44,128 bases of DNA, taken from the NCBI GenBank assembly GCA_030754885.1, contig JASLZL010000043.1, forward strand, positions 1 through 44,128, in the 5' to 3' direction. Shown piece after piece: positions 1-44,128 of the stretch. How positions within the stretch are numbered: position 1 is the first letter of the stretch; every line of letters starts with the position of its first letter. The notes under the pieces are model-generated. The model was not told the DNA's origin. It saw only the letters and a list, made by a program, of their open reading frames with translations, and searched no databases. Made by a program: the position numbers and the translations under genes. The stretch is from Rhodospirillales bacterium. GTDB lineage: Bacteria; Pseudomonadota; Alphaproteobacteria; Rhodospirillales; JASLLZ01.

Positions 1-583
1 ATTGAATATTGAGAAATTTCTGAGCAGAACCTGGCGATTTGAACCTCTGCATTTTGCGCTCACGGCGTCGGACCGCTTGATGAGAGTTTTCAGCGCGGTT
101 GTTAGCGCGCTTGTTATCAATATGTTCCGCAGACAAGCCGAGTATTCTGAAGGCATCATGATAGGACCTGAGTTTATCAGTCACGATCCGTGTTGGTGGC
201 CAGCCCTGTTTTTTTAAGAGTTTTCGAATCAGCTTCAATGCCGCTCTGGCGTTACGTTTCGGCTGAACCAGAAATTCGAGAACTTCGCCTTCGTTGTCTA
301 CGGCACGCCACAGCCAATGCCGTTTCCCACGGATCACGATGACCATTTCATCAAGGTGCCAGTAGTCGCTTGGGATTGGTCGTGATCTCCGCAAGTTGCA
401 GGCAATTGGACCGCCAAATTTCTGGAACCAGCGCCGGACTGTTTCATAGGAAGTATCAAGTCCGCGCTCGGCAAGCAAATCCTCAATGTCCCGATAGCTT
501 AGTGTAAATCGAGCGTATAGCCAAACGGCATGGCGAATGACTAATGGTGGGAAACGGTGACGCTTGAAGGAAATGTTCTGCAT
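1..583 (-). CDS. IS6-family DDE transposase, C-terminus missing at window edge
   Basis: About 194 codons are open from the ATG at 583 to the window edge. IS6 transposases have roughly 230-240 residues, so about 40 residues lie outside. The N-terminal helix-turn-helix region carries the family hallmark SYRDIEDLLAERGLDTSYET followed by VRRWFQKFGG. The RNase H-fold catalytic acidic residues are visible: the first Asp in HLDEMVI, the second in TDKLRSYHDA, and the Glu in the segment NNRAENSHQ leading to RRRERKMQRFKS. The protein would catalyse replicative transposition of the element. No frameshift or stop is seen in the visible part, so it may be intact. Confidence 0.9.
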   Translation of the reverse strand, partial: MQNISFKRHRFPPLVIRHAVWLYARFTLSYRDIEDLLAERGLDTSYETVRRWFQKFGGPIACNLRRSRPIPSDYWHLDEMVIVIRGKRHWLWRAVDNEGEVLEFLVQPKRNARAALKLIRKLLKKQGWPPTRIVTDKLRSYHDAFRILGLSAEHIDNKRANNRAENSHQAVRRRERKMQRFKSPGSAQKFLNIQ

Positions 584-640
584 CTCAAGATGCTACTTGG
601 AGGCAGCACCCAAACACCAGTCAGTAAATGTGACAACGCC
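1..640 (-). mobile_element. IS6-family insertion sequence, partial (continues off the left edge)
   Basis: The transposase reading frame on the minus strand identifies the element. The right end is placed near 640. Read on the minus strand, the sequence from 640 inward starts GGCGTTGTCACA, which resembles IS6-family terminal repeats (GG-C-x-x-TGTTGCA). This lies 57 bases ahead of the transposase start, a usual distance for the family. The other end is outside the window, so neither the inverted repeat nor an 8-base target duplication (candidate 641-648) can be confirmed. The element stops about 15 bases from the 3' end of the neighbouring tRNA gene. Confidence 0.6.
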
Positions 641-654
641 ATCGGGAGACTGGG

Positions 655-731
655 TGGTGGGCCCGGCAGGACTCGAACCTGCAACCAGACCGTTATGAGC
701 GGCCGGCTCTAACCAGTTGAGCTACGGGCCC
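655..731 (-). tRNA. tRNA with CAT anticodon, probably tRNA-Ile2 (lysidine-modified)
   Basis: The minus strand folds into a full cloverleaf of 77 nt with an encoded CCA. The acceptor stem GGGCCCG (731-725) pairs perfectly with CGGGCCC (665-659). The D-arm GCTC/GAGC, the anticodon stem GGCCG/CGGTC with loop CTCATAA (anticodon CAT at plus 697-695) and the T-arm with GGTTCGAGTCC are all present. A CAT anticodon fits tRNA-Met or the minor tRNA-Ile whose C34 becomes lysidine to read AUA. The GGGCCxGTAGCTCA 5' half and the GGTTGCAGG variable/T region look more like tRNA-Ile2. Initiator tRNA is excluded because the first base pair is G-C and the three G-C pairs below the anticodon are absent. Confidence 0.9.
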
Positions 732-835
732 CCGGGGCCGTGGCCTGGGGATGCGTGCACCCGCCGCCGAGTGGTGCGACGAGTTCCCTTCAGATATCAG
801 AAATCGTGACGACGATACAGCCCGCCGGCCGTCCC

Positions 836-2878
836 TCAATAATCGAGGAAGCTGCGCAGCTTCCTCGATCGGCTTGGATGCTTGAGCTTGCGCAGGGCCT
901 TGGCCTCGATTTGACGGATACGCTCGCGGGTTACCGAGAACTGCTGACCGACTTCCTCTAGGGTATGGTCGGTGTTCATGCCGATGCCGAAGCGCATACG
1001 CAGTACGCGCTCCTCACGTGCGGTCAGGCTGGCCAGCACCCGCGTCGTCGTCTCGCGCAGATTGGCGTGGATGGCGACATCAAGGGGCTGTACGGCATTC
1101 TTGTCTTCGATGAAGTCACCAAGATGGGAGTCTTCTTCGTCGCCGATCGGGGTTTCAAGGGAAATGGGCTCCTTGGCGATTTTCATTACCTTGCGCACCC
1201 TTTCCAGCGGCATGCCCAGTTTTTCCGCCATTTCCTCGGGCGTCGGCTCGCGGCCGATCTCGTGCAGCATCTGGCGCGACGTGCGCACCAGTTTGTTGAT
1301 GGTTTCGATCATGTGCACGGGGATACGGATGGTACGCGCCTGGTCGGCGATGGAGCGCGTGATCGCTTGGCGGATCCACCACGTGGCGTAGGTCGAGAAC
1401 TTGTAGCCGCGGCGGTACTCGAACTTATCGACCGCCTTCATCAGGCCAATATTACCCTCTTGGATGAGGTCGAGGAACTGTAACCCGCGATTGGTGTACT
1501 TCTTGGCAATCGAGATGACGAGGCGCAGGTTGGCTTCGATCATTTCCCGCTTTGCCTTGGCGGCCTCGCGCTCACCCTTTTGCACGGTGGCAACGATGCG
1601 GCGGAACTCGCCGACCGGCAGGCCCGCCTCGGCCGAGATTTCAGCCACCGCCTGGCGGATGACCTTGATATCGTCACCGTGCTTTGCTGAAAAATTCTTC
1701 CACGCCTTGCTCGACAGCCGCGAGATACGGCGCCGCCAACCAGGGTCGAGTTCGCTGCCGAAATAGTGCTCCAAGAAGTCCTCGCGCTTGACCTTGCAAT
1801 TGAGGGCTAAGCGAAGAAGCTTGCCCTCAAGGCCGATCAGCGCCCGGTTGAGGTCATAGAGCTGTTCCACCAGTTGCTCGATCCGCAAGTTGTTGAGGTG
1901 GACGTTCTCCATCAGCTCGACCATTTCGTGGCGAAGCTTGGTGTAACGGCGTTCCTGAGAGGTGCTCAGATTGTCGCTCTTCTGCATGGCCTCCAGGCGT
2001 AGCATCTGAAGCCTATGCAACTTGTTGTGGGTCGAAGCGATCTTCTCGAATGTTTCGATCACCTCGGGCTTGAGCTTGTCTTCCATGACGGCCAGGGTCA
2101 GATTGATCTCTTCCGCCTCGCCGTCAGCGTCGTTGGAACCGTCACCCGGCGCCGACCCATTGTCCTTGCCGTCCCCGCTGGCCCCGCTGGCCGTATCGGT
2201 CTTGGTTTCCTTTGCGTCTTGGCCGTCCTTTGCCTCTGCCCCGTCCTTGCCGTTACTGCCGTCTTCTGCTCCGGCCTCGGTTTCTCCTGTCTTGGCGGCA
2301 TCGCCGCTGCCGGGACCGCCGCCATAGGTGGTCTCCAGGTCGATGATATCGCGCAGCAGCATGCGCCCTTCGGCGAGCATGTCGTGCCACATGACAATCG
2401 CGCGAATGGTGAGCGGGCTTTCGCAAATACCCCCGATCATCATCTCGCGGCCCGCCTCAATGCGCTTGGCGATGGCGATCTCGCCCTCACGCGAAAGAAG
2501 CTCGACACTGCCCATCTCGCGCAAATACATGCGCACCGGGTCGTCGGTGCGGCCCAGGTCGTCCTCATTGACGTTGCCTGCGGGGGCGGCGGTCTCCTCG
2601 ACGGCCTCGGGCTTGCCGGCCTGTTCTTCGTTTTCCTCGCTCTCGACGACGTTGATTCCCATCTCCGAGAGCATCACCATGGCATCTTCGATCTGCTCCG
2701 AAGATACCTGGTCGGGCGGCAGGGCCGCGTTTAGTTCCTCACAGGTGACGTGGCCGCGTTCCTTGCCGCGCGCGATCATCTTCTTGACCTTGGCACCGAG
2801 GGTGTCCAGAAGCGGGCCTTCCGTTCGTTCTTCCCGGGTATCCTCGGCTTCGGCCGTATTCGTCCCTTTGCTCGCCAT
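836..2878 (-). CDS. rpoD: RNA polymerase primary sigma factor RpoD (sigma-70)
   Basis: This is the housekeeping sigma factor that directs RNA polymerase to -35/-10 promoters. From the ATG at 2878 it has 680 residues. Visible parts are region 1.1, region 1.2 ([21 protein letters not shown]), and a long acidic, low-complexity Asp/Gly/Ala/Lys-rich insert between regions 1.2 and 2. Region 2 follows with the -10-binding and melting segment ([20 protein letters not shown]). Then come region 3 and region 4 with the -35 helix-turn-helix ([20 protein letters not shown]) and the C-terminus RSFLDY. The frame is open upstream to 2986, but that part is Arg/Pro-rich and unlike the family. The ATG at 2878 is preceded by GGGGA and gives the usual N-terminus. 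It follows dnaG in the same direction after 281 bases, the classical macromolecular synthesis arrangement. Confidence 0.97.
842..869. repeat. 28-bp perfect palindrome over the last codons of rpoD
   Basis: Bases 842-855 are the exact reverse complement of 856-869, centred on TGC|GCA. The palindrome covers the codons for the conserved C-terminal residues SRKLRSFLD of RpoD. In RNA it could form a hairpin of about 12 bp with a tight loop just before the stop codon. No T-run follows, so it is not a standard terminator. Part of the symmetry follows from the conserved protein sequence, but the AGG-AAG codon choice extends it. Confidence 0.6.
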
Positions 2879-3159
2879 ATTCCCCGATCTTTCCATCAAT
2901 TGCGGTGGCGACACCCGTCTGGGACCCCCCCCACTTGAGTGCCGTATCCTAGCCGCCCGCCGGCCAAACGAAAATGGCGCGGCCATCCAACCACGCGCCC
3001 GACCGTCCGACCACAGGCCGTCAACAATAAATCGTTATGCCTCAAGTGGCGTTCAAAGCCCAGTCTGTCAAGGGTATTATCCGGTCCATCGTCTTTAATT
3101 CTGCCCGACGGATTGTTGTCGAAGAGCGCCGGAACATACCACCCAAACGAGTTTCCCCG

Positions 3160-4968
3160 TCATGGCTTGCGCCGCCGGGGGGGCAAGGCCTCGGGCTCTT
3201 CACTCTCGGGTTTGTCGAGCGACGCTTCAATCAGAGCGCGTTGGCGCTGCCAGTCTTCGTCCGAATAGCCCTCGGCGCCCACCGCCTTGCCGGCCTCGAT
3301 CTGGGCGCGCACGGCGGTGCCACAGAGGAGGGCATAATTTTCGTTCCAGGTGGCCCGCACCTGGTCCGCCGCCGCCGCCCCGATGAAGCGATGGCGGCTG
3401 ATGAGAGGATCGCCGAAAAGACCGCGCAGCGTTGCCGCATGCCCGCGTTCCCTTAGTGCTTCCCTGACGCGGTGGGAATCAAGCCCATCGCCCTCGTTAA
3501 TCACCGAGATCAGGTCTTGGCGCAGCGCGTCCAGGGGACCGTCCGAATAGGCGACGGAGCCCAGGTCTTCCTCGAAATGGTCGAAAAGACCCAGATGGTT
3601 GATGACGATGGCGATGAGAACCCGTTGGGCGAGAAGCAAGGAATCGACGTGGGCCCCCGCCTGGACTCCGGTCGCAGTTTTCGCCGGCTGGCCCCGGCCG
3701 GCACCGCGCAGCTCGCGCCACAGGCGGTCCTTGAAGGCAGAAAGAAAATGGCCTCGCACCGTGGCGTCGGCTATGCGAAGGGCATGCTTTTTGAGCCGAT
3801 CATCCAGCGCCGCCCGTTCTTCGGGTGTCTCGATGCTCCGCCCCCCGGTCTCCAGTCGCCACAAGGCGTCGGAAAGCGGCATGGCGGCGGCGAGGGTACG
3901 CGCCAGGGCGTCCCGTCCGGCGCCCTCGATCAGGCTGTCGGGGTCCTCGCCTTCGGGCAGGATGGCAAAGCGCAGGCTGAACCCGGGTTTGAGCAGGGGC
4001 AGGACACGTTCGGCGGCGCGCGCCGCGGCCCGCGCGCCGGCGGCGTCGCCGTCGAAGCACACCACGGGCTCGGGCGCCAAGCGCCATAAAAGGACTATTT
4101 GATCTTCGGTCAGGGCGGTGCCGAGCGGCGCCACGGCGGCCTCAAAACCGGCCCGGTTGAGGGCGATGACATCCATGTAGCCCTCGGCAACCACAATCTC
4201 GCCCGATTTGTAGGCGCTCGGCGCTGCCTGGGCTACGCCATAGAGCACGCGCCCCTTGTTGAACAGCGGCGTGTCGGGCGAATTCAGGTACTTGGGTTCG
4301 CCGTCGCCCATAATGCGCCCGCCAAAGGCAATGGTGCGCCCGCGCTTGTCCGTAATCGGGAACATGATGCGGCGGCGGAAATAATCGAAAGGATCACGCC
4401 CGTCGTCGGGGCGTTTCATCAGGCCGGCGGCGACAAGCTGATCCTCATCGGTGCCGGCCCGCGCCAAGGCACCTTTCAGGGCGCCGCGCACGTCGGGGGC
4501 AAAGCCGAGACCGAAGCGAGAGATAATCTGGTCGTCGAGTCCACGGCCGCGCAGGTAATCCAGAGCCGCCTTGCCCTCGGGCATGCGAAGGGTGCGGGCA
4601 TAGAAGGCGGCGGCGGCCTCCATGACGTCATAGAGAGTTTGCTGGCGGCGTGCCCGTTCGCGTTCCTCGGGCGTGTCGACGGGCACTTCCATGCCGGCCT
4701 CGGCAGCCAGGCGCTCGACCGTCTCGGGGAACGACAATCCCTCGGTCTTCATGACGAAGTCGATGGCGCTGCCATGCTCGCCGCAGCCGAAGCAATGGTA
4801 GAAGCCCTTTTCGTCGTTGACCGTGAACGACGGCGTCTTTTCCTTGTGGAATGGACACAGGCCCAGATGTTCGCGCCCCTTGCGCGTCAGCCGCACGCGC
4901 CGCCCAACGACATCGGCAACGCCGACGCGGGCACGCAACTCATCAAGAAACTGGGGCGTAAAGGCCAT
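3160..4968 (-). CDS. dnaG: DNA primase DnaG
   Basis: This enzyme synthesises the RNA primers for chromosome replication and works with the replicative helicase DnaB. It has 602 residues, the normal size. The N-terminal CHC2 zinc finger has Cys38, His41, Cys59 and Cys62 (LCPFHKEKTPSF and FYHCFGCGEHG). It is followed by the catalytic core and TOPRIM domain, with EGYMDVIALNRAG and the acidic VVCFDGDAAG motif. The C-terminal part is the DnaB-binding region. The tail ends in a short basic stretch (LPPRRRKP). It lies between yqeY and rpoD, all on the minus strand. A TATAGT hexamer (plus 5009-5014 region) may be part of its promoter, but no convincing -35 accompanies it. Confidence 0.97.
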   Translation of the reverse strand: MAFTPQFLDELRARVGVADVVGRRVRLTRKGREHLGLCPFHKEKTPSFTVNDEKGFYHCFGCGEHGSAIDFVMKTEGLSFPETVERLAAEAGMEVPVDTPEERERARRQQTLYDVMEAAAAFYARTLRMPEGKAALDYLRGRGLDDQIISRFGLGFAPDVRGALKGALARAGTDEDQLVAAGLMKRPDDGRDPFDYFRRRIMFPITDKRGRTIAFGGRIMGDGEPKYLNSPDTPLFNKGRVLYGVAQAAPSAYKSGEIVVAEGYMDVIALNRAGFEAAVAPLGTALTEDQIVLLWRLAPEPVVCFDGDAAGARAAARAAERVLPLLKPGFSLRFAILPEGEDPDSLIEGAGRDALARTLAAAMPLSDALWRLETGGRSIETPEERAALDDRLKKHALRIADATVRGHFLSAFKDRLWRELRGAGRGQPAKTATGVQAGAHVDSLLLAQRVLIAIVINHLGLFDHFEEDLGSVAYSDGPLDALRQDLISVINEGDGLDSHRVREALRERGHAATLRGLFGDPLISRHRFIGAAAADQVRATWNENYALLCGTAVRAQIEAGKAVGAEGYSDEDWQRQRALIEASLDKPESEEPEALPPRRRKP

Positions 4969-5063
4969 GCGACCCTATCCGGACCAAGGATCAGACCTGC
5001 ACACTATAGCTAGGTACAACTGACACAATGGATTCAAGGCGGGGATAACGGGGATAAAAGACG

Positions 5064-5519
5064 TCAGCCCAACTGTGCCTTGACCGTGGCGCTCGCCTTG
5101 GCGAAGTCCATGCGTCCGGCATAGCGCTCCTTTAACGCTGCCATGACGCGGCCCATGTCCTTCAGGCTCTTGGCTTCGGCCTCGGCGATGACGCCCGTGA
5201 TCGCCGCCGTCGTTTCTTCATCGCCCAACGGCGCCGGCAGGAAGCGCTGGATGATCTCTATCTCTTCGGTCTCACTTTCGGCCAGCTCCAACCTTCCGCC
5301 ATTTTCGTAGAGCGCTATGCTTTCGCGGCGCTGCTTGATCATGGATTGCAGCATGAGGCGAATATCGTCTTCGCCAATTCCGTCCAGGTTTCCCTTTCCG
5401 CGGGCGGCTATGTCACGATCCTTGAGCGCCGCCAATATCAGGCGAATCGTAGCAACAGTGCGTCCCTCCTTGGCTTTCATGCCAATTTTCAGGGCATCGC
5501 TAAGCTCCGATCGGAGCAT
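5064..5519 (-). CDS. GatB/YqeY-domain protein
   Basis: This small helical protein of 151 residues belongs to the YqeY family, related to the tail domain of the GatB subunit of Glu-tRNA(Gln) amidotransferase. Its own role is not firmly established. Typical features are the start LRSELSDALKIGMKAKEGRT, the central KQRRESIALYENGGR segment and the C-terminal KDMGRVMAALKERYAGRMDF region. The ATG at 5519 is chosen because GGGGAGGAG lies just upstream. The in-frame ATG at 5549 has no such site. The gene sits directly upstream of dnaG-rpoD on the same strand, an arrangement seen in many proteobacteria, and is divergent from carA. Confidence 0.92.
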   Translation of the reverse strand: MLRSELSDALKIGMKAKEGRTVATIRLILAALKDRDIAARGKGNLDGIGEDDIRLMLQSMIKQRRESIALYENGGRLELAESETEEIEIIQRFLPAPLGDEETTAAITGVIAEAEAKSLKDMGRVMAALKERYAGRMDFAKASATVKAQLG

Positions 5520-5551
5520 GTCTCCTCCCCACCAATGTCCGGAAAGCAAAG

Positions 5552-5580
5552 ACGTTACCCAAAAACGTACTAAAAGGCAA
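5552..5580 (-). promoter_or_regulatory. Candidate sigma-70 promoter for yqeY(-dnaG-rpoD)
   Basis: On the minus strand, TTGCCT (5580-5575) and TAACGT (5557-5552) are 17 bases apart and lie 33 bases upstream of the yqeY start. The -10 is imperfect, so this is a tentative call based on spacing and position. Confidence 0.35.
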
Positions 5581-5633
5581 ATTCTTGAATCAAAATAAGG
5601 TGTTGAAAAACAACGTTTTTTCGATCACGAGTC

Positions 5634-5662
5634 TTGACGTCGTCCGGGCTATTGCTTATGAC
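5634..5662 (+). promoter_or_regulatory. Candidate sigma-70 promoter for carAB
   Basis: TTGACG (5634-5639) and TATGAC (5657-5662) are separated by exactly 17 bases and point toward carA. The predicted start near 5669 would leave a leader of roughly 105 bases before the carA ATG. No riboswitch or attenuator fold was recognised in that leader. Confidence 0.6.
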
Positions 5663-5775
5663 AACGCCGATTGGCCGGCGGCTCCGTCCTCGGCGGCACC
5701 GAGCCCCGGGCCGTAGCGATGCTCGGACCGGGGCCAAGGCCAAGATATCACTGGTTTTCCGAGGGATCGCCGTCC

Positions 5776-6963
5776 ATGCCCCAGACCCTCTCTTCTCTTG
5801 CGACGACAGCGTTGGCGGCACGGCCGCCAGGCGCCGACGCGGCCCTGGTGCTGGCCGACGGTTCGGTATTTTGGGGGCAGGGCGCCGGGGCGCTGGGCGA
5901 AGCGGTGGGCGAGGTCTGTTTTAACACTGCGATGACCGGCTATCAGGAGATCCTCACCGATCCCTCTTATGCCGGTCAGATCATCACCTTTACCTTTCCT
6001 CACGTCGGGAATGTCGGAGCCAACACCGAAGATATTGAGACGACGACGCCGGCAGTCCGCGGCTGTTTGCTGCGCGAGGCTATCACCGCGCCATCAAACT
6101 GGCGGGCGACGGGGTCCTTGGACGCTTGGCTCCGGTCACACGGTCTGGCTGCTGTCACCGGTATAGATACGCGCCGATTGACGCGGCTCATCCGCGACGC
6201 CGGCGCTCCTAAAGGCACCCTGATTAATGCCGGTGACGGTGATATCGACCTCGATCGCCTGGCTGCCGCCGCCGCCGCCTGGCCCGGCCTTGAGGGCATG
6301 GACTTGGTTCCAGAGGTTACCTGCCGCCAGACCTACGCCTGGGACGAGACGACTTGGTCTCTGAGTTCGGGCTATGGCTGCCAGGCGCGGCCCCGCCACC
6401 ACGTCGTGGCGGTGGACTATGGTGCCAAGCGCAATATCCTGCGCTGCCTTGCCGCCGCCGGCTGCCGCGTCACCGTGGTCCCGGCCGACACCGGCGCCGA
6501 TGAAATTTTGGCTCACAAGCCGGACGGCGTCTTCCTTTCCAATGGCCCCGGCGATCCGGCGGCGACGGCGGTCTATGCCGTGCCCGCCATCCGCGCCGTG
6601 CTGGAAAGCGGCCTGCCGATGTTCGGCATTTGCATCGGCCATCAGCTTCTGGCCCTGGCACTCGGGGCGCACACCTTCAAGATGCACATGGGCCACCGCG
6701 GCGCCAACCAGCCGGTCAAGGATCTGGAGACGGGAAAGGTGGAGATCACGAGCCAGAACCACGGCTTCGTGGTCGACAGCGATTCGCTGCCGGCCGGCGT
6801 CGTCGAGACCCACCGCTCACTCTTCGACGGCTCCTTGGAAGGCCTCAAGGTCGAGGGCAAGCCGGTGTTCTCGGTGCAGCACCACCCCGAGGCCTCGCCC
6901 GGCCCCCAGGACAGCCATTACCTGTTCGAACGGTTCGTCGCGATGATGGATGCCAAGGCCTGA
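5776..6963 (+). CDS. carA: Carbamoyl-phosphate synthase small (glutaminase) subunit
   Basis: This subunit hydrolyses glutamine and channels ammonia to CarB to make carbamoyl phosphate for arginine and pyrimidines. It has 395 residues. The N-terminal CPSase small-chain domain (ALVLADGSVFWGQGAG, then FNTAMTGYQEILTDPSYAGQ) is followed by a class I glutamine amidotransferase domain. That domain has the nucleophile Cys in MFGICIGHQLLALAL and the His/Glu pair in SVQHHPEASPGP. The ATG at 5776 has GAGGGA 8-13 bases upstream. The longer frame from 5671 adds a non-family N-terminus overlapping the promoter. The stop is 3 bases before carB, so the two are co-transcribed and probably translationally coupled. 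Confidence 0.97.
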   Translation: MPQTLSSLATTALAARPPGADAALVLADGSVFWGQGAGALGEAVGEVCFNTAMTGYQEILTDPSYAGQIITFTFPHVGNVGANTEDIETTTPAVRGCLLREAITAPSNWRATGSLDAWLRSHGLAAVTGIDTRRLTRLIRDAGAPKGTLINAGDGDIDLDRLAAAAAAWPGLEGMDLVPEVTCRQTYAWDETTWSLSSGYGCQARPRHHVVAVDYGAKRNILRCLAAAGCRVTVVPADTGADEILAHKPDGVFLSNGPGDPAATAVYAVPAIRAVLESGLPMFGICIGHQLLALALGAHTFKMHMGHRGANQPVKDLETGKVEITSQNHGFVVDSDSLPAGVVETHRSLFDGSLEGLKVEGKPVFSVQHHPEASPGPQDSHYLFERFVAMMDAKA

Positions 6964-6966
6964 GCC

Positions 6967-9900
6967 ATGCCCAAACGCACCGACATTTCGTCCATTCTTA
7001 TCATCGGCGCCGGGCCGATCGTCATCGGCCAGGCGTGTGAGTTCGACTATTCGGGTGCCCAAGCCTGCAAAGCGCTAAAGGAGGAAGGCTACCGGGTGGT
7101 GCTCATCAATTCCAATCCGGCGACCATCATGACCGACCCGGAGATGGCCGACGCCACCTATATCGAGCCCATCATTCCCGAAATACTGGAACGCGTCATC
7201 GAGCGCGAAAAGCCTGATGCAATCCTGCCCACCATGGGCGGCCAGACGGGCCTCAACGCGGCCATGGACCTGGAGCGCGCCGGGGTGCTTGAGCGCCACG
7301 GTGTCGAGCTGATCGGCGCCCGCGCCGAGGCCATTTCAAAAGCCGAGGACCGCCAGCAGTTTCGCGATGCCATGACCCGCATTGGGCTCGAAAGCCCGAA
7401 GAGCCGGTCGGTCCATTCGCTGGCCGAGGCCCGGGAGGCGCTGGCCGCGATAGGCTTGCCGGCGATCATCCGTCCTTCGTTCACGCTCGGCGGTATCGGT
7501 GGCGGTATCGCCTACAACAAAGAGGAATTTGAGGCGACCGTCGCCGCCGGCATGGCGGCTTCGCCGGTGAACGAGGTGCTGGTCGAGGAATCCGTCCTCG
7601 GCTGGAAGGAATTTGAGATGGAGGTCGTGCGCGACCGCGCCGACAACTGCATCATCGTGTGCTCCATTGAGAATGTCGATCCCATGGGCGTGCATACCGG
7701 CGATTCCATCACCGTGGCGCCGGCGCTCACGCTGACCGACAAGGAATACCAAATCTTGCGCAACGCCTCGATCGCGGTGCTGCGCGAGGTCGGCGTCGAT
7801 ACCGGTGGATCCAACGTGCAGTTCGCCATCGACCCCGAAAGCGGGCGCATGGTCATCATCGAGATGAACCCGCGGGTATCGCGCTCCTCGGCGCTAGCCT
7901 CGAAGGCGACTGGATTTCCGATCGCCAAAGTGGCGGCTAAACTGGCCGTCGGCTATACGCTCGATGAGTTGATGAACGATATAACCGGCGTTACCCCGGC
8001 CTCGTTCGAGCCGACCATCGATTATGTGGTCACCAAGATCCCGCGCTTTACCTTCGAGAAGTTTCCCGGCACCGAGCCGCTGTTGACCACCTCAATGAAG
8101 TCGGTCGGCGAGGCCATGGCTATCGGGCGCACCTTTGCCGAATCGCTGCAAAAGGGCTTGCGGTCCATGGAAACGAGTTTGACCGGACTCAATGAAGTTG
8201 TGGTCGAGGGCGATAGCAATGCCATGCGCGCCGCCCTGGCGATGCAGCGTCACGACCGGGTGCTGGTCATTGCCCAGGCGTTTCGCCAGGGGCTCGGTCT
8301 CGATGAAATCCGCGACGCCTGCAAATACGATCCCTGGTTTCTTGAGGAAATTCGCCGTCTGGTCGCGACCGAGGCGGCGATTGGTGCTGATGGCCTGCCC
8401 GACGACGCACCTGGATTACAGGCTCTTAAAAAATTGGGATTCTCCGACGAGCGCCTGGGCGAACTGGCCAGCTTGGATGTCGGCGACGTGACGGCACGAC
8501 GCCATGCGCTGGACGTACGGCCGACCTACAAGTGGGTCGATACCTGCGCCGGCGAGTTTCCGTCGCGCACTCCTTATATGTACTCTGCCTATGAAGGCGA
8601 CGGCCTCGGCCCCGCCGAATGCGAGGCCGATCCCTCGGCGAAAACCAAGGTAGTGATCCTCGGCGGCGGCCCCAATCGCATCGGCCAAGGCATCGAATTC
8701 GACTACTGCTGCGTCCACGCGGCCTATGCGCTGAAGGATGCTGGGTTCGAGTCCATCATGGTCAACTGCAACCCCGAAACCGTATCGACCGACTATGACA
8801 CCTCGGACCGCCTCTATTTTGAGCCTTTGACCGCCGAGGATGTCATCGAACTTATCCGCGCCGAGCAGGAAAACGGCCAACTGCTGGGCGTGATCGTCCA
8901 ACTTGGCGGACAGACGCCGCTTAAGCTCGCCGCCGACCTTGAGACCGCCCGTATCCCCATCCTTGGTACCTCGCCCGATGCCATCGACCTGGCCGAGGAC
9001 CGCGAGCGCTTCCAGGTGCTGCTCAAGGATCTCGGTTTGCGCCAGCCGGCCAACGGCATCGCGCGCTCGGCCGAGGAGGCCAGAAATGTGGCCGAGCGCG
9101 TCGGTTATCCCTTGGTTATTCGGCCGTCCTACGTACTGGGCGGTCGTGCCATGGAGATCATTCACGATGCCGCGGCCTTGGAACGATACGTCGGAGAGGC
9201 GGTCAAGGTTTCTGGTACAAGCCCGGTGCTTCTGGACTCGTATCTTCAGGATGCCATAGAGGTGGATGTAGACGCCATCGCCGACGGGACCGACGTTTTC
9301 GTCGCCGGCGTCATGGAACACATTGAGGAAGCCGGCATCCATTCCGGTGATTCGGCGTGCTCATTGCCGCCCCACTCGCTGTCCGACGAGATAGTGGCGG
9401 AGCTTGACAGGCAGACCACGGTTCTGGCCCGGGCTCTCAAGGTAATCGGCCTGATGAACGTCCAATACGCGGTCAAGGACGGCGCCATCTACATCATTGA
9501 GGTCAATCCACGGGCAAGCCGCACTGTACCCTTTGTTGCCAAGGCCACCGGGGTGCCAATCGCCAAGATTGCGGCCCGAGTCATGGCCGGTGAGAAGCTG
9601 GCTGGCTTTGCGCTCTCCGAGCGCCCACGTCCCACCCACGTCGCGGTCAAAGAGGCGGTGTTCCCCTTTGCCCGATTCCCCGGCGTCGATGCCATTTTGG
9701 GCCCGGAAATGAAATCGACCGGCGAGGTTATGGGAATCGACGCCGATTTCCGGATCGCCTTTGCCAAATCGCAACTAGGCGCCGGCACGCACCTACCCTC
9801 CGAGGGCACGGTCTTCATATCGGTCAAGGACCGCGACAAGCCATTCGCGGCCCGTCTGGCGCAGCGCCTGACGAAGCTTGGTTTTCATTTGGTAGCCACC

Positions 9901-10206
9901 AATGGCACGTGCCGGCACCTGCGTGACCAAGGGCTTGATGTAAGGCGCATCAACAAGGTGCTTGAAGGCAGGCCGCACTGCGTCGATGCCATCATCAGCG
10001 GCGACTTTGGTCTTGTCGTCAATACATCCGAGGGTGCGCGGTCGATCGCCGACAGCTTCTCCATCCGGCGTTCGGCCCTCACCCATGCCGTTCCCTACTA
10101 CACAACCATGGCCGGCGCCTTTGCCGCCGTCGACGCAATCGAGGCGTTGGGTAGCGGAAAGCTTGAAGTGGCGCCGCTGCAGTCCTATTTTACGAGATCA
10201 TTCTAG
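6967..10206 (+). CDS. carB: Carbamoyl-phosphate synthase large subunit
   Basis: This subunit makes carbamoyl phosphate from bicarbonate, ammonia and two ATP. It has 1079 residues, the family length. There are two homologous ATP-grasp halves. The first begins [20 protein letters not shown] and the second [20 protein letters not shown] near residue 560. Each half has metal-binding carboxylate segments ([36 protein letters not shown]). The C-terminal MGS-like allosteric domain (from about residue 945, [19 protein letters not shown]) normally binds UMP or ornithine. It pairs with CarA immediately upstream. Confidence 0.98.
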
Positions 10207-10290
10207 TCACCGCGGCCGCTTTATCCGAGCGACCCTTCAAACGCGGGGTCGCAGTATGTTTCTGTGATCGAGTTTTCGGGAAGACTGACG

Positions 10291-10764
10291 ATGAACAAGA
10301 TGCCTATGACCAAGAAAGGCCAAGACGCGTTGGAATCGGAACTGCGGCGCCTCAAGTCCGAGGAACGGCCGGCCATCATCCGAGCCATCGCCGAGGCCCG
10401 TGAGCATGGCGATCTGTCCGAAAATGCCGAGTACCATGCGGCGCGTGAGCGCCAAAGCTTCGTCGAAGGCCGCATAGCCGAACTGGAGGACGTCATCAGC
10501 CGCGCCGAGGTCATCGATACCTCTAAGCTGTCTGGCGACACGGTGCGCTTCGGCGCCGAGGTCATCGTGGCGGATGCCGATACCGACGAGGAGTCCAGCT
10601 ACCGCATCGTCGGTGCCCACGAGGCAGACGCCTCGGCGGGCCGGCTTTCCGTCACCTCGCCCTTGTCTCGGGCACTGATTGGCAAGTCCATCGGTGACGT
10701 GGTCGAGGTATCCACCCCGGGCGGCGGTAAATCCTACGAGGTCGTAAAAGTCAGCTATCCCTGA
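10291..10764 (+). CDS. greA: Transcription elongation factor GreA
   Basis: GreA rescues backtracked RNA polymerase by stimulating cleavage of the transcript 3' end. From the ATG at 10291 the protein has 157 residues. The N-terminal antiparallel coiled coil carries the catalytic tip acidic residues in [19 protein letters not shown]. The C-terminal globular FKBP-like domain ends [20 protein letters not shown]. The ATG at 10291 has GGGAAG upstream and gives the usual start ([19 protein letters not shown]). A GTG at 10264 is also in frame but has no support. It follows carB by 84 bases, a linkage common in alphaproteobacteria. Confidence 0.96.
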
Positions 10765-10787
10765 GTGGCTGGGCGGTGGAGGAGGCG

Positions 10788-11279
10788 CTACCCTTCTTGC
10801 GGCTCATCCGTCCCGATGGGGACGCCGGGTTCTGATTTTGAAGCTCGGATTGAAAGTGCCGACTTGACGTGGCTGACGTTTGGCGCCGCCGTCAATTGGG
10901 TAGTAAGGAAGCGCTGGTAGGCATCCCAGTCCTCGGCCACCACCTTGAGAAGGAAGTCGGTCTCGCCGGCCAGCATGTGGCACTCACGGACCTCGGGCCA
11001 ACCGCGGACAAGATCCTCGAAGGCTTCCAAGTCGGGCTCTGCCTGGCTCGACAAGCCGACCTGGGCGAAAACGGTGACATTGAAACCTAAATGCTTGGGT
11101 TCCAATTCGGCGTGATAGCCGCGGATGAACCCGGCTTCCTCTAGCACCCGCACCCGGCGCAGACACGGTGGTGCCGAGATGCCGGCACGACGCGCCAACT
11201 CGACGTTGGTAATGCGCCCATCGGCCTGTAGATCGTGGAGGATGCGGCAGTCGATGGCGTCCAATTTCACCCGCGCCAT
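10788..11279 (-). CDS. Lrp/AsnC-family transcriptional regulator
   Basis: This DNA-binding regulator of 163 residues responds to amino acids or related ligands in this family. The N-terminal winged helix-turn-helix runs over about residues 5-60 (LDAIDCRILHDLQADGRIT, then RRAGISAPPCLRRVRVLEEA). The C-terminal RAM/AsnC effector domain begins about residue 68 (FVQVGL-type strand, here VFAQVGLSSQ) and contains HMLAGETDFLLKVVAEDWDAY. It is convergent with greA and divergent from trxB. In related bacteria an lrp gene occupies the same place next to trxB. It may control itself and trxB, but no operator was identified. Confidence 0.93.
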   Translation of the reverse strand: MARVKLDAIDCRILHDLQADGRITNVELARRAGISAPPCLRRVRVLEEAGFIRGYHAELEPKHLGFNVTVFAQVGLSSQAEPDLEAFEDLVRGWPEVRECHMLAGETDFLLKVVAEDWDAYQRFLTTQLTAAPNVSHVKSALSIRASKSEPGVPIGTDEPQEG

Positions 11280-11472
11280 GTAATTCTTCTCCGTTTGACC
11301 CCTAGTCGAGTGAAATTATATTACAATGTCGGGCGATCCACGCCAAGGCGGCGCGTCGGACACTGGTTTGCCAGAAAAGGCCGCCGCTTCGCTTGCACCC
11401 AGCCGACGCCGTTCGTATCTTAAGGCCCCGGGTCGTGTTCCGACCCATTTGCTGCAAGAAAGCCGTGCCGCC
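11280..11472. promoter_or_regulatory. Divergent lrp/trxB promoter region
   Basis: Toward trxB, TTGACC (11295-11300) and TATATT (11317-11322) are 16 bases apart. Toward lrp, the minus strand has TTGGCG and, 17 bases on, TAATAT in the same AT-rich block. The two promoters would overlap, so one bound regulator could affect both. The trxB leader would be about 145 bases. The frame is open upstream of the trxB start, but its translation does not resemble TrxB. Confidence 0.45.
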
Positions 11473-12438
11473 ATGTCCAACTACCACCACAGCAAGGTCT
11501 TGATCATCGGTTCAGGGCCGGCCGGGTACACGGCCGCCATCTATGCCGCCCGCGCCAACCTGAAACCCACCTTGGTCAAGGGCCTGGAGCCCGGCGGACA
11601 GCTAACCATCACCACCGAAGTGGAGAATTACCCAGGTTTCGCCGAGCCCGTGCAGGGGCCGTGGCTGATGGAACAAATGCTGGCTCAAGCCGCGGCCGTC
11701 GGCACCCGCACCATCGACGACATCATCGTAAAGGCCGACCTGGGGCAACGGCCATTCGCCCTTGACGGCGATTCGGGCGACACTTACAGCAGCGATGCCC
11801 TGATTATCTGCACCGGCGCCTCGGCCCGCTGGCTGGGTCTGGAAAGTGAGCAGAGGCTGACCGGGTTTGGTGTCTCCGCCTGTGCCACCTGCGACGGTTT
11901 TTTCTTCCGCGGCAAGGAAGTGGCGGTCATCGGCGGTGGCAACACGGCGGCCGAGGAGGCGTTGTTCCTTACCAACTTCGCAACCAAGGTGACCTTGGTC
12001 CACCGCCGCGACCAACTGCGCGCCGAAAAGATCCTGCAGGACAGGGTGTTCAGCAACGACAAAATCGAAATCTTGTGGGATCACGTGGTCGATGACATTC
12101 GGGGCGACGATGATCCACCAGGGGTCAGCGGCATCGGGGTGAGGAACGTCAAGACCGGCGCAACCGCCGACGTCGCCGTCGACGGCGTCTTCATCGCCAT
12201 CGGCCATACCCCCAACACCGAGCTGTTCAAGGGACAGTTGAAGATGGATGGAGAGGGCTACATCGTGACCGCTCCAGACAGCACAGCGACCGATGTGCCA
12301 GGAGTCTTCGCCACCGGAGATGTCCAAGACAAGGTCTATCGCCAGGCGGTTACCGCCGCCGGCACCGGCTGCATGGGGGCTTTGGAGGCGGAGCGGTTCC
12401 TGGCCGAGAGCGAAATTAAGGCCGAGGCCGCCGATTAG
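11473..12438 (+). CDS. trxB: Thioredoxin-disulfide reductase TrxB
   Basis: This flavoenzyme reduces thioredoxin with NADPH in the cytoplasm. From the ATG at 11473 it has 321 residues, the family length. It has an N-terminal FAD-binding GSGPAGYTAAIYAARA motif, the redox-active CATC centre (Cys137 and Cys140 in SACATCDGFF), an NADPH-binding VIGGGNTAAEEA motif with HRRDQLRAEK, and the C-terminal FAD motif GVFATGDVQDKVYRQAVTAAG. The frame is open back to 11326, but the extra 49 residues are unlike the family. The LsrB-type regulator follows 41 bases downstream on the same strand, so they probably share a transcript. Confidence 0.97.
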   Translation: MSNYHHSKVLIIGSGPAGYTAAIYAARANLKPTLVKGLEPGGQLTITTEVENYPGFAEPVQGPWLMEQMLAQAAAVGTRTIDDIIVKADLGQRPFALDGDSGDTYSSDALIICTGASARWLGLESEQRLTGFGVSACATCDGFFFRGKEVAVIGGGNTAAEEALFLTNFATKVTLVHRRDQLRAEKILQDRVFSNDKIEILWDHVVDDIRGDDDPPGVSGIGVRNVKTGATADVAVDGVFIAIGHTPNTELFKGQLKMDGEGYIVTAPDSTATDVPGVFATGDVQDKVYRQAVTAAGTGCMGALEAERFLAESEIKAEAAD

Positions 12439-12479
12439 TCGGTCGGGGGGAATCGGGGCGGAAACGACAGGGTGAGGGC

Positions 12480-13370
12480 ATGGACTGGGATAAACTCCGC
12501 ATCTTCCACGTTGTGGCCGAAGCGGGAAGTTTTACTCACGCCGCGGAAAGCCTGAACCTGAGCCAGTCGGCGGTCAGCCGGCAGATCAGCGGACTTGAGG
12601 GCAGTCTCAACATGCCCTTGTTTCACCGCCATGCCCGCGGCCCTATCCTTACCGAACAGGGTGAGCTTTTGTTTCGCACGGCGCGCGAGGTGTTCACCAA
12701 GGTGACGACGACGGAAACGCGAATCCGCGAGAGCAAGGAGCGTCCTCAGGGACCGCTTCGGGTAACGACGACGGTGGCCTTCGGCTCGGTCTGGCTAACT
12801 CCGCGCATCAAGGAATTCAACGACCACTATCCCGAAATTTCGCTCAGTTTGGTGCTCAACGACGGGGAACTGGATCTCGGCATGCGCGAGGCCGATGTCG
12901 TTATACGCATGTTGCCGCCGCGCCAGCCCGATCTGATCCAGCGTCACCTTATGACCATGCAGTACCACATCTACGCGACGCCCGAGTACCTGCGCAAACA
13001 CGGCATGCCAAAGTCGCCCAAGGACTTGGACCATCATAAAATCATCGCTTTCGGCGAGGACGCGGAGCCGCCGGTGGAGCGCGCCAACTGGCTTTTGGAA
13101 GAGGGACCGTCGCCCGGTAAGCAGCGCCGCGCGACCCTTAAAGTCAACAATGTTTACGGCATTTACCGTGCCGTGCAGAGTGGCCTGGGAATTGCCGCGC
13201 TGCCCGACTACATGAGCAAGGAGGCGAGCAATCTGGTCGAGATTCTGCCCGAGCTGCGAGGGCCGAGCTACGACGCCTATTTCGTCTACCCCGAAGAGCT
13301 GCGGCAATCGAAGCGAATCATCGTTTTCCGCGATTTTTTGCTGCGCAAAATAGGTGAAGCCGGCTTTTAA
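12480..13370 (+). CDS. lsrB: LysR-family regulator of the LsrB/VtlR type
   Basis: This transcription factor has 296 residues. The N-terminal winged helix-turn-helix (DWDKLRIFHVVAEAGSFTHA, then LNLSQSAVSRQISGLE) and the following HRHARGPILTEQGELLF are the signature of the alphaproteobacterial LsrB/VtlR group. These proteins control envelope, redox and virulence or symbiosis functions and activate an AbcR small RNA in known species. The C-terminal part is a periplasmic-binding-like co-inducer domain (from about residue 90). Its position after trxB matches the rhizobial and Brucella order as I know it. The protein contains no cysteine, which argues against direct thiol sensing. A LysR-type palindrome and an sRNA-like gene lie directly downstream. 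Confidence 0.85.
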   Translation: MDWDKLRIFHVVAEAGSFTHAAESLNLSQSAVSRQISGLEGSLNMPLFHRHARGPILTEQGELLFRTAREVFTKVTTTETRIRESKERPQGPLRVTTTVAFGSVWLTPRIKEFNDHYPEISLSLVLNDGELDLGMREADVVIRMLPPRQPDLIQRHLMTMQYHIYATPEYLRKHGMPKSPKDLDHHKIIAFGEDAEPPVERANWLLEEGPSPGKQRRATLKVNNVYGIYRAVQSGLGIAALPDYMSKEASNLVEILPELRGPSYDAYFVYPEELRQSKRIIVFRDFLLRKIGEAGF

Positions 13371-13391
13371 ACGCGCAGATAGAGTTTGGCG

Positions 13392-13405
13392 GGGGAATTT
13401 TCCCC
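13392..13405. repeat. Short GGGGAA-TT-TTCCCC inverted repeat
   Basis: A 6-base stem, GGGGAA and TTCCCC, is separated by two bases 21 bases after the lsrB stop. It has no T-run after it. It could be a weak transcription barrier or a protein-binding site. It lies 9 bases before the LysR-type palindrome. Confidence 0.35.
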
Positions 13406-13414
13406 ATCCCAGCC

Positions 13415-13429
13415 ATGCAAATTTTGCAT
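13415..13429. promoter_or_regulatory. LysR-type operator (perfect T-N11-A palindrome), candidate LsrB site
   Basis: ATGCAAATTTTGCAT is a perfect 15-base inverted repeat with a single central base and contains the T-N11-A core of LysR-type binding sites. It lies 44 bases after the lsrB stop. It is about 75 bases ahead of the predicted start of the downstream RNA, close to the usual -65 recognition position. It is therefore a good candidate for activation of that RNA by the adjacent LsrB-type protein. Confidence 0.6.
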
Positions 13430-13461
13430 AGGTGGGATGCCATTATACGTGTGGTATCCGC

Positions 13462-13489
13462 TTATCAGACGATGTATATTTGGTATATC
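13462..13489 (+). promoter_or_regulatory. Weak candidate promoter for the AbcR-like RNA
   Basis: TTATCA (13462-13467) and TATATC (13484-13489) are 16 bases apart. Both boxes are imperfect, which would fit a promoter that needs an activator. The LysR-type palindrome is just upstream. Confidence 0.3.
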
Positions 13490-13495
13490 AGTTTC

Positions 13496-13656
13496 CGGTT
13501 ATGTTGCATAGCAACAGAAGCTGTGGAACGATCAGTTTCGGGCGCAAGGCCCGGAAGAAGGGTCCATTGCCTAGCTTAGCGCGATGGATCCTACGTCTCC
13601 CAGACGTGAAGCCTCCCTGTTAAACTCGCCGGGAACCTTGTGTTCCCGGCTTTTTT
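13496..13656 (+). ncRNA. AbcR-like (alpha-r15) Hfq-type small RNA
   Basis: No protein fits here, but the strand folds well. There is a small hairpin GTTGC-ATA-GCAAC (13503-13515) and an 8-bp stem TTTCGGGC/GCCCGGAA with loop GCAAG (13536-13556). A second 8-bp stem GGGTCCAT/ATGGATCC follows, then ACGTCT-CCC-AGACGT exposing CTCCC in its loop. A single-stranded GAAGCCTCCCTGTTAAAC precedes a strong terminator. CU-rich motifs that can pair with Shine-Dalgarno sequences, followed directly by a terminator hairpin, are the hallmark of AbcR RNAs, which repress transporter mRNAs. The position beside an LsrB/VtlR gene supports this. The 5' end is uncertain. If the RNA is about 120 nt it begins near 13536. 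Confidence 0.6.
13628..13656 (+). terminator. Rho-independent terminator of the AbcR-like RNA
   Basis: A perfect 9-bp stem, GCCGGGAAC (13628-13636) and GTTCCCGGC (13642-13650), with loop CTTGT is followed by six T. It is the strongest intrinsic terminator seen in the window. Confidence 0.9.
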
Positions 13657-13803
13657 GCTTGTGGGGTCCTTCCAAGCACATTTCAGCGCCGTATCCTCGA
13701 TCACCGGCACATGGCGGAAGTGCCCTTTTTGCATGATGCGGATCACGTCGAAGACCCGGCCCTGTATCCGCGATGGCTCGACGCAAAGGACCGTTGGGAT
13801 TAC

Positions 13804-14451
13804 ATGTCAAGGATGAACATCAAAATCACGGCCCGCTCATTGCCCAAAGCCCTTGCCGAATTGGGGGATACGGACCCCGACATGGCCGTTGCCCTTGCCC
13901 ATGCCGGTAATCCTCCACTGCGCCGGCGCCCGGCGGGCTTCGCCACCGTGTTGCGGATCATCATCGCTCAGCAGGTCTCGACGGCATCGGCCCGGGCCAT
14001 CTTGGGTCGGCTGGACAAGGCGGCACGTCCTCTGACGCCCGAGACCTTCCTGGCCCTCGACGATCAGGCGCTCAGCGCTATCGGCTTCAGCCGTCAGAAG
14101 GTGGGTTACGGGCGCGGGCTCGCAATTGAGGTGGCGGAGGGACGCCTGGTCCTCAATCAATTGGCGCGCCTAGACGACGAGGCAGCGATCGCGGAACTGA
14201 CGGTCGTCAAGGGCATCGGCCGGTGGACGGCGGAGATCTACTTGATGTTTGCTCTCGGTCGTCCCGACGTTTGGCCGTCGGCCGACCTAGGGTTGGCTCA
14301 GGCCGTCCGACACCTCAAGGGTATGAAAGAGCGGCCCAACCCGAAACGGATGATGGAAATCGGCGAAGATTGGCGACCGTGGCGAAGCGTGGCCAGCTTG
14401 CTGCTTTGGCATTATCTCCACAAGGTCGAGGCCGACTCTAAGGTGCGCTAG
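13804..14451 (+). CDS. DNA-3-methyladenine glycosylase II (AlkA-type, HhH-GPD)
   Basis: This base-excision repair enzyme of 215 residues removes alkylated purines. The helix-hairpin-helix GPD domain includes RIIIAQQVSTASARAILGRL near residue 60. The hairpin TVVKGIGRWTAEIYLMFALG is followed by the catalytic Asp in WPSADLGLAQAV. The start is placed at 13804, with GGGA just upstream. An ATG at 13813 is also possible, and the open frame to 13711 overlaps the sRNA downstream region and is not family-like. It stands alone between the sRNA and a convergent hydrolase. Confidence 0.88.
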   Translation: MSRMNIKITARSLPKALAELGDTDPDMAVALAHAGNPPLRRRPAGFATVLRIIIAQQVSTASARAILGRLDKAARPLTPETFLALDDQALSAIGFSRQKVGYGRGLAIEVAEGRLVLNQLARLDDEAAIAELTVVKGIGRWTAEIYLMFALGRPDVWPSADLGLAQAVRHLKGMKERPNPKRMMEIGEDWRPWRSVASLLLWHYLHKVEADSKVR

Positions 14452-14461
14452 AACCCATCCT

Positions 14462-15352
14462 CTACTTCACATGGTGTTTGAAAAATCTGCCGGCGCTGGC
14501 GATCGCATCTCGCGCTTCGGGCAATACGTTGGCGAAACCATGCCAGCCGTGGATCATGTCTTGCCAGGGCTCAAACGTCACTTCGGTGCCGGCGGCCTTG
14601 GCGCGTTCAGCAAACAGGCGGCTGTCGTCAAGCAAAACCTCGGCGGTGCCGACTTGGATCAGGAGCGGCGGCAAGCCGTCTAGCTCGCCGTAATAGGGAG
14701 AGGCGAGGGGTGTTCGGGGATCGGTGCCGTTCAGATAGTATGCGGCCGTAGCGTCAAGGTACCCCTTGCTAAGGGACGGGTCTGAATCATCGTTCGTAAT
14801 GAAACTTTGTCCCGATTGGGTCAGATCGGTCCAGGCGCTCATGGGCACGGCGGCGGCGGGCATGGGATCGCCCAGTTCCTTGAGTTTCAGCAGCAAGGAA
14901 AGCGTCAAGCCGCCGCCGGCGGAGATACCACCGACCACGATGCGCTTCGGATCGATGTCTTGAGCCAGCAACCATCGATAGGCGTTGTGCACGTCATCGA
15001 TAGCGGCCGGGAAGGGGTTTTCAGGCGCCAGTCTGTAACCAGTGGAAAGCGTTGTCGCGCCCGATGCGGCGGAAATAAGGGCGGCGGTCACACGGTTCGC
15101 AACCACCGCGCCTCGGATGTAACCGCCGCCGTGGATGAATAGAAACACGCAATCGGTGGCGGCGCCCTGCGCTCTGGTCCATTCCGCTGTTACGCCCCCG
15201 GTATTGACCTCCGTGATGGTCGTTCCTTTGGGCATGGCTTCGATATTGATGGTGGAACTGTATTCTTGGCGCAGTTGCTCGACCGATTTGTCGGGCGTGA
15301 ACGGGTTCGCGCGCTTTGCCGCAATGATCGCATCCAATGCCGGGCTGGCCAT
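14462..15352 (-). CDS. Alpha/beta hydrolase of the hormone-sensitive-lipase family (esterase)
   Basis: This probable carboxylesterase has 296 residues. It has the HSL-family oxyanion motif HGGGY (FLFIHGGGYIRGAV), the nucleophile Ser in GISAGGGL near residue 145, the catalytic Asp region EVLLDDSRLF, and the catalytic His in DMIHGWHGFANVLPEA. No signal peptide is visible, so it is likely cytoplasmic and its substrate is unknown. The ATG at 15352 follows GGAGG at about 10 bases. An in-frame ATG at 15382 would add ten residues. It is convergent with the AlkA gene (10 bases apart) and divergent from a VOC protein gene. Confidence 0.88.
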   Translation of the reverse strand: MASPALDAIIAAKRANPFTPDKSVEQLRQEYSSTINIEAMPKGTTITEVNTGGVTAEWTRAQGAATDCVFLFIHGGGYIRGAVVANRVTAALISAASGATTLSTGYRLAPENPFPAAIDDVHNAYRWLLAQDIDPKRIVVGGISAGGGLTLSLLLKLKELGDPMPAAAVPMSAWTDLTQSGQSFITNDDSDPSLSKGYLDATAAYYLNGTDPRTPLASPYYGELDGLPPLLIQVGTAEVLLDDSRLFAERAKAAGTEVTFEPWQDMIHGWHGFANVLPEARDAIASAGRFFKHHVK

Positions 15353-15473
15353 GAATTCATTTTCCTCCGATGCGTGATCCAACGTATCGAACAGTGTCCA
15401 ACAATATTTTTTAGATTGCCCTAAAATTCGGGGGTATCGTAGCCCTCAATCCACCACGAAGGGAATTGCGGAC

Positions 15474-16334
15474 ATGAAGAACGCCATCAGGGGGGTCGAC
15501 CATCCGGTCATCGCTGTTCGCGACATGGAAGGTGCTCACGCGGATTACAAGCGCCTCGGCTTTACGATGCCGCCGCGCGGCAGCCACATCGAGTGGGGGA
15601 CCGGCAATTGGTGCATCATGTTCGCCGACGACTACCTGGAACTGCGCGGCATAATCGATTCGAACAAGGAATGCCACGGCCTCGATCGTTTTCTCGAACG
15701 CCGCCAAGGCCTGATGGGCGTCGCCCTGGCCACCAATGATGTCGAAAAATGCCATGCCCTCTTGGAGGAGAGTGGATTGCACCCGGGATCGGTGCGTCAA
15801 CTAAAGCGTAACTTCGAGCTTGAGGAAGGAACGGTTCAGCCCCAATTCTCGCTTTGCTTCCTTGATGAGGCCGAGGCGCCGGGGTTGATGTCGGTGGTCA
15901 TGCTCCAACACATGACGCCGGAGCTTATTCGCAGACCGGACTGGCTCAACCACGCCAACGGCGCTCGGGGGGTCGCCTCGATGACCGCCGTCGTAGAGGA
16001 CCTGGAGGCCGCGGCCGTCGCCCATGCCCGGCTATTCGGTGCCGAGGCGATACGCCGGGACGGTTCGTGCCTGGTGATCGAAGCGGAAGGGAGCTCCACC
16101 ATACGCGTGGTCGAACCGTCTGAACTCGAGAAACATTCGCCAGGGCTCACGGTGGACAAAACGGTGGAGGTGCCCGGTCTCGTCTCGGTTACATTGACGA
16201 TTGACGATGTCGATGCGACGGCGCGCCACTTCACGGCCCGGCAGATTGAATTTGAGCCTACCGGAGACACGAGCATCCGTGTCGCTCCCGAGGAGGCCTG
16301 CGGGGTAAATTTAATTTTCGAGGAATGCGCTTGA
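15474..16334 (+). CDS. VOC-superfamily protein with two glyoxalase-like domains
   Basis: This cytoplasmic protein has 286 residues. The first half begins RGVDHPVIAVRDMEGAHADY with HIEWGTGNWCIMFADDYLEL, typical of the Glyoxalase_3 type. The second half begins near residue 160 (GVASMTAVVEDLEAAAVAHA) and is a shorter, more diverged VOC repeat. Candidate metal ligands are His10 and Glu in YLELRGI. VOC proteins include glyoxalases, dioxygenases and isomerases, so the reaction cannot be given. A start at 15474 follows a GGGAATTG leader. It is divergent from the esterase. Confidence 0.8.
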   Translation: MKNAIRGVDHPVIAVRDMEGAHADYKRLGFTMPPRGSHIEWGTGNWCIMFADDYLELRGIIDSNKECHGLDRFLERRQGLMGVALATNDVEKCHALLEESGLHPGSVRQLKRNFELEEGTVQPQFSLCFLDEAEAPGLMSVVMLQHMTPELIRRPDWLNHANGARGVASMTAVVEDLEAAAVAHARLFGAEAIRRDGSCLVIEAEGSSTIRVVEPSELEKHSPGLTVDKTVEVPGLVSVTLTIDDVDATARHFTARQIEFEPTGDTSIRVAPEEACGVNLIFEECA

Positions 16335-16390
16335 ACCAAGTGCGTCTTTAACATTCGTTAACGGCTTTTCGCTATCCTTCACGTCTCGTT

Positions 16391-16423
16391 GGTCCCTCTC
16401 CGTTAGAAAACCGGAGTGGGACC
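16391..16423 (+). promoter_or_regulatory. Long stem-loop in the leader of two small genes
   Basis: GGTCCC-T-CTCCG (16391-16402) pairs with CGGAG-T-GGGACC (16412-16423). This gives 11 base pairs with one mismatch and a 9-base loop TTAGAAAAC. There is no following T-run. It sits 41 bases ahead of the first small ORF, so it may be a leader control element or an mRNA-stabilising hairpin rather than a terminator of the VOC gene. Confidence 0.5.
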
Positions 16424-16464
16424 GCAAGTACAGATCGCCGACAACCCAGAAGGGAACGACGCGC

Positions 16465-16635
16465 ATGTCCATGACAGATCTAATTCGGCAAGCGGAACAG
16501 GCCTCGGACGATTTCCAGGCCATAGCCCTTTACCGAGAAGCCATCGAACGAACGGGCACCGTTTCGGAAACCGTGAAGCAGCAGTTGAAGGCGCTTATCG
16601 ACGATTCAGGCACGACGCCGAATGGCAGCGTGTGA
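16465..16635 (+). CDS. Small hypothetical protein, 56 residues
   Basis: The family is not recognised. The ATG at 16465 has AGAAGGGA about 10 bases upstream. The product is acidic and helical: MSMTDLIRQAEQASDDFQAI, then LYREAIERTG, a Gln/Lys helix and a short polar tail ending GTTPNGSV. There is no signal peptide or membrane segment, so it is probably cytoplasmic. The pattern of alternating Leu/Ala and charged residues suggests a two-helix hairpin. A second tiny gene starts 13 bases after its stop, so the pair is probably one transcript behind the hairpin at 16391-16423. It is below usual gene-calling length, which may explain why it could be missed. Confidence 0.6.
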   Translation: MSMTDLIRQAEQASDDFQAIALYREAIERTGTVSETVKQQLKALIDDSGTTPNGSV

Positions 16636-16648
16636 AAGGAGAGACGTA

Positions 16649-16762
16649 ATGCTTGAAATTAAAAATCTGTTCAGGTCGTTGGTTCGGGGATTGGGACTGA
16701 GAAAGTCCCGTCAGCCCATGGTTGTCATACAGCTTCCGCCCTACGCATTGCGCCAGTCCTAG
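16649..16762 (+). CDS. Very small basic protein, 37 residues
   Basis: The family is not recognised. The start is strongly supported by AAGGAGA 7 bases upstream of the ATG at 16649, the best ribosome site in this neighbourhood. The product begins MLEIKNLFRSLVRGLGLRKS and ends VVIQLPPYALRQS. It has an amphipathic, basic N-terminal helix followed by a short hydrophobic stretch, which could bind membrane surface or another protein. It lies 13 bases downstream of the 56-residue gene. An inverted repeat that could end the transcript follows 7 bases after the stop. Confidence 0.55.
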   Translation: MLEIKNLFRSLVRGLGLRKSRQPMVVIQLPPYALRQS

Positions 16763-16769
16763 GCTGGAC

Positions 16770-16792
16770 GGCGCGCCTCGTCACGACGCGCC
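16770..16792 (+). terminator. Inverted repeat between convergent genes, possible terminator
   Basis: GGCGCG (16770-16775) and CGCGCC (16787-16792) flank TCGT-C-ACGA, giving a compact GC-rich inverted repeat. It lies between the 37-residue gene and the convergent metalloprotease gene. There is no T-run, so termination would be weak or factor-assisted. Confidence 0.35.
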
Positions 16793-16795
16793 CGC

Positions 16796-17560
16796 TCAGG
16801 TATTGAGGTCGAATTCCTGTCGGGAATCCTGTGTCTGTCCGGCCGCGCGCTCGTAGGTGGCGGCCGCAGCGAAGGTGACACCGATGGACCCGGCATTCAG
16901 GCCGCCGTCTTTCAGTGTAAAGGAGGCGAGAGGGCTAGACGGCTCGTGCTCGGCCTTCATTTCCTCGGCCTTCTCTTCCTTGCTCTTTTCCTCGGCCTTT
17001 TCCTCATTGACGGCCATTTGTCTGATCTGCCACGCCAGGACGGCGGCGGCGCGGTCCGCCATTGACGGGTTCGCCGGTGCCATGGCGGCGCGGATGACGG
17101 CCTCCATCTTGCGGATGGTGGCCGAGGGCGAACCCGCCGGCGCGACGTCGATGGAGACCCGCCCGCCGACGGCGTAGAGCTTGCCGTCTGGACCACGTTC
17201 ATATTTATACTCGGCGACGCCGATATGGGCACCGCCCGACGACGCGTGGGCCAATTCGTGGCGCCGTACCTCGGCGTCGCGCGCCGCCATTCGGCTTACT
17301 TTCAATTCTTCCACGGGGGACAATTCTTTCGGGCCCTTCATCACGCCTTGCCGGCTGGCGGGATTTTCCCGCAACTCCTGCGCAGCTAAGAGCGTTCCAC
17401 GATTAGCGGCATGGGTGAAGGAATTATCCAATGGCCGCGCCACGGCACCGCCCTTCGCCGGCCGCCCGAGGGGAATGGACGGCGTCAATAACGCGTTGCG
17501 GGCATCGCCACGCAAGGCGCGCTCAAGCGAAATAGAATTGGTTGCGGCTTGTACAAGCAT
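16796..17560 (-). CDS. Putative metalloprotease, SprA-related family
   Basis: This protein of 254 residues belongs to the SprA-related/putative metalloprotease group. The diagnostic core is AEVRRHELAHASSGG near residue 100, an HExxH-like zinc motif in the form HELAH. It is followed by YKYERGPDGKLYAVGGRVSI. The N-terminal 80 residues are low in conservation. A Lys/Glu-rich coiled-coil-like segment (EEKAEEKSKEEKAEEMKAE) lies near residue 190. There is no signal peptide. The substrate is unknown. It faces the two small genes convergently and lies 108 bases beyond the end of pspF on the same strand. Confidence 0.75.
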   Translation of the reverse strand: MLVQAATNSISLERALRGDARNALLTPSIPLGRPAKGGAVARPLDNSFTHAANRGTLLAAQELRENPASRQGVMKGPKELSPVEELKVSRMAARDAEVRRHELAHASSGGAHIGVAEYKYERGPDGKLYAVGGRVSIDVAPAGSPSATIRKMEAVIRAAMAPANPSMADRAAAVLAWQIRQMAVNEEKAEEKSKEEKAEEMKAEHEPSSPLASFTLKDGGLNAGSIGVTFAAAATYERAAGQTQDSRQEFDLNT

Positions 17561-17668
17561 ACTGCTCTGGCCCCGGATTCTTCCAGGTATCTAAGTTACT
17601 TCTACTCGAACGGTAGAGTATAACATTATTCTAAGGTGGTCAACACTTTCGGCCGCTTTGACAGGGCA

Positions 17669-18676
17669 CTAGGTCAGGGCGTGCTTTCGCATTCGGCCGC
17701 GCAACTGGTGATAGGTGAGCCCGAGATGGCGGGCCGCCGCCTTTTGGTTGTGGCGGTTGGCGCGCAAGGCCTGCTCGATGAGCCGCTTTTCCATTTCCGC
17801 CATGGCGGCGCCGAGGTTGATCGGCGCCGTGGGGTCGAGCGGTGGGGGCGGGGAAGCCGCCACCGGCGGCTTCGATACGGTCTCTGGCGGGCGAAAGGGC
17901 GAGGCAAAAGGATCGAATGAAATGGCGTCTATGAGGTTTTCGTCCGGCGGATGGCGATAAACGGCCCGTTCGACGACGTTGCGCAGTTCCCGCACGTTGC
18001 CCGGCCAATCGTAGTCAAGGAGCACGTCTTGGGCTCGGCGCGTAAATCCGGGGAAGGCTTCGCGGCCCAGCTCGCCGGTGAAGGCGGCGCCGAAGTGGGT
18101 GGCCAGAAGCGGGATGTCTTCGGGCCGCGCCCGTAGCGGCGGTACGGTCAGGACGTCGAAGGCGAGGCGGTCGAGAAGATCGTGGCGAAAGCGACCGGCC
18201 TCGGCCTCGGCCGGCAAATCCACGTTGGTGACACCAATGACCCGGGCATCGACGTAGCGGGTCTCGTTGCCCCCGACCCGTTCGAAGGCGCCGTACTCGA
18301 TGGCGCGCAGCATCTTTTCTTGGGTCTGGGGAGAGGCGTTGGCAATCTCGTCGAGCAGCAAAGTCCCTGCGTCGGCAAGCTCGAAGCGTCCCAGCCGCCG
18401 CCGGACGGCGCCGGTGAAGGCGCCGGCCTCGTGGCCGAACAATTCTGATTCGAGAAGCGATTCGGCAAGGGCCGCGCAATTGACCCGGACAAAGGGGCCT
18501 TCCCAACGCCGCGACAGGAAATGAAGCCGCGCCCCGATGAGCTCCTTGCCCGTGCCGCGCTCGCCGATAAGGAGGACCGGGCGATCCAGGGGCGCTGCGC
18601 GCGACACCCGTTCCATGAGGTCGAGGAAGAGGGGCGATTCGCCGATTAGAGGGGGCAGGTCTTGAGGCTCAGCCAT
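17669..18676 (-). CDS. pspF: Phage-shock operon activator PspF (sigma-54 enhancer-binding protein)
   Basis: This AAA+ activator of sigma-54 RNA polymerase has 335 residues. It has no N-terminal receiver or sensor domain, as is normal for PspF, which is held inactive by PspA. Walker A is GERGTGKE. The sigma-54-contacting GAFTGA loop is present (FGHEAGAFTGAVRR). Walker B is GTLLLDEI. The arginine-finger region lies before PGNVRELRNVVERAVYR. A Pro-rich linker (near 250-280) leads to the Fis-type helix-turn-helix NQKAAARHLGLTYHQLRGRM. It is divergent from pspA. Confidence 0.93.
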   Translation of the reverse strand: MAEPQDLPPLIGESPLFLDLMERVSRAAPLDRPVLLIGERGTGKELIGARLHFLSRRWEGPFVRVNCAALAESLLESELFGHEAGAFTGAVRRRLGRFELADAGTLLLDEIANASPQTQEKMLRAIEYGAFERVGGNETRYVDARVIGVTNVDLPAEAEAGRFRHDLLDRLAFDVLTVPPLRARPEDIPLLATHFGAAFTGELGREAFPGFTRRAQDVLLDYDWPGNVRELRNVVERAVYRHPPDENLIDAISFDPFASPFRPPETVSKPPVAASPPPPLDPTAPINLGAAMAEMEKRLIEQALRANRHNQKAAARHLGLTYHQLRGRMRKHALT

Positions 18677-18684
18677 TGTGGTAA

Positions 18685-18713
18685 TTCATACTATATAATC
18701 GTGAATAAAGCAA
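18685..18713 (-). promoter_or_regulatory. Candidate sigma-70 promoter for pspF
   Basis: On the minus strand, TTGCTT (18713-18708) and TATGAA (18690-18685) are 17 bases apart in a strongly AT-rich stretch. The promoter is close to the ATG (8 bases from the -10), giving a nearly leaderless transcript. Alternative TATA-like boxes upstream (near 18715-18720) make the exact position uncertain. Confidence 0.35.
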
Positions 18714-18811
18714 AATTATAGTAAAATTAACCATCTGAAAGATTGGCTCGTACTTCTGCCGAGTCCCATTTTCATGTTTCTAGCCAACGGGATAGCGTAA
18801 TTTCAGCGCTC

Positions 18812-18827
18812 TGGCATGCATTCTGCA
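18812..18827 (+). promoter_or_regulatory. Sigma-54 (-24/-12) promoter of pspABC
   Basis: TGGCATGCATTCTGCA matches the TGGCAC-N5-TTGCA pattern, with the invariant GG and GC separated by 10 bases. It is 48 bases ahead of the pspA ATG and is divergent from pspF, whose product activates sigma-54 promoters. Transcription should start near 18838. Confidence 0.8.
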
Positions 18828-18874
18828 CAATCAAAGGTAACATCACACGTGCATTACAAACCAAGGAGTGGGAC

Positions 18875-19558
18875 ATGGGTATCTTTTCGCGGCTTGCCGA
18901 CATCATCAATTCCAATTTGACCGCCATCCTTGACCGTGCCGAGGATCCGGAAAAGATCATCCGCCTGATGATCCAGGAGATGGAGGAAACCCTGGTCGAG
19001 GTCCGTTCGACGGCGGCCCGGCTCATCGCCGACAGGAAAGAGACCAAGCGCACCTTGGACCGGCTTGCCGAGGCCCAGGCCGAGTGGCAACGCAAGGCCG
19101 AGCTGGCGCTGAGCCGCGGCCGCGAGGACTTGGCCAAGGGGGCCCTGGTGGAAAGGGCCAAGCTGGAGCGTACGGCCGAGGTCCTGGCAGCCGATGTCGG
19201 CGGTCTCGATGCCGCCCTGACCCGCCATGAGGACGACATTGCCAAGCTGGAGGCCAAGCTGCGTGAAGCGCGCGCCAAGCAGAAAACCATTCAGGCCCGC
19301 CAAGAGACCGCCACCTCGCAGCTCAAGGTGCGCCGGCGCATCCACGACAAGCGCATCGAGGACGCCTTCACCCGCTTCGAGCACATGGAAAGGCGCATCG
19401 ACGCGGTCGAGGGCGAGGTTGAATCGTTCGATCTCGGCAAGGGCAAGAGTCTGTCCGACGAGATTGTCGAACTGGAGGCTGAATCGGCCATCATGAACGA
19501 ACTGGAGAACCTCAAGACCCGGGTCGGCGGCAAGGACGCCGCAACGGGCCGTAAGTAG
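18875..19558 (+). CDS. pspA: Phage-shock protein A (PspA/Vipp1/IM30, ESCRT-III-like)
   Basis: This peripheral inner-membrane protein has 227 residues. It binds PspF under calm conditions and assembles on damaged membranes to preserve the proton-motive force. The sequence is almost entirely helical and coiled-coil: an amphipathic N-terminal helix GIFSRLADIINSNLTAILDR, then LMIQEMEETLVEVRS and long Lys/Glu/Ala heptads to the end. The ATG at 18875 follows AAGGAG at 8 bases. The open frame upstream to 18743 covers the promoter and is not coding. It is the first gene of pspABC. Confidence 0.96.
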   Translation: MGIFSRLADIINSNLTAILDRAEDPEKIIRLMIQEMEETLVEVRSTAARLIADRKETKRTLDRLAEAQAEWQRKAELALSRGREDLAKGALVERAKLERTAEVLAADVGGLDAALTRHEDDIAKLEAKLREARAKQKTIQARQETATSQLKVRRRIHDKRIEDAFTRFEHMERRIDAVEGEVESFDLGKGKSLSDEIVELEAESAIMNELENLKTRVGGKDAATGRK

Positions 19559-19567
19559 GCCATCGCC

Positions 19568-19789
19568 ATGTGGTACTTTCCCATCGCCATGGTCTTCGTG
19601 GTCGTGGTCCTGCCGATCTGGATCATTGCCCATTACGTCACCCGCTGGCGCACCGCCAAGACCCTTTCCGGGGGCGAGGAAGCCATGCTCACCGAGCTGC
19701 GCGAAACAGCCGAAAAGATGGACGGCCGCATGCGCAGCCTGGAAAGGATATTGGACGCCGAAGCCCCCGATTGGAGGACCCGGACATGA
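19568..19789 (+). CDS. pspB: Phage-shock protein B (PspB)
   Basis: This small inner-membrane protein has 73 residues and helps PspC relay envelope stress to PspA. One N-terminal transmembrane helix (YFPIAMVFVVVVLPIWIIAH) is followed by a cytoplasmic coiled-coil helix (LTELRETAEKMDGRMRSLER) and an acidic tail. It lies 9 bases after pspA. Its TGA overlaps the pspC ATG (ATGA), so translation is coupled. Confidence 0.9.
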   Translation: MWYFPIAMVFVVVVLPIWIIAHYVTRWRTAKTLSGGEEAMLTELRETAEKMDGRMRSLERILDAEAPDWRTRT

Positions 19790-20184
19790 CCGATCCTATC
19801 GGAAGTCGCCGCCAAGCCAGCCCCAACCGTCTTTACCGTGATCCCGACAATGGGCCGGTGATGGGGGTTTGTGCTGGCCTTGCCGAATATTTCGGCGTGA
19901 CACCCCTGGCGGTGCGCGCGGCGGCCGTCTTCGGGCTTGTCTTCTTTACCCTGCCGACGGTCATTGCCTATGGCGCCGCCGGCATGTTCCTCGACAAGAA
20001 GCCAGACGGCCTGTTCGCCAGCTCCGAGGAAGCGGACTTCTGGCGCGCCGTGCGCGTCGATCCCAGCCAGACGGTCACCGACCTGGGCCACGGGTTCCGC
20101 GACATGGAGCGCCGCCTGCGGGCCGCCGAGGCTCACGTTACATCGAGTGAGTTCAAGCTCAACCGGGATTACCGCGATCTGTGA
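19786..20184 (+). CDS. pspC: Phage-shock protein C (PspC)
   Basis: This inner-membrane stress sensor has 132 residues. The PspC domain (LYRDPDNGPVMGVCAGLAEY, then a hydrophobic helix AVFGLVFFTLPTVIAYGAAG) is followed by a cytoplasmic helical tail with FWRAVRVDPSQTVTDL and a basic helix (RDMERRLRAAEAHVTS). The ATG at 19786 overlaps the pspB stop by four bases. The longer open frame in the same phase beginning at 19570 is pspB read out of frame. It is the last gene of the operon. No pspD-like gene follows. Confidence 0.92.
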   Translation: MTDPIGSRRQASPNRLYRDPDNGPVMGVCAGLAEYFGVTPLAVRAAAVFGLVFFTLPTVIAYGAAGMFLDKKPDGLFASSEEADFWRAVRVDPSQTVTDLGHGFRDMERRLRAAEAHVTSSEFKLNRDYRDL

Positions 20185-20299
20185 GCGCCATCGGGTGTTC
20201 CGACGGCCGGCCCATGCTAGTATGGCCGCGAACGGGGTGCGTCATGAGGGTTAGCATGGTTCAAGACTCTTTCGGGATAGCCGCCCATTGGTGGCAACC

Positions 20300-20908
20300 A
20301 TGACGGTGCCCGAGCGCCTGATCGTTGGCATCAGTGGCGCTTCTGGCGTCATTTACGGTGTCCGCTTGCTTGAGGCGCTGCGCCCCTTGCCTGTGGAAAG
20401 TCACCTCGTCATGAGTCCGGCGGCGGAGAAAACCCTGGCCCTGGAAACCCGCCTCAAGGTTGCCCAGGTGCGTGATCTTGCTGATGTCTGGTATCCGGTC
20501 TCCGACATCGCCGCCGCGCCGTCTAGCGGTTCGTTCAGGACCCTGGGAATGGTCGTCGCGCCGTGTTCGATGCGCACCCTGGCGGAGATTGCCTGCGGCA
20601 CTACGTCCAATCTTCTCAGTCGCGCCGCTGACGTAGTGCTCAAGGAACGCCGCCGCTTGGTCCTGATGGCGCGCGAGACGCCCCTCAACGGAGTGCATCT
20701 GCGCAACATGCTGACCCTGACCGGACTTGGCGCCATCGTCGCGCCGCCGGTGCCGGCATTCTACTCCCAGCCGAAAAGCGTCGATGACATCGTCGATCAT
20801 TCCGTCGGGCGGGTGCTCGATCTGTTCGACCTTGAGACGGGTAAGGTGCGCCGTTGGGGAGAACCGCGCGGCGCGAAAAGGCCCCGGCGGTCGCCAAAGA
20901 AGCCCTAA
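20300..20908 (+). CDS. ubiX: Flavin prenyltransferase UbiX
   Basis: This enzyme prenylates FMN with dimethylallyl phosphate to make prenyl-FMN, the cofactor of UbiD decarboxylases, used in ubiquinone synthesis among other pathways. It has 202 residues. The FMN/phosphate-binding start LIVGISGASGVIYGVRLLEA is present. So are the conserved MVVAPCSMRTLAEIACG, with the active-site Ser, and [20 protein letters not shown]. The C-terminus ends in a basic tail. The start is set at the ATG at 20300. A TTG at 20288 is also in frame. No ubiD is in the window. Confidence 0.94.
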   Translation: MTVPERLIVGISGASGVIYGVRLLEALRPLPVESHLVMSPAAEKTLALETRLKVAQVRDLADVWYPVSDIAAAPSSGSFRTLGMVVAPCSMRTLAEIACGTTSNLLSRAADVVLKERRRLVLMARETPLNGVHLRNMLTLTGLGAIVAPPVPAFYSQPKSVDDIVDHSVGRVLDLFDLETGKVRRWGEPRGAKRPRRSPKKP

Positions 20909-20920
20909 ATAAACTGGCAA

Positions 20921-20961
20921 GACACGCCTAACACGGTAAATCCTATTGGCTGAGGCGTGTC
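20921..20961. repeat. Widely spaced 9-base perfect inverted repeat
   Basis: GACACGCCT (20921-20929) and AGGCGTGTC (20953-20961) are exact reverse complements with 23 bases between them, between ubiX and the DMT transporter. There is no T-run. It could be a two-half-site operator for the downstream genes or a stem ending the ubiX message. Confidence 0.45.
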
Positions 20962-20981
20962 GGCGCGATATAGCTCACGCC

Positions 20982-21887
20982 ATGCACCGACCCGCCTCTT
21001 CCCCCGCCGTTCCCGCCGTTCTGCGCGGTGCTCTTTGGATCATCGGCTCAATGTTTTGTTTTACCGTCATGTGGTTGACGGTGCGATATGCCTCCCATGA
21101 ACTGGATGCCCTCCAGGTCCTGTTCTTCCGGTTTTTCTTCGGCCTGCTCTTCTTGGCGCCGATATTAATGCGTTTCGGCGGCTTCAACCTTCGTACGCGG
21201 CGTTTCGGCCTGCACTTTCTCAATGGCTTGTTTCAAGTGATGGCGACGGCTTGCACGTTCGTCGGGCTGTCGCTAATTCAGATCGCCGAGGTGACGGCGC
21301 TGACGTTCACGGCGCCCCTGTTCGTTACCGCAGGGGCGGCGCTCTTTCTGGGCGAGACCGTGCGCCGGCGGCGCTGGACGGCCACCGCTGTCGGGTTTGT
21401 TGGTGCCCTGATCATCCTTAGGCCCGGAGTGCAGGCGATCTCTCTGCCCGCCCTCGTTGTGCTTGCTGGTTCAGCCTTTATCGCCGGCGGCATTCTCGCC
21501 ACCAAATTGCTGAGCCGCACCGAACCCCCCGACACCATCGCGCTCTATCTAACTATTCTGATGGCGACGATGTCGCTGCCCGTGGCGCTTACGGTATGGA
21601 CGACGCCGTCGATGACGACCCTCGGCTGGCTGGCGGGGACGGGGCTGTCGGGTACCTTGGGTTTGATGGCTATGGCCCGCGCCTACCGGGCGGCGGATGC
21701 CTCGCTGGTGATGCCTTTCCGCTATGTCTCCTTGTTGTTTGCTGCCGCGTTCGGCTATTTCTTGTTCGACGAGTTGCCGGACCGTTGGACTTGGGTCGGA
21801 GCCGCGGTAATCGTCTCGGCGGCACTCTACACGGCCCGGCGTGAGCTTCGGTTGACCCGGGAAGCCAGGGAAACGCTTGCCCGTTGA
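20982..21887 (+). CDS. DMT-superfamily transporter (EamA type)
   Basis: This inner-membrane drug/metabolite-type transporter has 301 residues and about ten hydrophobic helices forming two EamA repeats. The first repeat includes GALWIIGSMFCFTVMWLTVR and the loop PLFVTAGAALFLGETVRRRR with VGFVGALIILRPG. The second ends YFLFDELPDRWTWVGAAVIV. Its substrate cannot be told from sequence. The ATG at 20982 is preferred over a TTG at 20946, which falls in the inverted repeat. It lies 55 bases upstream of the FAD oxidase and may carry the substrate or product of the enzymes that follow. A related transporter lies at 37904-38827. Confidence 0.88.
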   Translation: MHRPASSPAVPAVLRGALWIIGSMFCFTVMWLTVRYASHELDALQVLFFRFFFGLLFLAPILMRFGGFNLRTRRFGLHFLNGLFQVMATACTFVGLSLIQIAEVTALTFTAPLFVTAGAALFLGETVRRRRWTATAVGFVGALIILRPGVQAISLPALVVLAGSAFIAGGILATKLLSRTEPPDTIALYLTILMATMSLPVALTVWTTPSMTTLGWLAGTGLSGTLGLMAMARAYRAADASLVMPFRYVSLLFAAAFGYFLFDELPDRWTWVGAAVIVSAALYTARRELRLTREARETLAR

Positions 21888-21942
21888 CAGGGGCGCGCGC
21901 CTGGGAGTTGATGTCGGCTGAGCAAAAAGGGCTGATTGCACA

Positions 21943-23112
21943 ATGAGCGGAACCGAAACGTTCGACGTCGCCGTCATCGGCGGCGGCATCATGGGATGCA
22001 CGACAGCGCTGTGGTTGGCGCGCGGCGGCATGCGGTGCGCGCTGGTCGAACGCGGCGGTCTGTGCATGGAGGCCTCGGGGCGCAACGCCGGCACCCTGAC
22101 CATGATGTTCACCCGCGCCGCCCTCATTCCCTATGCCATGCGCGGACGCGAACTGTGGCAGGACGCACCGAATTGGCTGGGTCGTGACGTCGGCTTCCAG
22201 TCGACGCCCGGCTTAGGTCTGGCGTTGAACGAGGCGGATGGCGAGCGGTTGCGTGCCGAGACGGACGAACGCCGGGAAGCCGGCGCCCCCATCGAGATCA
22301 TCGGCGCCAACCGGGCGCGCGAGATTGAGCCGGCTATTTCTGACCGCCCCGTGTTGGCCGCTTATTGCCCGATTGACGGCTACGCCTATTCTTACCGCAT
22401 CGGCGCCGCTTATCGCCGCGCCTTGGTCGCCGATGGCGTGACCCTGCGTGAGGGGCACGCCGTCGAGGGCATAGAGCCGGACGGCCATGGCTTCACCATT
22501 GCCACCGGGGCGGGGACCGTGAAGGCCAGGCGCATCGTTCTCGCCGGCGGCGTCTGGCTGGACAAGATGGCGGCCTGGTTTGGCCTGGACATACCCATCA
22601 TTTGCCGCGTCAACCAAGGAACCATCACCGAGCGTCTGCCGCCCATCTTGAGCACGGTGATCGAGGTCTTCGGACACCTGTCGCTCAAACAGGCGACCAA
22701 CGGCACCGCCCTCATCGGCACAGTTCTACACTGGATCGACGATGCCGAGCGCGCCGCCGAGCAGATCGATCAGGAACGCTTGGTGAAGAACCTGACCAAG
22801 GTGATCGGCACCGCGGCCTCGGTCATCCCGGCTCTGGCGGTGGGACGGGCGGTGCGCACCTGGACCGGCCTTGAAGCCTATGCCCCGGACAACCAGCCAG
22901 TGATCGGCCCCGTGCCCGGCGTCGCCGACGCGTATATCATCGGTGCCATGCGCAGCGGCTTCACGGCTGGACCCTTCATGGGAAGATTGTTGGCCGACAC
23001 TTTGCTCGGGAGCGTGCCCGAGATGCCGATTTTCGACGCGGCCTTTAGTCCGGCGCGGCTTTTGGGCATGGAGGGCGGCGAGGACGCCTTGGCCAAGCTG
23101 GCCTTCGCGTAA
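21943..23112 (+). CDS. FAD-dependent amino-acid/amine oxidase of the DAO family
   Basis: This flavoenzyme has 389 residues and resembles the sarcosine oxidase beta-subunit/D-amino-acid oxidase fold. It has the N-terminal dinucleotide-binding motif VAVIGGGIMGCTTALWLARG with an acidic end to the second strand (LVERG). The segment EASGRNAGTLTMMF is the FAD-contacting region of the family. The C-terminal part has RTWTGLEAYAPDNQPVIGPV and AMRSGFTAGPFMGRLLAD, typical of DAO proteins. It probably oxidises a secondary amine or imino acid. It is followed by a dehydrogenase and an amidohydrolase on the same strand. Confidence 0.88.
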   Translation: MSGTETFDVAVIGGGIMGCTTALWLARGGMRCALVERGGLCMEASGRNAGTLTMMFTRAALIPYAMRGRELWQDAPNWLGRDVGFQSTPGLGLALNEADGERLRAETDERREAGAPIEIIGANRAREIEPAISDRPVLAAYCPIDGYAYSYRIGAAYRRALVADGVTLREGHAVEGIEPDGHGFTIATGAGTVKARRIVLAGGVWLDKMAAWFGLDIPIICRVNQGTITERLPPILSTVIEVFGHLSLKQATNGTALIGTVLHWIDDAERAAEQIDQERLVKNLTKVIGTAASVIPALAVGRAVRTWTGLEAYAPDNQPVIGPVPGVADAYIIGAMRSGFTAGPFMGRLLADTLLGSVPEMPIFDAAFSPARLLGMEGGEDALAKLAFA

Positions 23113-23161
23113 TGTCGTCGGCGCCGGGCGCGTTGAAATGGATCACAAGAGGAGAGCAGGC

Positions 23162-24052
23162 ATGAGCAATCGGACCATAGCCATACTCAGTCCAGGCGAC
23201 ATGGGTCACCGCATTGGCCGGGCATTGGGCGAGCACGGCCACGACCTTATCACATGCTTGGCCGGGCGCAGCGAACGGACCCGTGGCTTGGCCGAAAAGG
23301 GCGGCTTCGACGACGCCGAAGACCTGGAGACCGTGACCCGCCGGGCCGATCTGATCCTCTCCATCATTCCGCCGTCGGATGGGCCGGCCATGGCGGAAAC
23401 GGTCGCGGCGGCCATGGAACGCAGCGGTCATCGGCCGCCTTATGCCGATTGCAACGCGTTGGCGCCGGCGACGGCGCGCCGGATCGCAAGTATTATCGAG
23501 GCGGCGGGGGCTCCCTTCATCGACGCCAGTATCTGCAGTCTCGCTCCGTCCCCCGGTGATTTGCCCCGCATCTATGCTTCCGGCACCGACACGTCGCCCT
23601 TGGAAGCCCTCGACGGCCACGGCATCGCGGTCAAGCCCCTGGGTTCGGAGGTGGGCCGGGCATCGGGCATCAAGATGTGCTATGGCGGACTTACCAAGGG
23701 CATTGCCACGCTTCATACCGCCGTTCTTCTGGCCGCCGAGGCGATGGGCCTGAGTGACGAGTTGCGCGACGAACTCATGTACAGCCAGAAAGACACCTAC
23801 GCCGCCATGCAGTACAAAATACCCCGCCTTCCAGCCGATTCCGCACGCTGGATCGGCGAGATGGAGGAAGGCGCGGCGTCGTTCACGGCCGTCGGCGTGA
23901 CCCCCAACTTTCACCGTGGCGCGGTCGATATCTATGCCCTGCTATCGCAAACGCCGCTCGCCCTGGAAACGCGAGAGACAATCGACAGCAACCGCACGCT
24001 TGAGGAATCGGTGCGCGTCTTCGCCTCTCACCGGCCGCGGCCGGGAAGCTAA
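23162..24052 (+). CDS. NAD(P)-dependent dehydrogenase, 6PGDH/beta-hydroxyacid type with DUF1932
   Basis: This protein has 296 residues. The N-terminal Rossmann domain begins IAILSPGDMGHRIGRALGEH, with cofactor loop CLAGRSERTRGLAEKGG. A central segment is YADCNALAPATARRIASIIE with DASICS. The C-terminal domain (IKMCYGGLTKGIATLHTAVL, with the catalytic-type Lys) matches the DUF1932 architecture. The start at 23162 has AAGAGGAGAG just upstream. Its stop is one base before the amidohydrolase start, so coupling is likely. The substrate is unknown but is presumably an intermediate of the same pathway. Confidence 0.85.
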   Translation: MSNRTIAILSPGDMGHRIGRALGEHGHDLITCLAGRSERTRGLAEKGGFDDAEDLETVTRRADLILSIIPPSDGPAMAETVAAAMERSGHRPPYADCNALAPATARRIASIIEAAGAPFIDASICSLAPSPGDLPRIYASGTDTSPLEALDGHGIAVKPLGSEVGRASGIKMCYGGLTKGIATLHTAVLLAAEAMGLSDELRDELMYSQKDTYAAMQYKIPRLPADSARWIGEMEEGAASFTAVGVTPNFHRGAVDIYALLSQTPLALETRETIDSNRTLEESVRVFASHRPRPGS

Positions 24053-24053
24053 C

Positions 24054-25298
24054 ATGACCGATATTCTCTTCCGCAACTTCGCGATGCTGGAGCCCCGGGC
24101 CGGCGCGTTACAATCGGGATACCAGCTTCTGGTCCGGGGCCAACACATCGCCGAGCTTCGCCCCGGTGCCATCAATGAGGCCGGGGCGCGGGTCGTCGAC
24201 CTGGGCGGGCGGACCCTTATGCCGGGCCTCATTGATTGTCACGTCCATATCATGGTGCCCGCCATGGGCGGCCGCATTTCAGCCTATCCCAACGTACTGC
24301 CGTCTTTTCAGGCGGCGGTTGCGGGCGATGTCTTGCGCGGCATCTTGATGCGTGGCTTCACAACGGTTCGCGATGCCGCCGGTGCCGACGCGGGCCATCG
24401 CGAGGCCGTTGAACAGGGTCTGTTCACCGGCCCACGACTGTTCGTCTGCGGTCGCGCCATCAGCCAGACCGGCGGCCACGGCGACGCCCGCTCGCGCGCT
24501 GATCTCTCGTCACCGTGCGCCTGCGTCCACCTAGTCGGCGGTCTTTGCCGCATCGCCGACGGCGTAACAGAGGTGCGCCAAGCGGTGCGCGACGAGATTC
24601 GCCTGGGCGCCGACCAGATTAAGGTCATGGCCGGCGGCGGGGTTGCCTCGGCCGCCGATCCCATCGATCAGCTCCAATATTCAGACGCTGAGCTCGCCGC
24701 CGCCGTTGACGAGGCCGGGCGCTCCCATTCCTACGTCCTCGTCCACGCCTACACCGCCGACGCCATCAAGCGCTCAATCCACGCCGGTGTGCGCAGCATC
24801 GAACACGGTAACATGATCGACGAAGAGGCGGCCGCCATGATGGTCCGGGCCGGTGCTTTCCTGGTGCCGACCCTTATTACCTACCGTGCTCACCAGCGTC
24901 TGGGCGACGCCATTCCGCGCGCCCCGGGCGAGATGGAGAAGATTAGGACCGTCCTGGAGGCTGGTGTCCGATCTCTTGAAATCGCCGCCCGTGCCGGCGT
25001 TAAGATGGCCTTTGGCACGGATTGCTTTCGCACCCGCACCGAATTCCAGACCGAGGAGTTCCTGGTTCGCGCCGAGGTCCTGAAGGCAGCCGACATCATT
25101 CGCAGCGCCACCACCGTGGCGGCAGAGGTGCTGCGCATGGAAGGCCGATTGGGAACCCTGGCACCGGGTGCCTTGGCCGACCTGATCGCGGTGGACGGGG
25201 ATCCGCTTGGCGACCTCGGCCTGTTTCAAGACGAAGGCGCCCGTATCCCGATGATCATGAAGGACGGCCAGTTTTACAAGAACACGCTTGAGGCCTAG
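24054..25298 (+). CDS. Amidohydrolase-superfamily metal enzyme
   Basis: This protein has 414 residues and is of the imidazolonepropionase/prolidase-like type. It has the metal-binding HxH in GLIDCHVHIMVP near residue 60 and the bridging Lys in DQIKVMAGGGVAS, which is carboxylated in this family. Further ligand His are in SYVLVHAYTADAIKRSIHAG and SIEHGNMI, and the catalytic Asp is in MAFGTDCFRT. The C-terminal strand LGTLAPGALADLIAVDGDPL is the usual composite sandwich end. It probably opens a cyclic amide or cleaves a dipeptide-like bond. It is the third enzyme of the run starting at 21943 and is convergent with the next gene. Confidence 0.88.
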   Translation: MTDILFRNFAMLEPRAGALQSGYQLLVRGQHIAELRPGAINEAGARVVDLGGRTLMPGLIDCHVHIMVPAMGGRISAYPNVLPSFQAAVAGDVLRGILMRGFTTVRDAAGADAGHREAVEQGLFTGPRLFVCGRAISQTGGHGDARSRADLSSPCACVHLVGGLCRIADGVTEVRQAVRDEIRLGADQIKVMAGGGVASAADPIDQLQYSDAELAAAVDEAGRSHSYVLVHAYTADAIKRSIHAGVRSIEHGNMIDEEAAAMMVRAGAFLVPTLITYRAHQRLGDAIPRAPGEMEKIRTVLEAGVRSLEIAARAGVKMAFGTDCFRTRTEFQTEEFLVRAEVLKAADIIRSATTVAAEVLRMEGRLGTLAPGALADLIAVDGDPLGDLGLFQDEGARIPMIMKDGQFYKNTLEA

Positions 25299-25338
25299 AT
25301 CCAATCCTCACAAACTTTCAGTTTTATGTGGATGTGAC

Positions 25339-27252
25339 CTAAGCGTCGATAATGGGGTGATTGCGCATGCGCTGGACCATCACCCCCATCAGGCGGCGCA
25401 TGACCGGATCGAACGTTTCGAGGCGCTTAAGCCGCTTTTTTAGATCTTCCTTGGGAATAATGGTGAGCACGGTCTTTTTGGTCGCCCGTGCGGTGGCCAT
25501 GCGCGGCTCGGAATCGATAAGCGCCATCTCGCCGATCACGCTGCCCTCCTTCACCTGGGCAATTCTTACGTCGCGGTCGCCCGACATGCGCGATATCTCA
25601 ACCTCTCCCGACTTGATCAGATAGGCCTCATCGCCCGTGTCCCCTTCGCGGAAGATGTATTCGCCGGCGGCGACGGTCTTGCGTGACAGGTCTCCTGGTG
25701 AAACGGGCGCGTCTGCCTTGTCGGGCAGCGTGACCTCGGGTTCGGCGGCGATCCCTTCCTCTGGTTCGGCGGCGTCGGTTTTCTCCACCGCCTGGGAGCC
25801 GGCGCCCGCCTTGTAGTGGATCAGCAGGTCGTAAATCTTGCGGGCGAAGCGGAGCCGCCATTCCTCGGGCAAGTGGGTGGAAAGCAGACGGTCACGAACG
25901 CCGGCCGCGGCGAAGATGATGTCACTGTCGCTGGCTCCGGCGTAGACCAGATCGGTCGCGGATTTCAGGTTCTTCACGATGGCCGCCAGGCGGGCGACCA
26001 GGTGTGATTGGTTCTTATCTCCGAAATCGGTGCCGCCAAGATCAATCAGGTATCCGAACCGGGCCGCCTGGGTGGGAAGGAGGGCGAGGACGTCGTCTAT
26101 CGCCTTCTCCGAGCTTTCGTCCATTCCCGCGTCTGTGAATACGGATTTGGCGCGTAGCGTCACGGCTTCGCTTACTTCGCCGGCTCCTTCCGAGATCGAC
26201 CTGCTTGCAACGAGATCGCCGAGAAGCTCCCGGAACGCATCTTCCTCTGTCCGACCGCCTTCCTTGCTCAGGGGCTGGATGCCGCTCATTTCGCGCGCCA
26301 CGCGATCCAGCATCACGTCGGAGGTGCACGGCATGTCGAAACGCCTGCGCACCGCGTTCAGTCTTTCCAAGCTGGGCCCGGTGCGCTTTTTGGCCTCAAA
26401 TGTGCCGGCGGAGAGGTGGGCGAGGGTCTGTAGGGAATCGGCGAGATCGCGCTGGTGGCCAAGCAGTTCCTTAAGGGCACCGCCGCCATCGAAAATTTCG
26501 GCGATGATCTCGTCCAGGTAGACGAAGGCGGGATCCTCGGTAAGATTCTCGGCTTGTTCGAGAACAAGGTCTAACTTGCGTTCCCAATCACGGGCGTTAC
26601 CGATGTAGGCGGCGAGCGTGGCGTGGATGAGGTATTCACGCTCGCTCTCGTTGGTCGTGTCTTGGGCCCGTTTGACAAGTGCCTCAAGACCCTTGCTCGT
26701 GAGAAGTTGCTTGAACTCGTCGATGTTGTCGGCTTGCTCGGCGCGCTCCGTGATTCGTCCGACCATGTCGTAAAGGTATTCAACCCGCTTGTGCGGGTTC
26801 TCGCCTGTCCCCTTGGTCTGAATTCGGGCAATGCTGTGAATGGCCTTGTTGATCAGCTCCTCGTCACGGCACAAACTTTTCAGTTGACCGGCGCCGTATA
26901 GCACTTCACTCGCCGTGATCGATTCCCGGTCCAGGTATTTACGTAGTAACCGTCCCAAGGTCTTGCGTGATTCGAAGCCGTAGAAGTCCTCTAACTCCTT
27001 GCATTCGGGCGCTTCATCCACCGGGGTGATGGTGACGGGTCTTTCGGAAACTCCCTCGCGCTTGCTCTCGAAGATCACCTCTTCGGTTTCCGACAATCCT
27101 CCCTCGCGCGTCACCTTTACGGCTTCGATCTTTCGGTCGGTGAGCAGGGCCTTGGCTTTCGAGACCGCCTGCGCCCGGTCCTTGGCGGACGAATGGATCG
27201 ACCAACGACCGCCGGTGCTGGCGTGGATGTCGAAGTGGATTGGGCGATCCAA
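25339..27252 (-). CDS. Large protein of unknown role with C-terminal cyclic-nucleotide-binding domain
   Basis: This protein has 637 residues. Only the C-terminal 120 residues are recognised. They form a cNMP-binding domain (VAAGEYIFREGDTGDEAYLI, then the phosphate-binding cassette IGEMALIDSEPRMATARA with Glu and Arg conserved). The N-terminal 60 residues resemble a small alpha/beta domain, and residues 90-480 are helical with no family I can name. There are no membrane segments and no DNA-binding domain after the cNMP domain, so it is not a Crp-type regulator. The start is a TTG at 27252, the only start codon after an in-frame stop. GAGGAG is 24 bases away, so the start is uncertain. Confidence 0.75.
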   Translation of the reverse strand: MDRPIHFDIHASTGGRWSIHSSAKDRAQAVSKAKALLTDRKIEAVKVTREGGLSETEEVIFESKREGVSERPVTITPVDEAPECKELEDFYGFESRKTLGRLLRKYLDRESITASEVLYGAGQLKSLCRDEELINKAIHSIARIQTKGTGENPHKRVEYLYDMVGRITERAEQADNIDEFKQLLTSKGLEALVKRAQDTTNESEREYLIHATLAAYIGNARDWERKLDLVLEQAENLTEDPAFVYLDEIIAEIFDGGGALKELLGHQRDLADSLQTLAHLSAGTFEAKKRTGPSLERLNAVRRRFDMPCTSDVMLDRVAREMSGIQPLSKEGGRTEEDAFRELLGDLVASRSISEGAGEVSEAVTLRAKSVFTDAGMDESSEKAIDDVLALLPTQAARFGYLIDLGGTDFGDKNQSHLVARLAAIVKNLKSATDLVYAGASDSDIIFAAAGVRDRLLSTHLPEEWRLRFARKIYDLLIHYKAGAGSQAVEKTDAAEPEEGIAAEPEVTLPDKADAPVSPGDLSRKTVAAGEYIFREGDTGDEAYLIKSGEVEISRMSGDRDVRIAQVKEGSVIGEMALIDSEPRMATARATKKTVLTIIPKEDLKKRLKRLETFDPVMRRLMGVMVQRMRNHPIIDA

Positions 27253-27390
27253 CGGTGATTTACTAACGGCTCAAGTCTCCTCGGCCATCATCGACCCGGC
27301 GTTCATCGTTCCACCATGACAGCGAACCCAGAACATTCCCTTAACCGGGCCATGTCCGGCGCTTTTTTTGCCGAGCGCCGCTCTCCGTCG

Positions 27391-28884
27391 TTACTCGGCT
27401 GCTTCCGGCACGCCCTTTTGGTCCATGACGCCCGAGTGCTGGCAGATGAGTTCGCACAAGTTCGCCAAGGCGCGGACCACCCAACGGGTATTGTCCTCAA
27501 TTATGTCGCCGTTCTCATCGGTAGTGCCAAGGCCCGGTGTCAGGAAGATGCTGGCATCGTAGGCAATGGTCGGCCAGAGGCCCATTTCCTTCATGCCGCT
27601 CTGGGTCAGGGCGGTGCCGGCGTACATGTCCTCGATGGTGAAAATCGGCCATCCCATGCGTCCGTTCTTCCAGGTGTCTTGATAGTTCACGTCGACGCTG
27701 TTGGTACTGTAAACCTTGTCGATCTTGACGCCTTCCATCAGGCCCTGGTCGATCTTGGAGAACTCGTCGACGGCGATGTCGTAAAGTACGTCTAGGTTCC
27801 GCTTGAATTGGTCGCGGTGCTTCAACAGGACTTTGAGGGTGGCGACGAGGCCCAAGAGTGATTCCTTGCCTGGGTCCATTTGCACGAACATGGCCTTGCC
27901 GTGGGAAATGACGCCGCCGGCCCGGGGACCTGCGGTGCCCAGGGCGCGGGCAAGCGGTGAGATGGCTTGTTCCGTGCCGATGGCCAGCCCCGAAGTCGGC
28001 GCGCCGGCCCCCTTGTCCATTGAGAAGACCATCAGATCGGCGCCCACGTCGCGGATGTCGGTGCACAGGAACGGCACCGCGCCGGCGGCATCCATCAGGT
28101 AGGGCACGTCGTATTCGTGGGCCAGATTGGCGATCTCTTTTTGCAAGATAGGCACACCCTTGGCGTCGGTGTCCTTGTAGCCGTAAGACGGGTTGGCGTA
28201 GCCGCCCGAAGAGAAGCCGACGAGTTCGGATGCGTGGCGCTTGGCAACCTCGGCAAACTTATTCGCCGTCGCCTTCGCATCTACGTCGTAGAGCAGCGTC
28301 GCCGGATGGTAGCGCAGGCCGTGGCTGTCATAGTGGGCCCCTTCCATGGGCACGAGGACCGTTTCCAGGTTGGCCAACCGCTTGCCCATCATGCCGTATT
28401 CGCCGGCGGTGACGCCGCGGTCGGCATAGATGTCCTTGTACTTGGGCGGGAAGGGGCGGCCGTAACCGGCCTGATGGTGGGCGTGACGCTCGTAGGGCGC
28501 GATGTAGCGCCCCCGGTAGTTATCGCCGCGACCCGCGATGGGGGGGGCCATTAGGGTCTCGAACCCGACCAGCAGCGTGGCCTCGCAGGTACTTGTGGCG
28601 ACAGCATCGTAGTTGTCGCCGTAGTAGCTCTTGACCAACTTGCGGATCTCATAATCGAGGCTACCGCTGTTAATAACCTTGCGGTTTCCATCTTCCACGG
28701 CGGCCTCAATCTCGCGGCGCAACAGGCCGTGGCATTCCGAGACCCATCCGGTGAGGCCGACCTTGCCGCGGAGATCATCGGGCATGCCGATGCGTCCGGG
28801 GATCTTGCGTGCTTCGGCGAGCAGTTTCTCGCGGCTGTCCGATAGGTACTGGTAAAGCTCGATCTTATAGTCGAATTTGGCCAT
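27391..28884 (-). CDS. PLP-dependent enzyme, fold type I (class V aminotransferase/SelA-like)
   Basis: This cytoplasmic enzyme has 497 residues. The PLP lysine is probably Lys291 in VFSMDKGAGAPTSG, the PLP N1-binding Asp is Asp265 in YLMDAAGAVPF, and the N-terminal part has STCEATLLVGFETL for the phosphate. The arrangement fits SelA-like or class V enzymes. However, the long N-terminus and the Tyr/His/Arg-rich segment near 120-145 (YIAPYERHAHHQAGYGRPFP) are unusual, and I cannot name the reaction. The ATG at 28884 has GGAGGAA upstream. The open frame to 29202 has no family character. It follows a 151-residue gene by 76 bases on the same strand and probably works with it. Confidence 0.78.
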   Translation of the reverse strand: MAKFDYKIELYQYLSDSREKLLAEARKIPGRIGMPDDLRGKVGLTGWVSECHGLLRREIEAAVEDGNRKVINSGSLDYEIRKLVKSYYGDNYDAVATSTCEATLLVGFETLMAPPIAGRGDNYRGRYIAPYERHAHHQAGYGRPFPPKYKDIYADRGVTAGEYGMMGKRLANLETVLVPMEGAHYDSHGLRYHPATLLYDVDAKATANKFAEVAKRHASELVGFSSGGYANPSYGYKDTDAKGVPILQKEIANLAHEYDVPYLMDAAGAVPFLCTDIRDVGADLMVFSMDKGAGAPTSGLAIGTEQAISPLARALGTAGPRAGGVISHGKAMFVQMDPGKESLLGLVATLKVLLKHRDQFKRNLDVLYDIAVDEFSKIDQGLMEGVKIDKVYSTNSVDVNYQDTWKNGRMGWPIFTIEDMYAGTALTQSGMKEMGLWPTIAYDASIFLTPGLGTTDENGDIIEDNTRWVVRALANLCELICQHSGVMDQKGVPEAAE

Positions 28885-28960
28885 GATATTTCCTCCACAT
28901 TCCTCTGTTTCGCGGCTATTTCGCCGCCGTCGATTGCCCCGCCGGAAAGCGGCAGGACGT

Positions 28961-29416
28961 TCAGTCCTCCCCGCAGAGCGGGATAAAGGTAGTCTTATCG
29001 CCCAGTCTGTATCCGCGGTCGTAACCCGACACCCTGGGCGTTCCCTTGAGCACAATGTTCTGGTGGTTGGGCATGTGGGTTTCGTCGAAGCCGGCGATCT
29101 CACCGACCGCTTCGCCATTGACCGCCACTGATTGTCCGGCGACGAGAAGGCCACCGCATAGAAACTCGACAAAGCCGATATAGGCGATCCGGTTAACTTC
29201 ACCGCCGGGGGCCGCGTCGTCCTCGTCGGTCAGGATCAACTCATGAACGTCGTGGCGGCGAATGCCGCGCGACTGGTTGACAATGAGACGCAGGCCACGA
29301 TTTTCGAGACTGGGTTTCAAAACGCAAACGAAAGTTGCTTCCAGGGGCGCATGCGGGCTGTCCCAGTGGTCCGGAAGGCCGCCCGCCACGTAGGGGTCCT
29401 TGTTCTTGGCTTCCAT
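28961..29416 (-). CDS. Hypothetical protein, 151 residues, upstream partner of the PLP enzyme
   Basis: The family is not recognised with confidence. The protein is soluble and rich in beta-strand-like segments (ATFVCVLKPSLENRGLRLIV, IAYIGFVEFLCGGLLVAGQS, VNGEAVGEIAGFDETHMPNH). It has a conserved-looking stretch DETHMPNHQNIVLKG followed by GDKTTFIPLCGED at the C-terminus. His/Asp/Glu and two Cys could bind metal, but no known motif is complete. There is no signal peptide. The start at 29416 has GGGACAGAG upstream. Because the PLP enzyme follows at 76 bases on the same strand, it is probably a partner or next-step enzyme of the same pathway. Confidence 0.65.
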   Translation of the reverse strand: MEAKNKDPYVAGGLPDHWDSPHAPLEATFVCVLKPSLENRGLRLIVNQSRGIRRHDVHELILTDEDDAAPGGEVNRIAYIGFVEFLCGGLLVAGQSVAVNGEAVGEIAGFDETHMPNHQNIVLKGTPRVSGYDRGYRLGDKTTFIPLCGED

Positions 29417-29644
29417 TGGCGCTCTGTCCCGACCCTAGCTAATTGATATTAAAAAGGATTTCATTTTCGGATCGACAGTCTGCTTTGCGCTTCTGCTCCA
29501 ACTAGGCATCCTAGGTCACTCCCACCACCGGGACAATCGAATTTCCCCGGGCGCTGGGTGCGGTGAGAATGGGAATTGCCGAATGGCGGGCAGGGCCCCA
29601 TAATGACCGGTGACCGATCAGTGACGGAGGGGAAGGGAATAACC

Positions 29645-29982
29645 ATGGCCGATTTCTCTGGCGATCCCGAGCAAACGCGAGTCTACAGGCGATTCATCGA
29701 AGAGATCGAAATGGCCCTGCGTGCCGCCAATCGCGAGATCATCGGCAAGCAGATCCCCGAGCTGAACAAGGAAAGCTTTTCCGTCTCGCCGTCTCGGTCG
29801 CCAAGCTAAGGGCAGACTATCTAAAAGCGGTCCTCGCCTTGAACTGGGAGGATGACGGGATCGATGTCGCCCCCGTGCAGGACAAGCGCGCTATCTACGA
29901 AGAAGCGTCCAAGGCCTTCGAAGCGCTGGAACGAATTATTGAGCGCGGCTATGTCGATATTGCCGACGGCGCTAAATCTTAA
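29645..29982 (+). pseudogene. Small helical protein gene broken by a -1 frameshift
   Basis: The frame opens with ATG at 29645 (MADFSGDPEQTRVYRRFIEE, helical) and runs to KESF. It then hits a stop at 29807-29809. From the four-T run at 29777-29780, the -1 frame continues without a break as RLAVSVAKLRADYLKAVLAL, then an acidic and helical stretch to the stop at 29980-29982. One extra T would restore a single protein of about 112 residues. The run is not a canonical slippery heptamer, so a one-base deletion or a sequencing error is likelier than programmed shifting. The family is not recognised. GGAGGGGAAGGG lies just ahead of the start. Confidence 0.7.
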
Positions 29983-30014
29983 GCTTTGCTTTCAAATTCC
30001 AACGGTTCTTAATT

Positions 30015-30614
30015 CTAATCGCCGATGCCCGGCATGCCCACGTAACCGGGCAGTGCCTCGATGCGCGCCAACCAGGCCCTGACGGCCGGGTAGTCGTCGA
30101 GGCTGATCTCACCCTCATGGGCCAGCGCCACATAGGGATAACAGGCCGGTTCGGCGATGGTCGGCCGATCGAGGGCCAACCAGTTGCGTTCCGCCAAATG
30201 CTCGTTCATGACCGCGAGGCCGCTCCGCCCATATTCCGATACCAGGTCCCAAGGCCACGGCCCGTTCGTCATTTTGTTTTGACGTGCCCGTGCCAGACCG
30301 AACAAGAGTTCGTTCTCCGACATCGCCATCCATTGCATCACCTCGGACATGGCGACGGGTTCGATGGGCAGCCACTCTTCACCGCCGTAACGGCGCGCCA
30401 GGTAGACGAGGATCGCCTGGGAGTCCCACACTGTGACGTCGCCGTCGGTCAGGGTCGGCACCTGGCCGCGAAGACTGAGGCTCAGAAACTCCGGCGACCG
30501 GTTTTCCCCCGAGCCCAGGTCCACGGGCACGCTTTCGTATTCGAGACCGAGCATGGATAGCAGCAGCCGGACCTTGTGGCAGTTTCCAGAATGGTCCCGA
30601 TCATAGAGTTTCAT
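30015..30614 (-). CDS. Glutathione S-transferase family protein
   Basis: This soluble protein has 199 residues. The N-terminal thioredoxin-like domain is MKLYDRDHSGNCHKVRLLLS, then LRGQVPTLTDGDVTVWDSQA, which includes the cis-Pro (VPTL) and the glutathione gamma-Glu-binding DSQAI. The all-helical C-terminal domain contains RNWLALDRPTIAEPACYPYV, the family's LxxxxxTIAD-like capping motif. The catalytic residue is probably Ser9 or the nearby Cys12. The start at 30614 follows GAGGAGGAA. The open frame to 30755 overlaps the divergent gene's leader. It probably acts in detoxification and is divergent from a VOC protein. Confidence 0.88.
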   Translation of the reverse strand: MKLYDRDHSGNCHKVRLLLSMLGLEYESVPVDLGSGENRSPEFLSLSLRGQVPTLTDGDVTVWDSQAILVYLARRYGGEEWLPIEPVAMSEVMQWMAMSENELLFGLARARQNKMTNGPWPWDLVSEYGRSGLAVMNEHLAERNWLALDRPTIAEPACYPYVALAHEGEISLDDYPAVRAWLARIEALPGYVGMPGIGD

Positions 30615-30747
30615 GGTTTCCTCCTCGTGCGATAATCTTGACGTGGTCCGCACCGTAACGGCCTTCGCTGCCGATAGGAAGTGGATTTGGCGATCGGCGC
30701 CGGGCGCCCAATATATCCACAAGGGAACCCATGACGGAGGAAGAACA

Positions 30748-31131
30748 ATGGCCACGAATATGGACGGGCGGCCCCCGGTGGCGATCGGTCATGTCAGTCT
30801 CACGGTCAGTGATGTCGGCCAGGCAACACGGTTTTTCGAGACCGTGGGCATGCGCTTGATTCATCTTGGCGAGACCGTTGCGGTCCTCCAACTAAGGGGC
30901 GGCACTCACCTCGTGGTGAAGCCGGCCGACCGCCCCATCGCGCCTGGAAGCAAAGCGCCCTTCGATCTGATGGTCGACGACATCGAAGCGGCACGCAAGG
31001 ATTACGCGGCTTTGGGGATGGAGCCGTCGACCATGGAAGCGAGTCGGGTTCACGAGTGGTTCACCGTTCGCGGTCCCGACGGCTACGAGATCACCATCAC
31101 CTCGTCCCACGCCTCGGATCAGCCGATTTAG
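30748..31131 (+). CDS. Single-domain VOC (glyoxalase/bleomycin-resistance-like) protein
   Basis: This protein has 127 residues. One VOC module starts AIGHVSLTVSDVGQATRFFE, with His as first metal ligand, and ends VRGPDGYEITIT, with Glu as last ligand. Such proteins act as dimers on glutathione adducts, catechols or antibiotics, and the substrate is unknown. The start at 30748 has GGAGGAAG 6 bases upstream. It shares a 133-base intergenic region with the GST gene, and both families can act on glutathione conjugates. Confidence 0.85.
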   Translation: MATNMDGRPPVAIGHVSLTVSDVGQATRFFETVGMRLIHLGETVAVLQLRGGTHLVVKPADRPIAPGSKAPFDLMVDDIEAARKDYAALGMEPSTMEASRVHEWFTVRGPDGYEITITSSHASDQPI

Positions 31132-31317
31132 GGGTTTTGGCCGTAAATTTTGGCCTCAATCGTTGGTATTAGCCCTAACCGTGTGTTAAAATTTCCACGG
31201 CGTTCTGGAAATATCCTGTGACGTCCCGTCGTTATACTCTTTTGCATGCCGGGTTTGTCCTATTGTTTTCAGGATATCCATCGATATGGTTGGTGCCGCA
31301 ATTCGGTCGGATCGTCG

Positions 31318-32274
31318 ATGAAAGTCCTGTGGAGGTTACGCTCTGAATGTTCCGGCCGCCTGTTCGACGGGCGGCCGCTGAGCCGACCCCGAGAACAGGG
31401 CAGGCGAAGCCCGTGGATCCGGATCGTGGGGATCGTGGGGGTCGTTGCGCTGATCGCCTGGATCGGCCAGCCCATGGTGCTGGCCGACGACCAGCCCGGT
31501 AAGAATAGGCTTATATCGTCCGTCAACCCCAAGCGACCCGTCGCGTCGCTTGGCGAAAGCCGATGGGCGGTCGTCGGTATCTCGGGCGAGGTTATGGCCG
31601 CGCGCCTTGATACCGAGACGTGGCGGCCGGTGAGCGCGGGCACCCGCCTCGCACCGGCGAGCCAGCTCAAAACGGGTGCCGATGGCTGGGCGCTGCTGGT
31701 GCGCGGCAAAAGCGATATCACCGTGATGTCCAACAGCCACATGTCCGTGCCGAAGCAGCCACAGCATCCGTTGGCGACACGAATACTGCAGTCCCTCGGC
31801 ACCCTTTTGCTCCGCGTCGAGAAGCGGCCCGGACAACGGTTCGAGGTCGAAACGCCGTACCTGATTGCCGGCGTCAAGGGTACGACCTTTAGCGTCAACG
31901 TCGAAAACAAGGGTGCCACCGCCAGCGTCGAAGAAGGCACGGTTGGCGTGTCAACGAACGATAGCGATGGCGGAGTGGAAGTCGATGTCACGGTCGGGCG
32001 GACCGCCAGCGTGTCCTCCGCACCGGGCGCCGACGTTGAGGTCGGCCCAACTCCCGCGGGATCAGGCCGTGCCGCCGGTGCGGGTCAGCCGGGTCGTTCC
32101 AAGGGCGCCGTTGGCCAAGGCGCCGGAAAGAGTGCGGCCGCTAGTCCTGGCCCTAGCCAAGGCGCTGGAAACAGTGACGGCCAAAATGGCAACAGTAGCG
32201 GAAGCGGCAATAGCGACGGCAACAACGGCGGTGGCAAAGGTGGCGGCAACGGCGGCGGGGGGCCACCGAATTGA
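31318..32274 (+). CDS. FecR-domain exported protein with Gly/Asn-rich tail
   Basis: This protein has 318 residues from the ATG at 31318. An in-frame ATG at 31246 would add 24. A single hydrophobic helix (IVGIVGVVALIAWIGQ) serves as signal or anchor. The FecR domain follows: PVSAGTRLAPASQLKTGADG, then FEVETPYLIAGVKGTTFSVN and SVEEGTVGVS. FecR domains usually sense or transmit signals in the periplasm. The last 90 residues are low-complexity Gly/Ser/Asn/Ala, ending GGGNGGGGPPN. The TGA overlaps the TTG start of the kinase (TTGA), so the two are translated together and probably form one sensor. Confidence 0.82.
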   Translation: MKVLWRLRSECSGRLFDGRPLSRPREQGRRSPWIRIVGIVGVVALIAWIGQPMVLADDQPGKNRLISSVNPKRPVASLGESRWAVVGISGEVMAARLDTETWRPVSAGTRLAPASQLKTGADGWALLVRGKSDITVMSNSHMSVPKQPQHPLATRILQSLGTLLLRVEKRPGQRFEVETPYLIAGVKGTTFSVNVENKGATASVEEGTVGVSTNDSDGGVEVDVTVGRTASVSSAPGADVEVGPTPAGSGRAAGAGQPGRSKGAVGQGAGKSAAASPGPSQGAGNSDGQNGNSSGSGNSDGNNGGGKGGGNGGGGPPN

Positions 32275-34544
32275 CTTTCGCAAGCATTATCAAACGGTGC
32301 CACCGATGGATAAGGGCACGAAGGCGGCGCGGGCATTTGGTGGTGTTCGTGTTAGTTGCTGGTTTTTATCTGGCCGGTGGTCTGGAGTTCCTGGAATACA
32401 AGCTGATTGATTTTCGTTTCCTGGTAGCGCCTCGCCAGGCGACAGAACAGGTGATCGTGGTCGATATCGACACGACCAGCCTCCGCGAGTTGGGCGTCTG
32501 GCCATGGCCGCGCGCCTATCACGCAAAGGTGCTCGATACCCTATTGGCGGCCGGCGCTAGGCGGATTGCCTTTGATATCGATTTCAGTTCCCGGTCCACC
32601 GCCAAAGACGATCGCGCCTTCGCGGAGGCATTGAAGCGGGGCGCCGGCAGAGTGGTCCTTCCAATCTTCAAACAGTTCGATCCCGCCGCGGCGGACAAGC
32701 AAGCAACCACGTTAACGTTCCCGCTGGCGGCGTTTGCCAAGCATGCGGACCTGGGGTTCGTAAACGTCCGCCCGGAGATTGACGGCCTGGTCCGGCGCAT
32801 GGCTCTGGATGATGAATGGAAGGGAACAACACTGCCGACCATGGTAGCCGCACTTGCACCCGTGGAGTTCCAGGGAACCGGAATGTTTTATATTGATTTC
32901 GGCATTCTTCCGGAAACGATTCCCCGGATTTCCTATGCGCGGGTCCTAAACGGTGCTGTCGATCCGGACCTCTTCGCCGGCAAGGACATCATTGTCGGCA
33001 CCACGGCGATTGAGTTGGGCGATCAGTTGGCCGTTCCTCTTTACCGTGCGGCCTCGGGTTCCATCGTACAGGCATCCGCGTACGAATCCTTGGTCCAGGG
33101 CCGGGACCTGCGGCGCGTTGCCGTAATCCCGATCCTTGTCTTTGCCTTGTTGCTGGCGTTGATCGTGGGCCCGGAATTGGCGGCGCTTTCGTGGCGCCAG
33201 GGATTGGGCGTTCTTGCCGTCGTCAGCGGAGGTGGTGTTGGTACCGCTCTTGCCCTTGAGCTGTTCTTGCCGGTTCTTTTGGACGTGACACCATGGCTGC
33301 TGGTGCCCGTCGGTTCTTATCTTCTCGGCCTGGTCGCCACGATTGACCGGCAAACCCTTCGCCTTGCCCTGGCCAGCCTCACGGCCACTCACCGCCGCGC
33401 CGTGATTATGGACCTCGTGGGAAACAGCTTCGACGGTGTTATTATCGTGGGCGCCGGAGGCGTAATAGATATGTTCAATCAGGCCGCCGAACGCCTCTTC
33501 GAACGTCCGGCGTCGGAAGTTATCGGCGCCAAGATCGGAATCCTATTCCCGCCCTCACCGGATGGTCGGGACGACGAGGGCGCCAGGATCGCCGGTGTCA
33601 TTGAGTCCGGTGATTCGAACACGCTGCCTATCGGCATGCGCGAGATTGGGGGCCGGCGCAAGGACGGCACTGCCTTTGAAATGGAGCTCACCGTCTCCGA
33701 ATACCGACTGAAGACAGAAAACCGTAGCGCGGCGAAACGACGCTCGCGACACCATGAAGCCTTCGTATTCACTGTGCGCGATATCACGGAACGCAAGAGG
33801 GCCGAGGAAAATAAGCGTTGTCACCAGGCCGAACTGGCCCATGTCCAACGCCTAAGCACGATCGGCGAGATGGCTGCCGAGATGGCCCACGAAATTAATC
33901 AACCCTTTGGTGCTATTGCAGCCTATGCCGAGGGGTGCATGCATCGGTCGCGTAATCAAAAGTTAAAGCAGGACGAACTGTATCTCGCGGTTGAAAGCAT
34001 TTCCGAACAAGCTCAGCGGGCGGGCAATATTATCAACCAAATTCGGGGATACGTTCGTAAGGCTGAAGCTCTCAAGCCGGGCGTCGATGTCAACAATGCG
34101 GTTGAGGACGCGGCTGGATTCTTCGGCGGCGGCATCCGCGTGGATGAAACGATTATGTGGCTGGACTTGGCGGAATCCCTGCCAACGGTGCAGGCAAACC
34201 CACTTCAAATTCAGCAAGTCATTTTGAACCTGGCATGGAACGGGATTGAGGCGATGAACGGCAACGGGCCGCAGCCACGCCAATTGTCAATCCGCACGTC
34301 GCGTCCGAACGGCAAGTTCATTGAGATCGCCGTTCAAGATACCGGGCCGGGCATTCCGACCGATGTGCAAGACCACGTCTTTGATCCGTTCTTCACGACG
34401 AAATCCGACGGCCTGGGAATGGGCCTTTCGATCAGCCGTTCGATCGTTAATGATCATGGCGGCCAGTTGTGGTGTGCGCCAAGTAACGAACGGGGAACGA
34501 TCTTTCGTTTCACGTTGCCCGTCGAGGCGCAGGTCGCGAACTAA
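32271..34544 (+). CDS. CHASE2-PAS sensor histidine kinase
   Basis: This membrane kinase has 757 residues. After a first transmembrane helix (residues 24-38) comes a large extracytoplasmic CHASE2 domain (about 40-275). Three transmembrane helices (about 282-355), a PAS domain (MDLVGNSFDGVIIVGAGGVI, about 372-510) and the HisKA region with the phosphorylatable His540 in MAHEINQPFGAIAAYAEG follow. The HATPase has the N box LAWNGIEAM, G1 DTGPGIP, F box FDPFFTTKSDG and G2 GLGMGL. It starts at a TTG overlapping the FecR stop, and no ATG fits the frame nearby. The domain order suggests a FixL/DctB-like kinase that reads periplasmic state through CHASE2 and the FecR partner, and passes it to the FixJ-like regulator 227 bases downstream. 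Confidence 0.9.
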   Translation: MTFASIIKRCHRWIRARRRRGHLVVFVLVAGFYLAGGLEFLEYKLIDFRFLVAPRQATEQVIVVDIDTTSLRELGVWPWPRAYHAKVLDTLLAAGARRIAFDIDFSSRSTAKDDRAFAEALKRGAGRVVLPIFKQFDPAAADKQATTLTFPLAAFAKHADLGFVNVRPEIDGLVRRMALDDEWKGTTLPTMVAALAPVEFQGTGMFYIDFGILPETIPRISYARVLNGAVDPDLFAGKDIIVGTTAIELGDQLAVPLYRAASGSIVQASAYESLVQGRDLRRVAVIPILVFALLLALIVGPELAALSWRQGLGVLAVVSGGGVGTALALELFLPVLLDVTPWLLVPVGSYLLGLVATIDRQTLRLALASLTATHRRAVIMDLVGNSFDGVIIVGAGGVIDMFNQAAERLFERPASEVIGAKIGILFPPSPDGRDDEGARIAGVIESGDSNTLPIGMREIGGRRKDGTAFEMELTVSEYRLKTENRSAAKRRSRHHEAFVFTVRDITERKRAEENKRCHQAELAHVQRLSTIGEMAAEMAHEINQPFGAIAAYAEGCMHRSRNQKLKQDELYLAVESISEQAQRAGNIINQIRGYVRKAEALKPGVDVNNAVEDAAGFFGGGIRVDETIMWLDLAESLPTVQANPLQIQQVILNLAWNGIEAMNGNGPQPRQLSIRTSRPNGKFIEIAVQDTGPGIPTDVQDHVFDPFFTTKSDGLGMGLSISRSIVNDHGGQLWCAPSNERGTIFRFTLPVEAQVAN

Positions 34545-34771
34545 TTTGGAAAATCTCATGTGGCATGTAAAACCTAGGGACTGTGGTGTCGCCGAACGGC
34601 AGGCCTGGAAACGCGGGGAGAGCTGGGTGGCGGCGCGCACCACCCGAGCCAACAATCTAAGGGCCCTGTGAGGCCGGATGCTAGCGCAAGAAACAATAAG
34701 AGGGACGTGATTTACGAATGAAAAGAGAAAGCAACATTCATTCCACTACTGCACCGCTCACTGAGGCCGGT
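34545..34771 (+). other. Kinase-regulator intergenic region
   Basis: This stretch of 227 bases has no convincing gene or terminator. GAGGG near 34702 could serve an alternative regulator start at 34718. The short open frame ending at 34671 overlaps the kinase end and looks like chance. Confidence 0.3.
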
Positions 34772-35401
34772 ATGACAACCCCCGAACCAACCGTCTTCGT
34801 GGTTGATGACGATGAGGCGATTTGCAATGCCCTGCAATGGCTGATTGAGTCGGTGAACTTGAAGGTGGAAACGTACACGTCGGGCCACGAATTTTTGGAA
34901 ACTTATGAACCGGGACGACCTGGCTGCGTCGTTCTTGATGTGCGCATGCCGGAGATGAGCGGGCTTGACGTTCAACGCGAACTGGAAGCGCGTTCCATTG
35001 ATCTTCCGGTTATTATTCTGACCGGCTACGGTGACATGCAGACCGCCATTCGCGCCTTCAAGTCCGGTGCCGTCGATTTCGTTCAAAAGCCCTTCAATAA
35101 CCAAAACCTGCTGGATGCTATCCAAAGAGCAGTCCGCAAGAATGTCGAAGTTGCCGAGCAGAATGTCTTTATCGCAGAGGTCCGCCAACGGCTCGATCTC
35201 CTGTCGACGGGAGAAAGTGAAGTTCTCGAAATGATTCTGGCCGGGAATACCAATTCCAAAATCGCCGAACACCTTGGCATCAGCAAGAAAACGGTCGAAG
35301 CACGACGCGCCAAGTTGATGAAGAAAATGAACGCTGCATCAGTGGTTGACCTTACCCGAATGGTGGTGGTGTTGGAGCCATGGCCGGACGAGGCGACGTA
35401 G
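34772..35401 (+). CDS. FixJ/TodT-family response regulator
   Basis: This protein has 209 residues from the ATG at 34772, which has GAGG 5 bases upstream and gives the usual short lead before FVVDDD. A start at 34718 would add 18 residues. The receiver domain has the acidic pocket Asp13-Asp14, phospho-acceptor Asp56 (CVVLDVRMPEMSG), the Thr in ILTGYGDM and Lys in VQKPFNN. The C-terminal LuxR/FixJ helix-turn-helix (ESEVLEMILAGNTNSKIAEH, then LGISKKTVEARRAKLMKKM) binds DNA. It is the evident partner of the CHASE2 kinase. Target promoters are not identified. Confidence 0.92.
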   Translation: MTTPEPTVFVVDDDEAICNALQWLIESVNLKVETYTSGHEFLETYEPGRPGCVVLDVRMPEMSGLDVQRELEARSIDLPVIILTGYGDMQTAIRAFKSGAVDFVQKPFNNQNLLDAIQRAVRKNVEVAEQNVFIAEVRQRLDLLSTGESEVLEMILAGNTNSKIAEHLGISKKTVEARRAKLMKKMNAASVVDLTRMVVVLEPWPDEAT

Positions 35402-35529
35402 TCGAGAGGTAGTTCGGGCACCTGGATTTGGTGAACAGTGACAATGCTGACTGGTGTATGTTAGAATTAGTGCAAATTCTTGCGCGGTTGGTAGGCGGCT
35501 TTTTCGGATAGAATACAGGTGCGATTGAG

Positions 35530-36645
35530 ATGAGTTCCGTCGAGAGCATCTATCTCTTTAAACTTGCCAAGGATAAATCACCTCGGGGGAGAAAGGCGTT
35601 CGCCGAGAAGCTTTCAGAGCTGTTCCTCGACAAGTATCCCGCCTTGTCGTCGCGGGAACAGACTTTGATGTTCGACATCCTGTGCCTCCTTGTCCACGAC
35701 ATTGAAATGCCGTTGCGCAAGGCGATCTCCGAACAATTGGCGGAGGAGCCGAGCCTACCGCGAAATCTGGCCAAGCTGCTTGCCAACGACGCCATTGAGA
35801 TCGCGTTTCCAATTCTTTCCCTCAGCCGGGCACTGCTGGACGAAGATCTGATCGAAATCATCCGTGGCCGCTCGGTCGAGCACCAATTGGCCATCACCGT
35901 CCGGCCGTCGGTTAGCGAGGACGTCTCTGATGCGCTCGTGGAAACCGGGAACGGGACCGTGATCACAAGCATGCTCAAGAACGAGAATGCAGAGATCTCA
36001 AGCAAGACGATCGCCTATCTGGTTGATGAATCTCAGCGCGTCACCGCGTATCAGGAACCGATCCTGCGCCGCAAGGACTTGGATTCCGTCCTGGCTGAGC
36101 GGATGTTCACGTGGGTTTCCACCGCACTCCGTCAATATATCCTCGATACATACGAACTCGACCCCGACTTTATCGACGACGTCATGAAGGGGGCGGTCCA
36201 GGCAGAGACCGATGCCGTAACGTCTGAAAGAGAGTCTCCGAATGCCGCCCGGGAGTTGGTCGATCAAGTATCGAAAGAAGGAAATGTGACGACCGATCTC
36301 ATGATCAAGGCCCTGCACGAGGGCGAAGTTTCAATGTTTGTGTCCATGTTTCATGAACTGACGGACGTCGAAGAAAGCATCATCCTTCACATGCTTACGG
36401 AACCGGCGGGAACGGGGTTGGCCATTGCGTGCAAGTCCGCCGGTCTCGACAAATCGGTTTTTTCCTCCATCTATGCACTCGGCCGCAAATCTTCGGCCGC
36501 TTCGGATGCGAAGGTGCACAAGGATTTGCTCAAGGTCGAGCACCGTTATGACCATATGACCAAGACTGCGGCCCGCGACGTGGTTGCCCGATGGCGGCGT
36601 AACGTGGGCTACGGGGCGGCGATAAACGAGCTAGAGGTGGGTTAG
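35530..36645 (+). CDS. DUF2336-domain protein
   Basis: This soluble, all-helical protein has 371 residues and is of a type found mainly in alphaproteobacteria. DUF2336 proteins look like alpha-solenoid (HEAT-like) repeats and have no established biochemical role. Typical segments are TLMFDILCLLVHDIEMPLRK, IAFPILSLSRALLDEDLIEI and the C-terminal LTEPAGTGLAIACKSAGLDK. There is no catalytic motif, signal peptide or membrane helix. It lies 128 bases after the response regulator on the same strand and may be regulated by it or act as an adaptor in the same signalling route. Confidence 0.82.
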   Translation: MSSVESIYLFKLAKDKSPRGRKAFAEKLSELFLDKYPALSSREQTLMFDILCLLVHDIEMPLRKAISEQLAEEPSLPRNLAKLLANDAIEIAFPILSLSRALLDEDLIEIIRGRSVEHQLAITVRPSVSEDVSDALVETGNGTVITSMLKNENAEISSKTIAYLVDESQRVTAYQEPILRRKDLDSVLAERMFTWVSTALRQYILDTYELDPDFIDDVMKGAVQAETDAVTSERESPNAARELVDQVSKEGNVTTDLMIKALHEGEVSMFVSMFHELTDVEESIILHMLTEPAGTGLAIACKSAGLDKSVFSSIYALGRKSSAASDAKVHKDLLKVEHRYDHMTKTAARDVVARWRRNVGYGAAINELEVG

Positions 36646-36706
36646 AAGGACGTCGTCCACATCCTTGGAACGAAGAGCAGGCCGTATCCGCCTAATCGGA
36701 AGTGCG

Positions 36707-37522
36707 CTATGCGCGCGCGAAGGAGCGTCGGTCATTGTGCTGCCGCCGTTCCAGCCCCTCCCATCCCATCATTTGCTGTCTTCGGTTGCCGCCCTGCCGC
36801 TGTTTCCAGAGGGCGGTATTAAAGGCACGTTTTCCCGTCTCGTCGTCATGAACCAATGGAACCTCGGCAGTATTATCCGGCTTATTCTCATGTTCAATCT
36901 GCTGCCAATTGTCTGACCGTGCGACGCCTTTCCATTTAAGATCCGCCCATTCGCGAAGTACTTCCGAGGTGTCTTTTCCGACGACGTTTTCAATTTCCGC
37001 TCGGACCTTGGCGCCATCGAATGTGTCCTCGGTACCCGGCACCATGATATCTTCGGCCTGGGCGATCGCCATACGGATAGTGGACCGTTTATAGCGTGCC
37101 CCTAGGAGGCTGATGCCAATCTCATCGACGATTTCGTTGGCCTTGGCCCAGGCTTCCTCGTCATTCGTGTCGTCAAAGCTAAAGAAGTACCCCTCACCCT
37201 GAACCTCACCCCATGGTCCACGGTCGCCCACCTGCTTCTCCAACACCCGCTCGCAGATCAATTCGAGGGCGGAGAGCAAACGCTCGGAGGGTTTCCCGAT
37301 GATGTCAAAGAGATCCGAGAGAGGAACGATGTAGACTTTGCCGAATACACCCCTACGTTCCTTCAGGATGTCTTCGGACGATACGGTTCCGTCAAAGGAT
37401 AAATCGGATTGCGCGCTCTTCGCCGAGTTCCCTCGGGCTGCCCCATTTTTCTTTTTTCCTCGTCGGTCCGGCCGTTTGCCCAAGACGTTTCCGACGAATT
37501 TAGAGAGCACTTTGCTTGTCAT
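36707..37522 (-). CDS. Unknown protein with a possible degenerate GGDEF-like domain
   Basis: This protein has 271 residues and an Lys/Arg-rich N-terminus (to about residue 40) and a basic, Gln/Arg-rich C-terminus. Between about 60 and 155, the order of strands and helices resembles a GGDEF/cyclase fold: VYIVPLSDLFDIIGKPSERL, a helix, then GEVQGEGYFFSFDD and EEAWAKANEIVDEIGISLLG. The active-site loop would be QGEG instead of GGDEF, so catalysis is unlikely. This fold assignment is inference from pattern only. There is no membrane segment. It is convergent with the DUF2336 gene, and its start at 37522 has GAGG upstream. Confidence 0.55.
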   Translation of the reverse strand: MTSKVLSKFVGNVLGKRPDRRGKKKNGAARGNSAKSAQSDLSFDGTVSSEDILKERRGVFGKVYIVPLSDLFDIIGKPSERLLSALELICERVLEKQVGDRGPWGEVQGEGYFFSFDDTNDEEAWAKANEIVDEIGISLLGARYKRSTIRMAIAQAEDIMVPGTEDTFDGAKVRAEIENVVGKDTSEVLREWADLKWKGVARSDNWQQIEHENKPDNTAEVPLVHDDETGKRAFNTALWKQRQGGNRRQQMMGWEGLERRQHNDRRSFARA

Positions 37523-37903
37523 ATAGCGCGCCTCTTCATACCAGATCTAGTGCCGCCTTCTAGAGACGACCCCCTTTCTAGCACATCCAACGCAGGAATT
37601 ATAGCATATATATTGAGTTATTTAGTAAATAAAAAGGGTTAACCCTAACTTTATTCGGCTTTAGAAGAATTCTAATTTTTCATCTTGCGATGACACTTTT
37701 ACCGATATTTTTAACCGTACCATTCACTAAAAAGTTGCTTAAATCTAAGCCGTCACTTTATCCCTGTTTTAAGCCAAAGCAAAAGAGGAAACGCAGTATG
37801 TTGGCGAATATCACGTGCTTTCGGTACGTGCGGTTGGTTTTCGCTAGGCCAGAGGCCTTTACGACCGCTTTTCGACAAAAAGCAGGAATTCGGACCAGAA
37901 GAT
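37523..37903. other. AT-rich intergenic region without a clear gene
   Basis: These 381 bases are much richer in A/T than the neighbours, especially 37600-37760. They contain a perfect 12-base palindrome AGGGTTAACCCT (37635-37646), in-phase A/T tracts and a short ORF at 37798-37965. That ORF has a good ribosome site (AGAGGAAA) but encodes a poorly protein-like, Arg-rich product running into the convergent transporter gene. It could be a leader, sRNA or promoter region, or a scar of past insertion. I see no terminator. Confidence 0.4.
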
Positions 37904-38827
37904 TTAGGGTCGCGGAGGCTCGGCGCCGACGGCGCCTTTGCGAAGGTGGCGCTCGCGCAAGATGATGTAAGTGCTAGCCGAAAAAATGATTACGGCGCCG
38001 ATCCAGGTTTCGACCGCTGGTACCTCGGCAAAGGCGAAATAGCCGATGAGGGCTGACCAAATGAGCCGGGTAAACTCGATTGGGGTCAATGCCGTCACCT
38101 CGCTTTCCTTGAGCGCCTGGGCAAAGCAGATGTTGGAAACCGTGCCCAGTGAGCCGAGTAGCGCCAACCAGAGAAGCTGCTGGATCGTCGGCGTCTCCCA
38201 GTAGGGAACGGCCGGGATCAGGATCAGCGGCGTCATCAACATGGTCGAGTAGAGTACGATGGTCGTACTGTTTTCGGTGCGCGAGAGCAGCTTCACGATG
38301 ATCATACTGAGGGCCGAAGTGGCGGCCGAGCAAAGGACCAGAACCGACCCCAGGTCCATGGCATTGGTCGTGGGATCTACGATGATCAGGGTGCCGAGGA
38401 TGCCAACGGCAAGCGCCGTGATGCGGCGGGCGCGAACAGCTTCGTGCAGAATGAGCAAAGCGAGCACGGTTCCGAACAACGGCACCGTGAACTGCAACGC
38501 CGCCACCTTTGCGAGCGGCGTCATGCTCAATGCCAAAAATCCGAGGGTCATACCGACCGCCTGTAAGGATCCGCGCAGGACATGCATGCCGGGCCGCTTG
38601 GTCCTGAGCGGGGCGAGCCTGTGGCGCGCGATCAACGGCGCGAAGACGAGGAGGCCGAAAAGGCCGCGGAAGAAGGCGACCTCAAAGGGATGAAGATCGG
38701 CGGACAGCAGGCGGATTACGCCGTTCATGGAGGTGCCGGTGAAGGTCGCCAATATCATCAGCGCCATACCCCGGGTCGTGCCGGCACCGCCAAACAAATT
38801 GGAAGTCCATTGGGTGAGAAACTTCAT
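37904..38827 (-). CDS. DMT-superfamily transporter (EamA type)
   Basis: This inner-membrane protein has 307 residues and about ten hydrophobic helices in two EamA repeats. The first includes VAALQFTVPLFGTVLALLIL and ILGTLIIVDP. The second includes KESEVTALTPIEFTRLIWSA and ETWIGAVIIFSASTYIILRE. It shares the plan of the transporter at 20982-21887 but is clearly diverged from it. The substrate is unknown. It follows the PuuD-like gene by 111 bases on the same strand and could be transcribed with it, which would hint at an amino compound as cargo. Confidence 0.86.
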   Translation of the reverse strand: MKFLTQWTSNLFGGAGTTRGMALMILATFTGTSMNGVIRLLSADLHPFEVAFFRGLFGLLVFAPLIARHRLAPLRTKRPGMHVLRGSLQAVGMTLGFLALSMTPLAKVAALQFTVPLFGTVLALLILHEAVRARRITALAVGILGTLIIVDPTTNAMDLGSVLVLCSAATSALSMIIVKLLSRTENSTTIVLYSTMLMTPLILIPAVPYWETPTIQQLLWLALLGSLGTVSNICFAQALKESEVTALTPIEFTRLIWSALIGYFAFAEVPAVETWIGAVIIFSASTYIILRERHLRKGAVGAEPPRP

Positions 38828-38938
38828 GGTAGAAGTGCAGTCCTTATCCCGGCGCTGCTTTGCCCAGGAAAATCACATGCCCTGGCAATTCCTCGCCAGA
38901 CGTCGACTATTCAGAGTGACCGATATCCGGCCGGCGCG

Positions 38939-39733
38939 TCAGGCGACTGCGGCACGACCTGATTTCATGGCGGCGCGGGCACGAGCGGCGTCGCCAAAGG
39001 CCGCAAGCAAGGCCTTGGACAAGGGATGTTCGTCGAACCGCCATTCCGCGTGCCATTGCACTCCGACGGTAAAGGTCTTGGCGCCTTCCACGCGCATCGC
39101 CTCTACAAGGCCGTCGGGCGACACGCCTTCGATAACAACGCCCTCGCCAAGCCGGTCCAGGCCCTGTCCATGGAGAGAGTTGACCATCACCTCGGACGTG
39201 CCGACCAGGTTTTCCAAATATCCTCCCGGTGTCAGCGCCAGGGCGTGCCGGAGGCGGAAGCGGTGTTCCATGGTTTCACTGGAGTCGCGCGACATGCGGT
39301 GGTCCATCATTCCGGGCAGTTGGTGAACCCGGTAGTGGAGCGATCCGCCGAGCGCCACGTTGATTTCTTGGATGCCGCGGCAGCTTCCAAAGATTGGGAC
39401 GCCGGCCTCGATACAGGCGCGGATCAGGGGCAGTACGGTGTTGTCGCGTGCCGGATCACGGATTTCGTCGTCGGGGAACGGCTGTCCGCCAAAATGGTGA
39501 GGCTCGACATTGGCGCGCCCGCCGGTCAGCAGCAGTCCGTCAAGGTGTCCGATCAGCGCTGGCTCGTCGGTTTCCGCGCCCAGCGCTGGCACCAGGAAGG
39601 GTACCGCTCCGGCACCGTCGGCCACGGCCCTGATATAATTTTCCCCCGATCCGTGAATATGGATCTTATATTCGGGTAGTTGATGTGTGTTGACCGGTAT
39701 ACCAATCAACGGTTTTATGGTGTTGCCTCTCAT
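38939..39733 (-). CDS. Class I glutamine-amidotransferase-like hydrolase (PuuD/peptidase C26)
   Basis: This cytoplasmic hydrolase has 264 residues and is related to PuuD, which removes glutamate from gamma-glutamyl-GABA in putrescine breakdown. It has the nucleophile Cys in IFGSCRGIQEINVALGG and the His/Glu pair in GVQWHAEWRF. YRVHQLPGM and VNSLHGQGLDRL are also typical. The start at 39733 begins IKPLIGIPVN directly. The frame is open to 40156 but that part overlaps the divergent deaminase and is unlike the family. No other putrescine genes are nearby, so the substrate is unproven. Confidence 0.87.
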   Translation of the reverse strand: MRGNTIKPLIGIPVNTHQLPEYKIHIHGSGENYIRAVADGAGAVPFLVPALGAETDEPALIGHLDGLLLTGGRANVEPHHFGGQPFPDDEIRDPARDNTVLPLIRACIEAGVPIFGSCRGIQEINVALGGSLHYRVHQLPGMMDHRMSRDSSETMEHRFRLRHALALTPGGYLENLVGTSEVMVNSLHGQGLDRLGEGVVIEGVSPDGLVEAMRVEGAKTFTVGVQWHAEWRFDEHPLSKALLAAFGDAARARAAMKSGRAAVA

Positions 39734-39829
39734 AGCGCTGTGCGTATCACGTTGCCGTCCAATCGGCAACCCTGGCCGGGGGGGCTGCCACGCAATTCGG
39801 GCGTCATTTTGAAGCGAAAGGACGACGGG

Positions 39830-40279
39830 ATGGAAACCGACCATCATCACTTCATGGGACTGGCCATTGATCAGGCGCAGCGTGGACTTGCCGAGGGTAA
39901 TTCGGCAATCGGATCGGTCATCGTCAGGGATGGAACGGTGATTGGCGAGGGGCACAACACCGTGATGACGGACATCGATCCCACGGCCCACGCGGAGACA
40001 GTTGCCATCCGAGACGCCTGCCGCAAGTTGGGAACGACGGATCTTGCCGGTGCCACCTGCTACACCACCGTCGAACCCTGCCCCATGTGTTGTTGGATAA
40101 TCGTCAGGAGCGGCATCCGGCGCTTGGTGCTGGGAGCCCGCTATGCCGACCTGCAAGGGGCCGATATGGGTGATTACACGGTCGAGGGGCTGGTCGCGCT
40201 CACCGCCAAGTCACTGGACGTGGTCACCGGTATCCGCGCCGAAGAATGCGTCGCGGTGCGCGACCAGAGTACGGCCTAG
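39830..40279 (+). CDS. Nucleoside/nucleobase deaminase (cytidine-deaminase-like fold)
   Basis: This zinc enzyme has 149 residues. The signature pair is complete: HAE in DPTAHAETVAIRDAC, with the catalytic Glu and zinc His, and PCPMC in TTVEPCPMCCWIIV, with two zinc Cys. The C-terminal part is GARYADLQGADMGDYTVEGL. The length and sequence fit guanine or cytosine deaminase-like members rather than tRNA adenosine deaminase, but the base cannot be fixed. The start at 39830 has AAAGGACG upstream, and an upstream TTG frame to 39680 is rejected. Its stop codon overlaps, in the opposite direction, the stop of a broken reductase gene. Confidence 0.88.
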   Translation: METDHHHFMGLAIDQAQRGLAEGNSAIGSVIVRDGTVIGEGHNTVMTDIDPTAHAETVAIRDACRKLGTTDLAGATCYTTVEPCPMCCWIIVRSGIRRLVLGARYADLQGADMGDYTVEGLVALTAKSLDVVTGIRAEECVAVRDQSTA

Positions 40280-40439
40280 AGGCCAAGTCGGCGCAAGCCA
40301 CCCGCCGGATAACGGGTGCCGGCCGCCACGCCCGGTTTGAAGGTATCGTCCAGCCGCTCGATCTCTGATGCGTCGCCGTGCATCCTAACCCAATGGCCGA
40401 AGCCTCGATACCTTGACACCCCAAATTGCGGTATTTCAC
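40276..40439 (-). pseudogene. Aldo/keto reductase relic: only both ends remain
   Basis: On the minus strand, a GTG at 40439 preceded by GAGGGAGGGATCC starts VKYRNLGCQGIEASAIGLGC, the standard N-terminus of aldo/keto reductases. About 10 codons later, in another frame, the sequence DASEIERLDDTFKPGVAAGT then RYPAGGLRRLGL and a stop at 40276-40278 is the standard C-terminus. Some 280 internal residues, including the catalytic Tyr/Lys/His region, are missing and the frame is lost. This is a clean internal deletion of an otherwise normal gene. Confidence 0.8.
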
Positions 40440-40530
40440 GGATCCCTCCCTCGCGTGTTCCTCTGTGCAGCCAAGGATGCGACCAGGCTCTAGTCCACTC
40501 TCAGCTTGATGTCGACGGCAGTGGGGTGCG

Positions 40531-40559
40531 TTGTTGTGCGGCAGTGGGGATGATATAGT
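40531..40559 (+). promoter_or_regulatory. Candidate sigma-70 promoter for the MFS transporter
   Basis: TTGTTG (40531-40536) and TATAGT (40554-40559) are 17 bases apart, 67 bases before the transporter ATG. Confidence 0.5.
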
Positions 40560-40626
40560 CGGCATATAGAAACCTGCGGTCCGTGGCCGACCAATCCCTT
40601 CCAACGGCAGATGAGAAAGGCGGTCA

Positions 40627-41874
40627 ATGGGATCTCCCTCGAAACGATCTTCTTACGCGCCAGTGATGATGATGATCGGGTCGGGGCATGGGCTGAGCCA
40701 CTTTTACCTGCTCGCCCTGCCGCCGCTGTTTCCCTTGCTCATAGATGAGTTCGATACCTCTTACGCCGCGTTGGGCTTTCTCCTCACGCTGTTCAACCTG
40801 TCGTCGGGTACTTTCCAGATCCCCGCCGGATTTTTGGTCGACCGTATCGGCGCACGCATTGTGCTACTTGGGGGCTTGGCCATTTCCGGGCTTGGTGTTG
40901 CCCTCATAGGCCTGGTGACGTCGTATTGGATGGTCTTGGCGCTTGTCGTCTTCGCCGGCGTCGGGTGCAGTGTCTTTCATCCGGCCGACTATGCCATCCT
41001 TTCGGCAAGCGTTGATTCAGAACGTCTGGGCCGCGCTTTTGGGGTGCACACCTTCACCGGGCTTGTCGGCATGATGGCCGCGCCGGGAAGCATGATATTG
41101 ATGTCGTCGCTGTGGGGTTGGCGCGCTGCTTTGGTCATTGCGGGGGCATTTGCGCTGGTTGTATTCGCAGCCGTTTTTATGTGGGGCGATATGCTCAAAG
41201 AGGGGGAGTTGTCGACCGACAGCGCGGAAGACAAGGCAACCGAAACGGGAAAGGGTATCCGACCGCTGCTGAACCCGGCGATCTTAATGCTTTTCTTCTT
41301 TTATATCTGTACCGCAATGGTGAGCTCGGGGGTGCAGACTTTCTCGGTCACCGCTTTGGTTGCCTTTCAGGGAACGGGGTTGGGGGCCGCCAGTATCGTC
41401 TTGACCGCCTATCTGGTGGCAAGTGCGGTGGGGGTTCTGTTGGGCGGGCCGCTCGCCGATCGAACCAATCGTCATGGGCTCCTTGCCGCCGTGGCAATGG
41501 CGGCGGGCGCCGCCATGATGGCAATGGTCGGCGCCTTTCTTATGTCCTTTGCCATGGTGGTCGTTCTGTTCGTCTTGACCGGATTTACCCAGGGAAGCAT
41601 TCGTCCCTCGCGAGACTTGATGACGCGTGCCGCGACGCCTCCCGGTGCCACCGGACGTGTGTTTGCGTTTGTTTCCACGGGGCTCAGCATTGGGTCCGCG
41701 ATAACACCCGTGCTGTTCGGTCTGCTCATTGATCTCGGCCATGCCCGGTGGGTGTTCGTGGCCATGGGCGCCGCCTTGTTGTTGGGTGTGGCAACCGTTG
41801 GCATCGTGCGTAGTCTTCCTTTCACGGATGTCAGAGAGCAAGGAGCCCGCTCCGGTAAGGCTGCCGCCAAGTAG
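40627..41874 (+). CDS. MFS transporter
   Basis: This inner-membrane major facilitator protein has 415 residues and about twelve hydrophobic helices. The loop between helices 2 and 3 has the family motif form GFLVDRIGARIVLLGG. The central cytoplasmic loop (about 200-220) is acidic (STDSAEDKATETG). The second half starts LNPAILMLFFFYICTA, and its matching motif is GPLADRTNRHGLLA. Helix 1 has the conserved-looking GSGHGLSHFYLLALPPLFPL, common in fosmidomycin-resistance-like and sugar-type MFS proteins. The substrate is unknown. The start at 40627 has AAAGGCGG upstream. Confidence 0.88.
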   Translation: MGSPSKRSSYAPVMMMIGSGHGLSHFYLLALPPLFPLLIDEFDTSYAALGFLLTLFNLSSGTFQIPAGFLVDRIGARIVLLGGLAISGLGVALIGLVTSYWMVLALVVFAGVGCSVFHPADYAILSASVDSERLGRAFGVHTFTGLVGMMAAPGSMILMSSLWGWRAALVIAGAFALVVFAAVFMWGDMLKEGELSTDSAEDKATETGKGIRPLLNPAILMLFFFYICTAMVSSGVQTFSVTALVAFQGTGLGAASIVLTAYLVASAVGVLLGGPLADRTNRHGLLAAVAMAAGAAMMAMVGAFLMSFAMVVVLFVLTGFTQGSIRPSRDLMTRAATPPGATGRVFAFVSTGLSIGSAITPVLFGLLIDLGHARWVFVAMGAALLLGVATVGIVRSLPFTDVREQGARSGKAAAK

Positions 41875-41944
41875 ACGGACATCCGGCCACCGAATTTTCG
41901 GCTTGGGATTGACGTCGACGACCACGTCGTACAAGTATCGCTAA

Positions 41945-42052
41945 TTCTACGGCGGCAACGGCATCGATTATCTTTACGGTTCCAACGATGCCTATACCAT
42001 CGACCGTATCTACGGCCGTGACGGGGATGACCGCCTCTACGGCCTATCGGCA
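41945..42052 (+). pseudogene. Relic of RTX (haemolysin-type calcium-binding) repeats
   Basis: Directly after an in-frame TAA (41942-41944), the frame reads FYGGNGIDYLYGSND, a spacer, then IYGRDGDDRLYG. These match the Ca-binding nonapeptide consensus GGxGxDxLx of secreted RTX proteins. The frame runs on without a stop into the Crp-type ORF starting at 42053 but has no start codon of its own (no ATG, GTG or TTG). It looks like the tail fragment of a lost RTX gene joined in frame to the regulator. Confidence 0.5.
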
Positions 42053-42799
42053 ATGGAACATCCCGGTTGGGCAGCAGTGGACGACGCAAGTTATAGGCTT
42101 TCGGGCATCGAATTATTCGGCGACCTTAACGATTCAGACCTCGCGTCACTCGCTAAGGAATGCCGATGGCGGCGCTATGACGCCGACCAGCAGATCATTC
42201 AGCATCAGGACGAGACGACCGACGTCTATTTCATCGCCAGCGGACGAGTGCGCGTGACTGTCTATTCGCAATCCGGCAAGGAAGTCTCGTTCCGCGATCT
42301 TGACGCCGGCAAGAGCATTGGCGAGTTGTCTGCGGTTGACGGCGCTCCGCGCTCGGCAAATGTACTCGCGCTCACCGATACGCTGCTGACCTCCATGCCG
42401 GCTAGCAGATTTCTCGGCCTCTTGACCGAGCATCCGGAGATTTCGACAAAGATGATGGTCTACCTTGCGGGTCTGGTACGGAAACTATCGGACCGGGTCG
42501 TCGAATTCAGCGTGTTGGCGGTGAAAAACCGTATCCACGCCGAATTGCTGCGGCTCGCCCGCGACCACGGGGTAACCGGCAACAGCGCCATCATTTCTCC
42601 GGTCCCCACCCATGCCGTTATCGCAAGCCGGGTCAGCACCCATCGCGAGAGGGTGACCCGCGAATTGAACGAGCTCGCCCGCGACGGAATAATCGAACGC
42701 CGGCGGGACGAGTTGGTCATTCTCGATGTGGGTCGACTTGCGCACCTAGTTAAAACCGGGACCGAGGTATGGCCCGTATTCCCGTCGGCCACCGCGTAG
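42053..42799 (+). CDS. Crp/Fnr-family transcriptional regulator
   Basis: This protein has 248 residues. The N-terminal cyclic-nucleotide-binding beta-roll (IELFGDLNDSDLASLAKECR, then phosphate cassette SIGELSAVDGAPRSANV, with Glu and Arg kept) suggests it may bind cAMP or cGMP. The central dimer helix is followed by the Crp-type helix-turn-helix (ISPVPTHAVIASRVSTHRER, then VTRELNELARDGIIERRRDE). There is no Cys cluster as in Fnr. The ATG at 42053 is the first start in frame but lacks a clear ribosome site, and RTX-like codons precede it. A Crp-like palindrome lies 49 bases after its stop. Confidence 0.88.
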   Translation: MEHPGWAAVDDASYRLSGIELFGDLNDSDLASLAKECRWRRYDADQQIIQHQDETTDVYFIASGRVRVTVYSQSGKEVSFRDLDAGKSIGELSAVDGAPRSANVLALTDTLLTSMPASRFLGLLTEHPEISTKMMVYLAGLVRKLSDRVVEFSVLAVKNRIHAELLRLARDHGVTGNSAIISPVPTHAVIASRVSTHRERVTRELNELARDGIIERRRDELVILDVGRLAHLVKTGTEVWPVFPSATA

Positions 42800-42847
42800 G
42801 GTGCGGCCGTTTTTGTTCACCCCGGGTTTCAAAATAATTTATTTGAT

Positions 42848-42863
42848 TGTGGCAATTGCCACA
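42848..42863. promoter_or_regulatory. Crp-like operator palindrome
   Basis: TGTGGCAATTGCCACA is a perfect 16-base palindrome with the plan TGTGx-N6-xCACA of Crp-family sites (consensus TGTGA-N6-TCACA). It lies between the Crp-type gene and the EF-hand amidohydrolase gene, 165 bases before the latter's ATG. A related half, CCAATTGC, recurs at about 42877-42884. The adjacent regulator is the natural candidate to bind here. Confidence 0.5.
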
Positions 42864-43027
42864 TCCCGCACGATCGCCAATTGCAATAATGGATGAATGT
42901 TCAGTGCGTAGATAGTCGATGGAGGATAGGGGGGTCAACGCAGACTTGCGGCAATTAGCCGGACGATAAGTGAGATCTTGCCTTTGAGTTTCGGGCCAAA
43001 GCAGGCCTGCAGGGGGATAATGCGATT

Positions 43028-43999
43028 ATGACTAGACTAATCTTGCATTCACCGGTGTTACTCGCAGCGCTTCTGGTGATCCAACCATCGATTGCGGGCG
43101 AAATACCTTCTCTGCCGGAGATTACTGGCGGCGACTTTGAACAACTTGCCCAGGGTGGTTCGGGTGGAGGGGGTCGCAAAGGTGGACAAAGAAACAAGAA
43201 AGCGGGTCAGGGCGACGGCGGTGGCCGAAATCCCAGCGCCGTATTAAAAAAGTTGGATGAGGATGGCGACGGCCGAATTTCCAAAGCAGAGTTTCGCGGT
43301 CCACCTCAGGAATTCGGCAAGATCGACGCTAACGAAGATGGCTATTTAACAAAAGAAGAACTTAACGCCCATTTTTCAAGTTCCGGTGGAGGTGAAAAAT
43401 CAAACAATCCATATGCAGCCTGGAACGCCAAACTTCCCATCATCAACACCCATGCCCATTTCGACCCGAAGGTCCGGCAAGGGAGGGACCGTTCCAACGA
43501 TTGGGATACTCCCACTAAGGTCGCGTTGGAGGAAATGGATCGATACGGCGTCAAGACGGCGTTTTTGATGCATCCTCCTTTGCCCAGCAGCCGAGACCAA
43601 TTCTACGACTACCGGGACTTACTGGACGTAGCGAAAGAACATCCGGTCCGGTTTGCCGTCCTCGGGGGTGGTGCCAATCTCAATCCAATGATCAACGGTC
43701 TTGGTGTCGATTCTGTCAGTGAAGGCGTGCGCCGCGATTTTGAGGAAGAAGCCGAGAACATTCTCAAAAAGGGTGCGATAGGATTTGGCGAAATGACGGC
43801 ACTTCACTTGTCCGGAGAGGATACCCACCCTTTCGTGGAAACTCCACCCGACCACCCGTTGTTCCTGCTGTTGGCCGATATAGCCGCGCGTCACGAAGTT
43901 CCTTTTGATATTCACATGGAAGCGATGATCAAGAAATCGCCCACGCCTGAAAAGTGGAAGCAAAAAAGCAAAAACAACCCCGACTATCTAGTGTTGTGA
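43028..43999 (+). CDS. Exported EF-hand plus amidohydrolase protein, 3' end cut by IS630
   Basis: The first 23 residues form a signal peptide (LILHSPVLLAALLVIQPSIA, then G), so the protein is periplasmic or beyond. A Gly/Lys-rich linker leads to two EF-hand calcium loops (DEDGDGRISKAEF and DANEDGYLTKEEL, about residues 77-112). An amidohydrolase-2 domain then starts with the metal motif INTHAHFDPK near residue 138 and continues through FGEMTALHLSGEDTHPFVET and VPFDIHMEAM. After NNPD the family sequence stops. The last residues YLVL and the TGA come from the inserted IS630 element, so the C-terminal third, including the catalytic Asp, is lost. The gene is probably dead or a truncated product. 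The rest may lie beyond the window. Confidence 0.75.
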   Translation: MTRLILHSPVLLAALLVIQPSIAGEIPSLPEITGGDFEQLAQGGSGGGGRKGGQRNKKAGQGDGGGRNPSAVLKKLDEDGDGRISKAEFRGPPQEFGKIDANEDGYLTKEELNAHFSSSGGGEKSNNPYAAWNAKLPIINTHAHFDPKVRQGRDRSNDWDTPTKVALEEMDRYGVKTAFLMHPPLPSSRDQFYDYRDLLDVAKEHPVRFAVLGGGANLNPMINGLGVDSVSEGVRRDFEEEAENILKKGAIGFGEMTALHLSGEDTHPFVETPPDHPLFLLLADIAARHEVPFDIHMEAMIKKSPTPEKWKQKSKNNPDYLVL

Positions 44000-44128
44000 T
44001 TCCAACGCTCGTTTCCCACGGTTGACCTTTTCGATGATGGAACTGGCGGATGCAGCCCAGACAAAGGGCTTGGGGTTAGCATTGTGCTGTTCGAGGTAGT
44101 CGTTGATGGCCATTTGCAGCTCGACAAC
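43985..44128 (-). mobile_element. IS630-family insertion sequence, partial (continues off the right edge)
   Basis: The insertion point is placed at the TA dinucleotide 43985-43986, where the amidohydrolase reading frame loses family similarity. IS630/Tc1 elements insert at TA and duplicate it. The terminal sequence inward begins near CTAGTGTTGTG. The other end and the second TA are outside the window. Confidence 0.6.
43988..44128 (-). CDS. IS630-family transposase, C-terminal fragment at window edge
   Basis: The minus strand is open from the window edge to a TAG at 43988-43990. The 46 visible residues read VVELQMAINDYLEQHNANPK, then PFVWAASASSIIEKVNRGKR and ALESQH. This is the standard end of IS630 transposases (AIxxYLxxHNxxPKPFVWxAxAxxIxxKVxRG). 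The catalytic DDE residues lie outside. The stop codon is almost at the element end. Confidence 0.85.
   Translation of the reverse strand, partial: VVELQMAINDYLEQHNANPKPFVWAASASSIIEKVNRGKRALESQH

Follow-up and report, generated by a model that had tools for sequence, protein, structure and literature searches.

A predicted LsrB-linked small RNA with anti-Shine-Dalgarno motifs behind trxB-lsrB in Rhodospirillales

The 44,128-nucleotide stretch of Rhodospirillales DNA analyzed here (the window) carries, directly behind the gene pair trxB-lsrB, a conserved RNA gene with a defined secondary structure, an operator that contains a published regulator box, and a linkage to lsrB in a position shared with the small RNAs (sRNAs) AbcR and SorY. 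We infer that this RNA is transcribed under activation by LsrB and, aided by Hfq, silences transporter mRNAs through anti-Shine-Dalgarno (anti-SD) pairing, and we regard such an lsrB-sRNA module as the probable explanation of the locus as a whole. The gene order trxB-lsrB (11326-13370) is followed by operator, -10 element, predicted sRNA, and terminator (Table 1).

Table 1. Positions and properties of the features at the lsrB-sRNA locus, numbered along the window
Feature	Position	Strand	Remarks
trxB, thioredoxin reductase	11326-12438	+	syntenic marker; TIGR01292, 399.9 bits, above cut-off
lsrB/vtlR-type LysR regulator	12480-13370	+	296 aa, cysteine-free
Predicted LsrB operator	13406-13438	.	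two inverted VtlR boxes (GCAT-N3-TG-N3-T) flanking ATGCAAATTTTGCAT
Predicted -10 element, GTATAT	13474-13479	+	YTAWAW of relatives usually 43-44 nt after the palindrome
Predicted sRNA	13487-13656	+	~170 nt; inferred 5' end to within about ±10 nt
SL1, 5' hairpin TGTTGC-ATA-GCAACA	13502-13516	+	helix 1; 93% of cells paired; 4 pairs with two-sided changes
SL2, hairpin	13536-13556	+	helix 2; 76% paired; 5 pairs with two-sided changes
SL3, hairpin	13559-13592	+	helix 3; 82% paired; 5 pairs with two-sided changes
SL4, ACGUCU-CCC-AGACGU	13593-13607	+	CUCCC motif 1; sequence nearly invariant class-wide
Single-stranded anti-SD motif CCUCCCUGUU	13612-13621	+	CUCCC motif 2; near-invariant in relatives
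Rho-independent terminator with T6	13628-13656 (hairpin 13628-13650)	+	6 of 7 pairs with two-sided changes

Fold and conservation of the predicted RNA

The predicted RNA folds more stably than all 200 dinucleotide shuffles, with z = -5.5 for 13500-13657 and -5.1 (-5.07) for 13487-13656. The initial annotation had proposed four hairpins and a strong terminator behind them; the hairpins are present, but their number is five with the terminator included, and the terminator was confirmed by a terminator scan. Likewise, the segment CCUCCCUGUU that had been read as single-stranded is unpaired in the centroid fold, and the CTCCC thought to be exposed in a loop is so in part, as only CCC is unpaired in SL4 (UCCCA if the top pair opens). 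The suspicion that the RNA is longer than usual holds, given the predicted ~170 nt as compared to the 112 positions of the ar15 model. A 40-codon open reading frame (ATG 13501 to TAA 13623), which runs from SL1 to the anti-SD segment, was considered as a small protein and rejected: it is not conserved, since relatives have the core in a different frame or an early stop, and it is shared with some of them only because the core itself is conserved.

Within the same order, the sRNA was found downstream of lsrB in 46 of 53 other LsrB loci (including the divergent L027, L032, and L035, recognized by the model), and the segment from ACGTCTCCCAGACGTGAAGCCTCCCTGTT to the terminator is almost unchanged in most order-level loci, which strongly contradicts the possibility, raised at the outset, that loops and CU motifs lack conservation in relatives. 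The sRNA is absent at the lsrB loci L011, L018, L033, L047, and L053, and two tandem copies occur at L017, L020, L024, L030, L049, and L052. In several relatives (L003, L008, L026, L034, L038, and L040), the SL3 loop carries an extra CCTCCC, which suggests a lineage-specific gain of further anti-SD sites.

Covariation was assessed on an alignment of 32 order-level sequences (A2), with a five-helix structure taken from the fold of the studied locus. On this alignment, 86.7% of cells are paired, a percentage that is somewhat flattered because one of the aligned sequences supplied the structure; cells with two-sided changes number 99 as compared to 38.7 in shuffles, the covariation score is 0.287 as compared to 0.171, and shifting the helix partners lowers all measures, with register 0 being the best. 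The compensatory changes are carried by SL1, SL2, SL3, and the terminator; SL4 hardly varies and is uninformative either way. RNAalifold on a MAFFT alignment missed SL2 and SL3, which were counted instead as structure from the fold of the studied locus. The comparison with relatives that had been called for hence supports the helices by compensatory changes, and, as judged from the aligned sequences, a chance structure is excluded by the near-identical core, these changes, and the conserved palindrome described below.

The covariance model R1 scores 135.6 bits (E 2.4e-35, 13494-13656) at the studied locus, which is among the model's own sequences, and finds matches in 96 of 192 alphaproteobacterial genomes at E <= 0.001, as compared to two weak matches outside the class among 199 genomes sampled from the phylum. 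When coordinates are tallied for the stronger R1 matches, 80 of 119 LsrB-positive genomes carry the sRNA; its distance behind lsrB is 67-423 nt in 62 of these, and 68 have it within 7 kb; six genomes have the sRNA with no LsrB found at 1e-60. The core lies behind lsrB in, for example, Thalassospira, Magnetovibrio blakemorei MV-1, Azospirillum brasilense and griseum, Kiloniella majae, Reyranella, Niveispirillum, Roseomonas, Belnapia, and others. The compact unit of regulator, operator, and sRNA in a non-rhizobial lineage, as initially annotated, is thus supported, but it is standard in the order and much of the class and no local peculiarity.

Regulator, operator, and promoter

Searches found an lsrB orthologue in 59 of 60 relatives and, across the class, in 119 of 192 genomes, and trxB (whose listed open reading frame possibly starts upstream of the true start) adjoins lsrB in nearly all order-level relatives. 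NCBIfam LysR models match the protein only below their curated cut-offs; its early designation as an LsrB-type regulator is borne out by full-length orthology to LsrB/VtlR together with trxB-lsrB synteny. LsrB of Agrobacterium senses redox state through a thiol switch with C144 and C273 (PMC11975290). Neither redox-sensing cysteine is found at the studied locus, where LsrB contains no Cys residue at all, and no conserved Cys column exists across 114 LsrB homologues. Since the protein is cysteine-free, an Agrobacterium-type thiol switch cannot operate here and some other signal must exist.

Downstream of lsrB, the perfect T-N11-A palindrome ATGCAAATTTTGCAT is found exactly where it had first been noticed (13415-13429), within an operator that proved longer than first seen. 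The full operator, ATCCCAGCCATGCAAATTTTGCATAGGTGGGAT, matches the VtlR box in both palindrome arms, with exact boxes in both orientations (13426-13438 and 13418-13406); this box, GCAT-N3-TG-N3-T, is known from Brucella and Agrobacterium (PMC7486931). As roughly one ATGC-N7-GCAT is expected by chance in 44 kb (mean 1.3 in shuffles), the palindrome alone proves nothing and the case needs comparison. Among 111 loci, 86 have ATGC-N5..9-GCAT upstream of the core, as compared to a mean of 2.5 and a largest value of 9 in shuffles, and the consensus around the palindrome, AGCCATGC-N7-GCATGGCTGnnTTG, contains the VtlR box. From palindrome end to 5' hairpin, the distance is usually 64-67 bp, and 74 bp at the studied locus. 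Six further single matches to GCAT-N3-TG-N3-T occur in the 44-kb stretch (1095 and 28424 on the forward strand; 11798, 34099, 35974, and 38589 on the reverse strand), none of which has the full ATGC-N7-GCAT dyad.

The weak -35/-10 pair of the initial annotation did not withstand a promoter scan, which gave no consensus sigma-70 pair; the conserved element is the -10 alone, with TATATC (13484-13489) as a second candidate. In S. meliloti, abcR1 has a VtlR box at -61 to -49, plus a CTATAT -10 (PMC8844928). The geometry of -10 and operator in the window matches that of PabcR1 (PMC8844928), and this published geometry places the predicted -10 at 13474-13479 and the predicted start near 13487.

The missing consensus -35/-10 could conversely mean that the structured region is merely the 3' UTR of lsrB with its terminator, from which the sRNA would be processed instead of being separately promoted, as for SorX. 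The region indeed follows lsrB directly and has the same orientation, and the best sub-threshold Rfam match is to SorX (29 bits), described as 3'-UTR-derived (cited in PMC7074977). However, a conserved operator and -10 stand between lsrB and the RNA at a nearly fixed distance from the 5' hairpin, tandem sRNA copies occur behind one lsrB, and copies far from lsrB retain operator and hairpins, so that such an origin appears improbable. The palindrome is kept at copies located on another contig than lsrB or at a distance from it in G236, G147, G082, and Tistrella mobilis pTM3, and is absent at the unlinked copy of G179; where the separation from lsrB is 2-3 kb, the copy of G206 has it and that of G197 does not. 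In most cases, the operator has thus moved along with the RNA gene. The same observation bears on the idea that the RNA acts in cis only, with the palindrome used for autoregulation or by another gene: LysR regulators do often autoregulate, as is generally known, but the palindrome lies downstream of lsrB, a strong terminator precedes the next gene, and the palindrome accompanies unlinked RNA copies, which leaves this idea with very little plausibility. A separately promoted, LsrB-controlled sRNA is hence our preferred reading.

In four genomes, the sRNA lies 2-6 kb from lsrB (G085, G194, G206, and G228). The copy on plasmid pTM3 of Tistrella mobilis (L115, 2823-3063) is unlinked and unannotated and shows a VtlR-type dyad as well as several extra CUCCC hairpins.

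Proposed function and its significance

Most likely, the RNA is activated by LsrB and acts in trans, blocking transporter mRNAs at their ribosome-binding sites. LsrB of the VtlR type would bind the dyad and, once bound, would activate a promoter that has a good -10 but lacks a -35. The resulting RNA of ~170 nt would fold such that two C-rich anti-SD segments, the SL4 loop and CCUCCCUGUU, are accessible and, with Hfq, may pair with GGGAG-type ribosome-binding sites. Its targets would probably be mRNAs of periplasmic-binding-protein (ABC/TRAP) transporters, and active LsrB would consequently lower uptake, the module thus serving as a nutrient-uptake brake.

Precedents for such a function exist: AbcR silences ABC transporter mRNAs through anti-SD motifs (PMC8844928, PMC3712013), and SorY silences a malate transporter mRNA (PMC8307010). 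In the relatives, 27 of 48 transporter binding-protein genes (Peripla_BP_6/DctP) carry GGGAG in their SD region as compared to 44 of 306 controls, whereby the genes compared are not independent samples. This enrichment is not specific, because the SDs of binding-protein genes are stronger as a whole (GGAGG in 21 of 48 versus 48 of 306 controls), and a CA ahead of GGGAG, which would extend the pairing past the SD, shows no enrichment among binding-protein genes. The SD statistics agree with transporter silencing and are no proof of it. A strict target motif, AACAGGGAG-N(3-11)-ATG, was also tried and rejected, as its three sites in the genome include none that is evidently a transporter.

If the preferred reading holds, an RNA gene that Rfam lacks, and that about half of the sampled alphaproteobacterial genomes carry, gains a promoter and a testable regulator, and the main conserved output of LsrB is predicted to be an sRNA. 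The module is open to tests in bacteria that are tractable and non-pathogenic, for example Azospirillum, Thalassospira, or Magnetovibrio.

Relation to AbcR, SorY, SorX, and suhB

At gathering scores, Rfam gives no match for the studied region, and Rfam 15 has no family for this sRNA. The AbcR-like identity of the initial annotation could not be upheld by the ar15/AbcR covariance model (RF02345, cut-off 40 bits), which has no match at E <= 10 in 13200-13900 and finds none of the 192 class genomes, while the same model works in ar15-positive genomes. There, ar15 forms a tandem pair directly behind trxB-lsrB, and it takes the same place in L228 and L229. Apart from this shared placement, the VtlR box upstream of the promoter and two accessible anti-SD motifs (the partly paired CUCCC in SL4 and CCUCCCUGUU) are likewise found in the window, the latter with sequences unlike those of AbcR. 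Roseibium lsrB loci show weak matches to both ar15 (25-30 bits) and R1 (15-20 bits), which would be compatible with intermediates. A relation to AbcR is supported by locus, operator, and these weak intermediates, and not by sequence identity.

SorY (RF02651) reaches 20.6 bits at the studied locus, against a cut-off of 111 bits. The best SorY match lies behind lsrB in 9 of 11 Rhodobacter-type genomes and at 11 of 13 further loci (the labels Rhodobacter-type and ar15-positive rest on the SorY and ar15 matches themselves), among them that of the only genome of 121 above the Rfam SorY cut-off, in which an ATGC-N7-GCAT dyad separates lsrB from SorY. Several of the SorY loci are also matched by R1. 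SorY-type sRNAs directly behind an lsrB orthologue were seen at L257 (1501-1583), L240-L248, and L258-L268, and SorY is accordingly predicted to be an LsrB target.

The remaining sub-threshold Rfam matches, SorX (29.0 bits, the best) and suhB (23.8 bits, cut-off 41), and the shared 3' CCUCCCUGUU-terminator module could also point to an orthologue of mmgR (Rfam suhB) or SorX that sits beside lsrB by chance rather than to an AbcR/SorY locus. The genome (G000) does, however, encode a separate suhB-like paralogue of the same 3' type on contig C78 (16816-16965; L197, 1501-1650), with 39.7 bits for R1 and, below cut-off, 29.2 bits for suhB. This second sRNA, probably the mmgR/suhB homologue, lacks the ATGC-N7-GCAT dyad and has a different context, behind what we take to be a small DUF1192-like gene. 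As the linkage to lsrB is moreover kept across many families, the orthology to mmgR or SorX is quite unlikely, slightly more so than the 3'-UTR origin weighed above, and the assignment to the AbcR/SorY locus is preferred.

Since ar15 and SorY are located at this very position behind lsrB in ar15-positive and Rhodobacter-type genomes, respectively, all three probably derive from one LsrB-sRNA module. In position and operator, the window sRNA, ar15, and SorY resemble a single module; in sequence, the window sRNA belongs to neither family. With somewhat more confidence than doubt, we propose that LsrB together with a dyad-controlled anti-SD sRNA is an ancestral module of the Alphaproteobacteria, of which AbcR and SorY would be local descendants and the unnamed family the form in many other lineages. 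AbcR and SorY, studied separately, would thereby be joined to one locus. The known versions (AbcR in rhizobia, SorY in Rhodobacter) have been described separately, and no published description was found for the present sRNA: a literature search found none for the core sequence among 5.39 million papers and none for AbcR together with Rhodospirillales, and the core sequence is absent from the main text of an A. brasilense sRNA paper.

Compared to known systems, the sRNA shares its 3' CCUCCCUGUU-terminator module with mmgR/suhB (RF00519) and SorX (RF02784), but remains below the gathering scores of both. With SorY of Rhodobacter sphaeroides, the CCUCCCUGUU-GACUU-terminator part can be aligned and SorY-type genes likewise lie behind lsrB; SorY, however, is shorter (83-position model), SL1-SL3 are not recognizable in it, and it is reported to be under the control of stress sigma factors in R. 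sphaeroides (PMC8307010). LsrB in the window differs from the redox-sensing LsrB of Agrobacterium and Sinorhizobium by the lack of any cysteine. For S. meliloti, one study found the AbcR sRNAs to be independent of LsrB (PMC7486931), and another found LsrB to be responsible for AbcR1 (PMC8844928). As compared to AbcR1/AbcR2 (alpha-r15, Rhizobiales), the present sRNA is longer and has additional 5' hairpins, its LsrB is cysteine-free, a covariance-model match is missing, and UCUCCCA and CCUCCCUGUU take the place of CUCCUCCC and UUCCCCUC as anti-SD segments. Common to both are the order trxB-lsrB-sRNA, the VtlR box at the same promoter position, a CTATAT-type -10, CU-rich anti-SD motifs in a hairpin and a single strand, a terminator, and frequent tandem copies, those found here paralleling the tandem copies of AbcR in rhizobia.

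Follow-up and report, generated by a model that had tools for sequence, protein, structure and literature searches.

The pairing of FecR and CHASE2 domains is widespread and already in print. In the BiofilmReg operon of Burkholderia, as presented in the available part of the source, a FecR-domain gene immediately precedes one for a CHASE2-PAS histidine kinase, and the operon also holds a response-regulator gene (PMC5192318). Similarly, the accessible portion of another report describes a Campylobacterota cluster with the order CHASE2 adenylate cyclase, FecR and TPR (PMC9239204). SpbR, whose family includes DUF2336 proteins, appears among the developmental regulators of Caulobacter in the available text of PMC12700997.

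Here we analyzed a stretch of 44,128 nucleotides from a Rhodospirillales bacterium (the window), in which genes for a FecR-domain protein and a CHASE2-PAS histidine kinase are followed by those for a FixJ-type regulator, a DUF2336 protein and a convergent GGDEF-like protein. An earlier note on this DNA, made from the sequence alone, had read the five genes as possibly one pathway. Part of that interpretation held up, namely the link of FecR with CHASE2, the plausible partnership of the kinase with FixJ, the link of DUF2336 with signaling genes and the probably degenerate GGDEF protein; the single five-gene pathway did not.

The five genes and their layout

The five genes predicted between positions 31318 and 37522 were confirmed to be real and to lie where they had been placed (Table 1), their open reading frames (ORFs), Pfam domains and residues having been checked. 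All five are open and intact in a second species of the same genus (G001), with 67 to 86% amino acid identity and dN well below dS, and are thus genes rather than chance ORFs. Positions 31060 to 31320, a span that takes in the end of the preceding gene and pinpoints no specific site, show a mean column identity of 88% with the same-genus locus. Promoter and terminator scans gave no more matches than chance.

Other candidate elements were rejected. A structured RNA between the kinase and the regulator had a folding z-score of 0.93 and no Rfam match there, and a regulatory motif common to the upstream regions of FecR and the GGDEF-like gene gave 13 matches versus 9.6 expected and was not kept before the GGDEF-like gene.

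Table 1. Features of the locus in window coordinates
Feature	Position	Strand	Basis
Region 5' of FecR, likely to hold the promoter or regulatory sites for module A	31132..31317	+	Conservation with same-genus locus
FecR-domain protein, N-terminal hydrophobic segment, Gly/Ser/Asn-rich tail	31318..32274	+	PF04773, E = 1.6e-10
CHASE2-PAS-HisKA-HATPase_c histidine kinase, TTG start, His540	32271..34544	+	Pfam
FixJ-type response regulator (receiver + GerE)	34718..35401	+	Pfam; NCBIfam FixJ
DUF2336/SpbR-family protein, predicted soluble all-alpha repeat	35530..36645	+	PF10098, NF052659, predicted model
Probable degenerate GGDEF protein, 271 aa, convergent, basic RR-rich tail	36707..37522	-	hhalign; predicted fold
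Candidate promoter-like stretch upstream of GGDEF-like gene (TATGCTATAAT)	37590..37620	-	Same-genus conservation; read by eye

The five-gene set is limited to one genus in this sample

We examined 39 CHASE2 loci (19 selected regions and 20 of the 27 non-own matches from a second search); full-length CHASE2 kinases occur in several families among 150 related genomes. The whole five-gene set was found only in the window and in one species of the same, marine genus, with the same order and orientation in both. A FixJ-type regulator, DUF2336 or GGDEF-like gene lay near CHASE2 at the same-genus locus and at none of the 38 others, so that the set is genus-limited in this sample. Receiver genes within 2.5 kb of CHASE2 were present in 5 of the 39 loci. 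These are the same-genus FixJ gene, receiver genes without a detected GerE domain at L069, L070 and L198 (two of the three checked with Pfam), and one at L202 that belongs to a separate kinase-regulator pair. Furthermore, the flanking genes, housekeeping genes included, are near-completely syntenic in the sister species, and the linkage of the five genes there could thus be inertia.

All five families therefore co-occur beyond this genome in one same-genus species, and nowhere else among the loci examined. They are not one conserved pathway, and the proposal of a single five-gene pathway across the alphaproteobacteria is not supported by the 38 other CHASE2 loci, none of which has a DUF2336 or GGDEF-like gene. 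The genes split into a module A (FecR, CHASE2-PAS kinase and FixJ) and a module B (DUF2336 and the degenerate GGDEF protein).

FecR recurs beside CHASE2

The FecR protein has a single hydrophobic segment (residues 31 to 57) followed by VLA-DD, which looks like a signal peptide or an anchor; its ORF stays open upstream as far as an ATG at 31246. In Pfam, it matched FecR and, below threshold, DUF7354, and no LysM domain was found. Its gene shares a 4-base overlap (TTGA) with the kinase gene. Among the loci with at least 800 nt of upstream sequence, FecR adjoins the CHASE2 gene in 29 of 32, divergently in two cases (L202 and L204), which bears out the claim that FecR and CHASE2 belong together; 7 of the 39 loci had too little upstream sequence to be counted. 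As to an arrangement of the FecI-FecR kind, FecR is flanked directly by a glyoxalase-like gene on one side and the kinase gene on the other, so that neither immediate neighbor is a sigma-factor gene or a TonB-dependent receptor.

At six loci (L080 to L085), CHASE2-PAS proteins have a GGDEF output in place of the kinase. FecR is adjacent in four of these, and the remaining two have less than 700 nt of upstream sequence.

A kinase of mixed ancestry and its likely partner

In Pfam, the kinase matched CHASE2 (E = 7.8e-42), PAS_9 (8.5e-7), HisKA (3.3e-9) and HATPase_c (1.9e-23), and His540 was confirmed to lie in HEINQP. Its CHASE2 half is 49 to 50% identical to the kinases of L069 and L070, the transmitters of which are only 27 to 28% identical to its own. 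The transmitter is 44 to 49% identical to FixL-type kinases without CHASE2, many of which have an adjacent FixJ-type gene, and the PAS domain sides with the CHASE2 half (40% identity to L069). By these identities, the kinase looks like a recombinant of a CHASE2 half and a FixL-type transmitter with different closest kin. Another CHASE2 kinase with a FixL-type transmitter (38%) is that of L071 in genome G068, at a contig edge.

The regulator matched Response_reg (3.2e-31) and GerE (3.8e-17). Its phospho-acceptor, numbered Asp56 in the earlier note, is correct when counted from the inner MTTPEP start and is Asp74 in the full ORF. Additionally, it is 50 to 54% identical to the closest regulators of FixL-type kinase-regulator pairs. 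Since the transmitter is of the FixL type and its kin are found beside FixJ genes, FixJ is likely the partner of the CHASE2 kinase, and transmitter homology makes the pairing suggested earlier plausible. The NCBIfam FixL and FixJ models were the best matches for kinase and regulator, at 259.7 bits (equivalog cut-off, 850 bits) and 207.1 bits (NF006900, E = 2e-61; cut-off, 255 bits), both under the cut-off.

DUF2336 genes often adjoin genes for PAS proteins

The DUF2336 protein matched PF10098 with an E value of 3.8e-62 and 210.6 bits (Pfam gathering cut-off, 34.6). The earlier note gave DUF2336 no assigned role, which is outdated, since NCBIfam names this the SpbR family. SpbR of Caulobacter crescentus was reportedly the subject of a study by Wang and Bowman in 2019. 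The SpbR model (NF052659) was matched by all 77 members of our DUF2336 alignment; the window protein scored 1.4e-57 and 195.5 bits, well below the curated equivalog cut-off of 400 bits, so that a common function is not implied. Almost nothing on the DUF2336 family is in print within the literature searched. Structure prediction gives a repeat protein made up entirely of helices (mean pLDDT, 82). Compared with the PDB, this model had no fold match under E = 0.1, the best being alpha-solenoids, SARM1 and designed repeat proteins among them, and sequence searches for a solved structure of the DUF2336 or the GGDEF-like protein returned nothing significant.

The neighbors of DUF2336 were analyzed in 78 loci from the best 80 matches of one pattern-based scan (L157 and L191 were omitted from alignment A4 and the tree). 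A signaling gene lies beside DUF2336 in 35 of them, as the next codirectional gene in 26 and as the preceding gene in 9; the far-flank background was 14 signaling ORFs in 669 kb. All 26 downstream genes carry PAS and comprise 17 PAS kinases, 4 PAS-GGDEF proteins (3 with EAL), 3 PAS-GerE proteins and 2 PAS fragments; the domains were called with models built from window seeds, and Pfam confirmed 16 of these 26. The 9 preceding genes are receiver or kinase genes. When only kinase or GGDEF proteins 250 aa or longer were counted, PAS was present in 23 of 23 adjacent versus 7 of 11 non-adjacent ones (Fisher P = 0.007), and a hydrophobic segment was lacking in 19 of 23 versus 3 of 11 (Fisher P = 0.005), the related loci not being independent in either test. 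Mapping the kinase-or-PAS label onto the DUF2336 tree takes 12 changes. One locus, L126, has the order DUF2336, PAS kinase and FixJ. In the window, DUF2336 lies 128 nt beyond FixJ, with a promoter-like match in the gap, whereas its relatives usually abut soluble PAS proteins.

A further 124 DUF2336 ORFs were taken from the 35 genomes matching the GGDEF-like protein and so do not form a random sample; G001 is represented, as are two further genes of the window genome, with the window's own DUF2336 left out. A codirectional signaling neighbor was found for 39 of the 124 ORFs; for 25 of these 39, it lies immediately upstream and encodes a GGDEF protein in which the GGDEF motif is intact (two checked with Pfam). 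The association of DUF2336 with signaling genes thus stands in both sets, next to a large share of genes with no such neighbor (43 of the 78 loci, and 85 of the 124 ORFs, which include a higher-scoring subfamily). Judged from gene neighborhoods, DUF2336 would most likely be an adaptor for PAS sensors.

Other arrangements were also seen around DUF2336. At L152, L153, L154 and L157, a gene for a single-domain receiver comes just before DUF2336, and about 1.5 to 2.1 kb upstream of that gene lies one for FecR (Pfam-confirmed in two). In the higher-scoring subfamily, L249, L256, L257, L258 and L262 have a convergent non-signaling neighbor of about 380 to 420 aa; these neighbors resemble one another in the hydrophobic stretch with which they open (MRNAIIGI or a variant of it). 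Finally, L306, L313, L324 and L338 have tandem DUF2336 genes right after a PAS-GGDEF gene.

A probably degenerate GGDEF-like protein linked to DUF2336

The convergent protein matched nothing in Pfam, even at E values as high as 10, and no NCBIfam family, and PF00990 matched 1 of the 26 members of its family at E = 0.1, the window protein not being that one. Compared with the genome's own GGDEF domains by hhalign, it gave an E value of 8.3e-5 and a probability of 61. The signature GG(D/E)EF is absent, since QGEGY replaces it; relatives have RGDQF, EGDNF and similar. The GGDEF-like core covers residues 61 to 160 approximately, with a pLDDT of about 61 to 80 in a model that is weak overall. By reading of this model, the order of strands and helices is that expected of a GGDEF domain, and Foldseek placed GGDEF domains and class III cyclases at the top of its matches, with probabilities as high as 0.99 but a best E value of 4.4e-3, again from the weak model. 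As the earlier note had suspected, a degenerate, catalytically dead GGDEF-like fold is the most likely reading of the profile comparison and the predicted fold.

Matches to this family occur in 35 of the 150 related genomes, and no viral relatives of the window protein were found. The family as a whole belongs to no Pfam or NCBIfam family. Because weak EAL matches (E = 0.005 and 0.016) span most or the whole of that domain in two longer relatives, it looks like decayed GGDEF(-EAL). In this unnamed family (for example L017, L025, L033 and L037), some members of 400 to 590 aa have a decayed EAL-like second half.

For 5 of 50 matches, the distance between the dead-GGDEF gene and DUF2336 is at most 3 kb, compared with 0.36 expected (P = 4e-5, or 5e-4 with two same-genus matches counted once). 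This proximity was seen in four lineages, with varied orders and orientations.

A proposed pair of neighboring signaling modules

With slightly more confidence than doubt, we regard the locus as two neighboring signaling modules, the envelope sensor A and the DUF2336/dead-GGDEF module B, of which B may tune the kinase. The gene content, the domains, the FecR-CHASE2 link, the mixed ancestry of the kinase and the linkage of DUF2336 genes to PAS and dead-GGDEF genes are observed, whereas the protein contacts, phosphotransfer, signal and target genes of both modules are what we infer. In this scheme, FecR would be exported and either membrane-anchored or periplasmic, and its partner would be CHASE2 in the periplasm. 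From there, the signal would cross the membrane along the helices and reach the FixL-type transmitter by way of the cytoplasmic PAS domain; the transmitter would autophosphorylate on His540, and FixJ would accept the phosphate on Asp74, with GerE as the domain that acts on DNA. Module B would consist of a soluble alpha-solenoid adaptor of the DUF2336/SpbR family and a catalytically dead GGDEF protein. As its relatives recurrently pair with PAS proteins, the probable role of DUF2336 is to bind signaling proteins that carry PAS and to set their activity or cell location. In this genus, module B adjoins a PAS-bearing kinase that it may tune, and the meeting of the modules may matter because the kinase has a PAS domain. 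Against such tuning, FixJ and the 128-nt gap separate DUF2336 from the kinase, and the usual neighbors of DUF2336 are mostly soluble while the window kinase is membrane-bound. The two-module reading also has against it that PAS is common in signaling proteins anyway (the 7 of 11 non-adjacent ones) and that 43 of the 78 and 85 of the 124 DUF2336 genes lack a signaling neighbor. We would advance only tentatively the broader proposal that DUF2336/SpbR alpha-solenoids are general partners of cytoplasmic PAS sensors with any output (kinase, GGDEF-EAL or LuxR), with the dead GGDEF(-EAL) family as companion, set in this genus beside a recombinant CHASE2-FixL kinase that they would tune from inside.

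A single five-protein pathway, in which FecR acts as co-sensor, FixJ receives its phosphate from the kinase, and both DUF2336 and the dead GGDEF protein serve as downstream adaptors dedicated to this kinase, would fit the order and orientation kept in two species, the arrangement of L126, whose transmitter and regulator are related to the window pair, and the FecR genes upstream of receiver-DUF2336 pairs in four related genomes. We nevertheless consider it unlikely, given that neither module B gene was found at the other CHASE2 loci, that the two are neighbors elsewhere without a CHASE2 kinase, and that even the flanking housekeeping genes are syntenic in the sister species. Recurrence of the pair without the kinase would also be expected if DUF2336 and the GGDEF-like protein formed a cell-pole or cell-cycle module like Caulobacter SpbR, unrelated to the adjoining kinase. 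The SpbR family match and the place of SpbR among Caulobacter developmental regulators, in the part of PMC12700997 available, agree with this; at 195.5 of 400 bits, however, that match does not imply a function in common, and DUF2336 relatives often adjoin PAS kinases and GGDEF proteins, so that we give this explanation as little credit as the single pathway. Finally, the confinement to two species of one genus with long synteny is what chance neighbors kept through common ancestry would show, but each sub-pair recurs elsewhere above expectation, which makes chance very improbable.

If DUF2336 is indeed a partner of PAS sensors, a large alphaproteobacterial family would acquire a biochemical role open to testing, and a candidate class of partners would emerge for SpbR, the pole protein of Caulobacter. 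For its part, the kinase is a natural example of a sensor half on a different transmitter, useful for understanding how CHASE2 and FecR signal.

Comparison with known systems

As in the BiofilmReg operon, a FecR-domain gene adjoins a CHASE2 histidine kinase gene here. According to the available part of PMC5192318, however, the BiofilmReg regulator is of the OmpR/CreB type and precedes FecR, its FecR bears LysM, and a DUF4136 gene follows; in our locus, a FixJ-type regulator comes after the kinase, FecR has no detected LysM, and the transmitter is FixL-type. The Campylobacterota cluster likewise combines a CHASE2 input with a FecR-domain partner, but its output is an adenylate cyclase, and the accessible portion of PMC9239204 names no FixJ or DUF2336 gene.

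Our locus resembles FixL/FixJ in that a FixL-type transmitter adjoins a FixJ-type regulator gene, and differs from it by the CHASE2 input and by NCBIfam scores under both equivalog cut-offs. With SpbR of Caulobacter crescentus, it has the DUF2336 family in common, although the protein here scores below the SpbR equivalog cut-off. Finally, the convergent protein probably shares with known degenerate GGDEF and GGDEF-EAL proteins a cyclase/GGDEF-like fold that has lost its signature motif, and it is set apart from them by matching no Pfam or NCBIfam model, by its short form and RR-rich tail and by its link to DUF2336.
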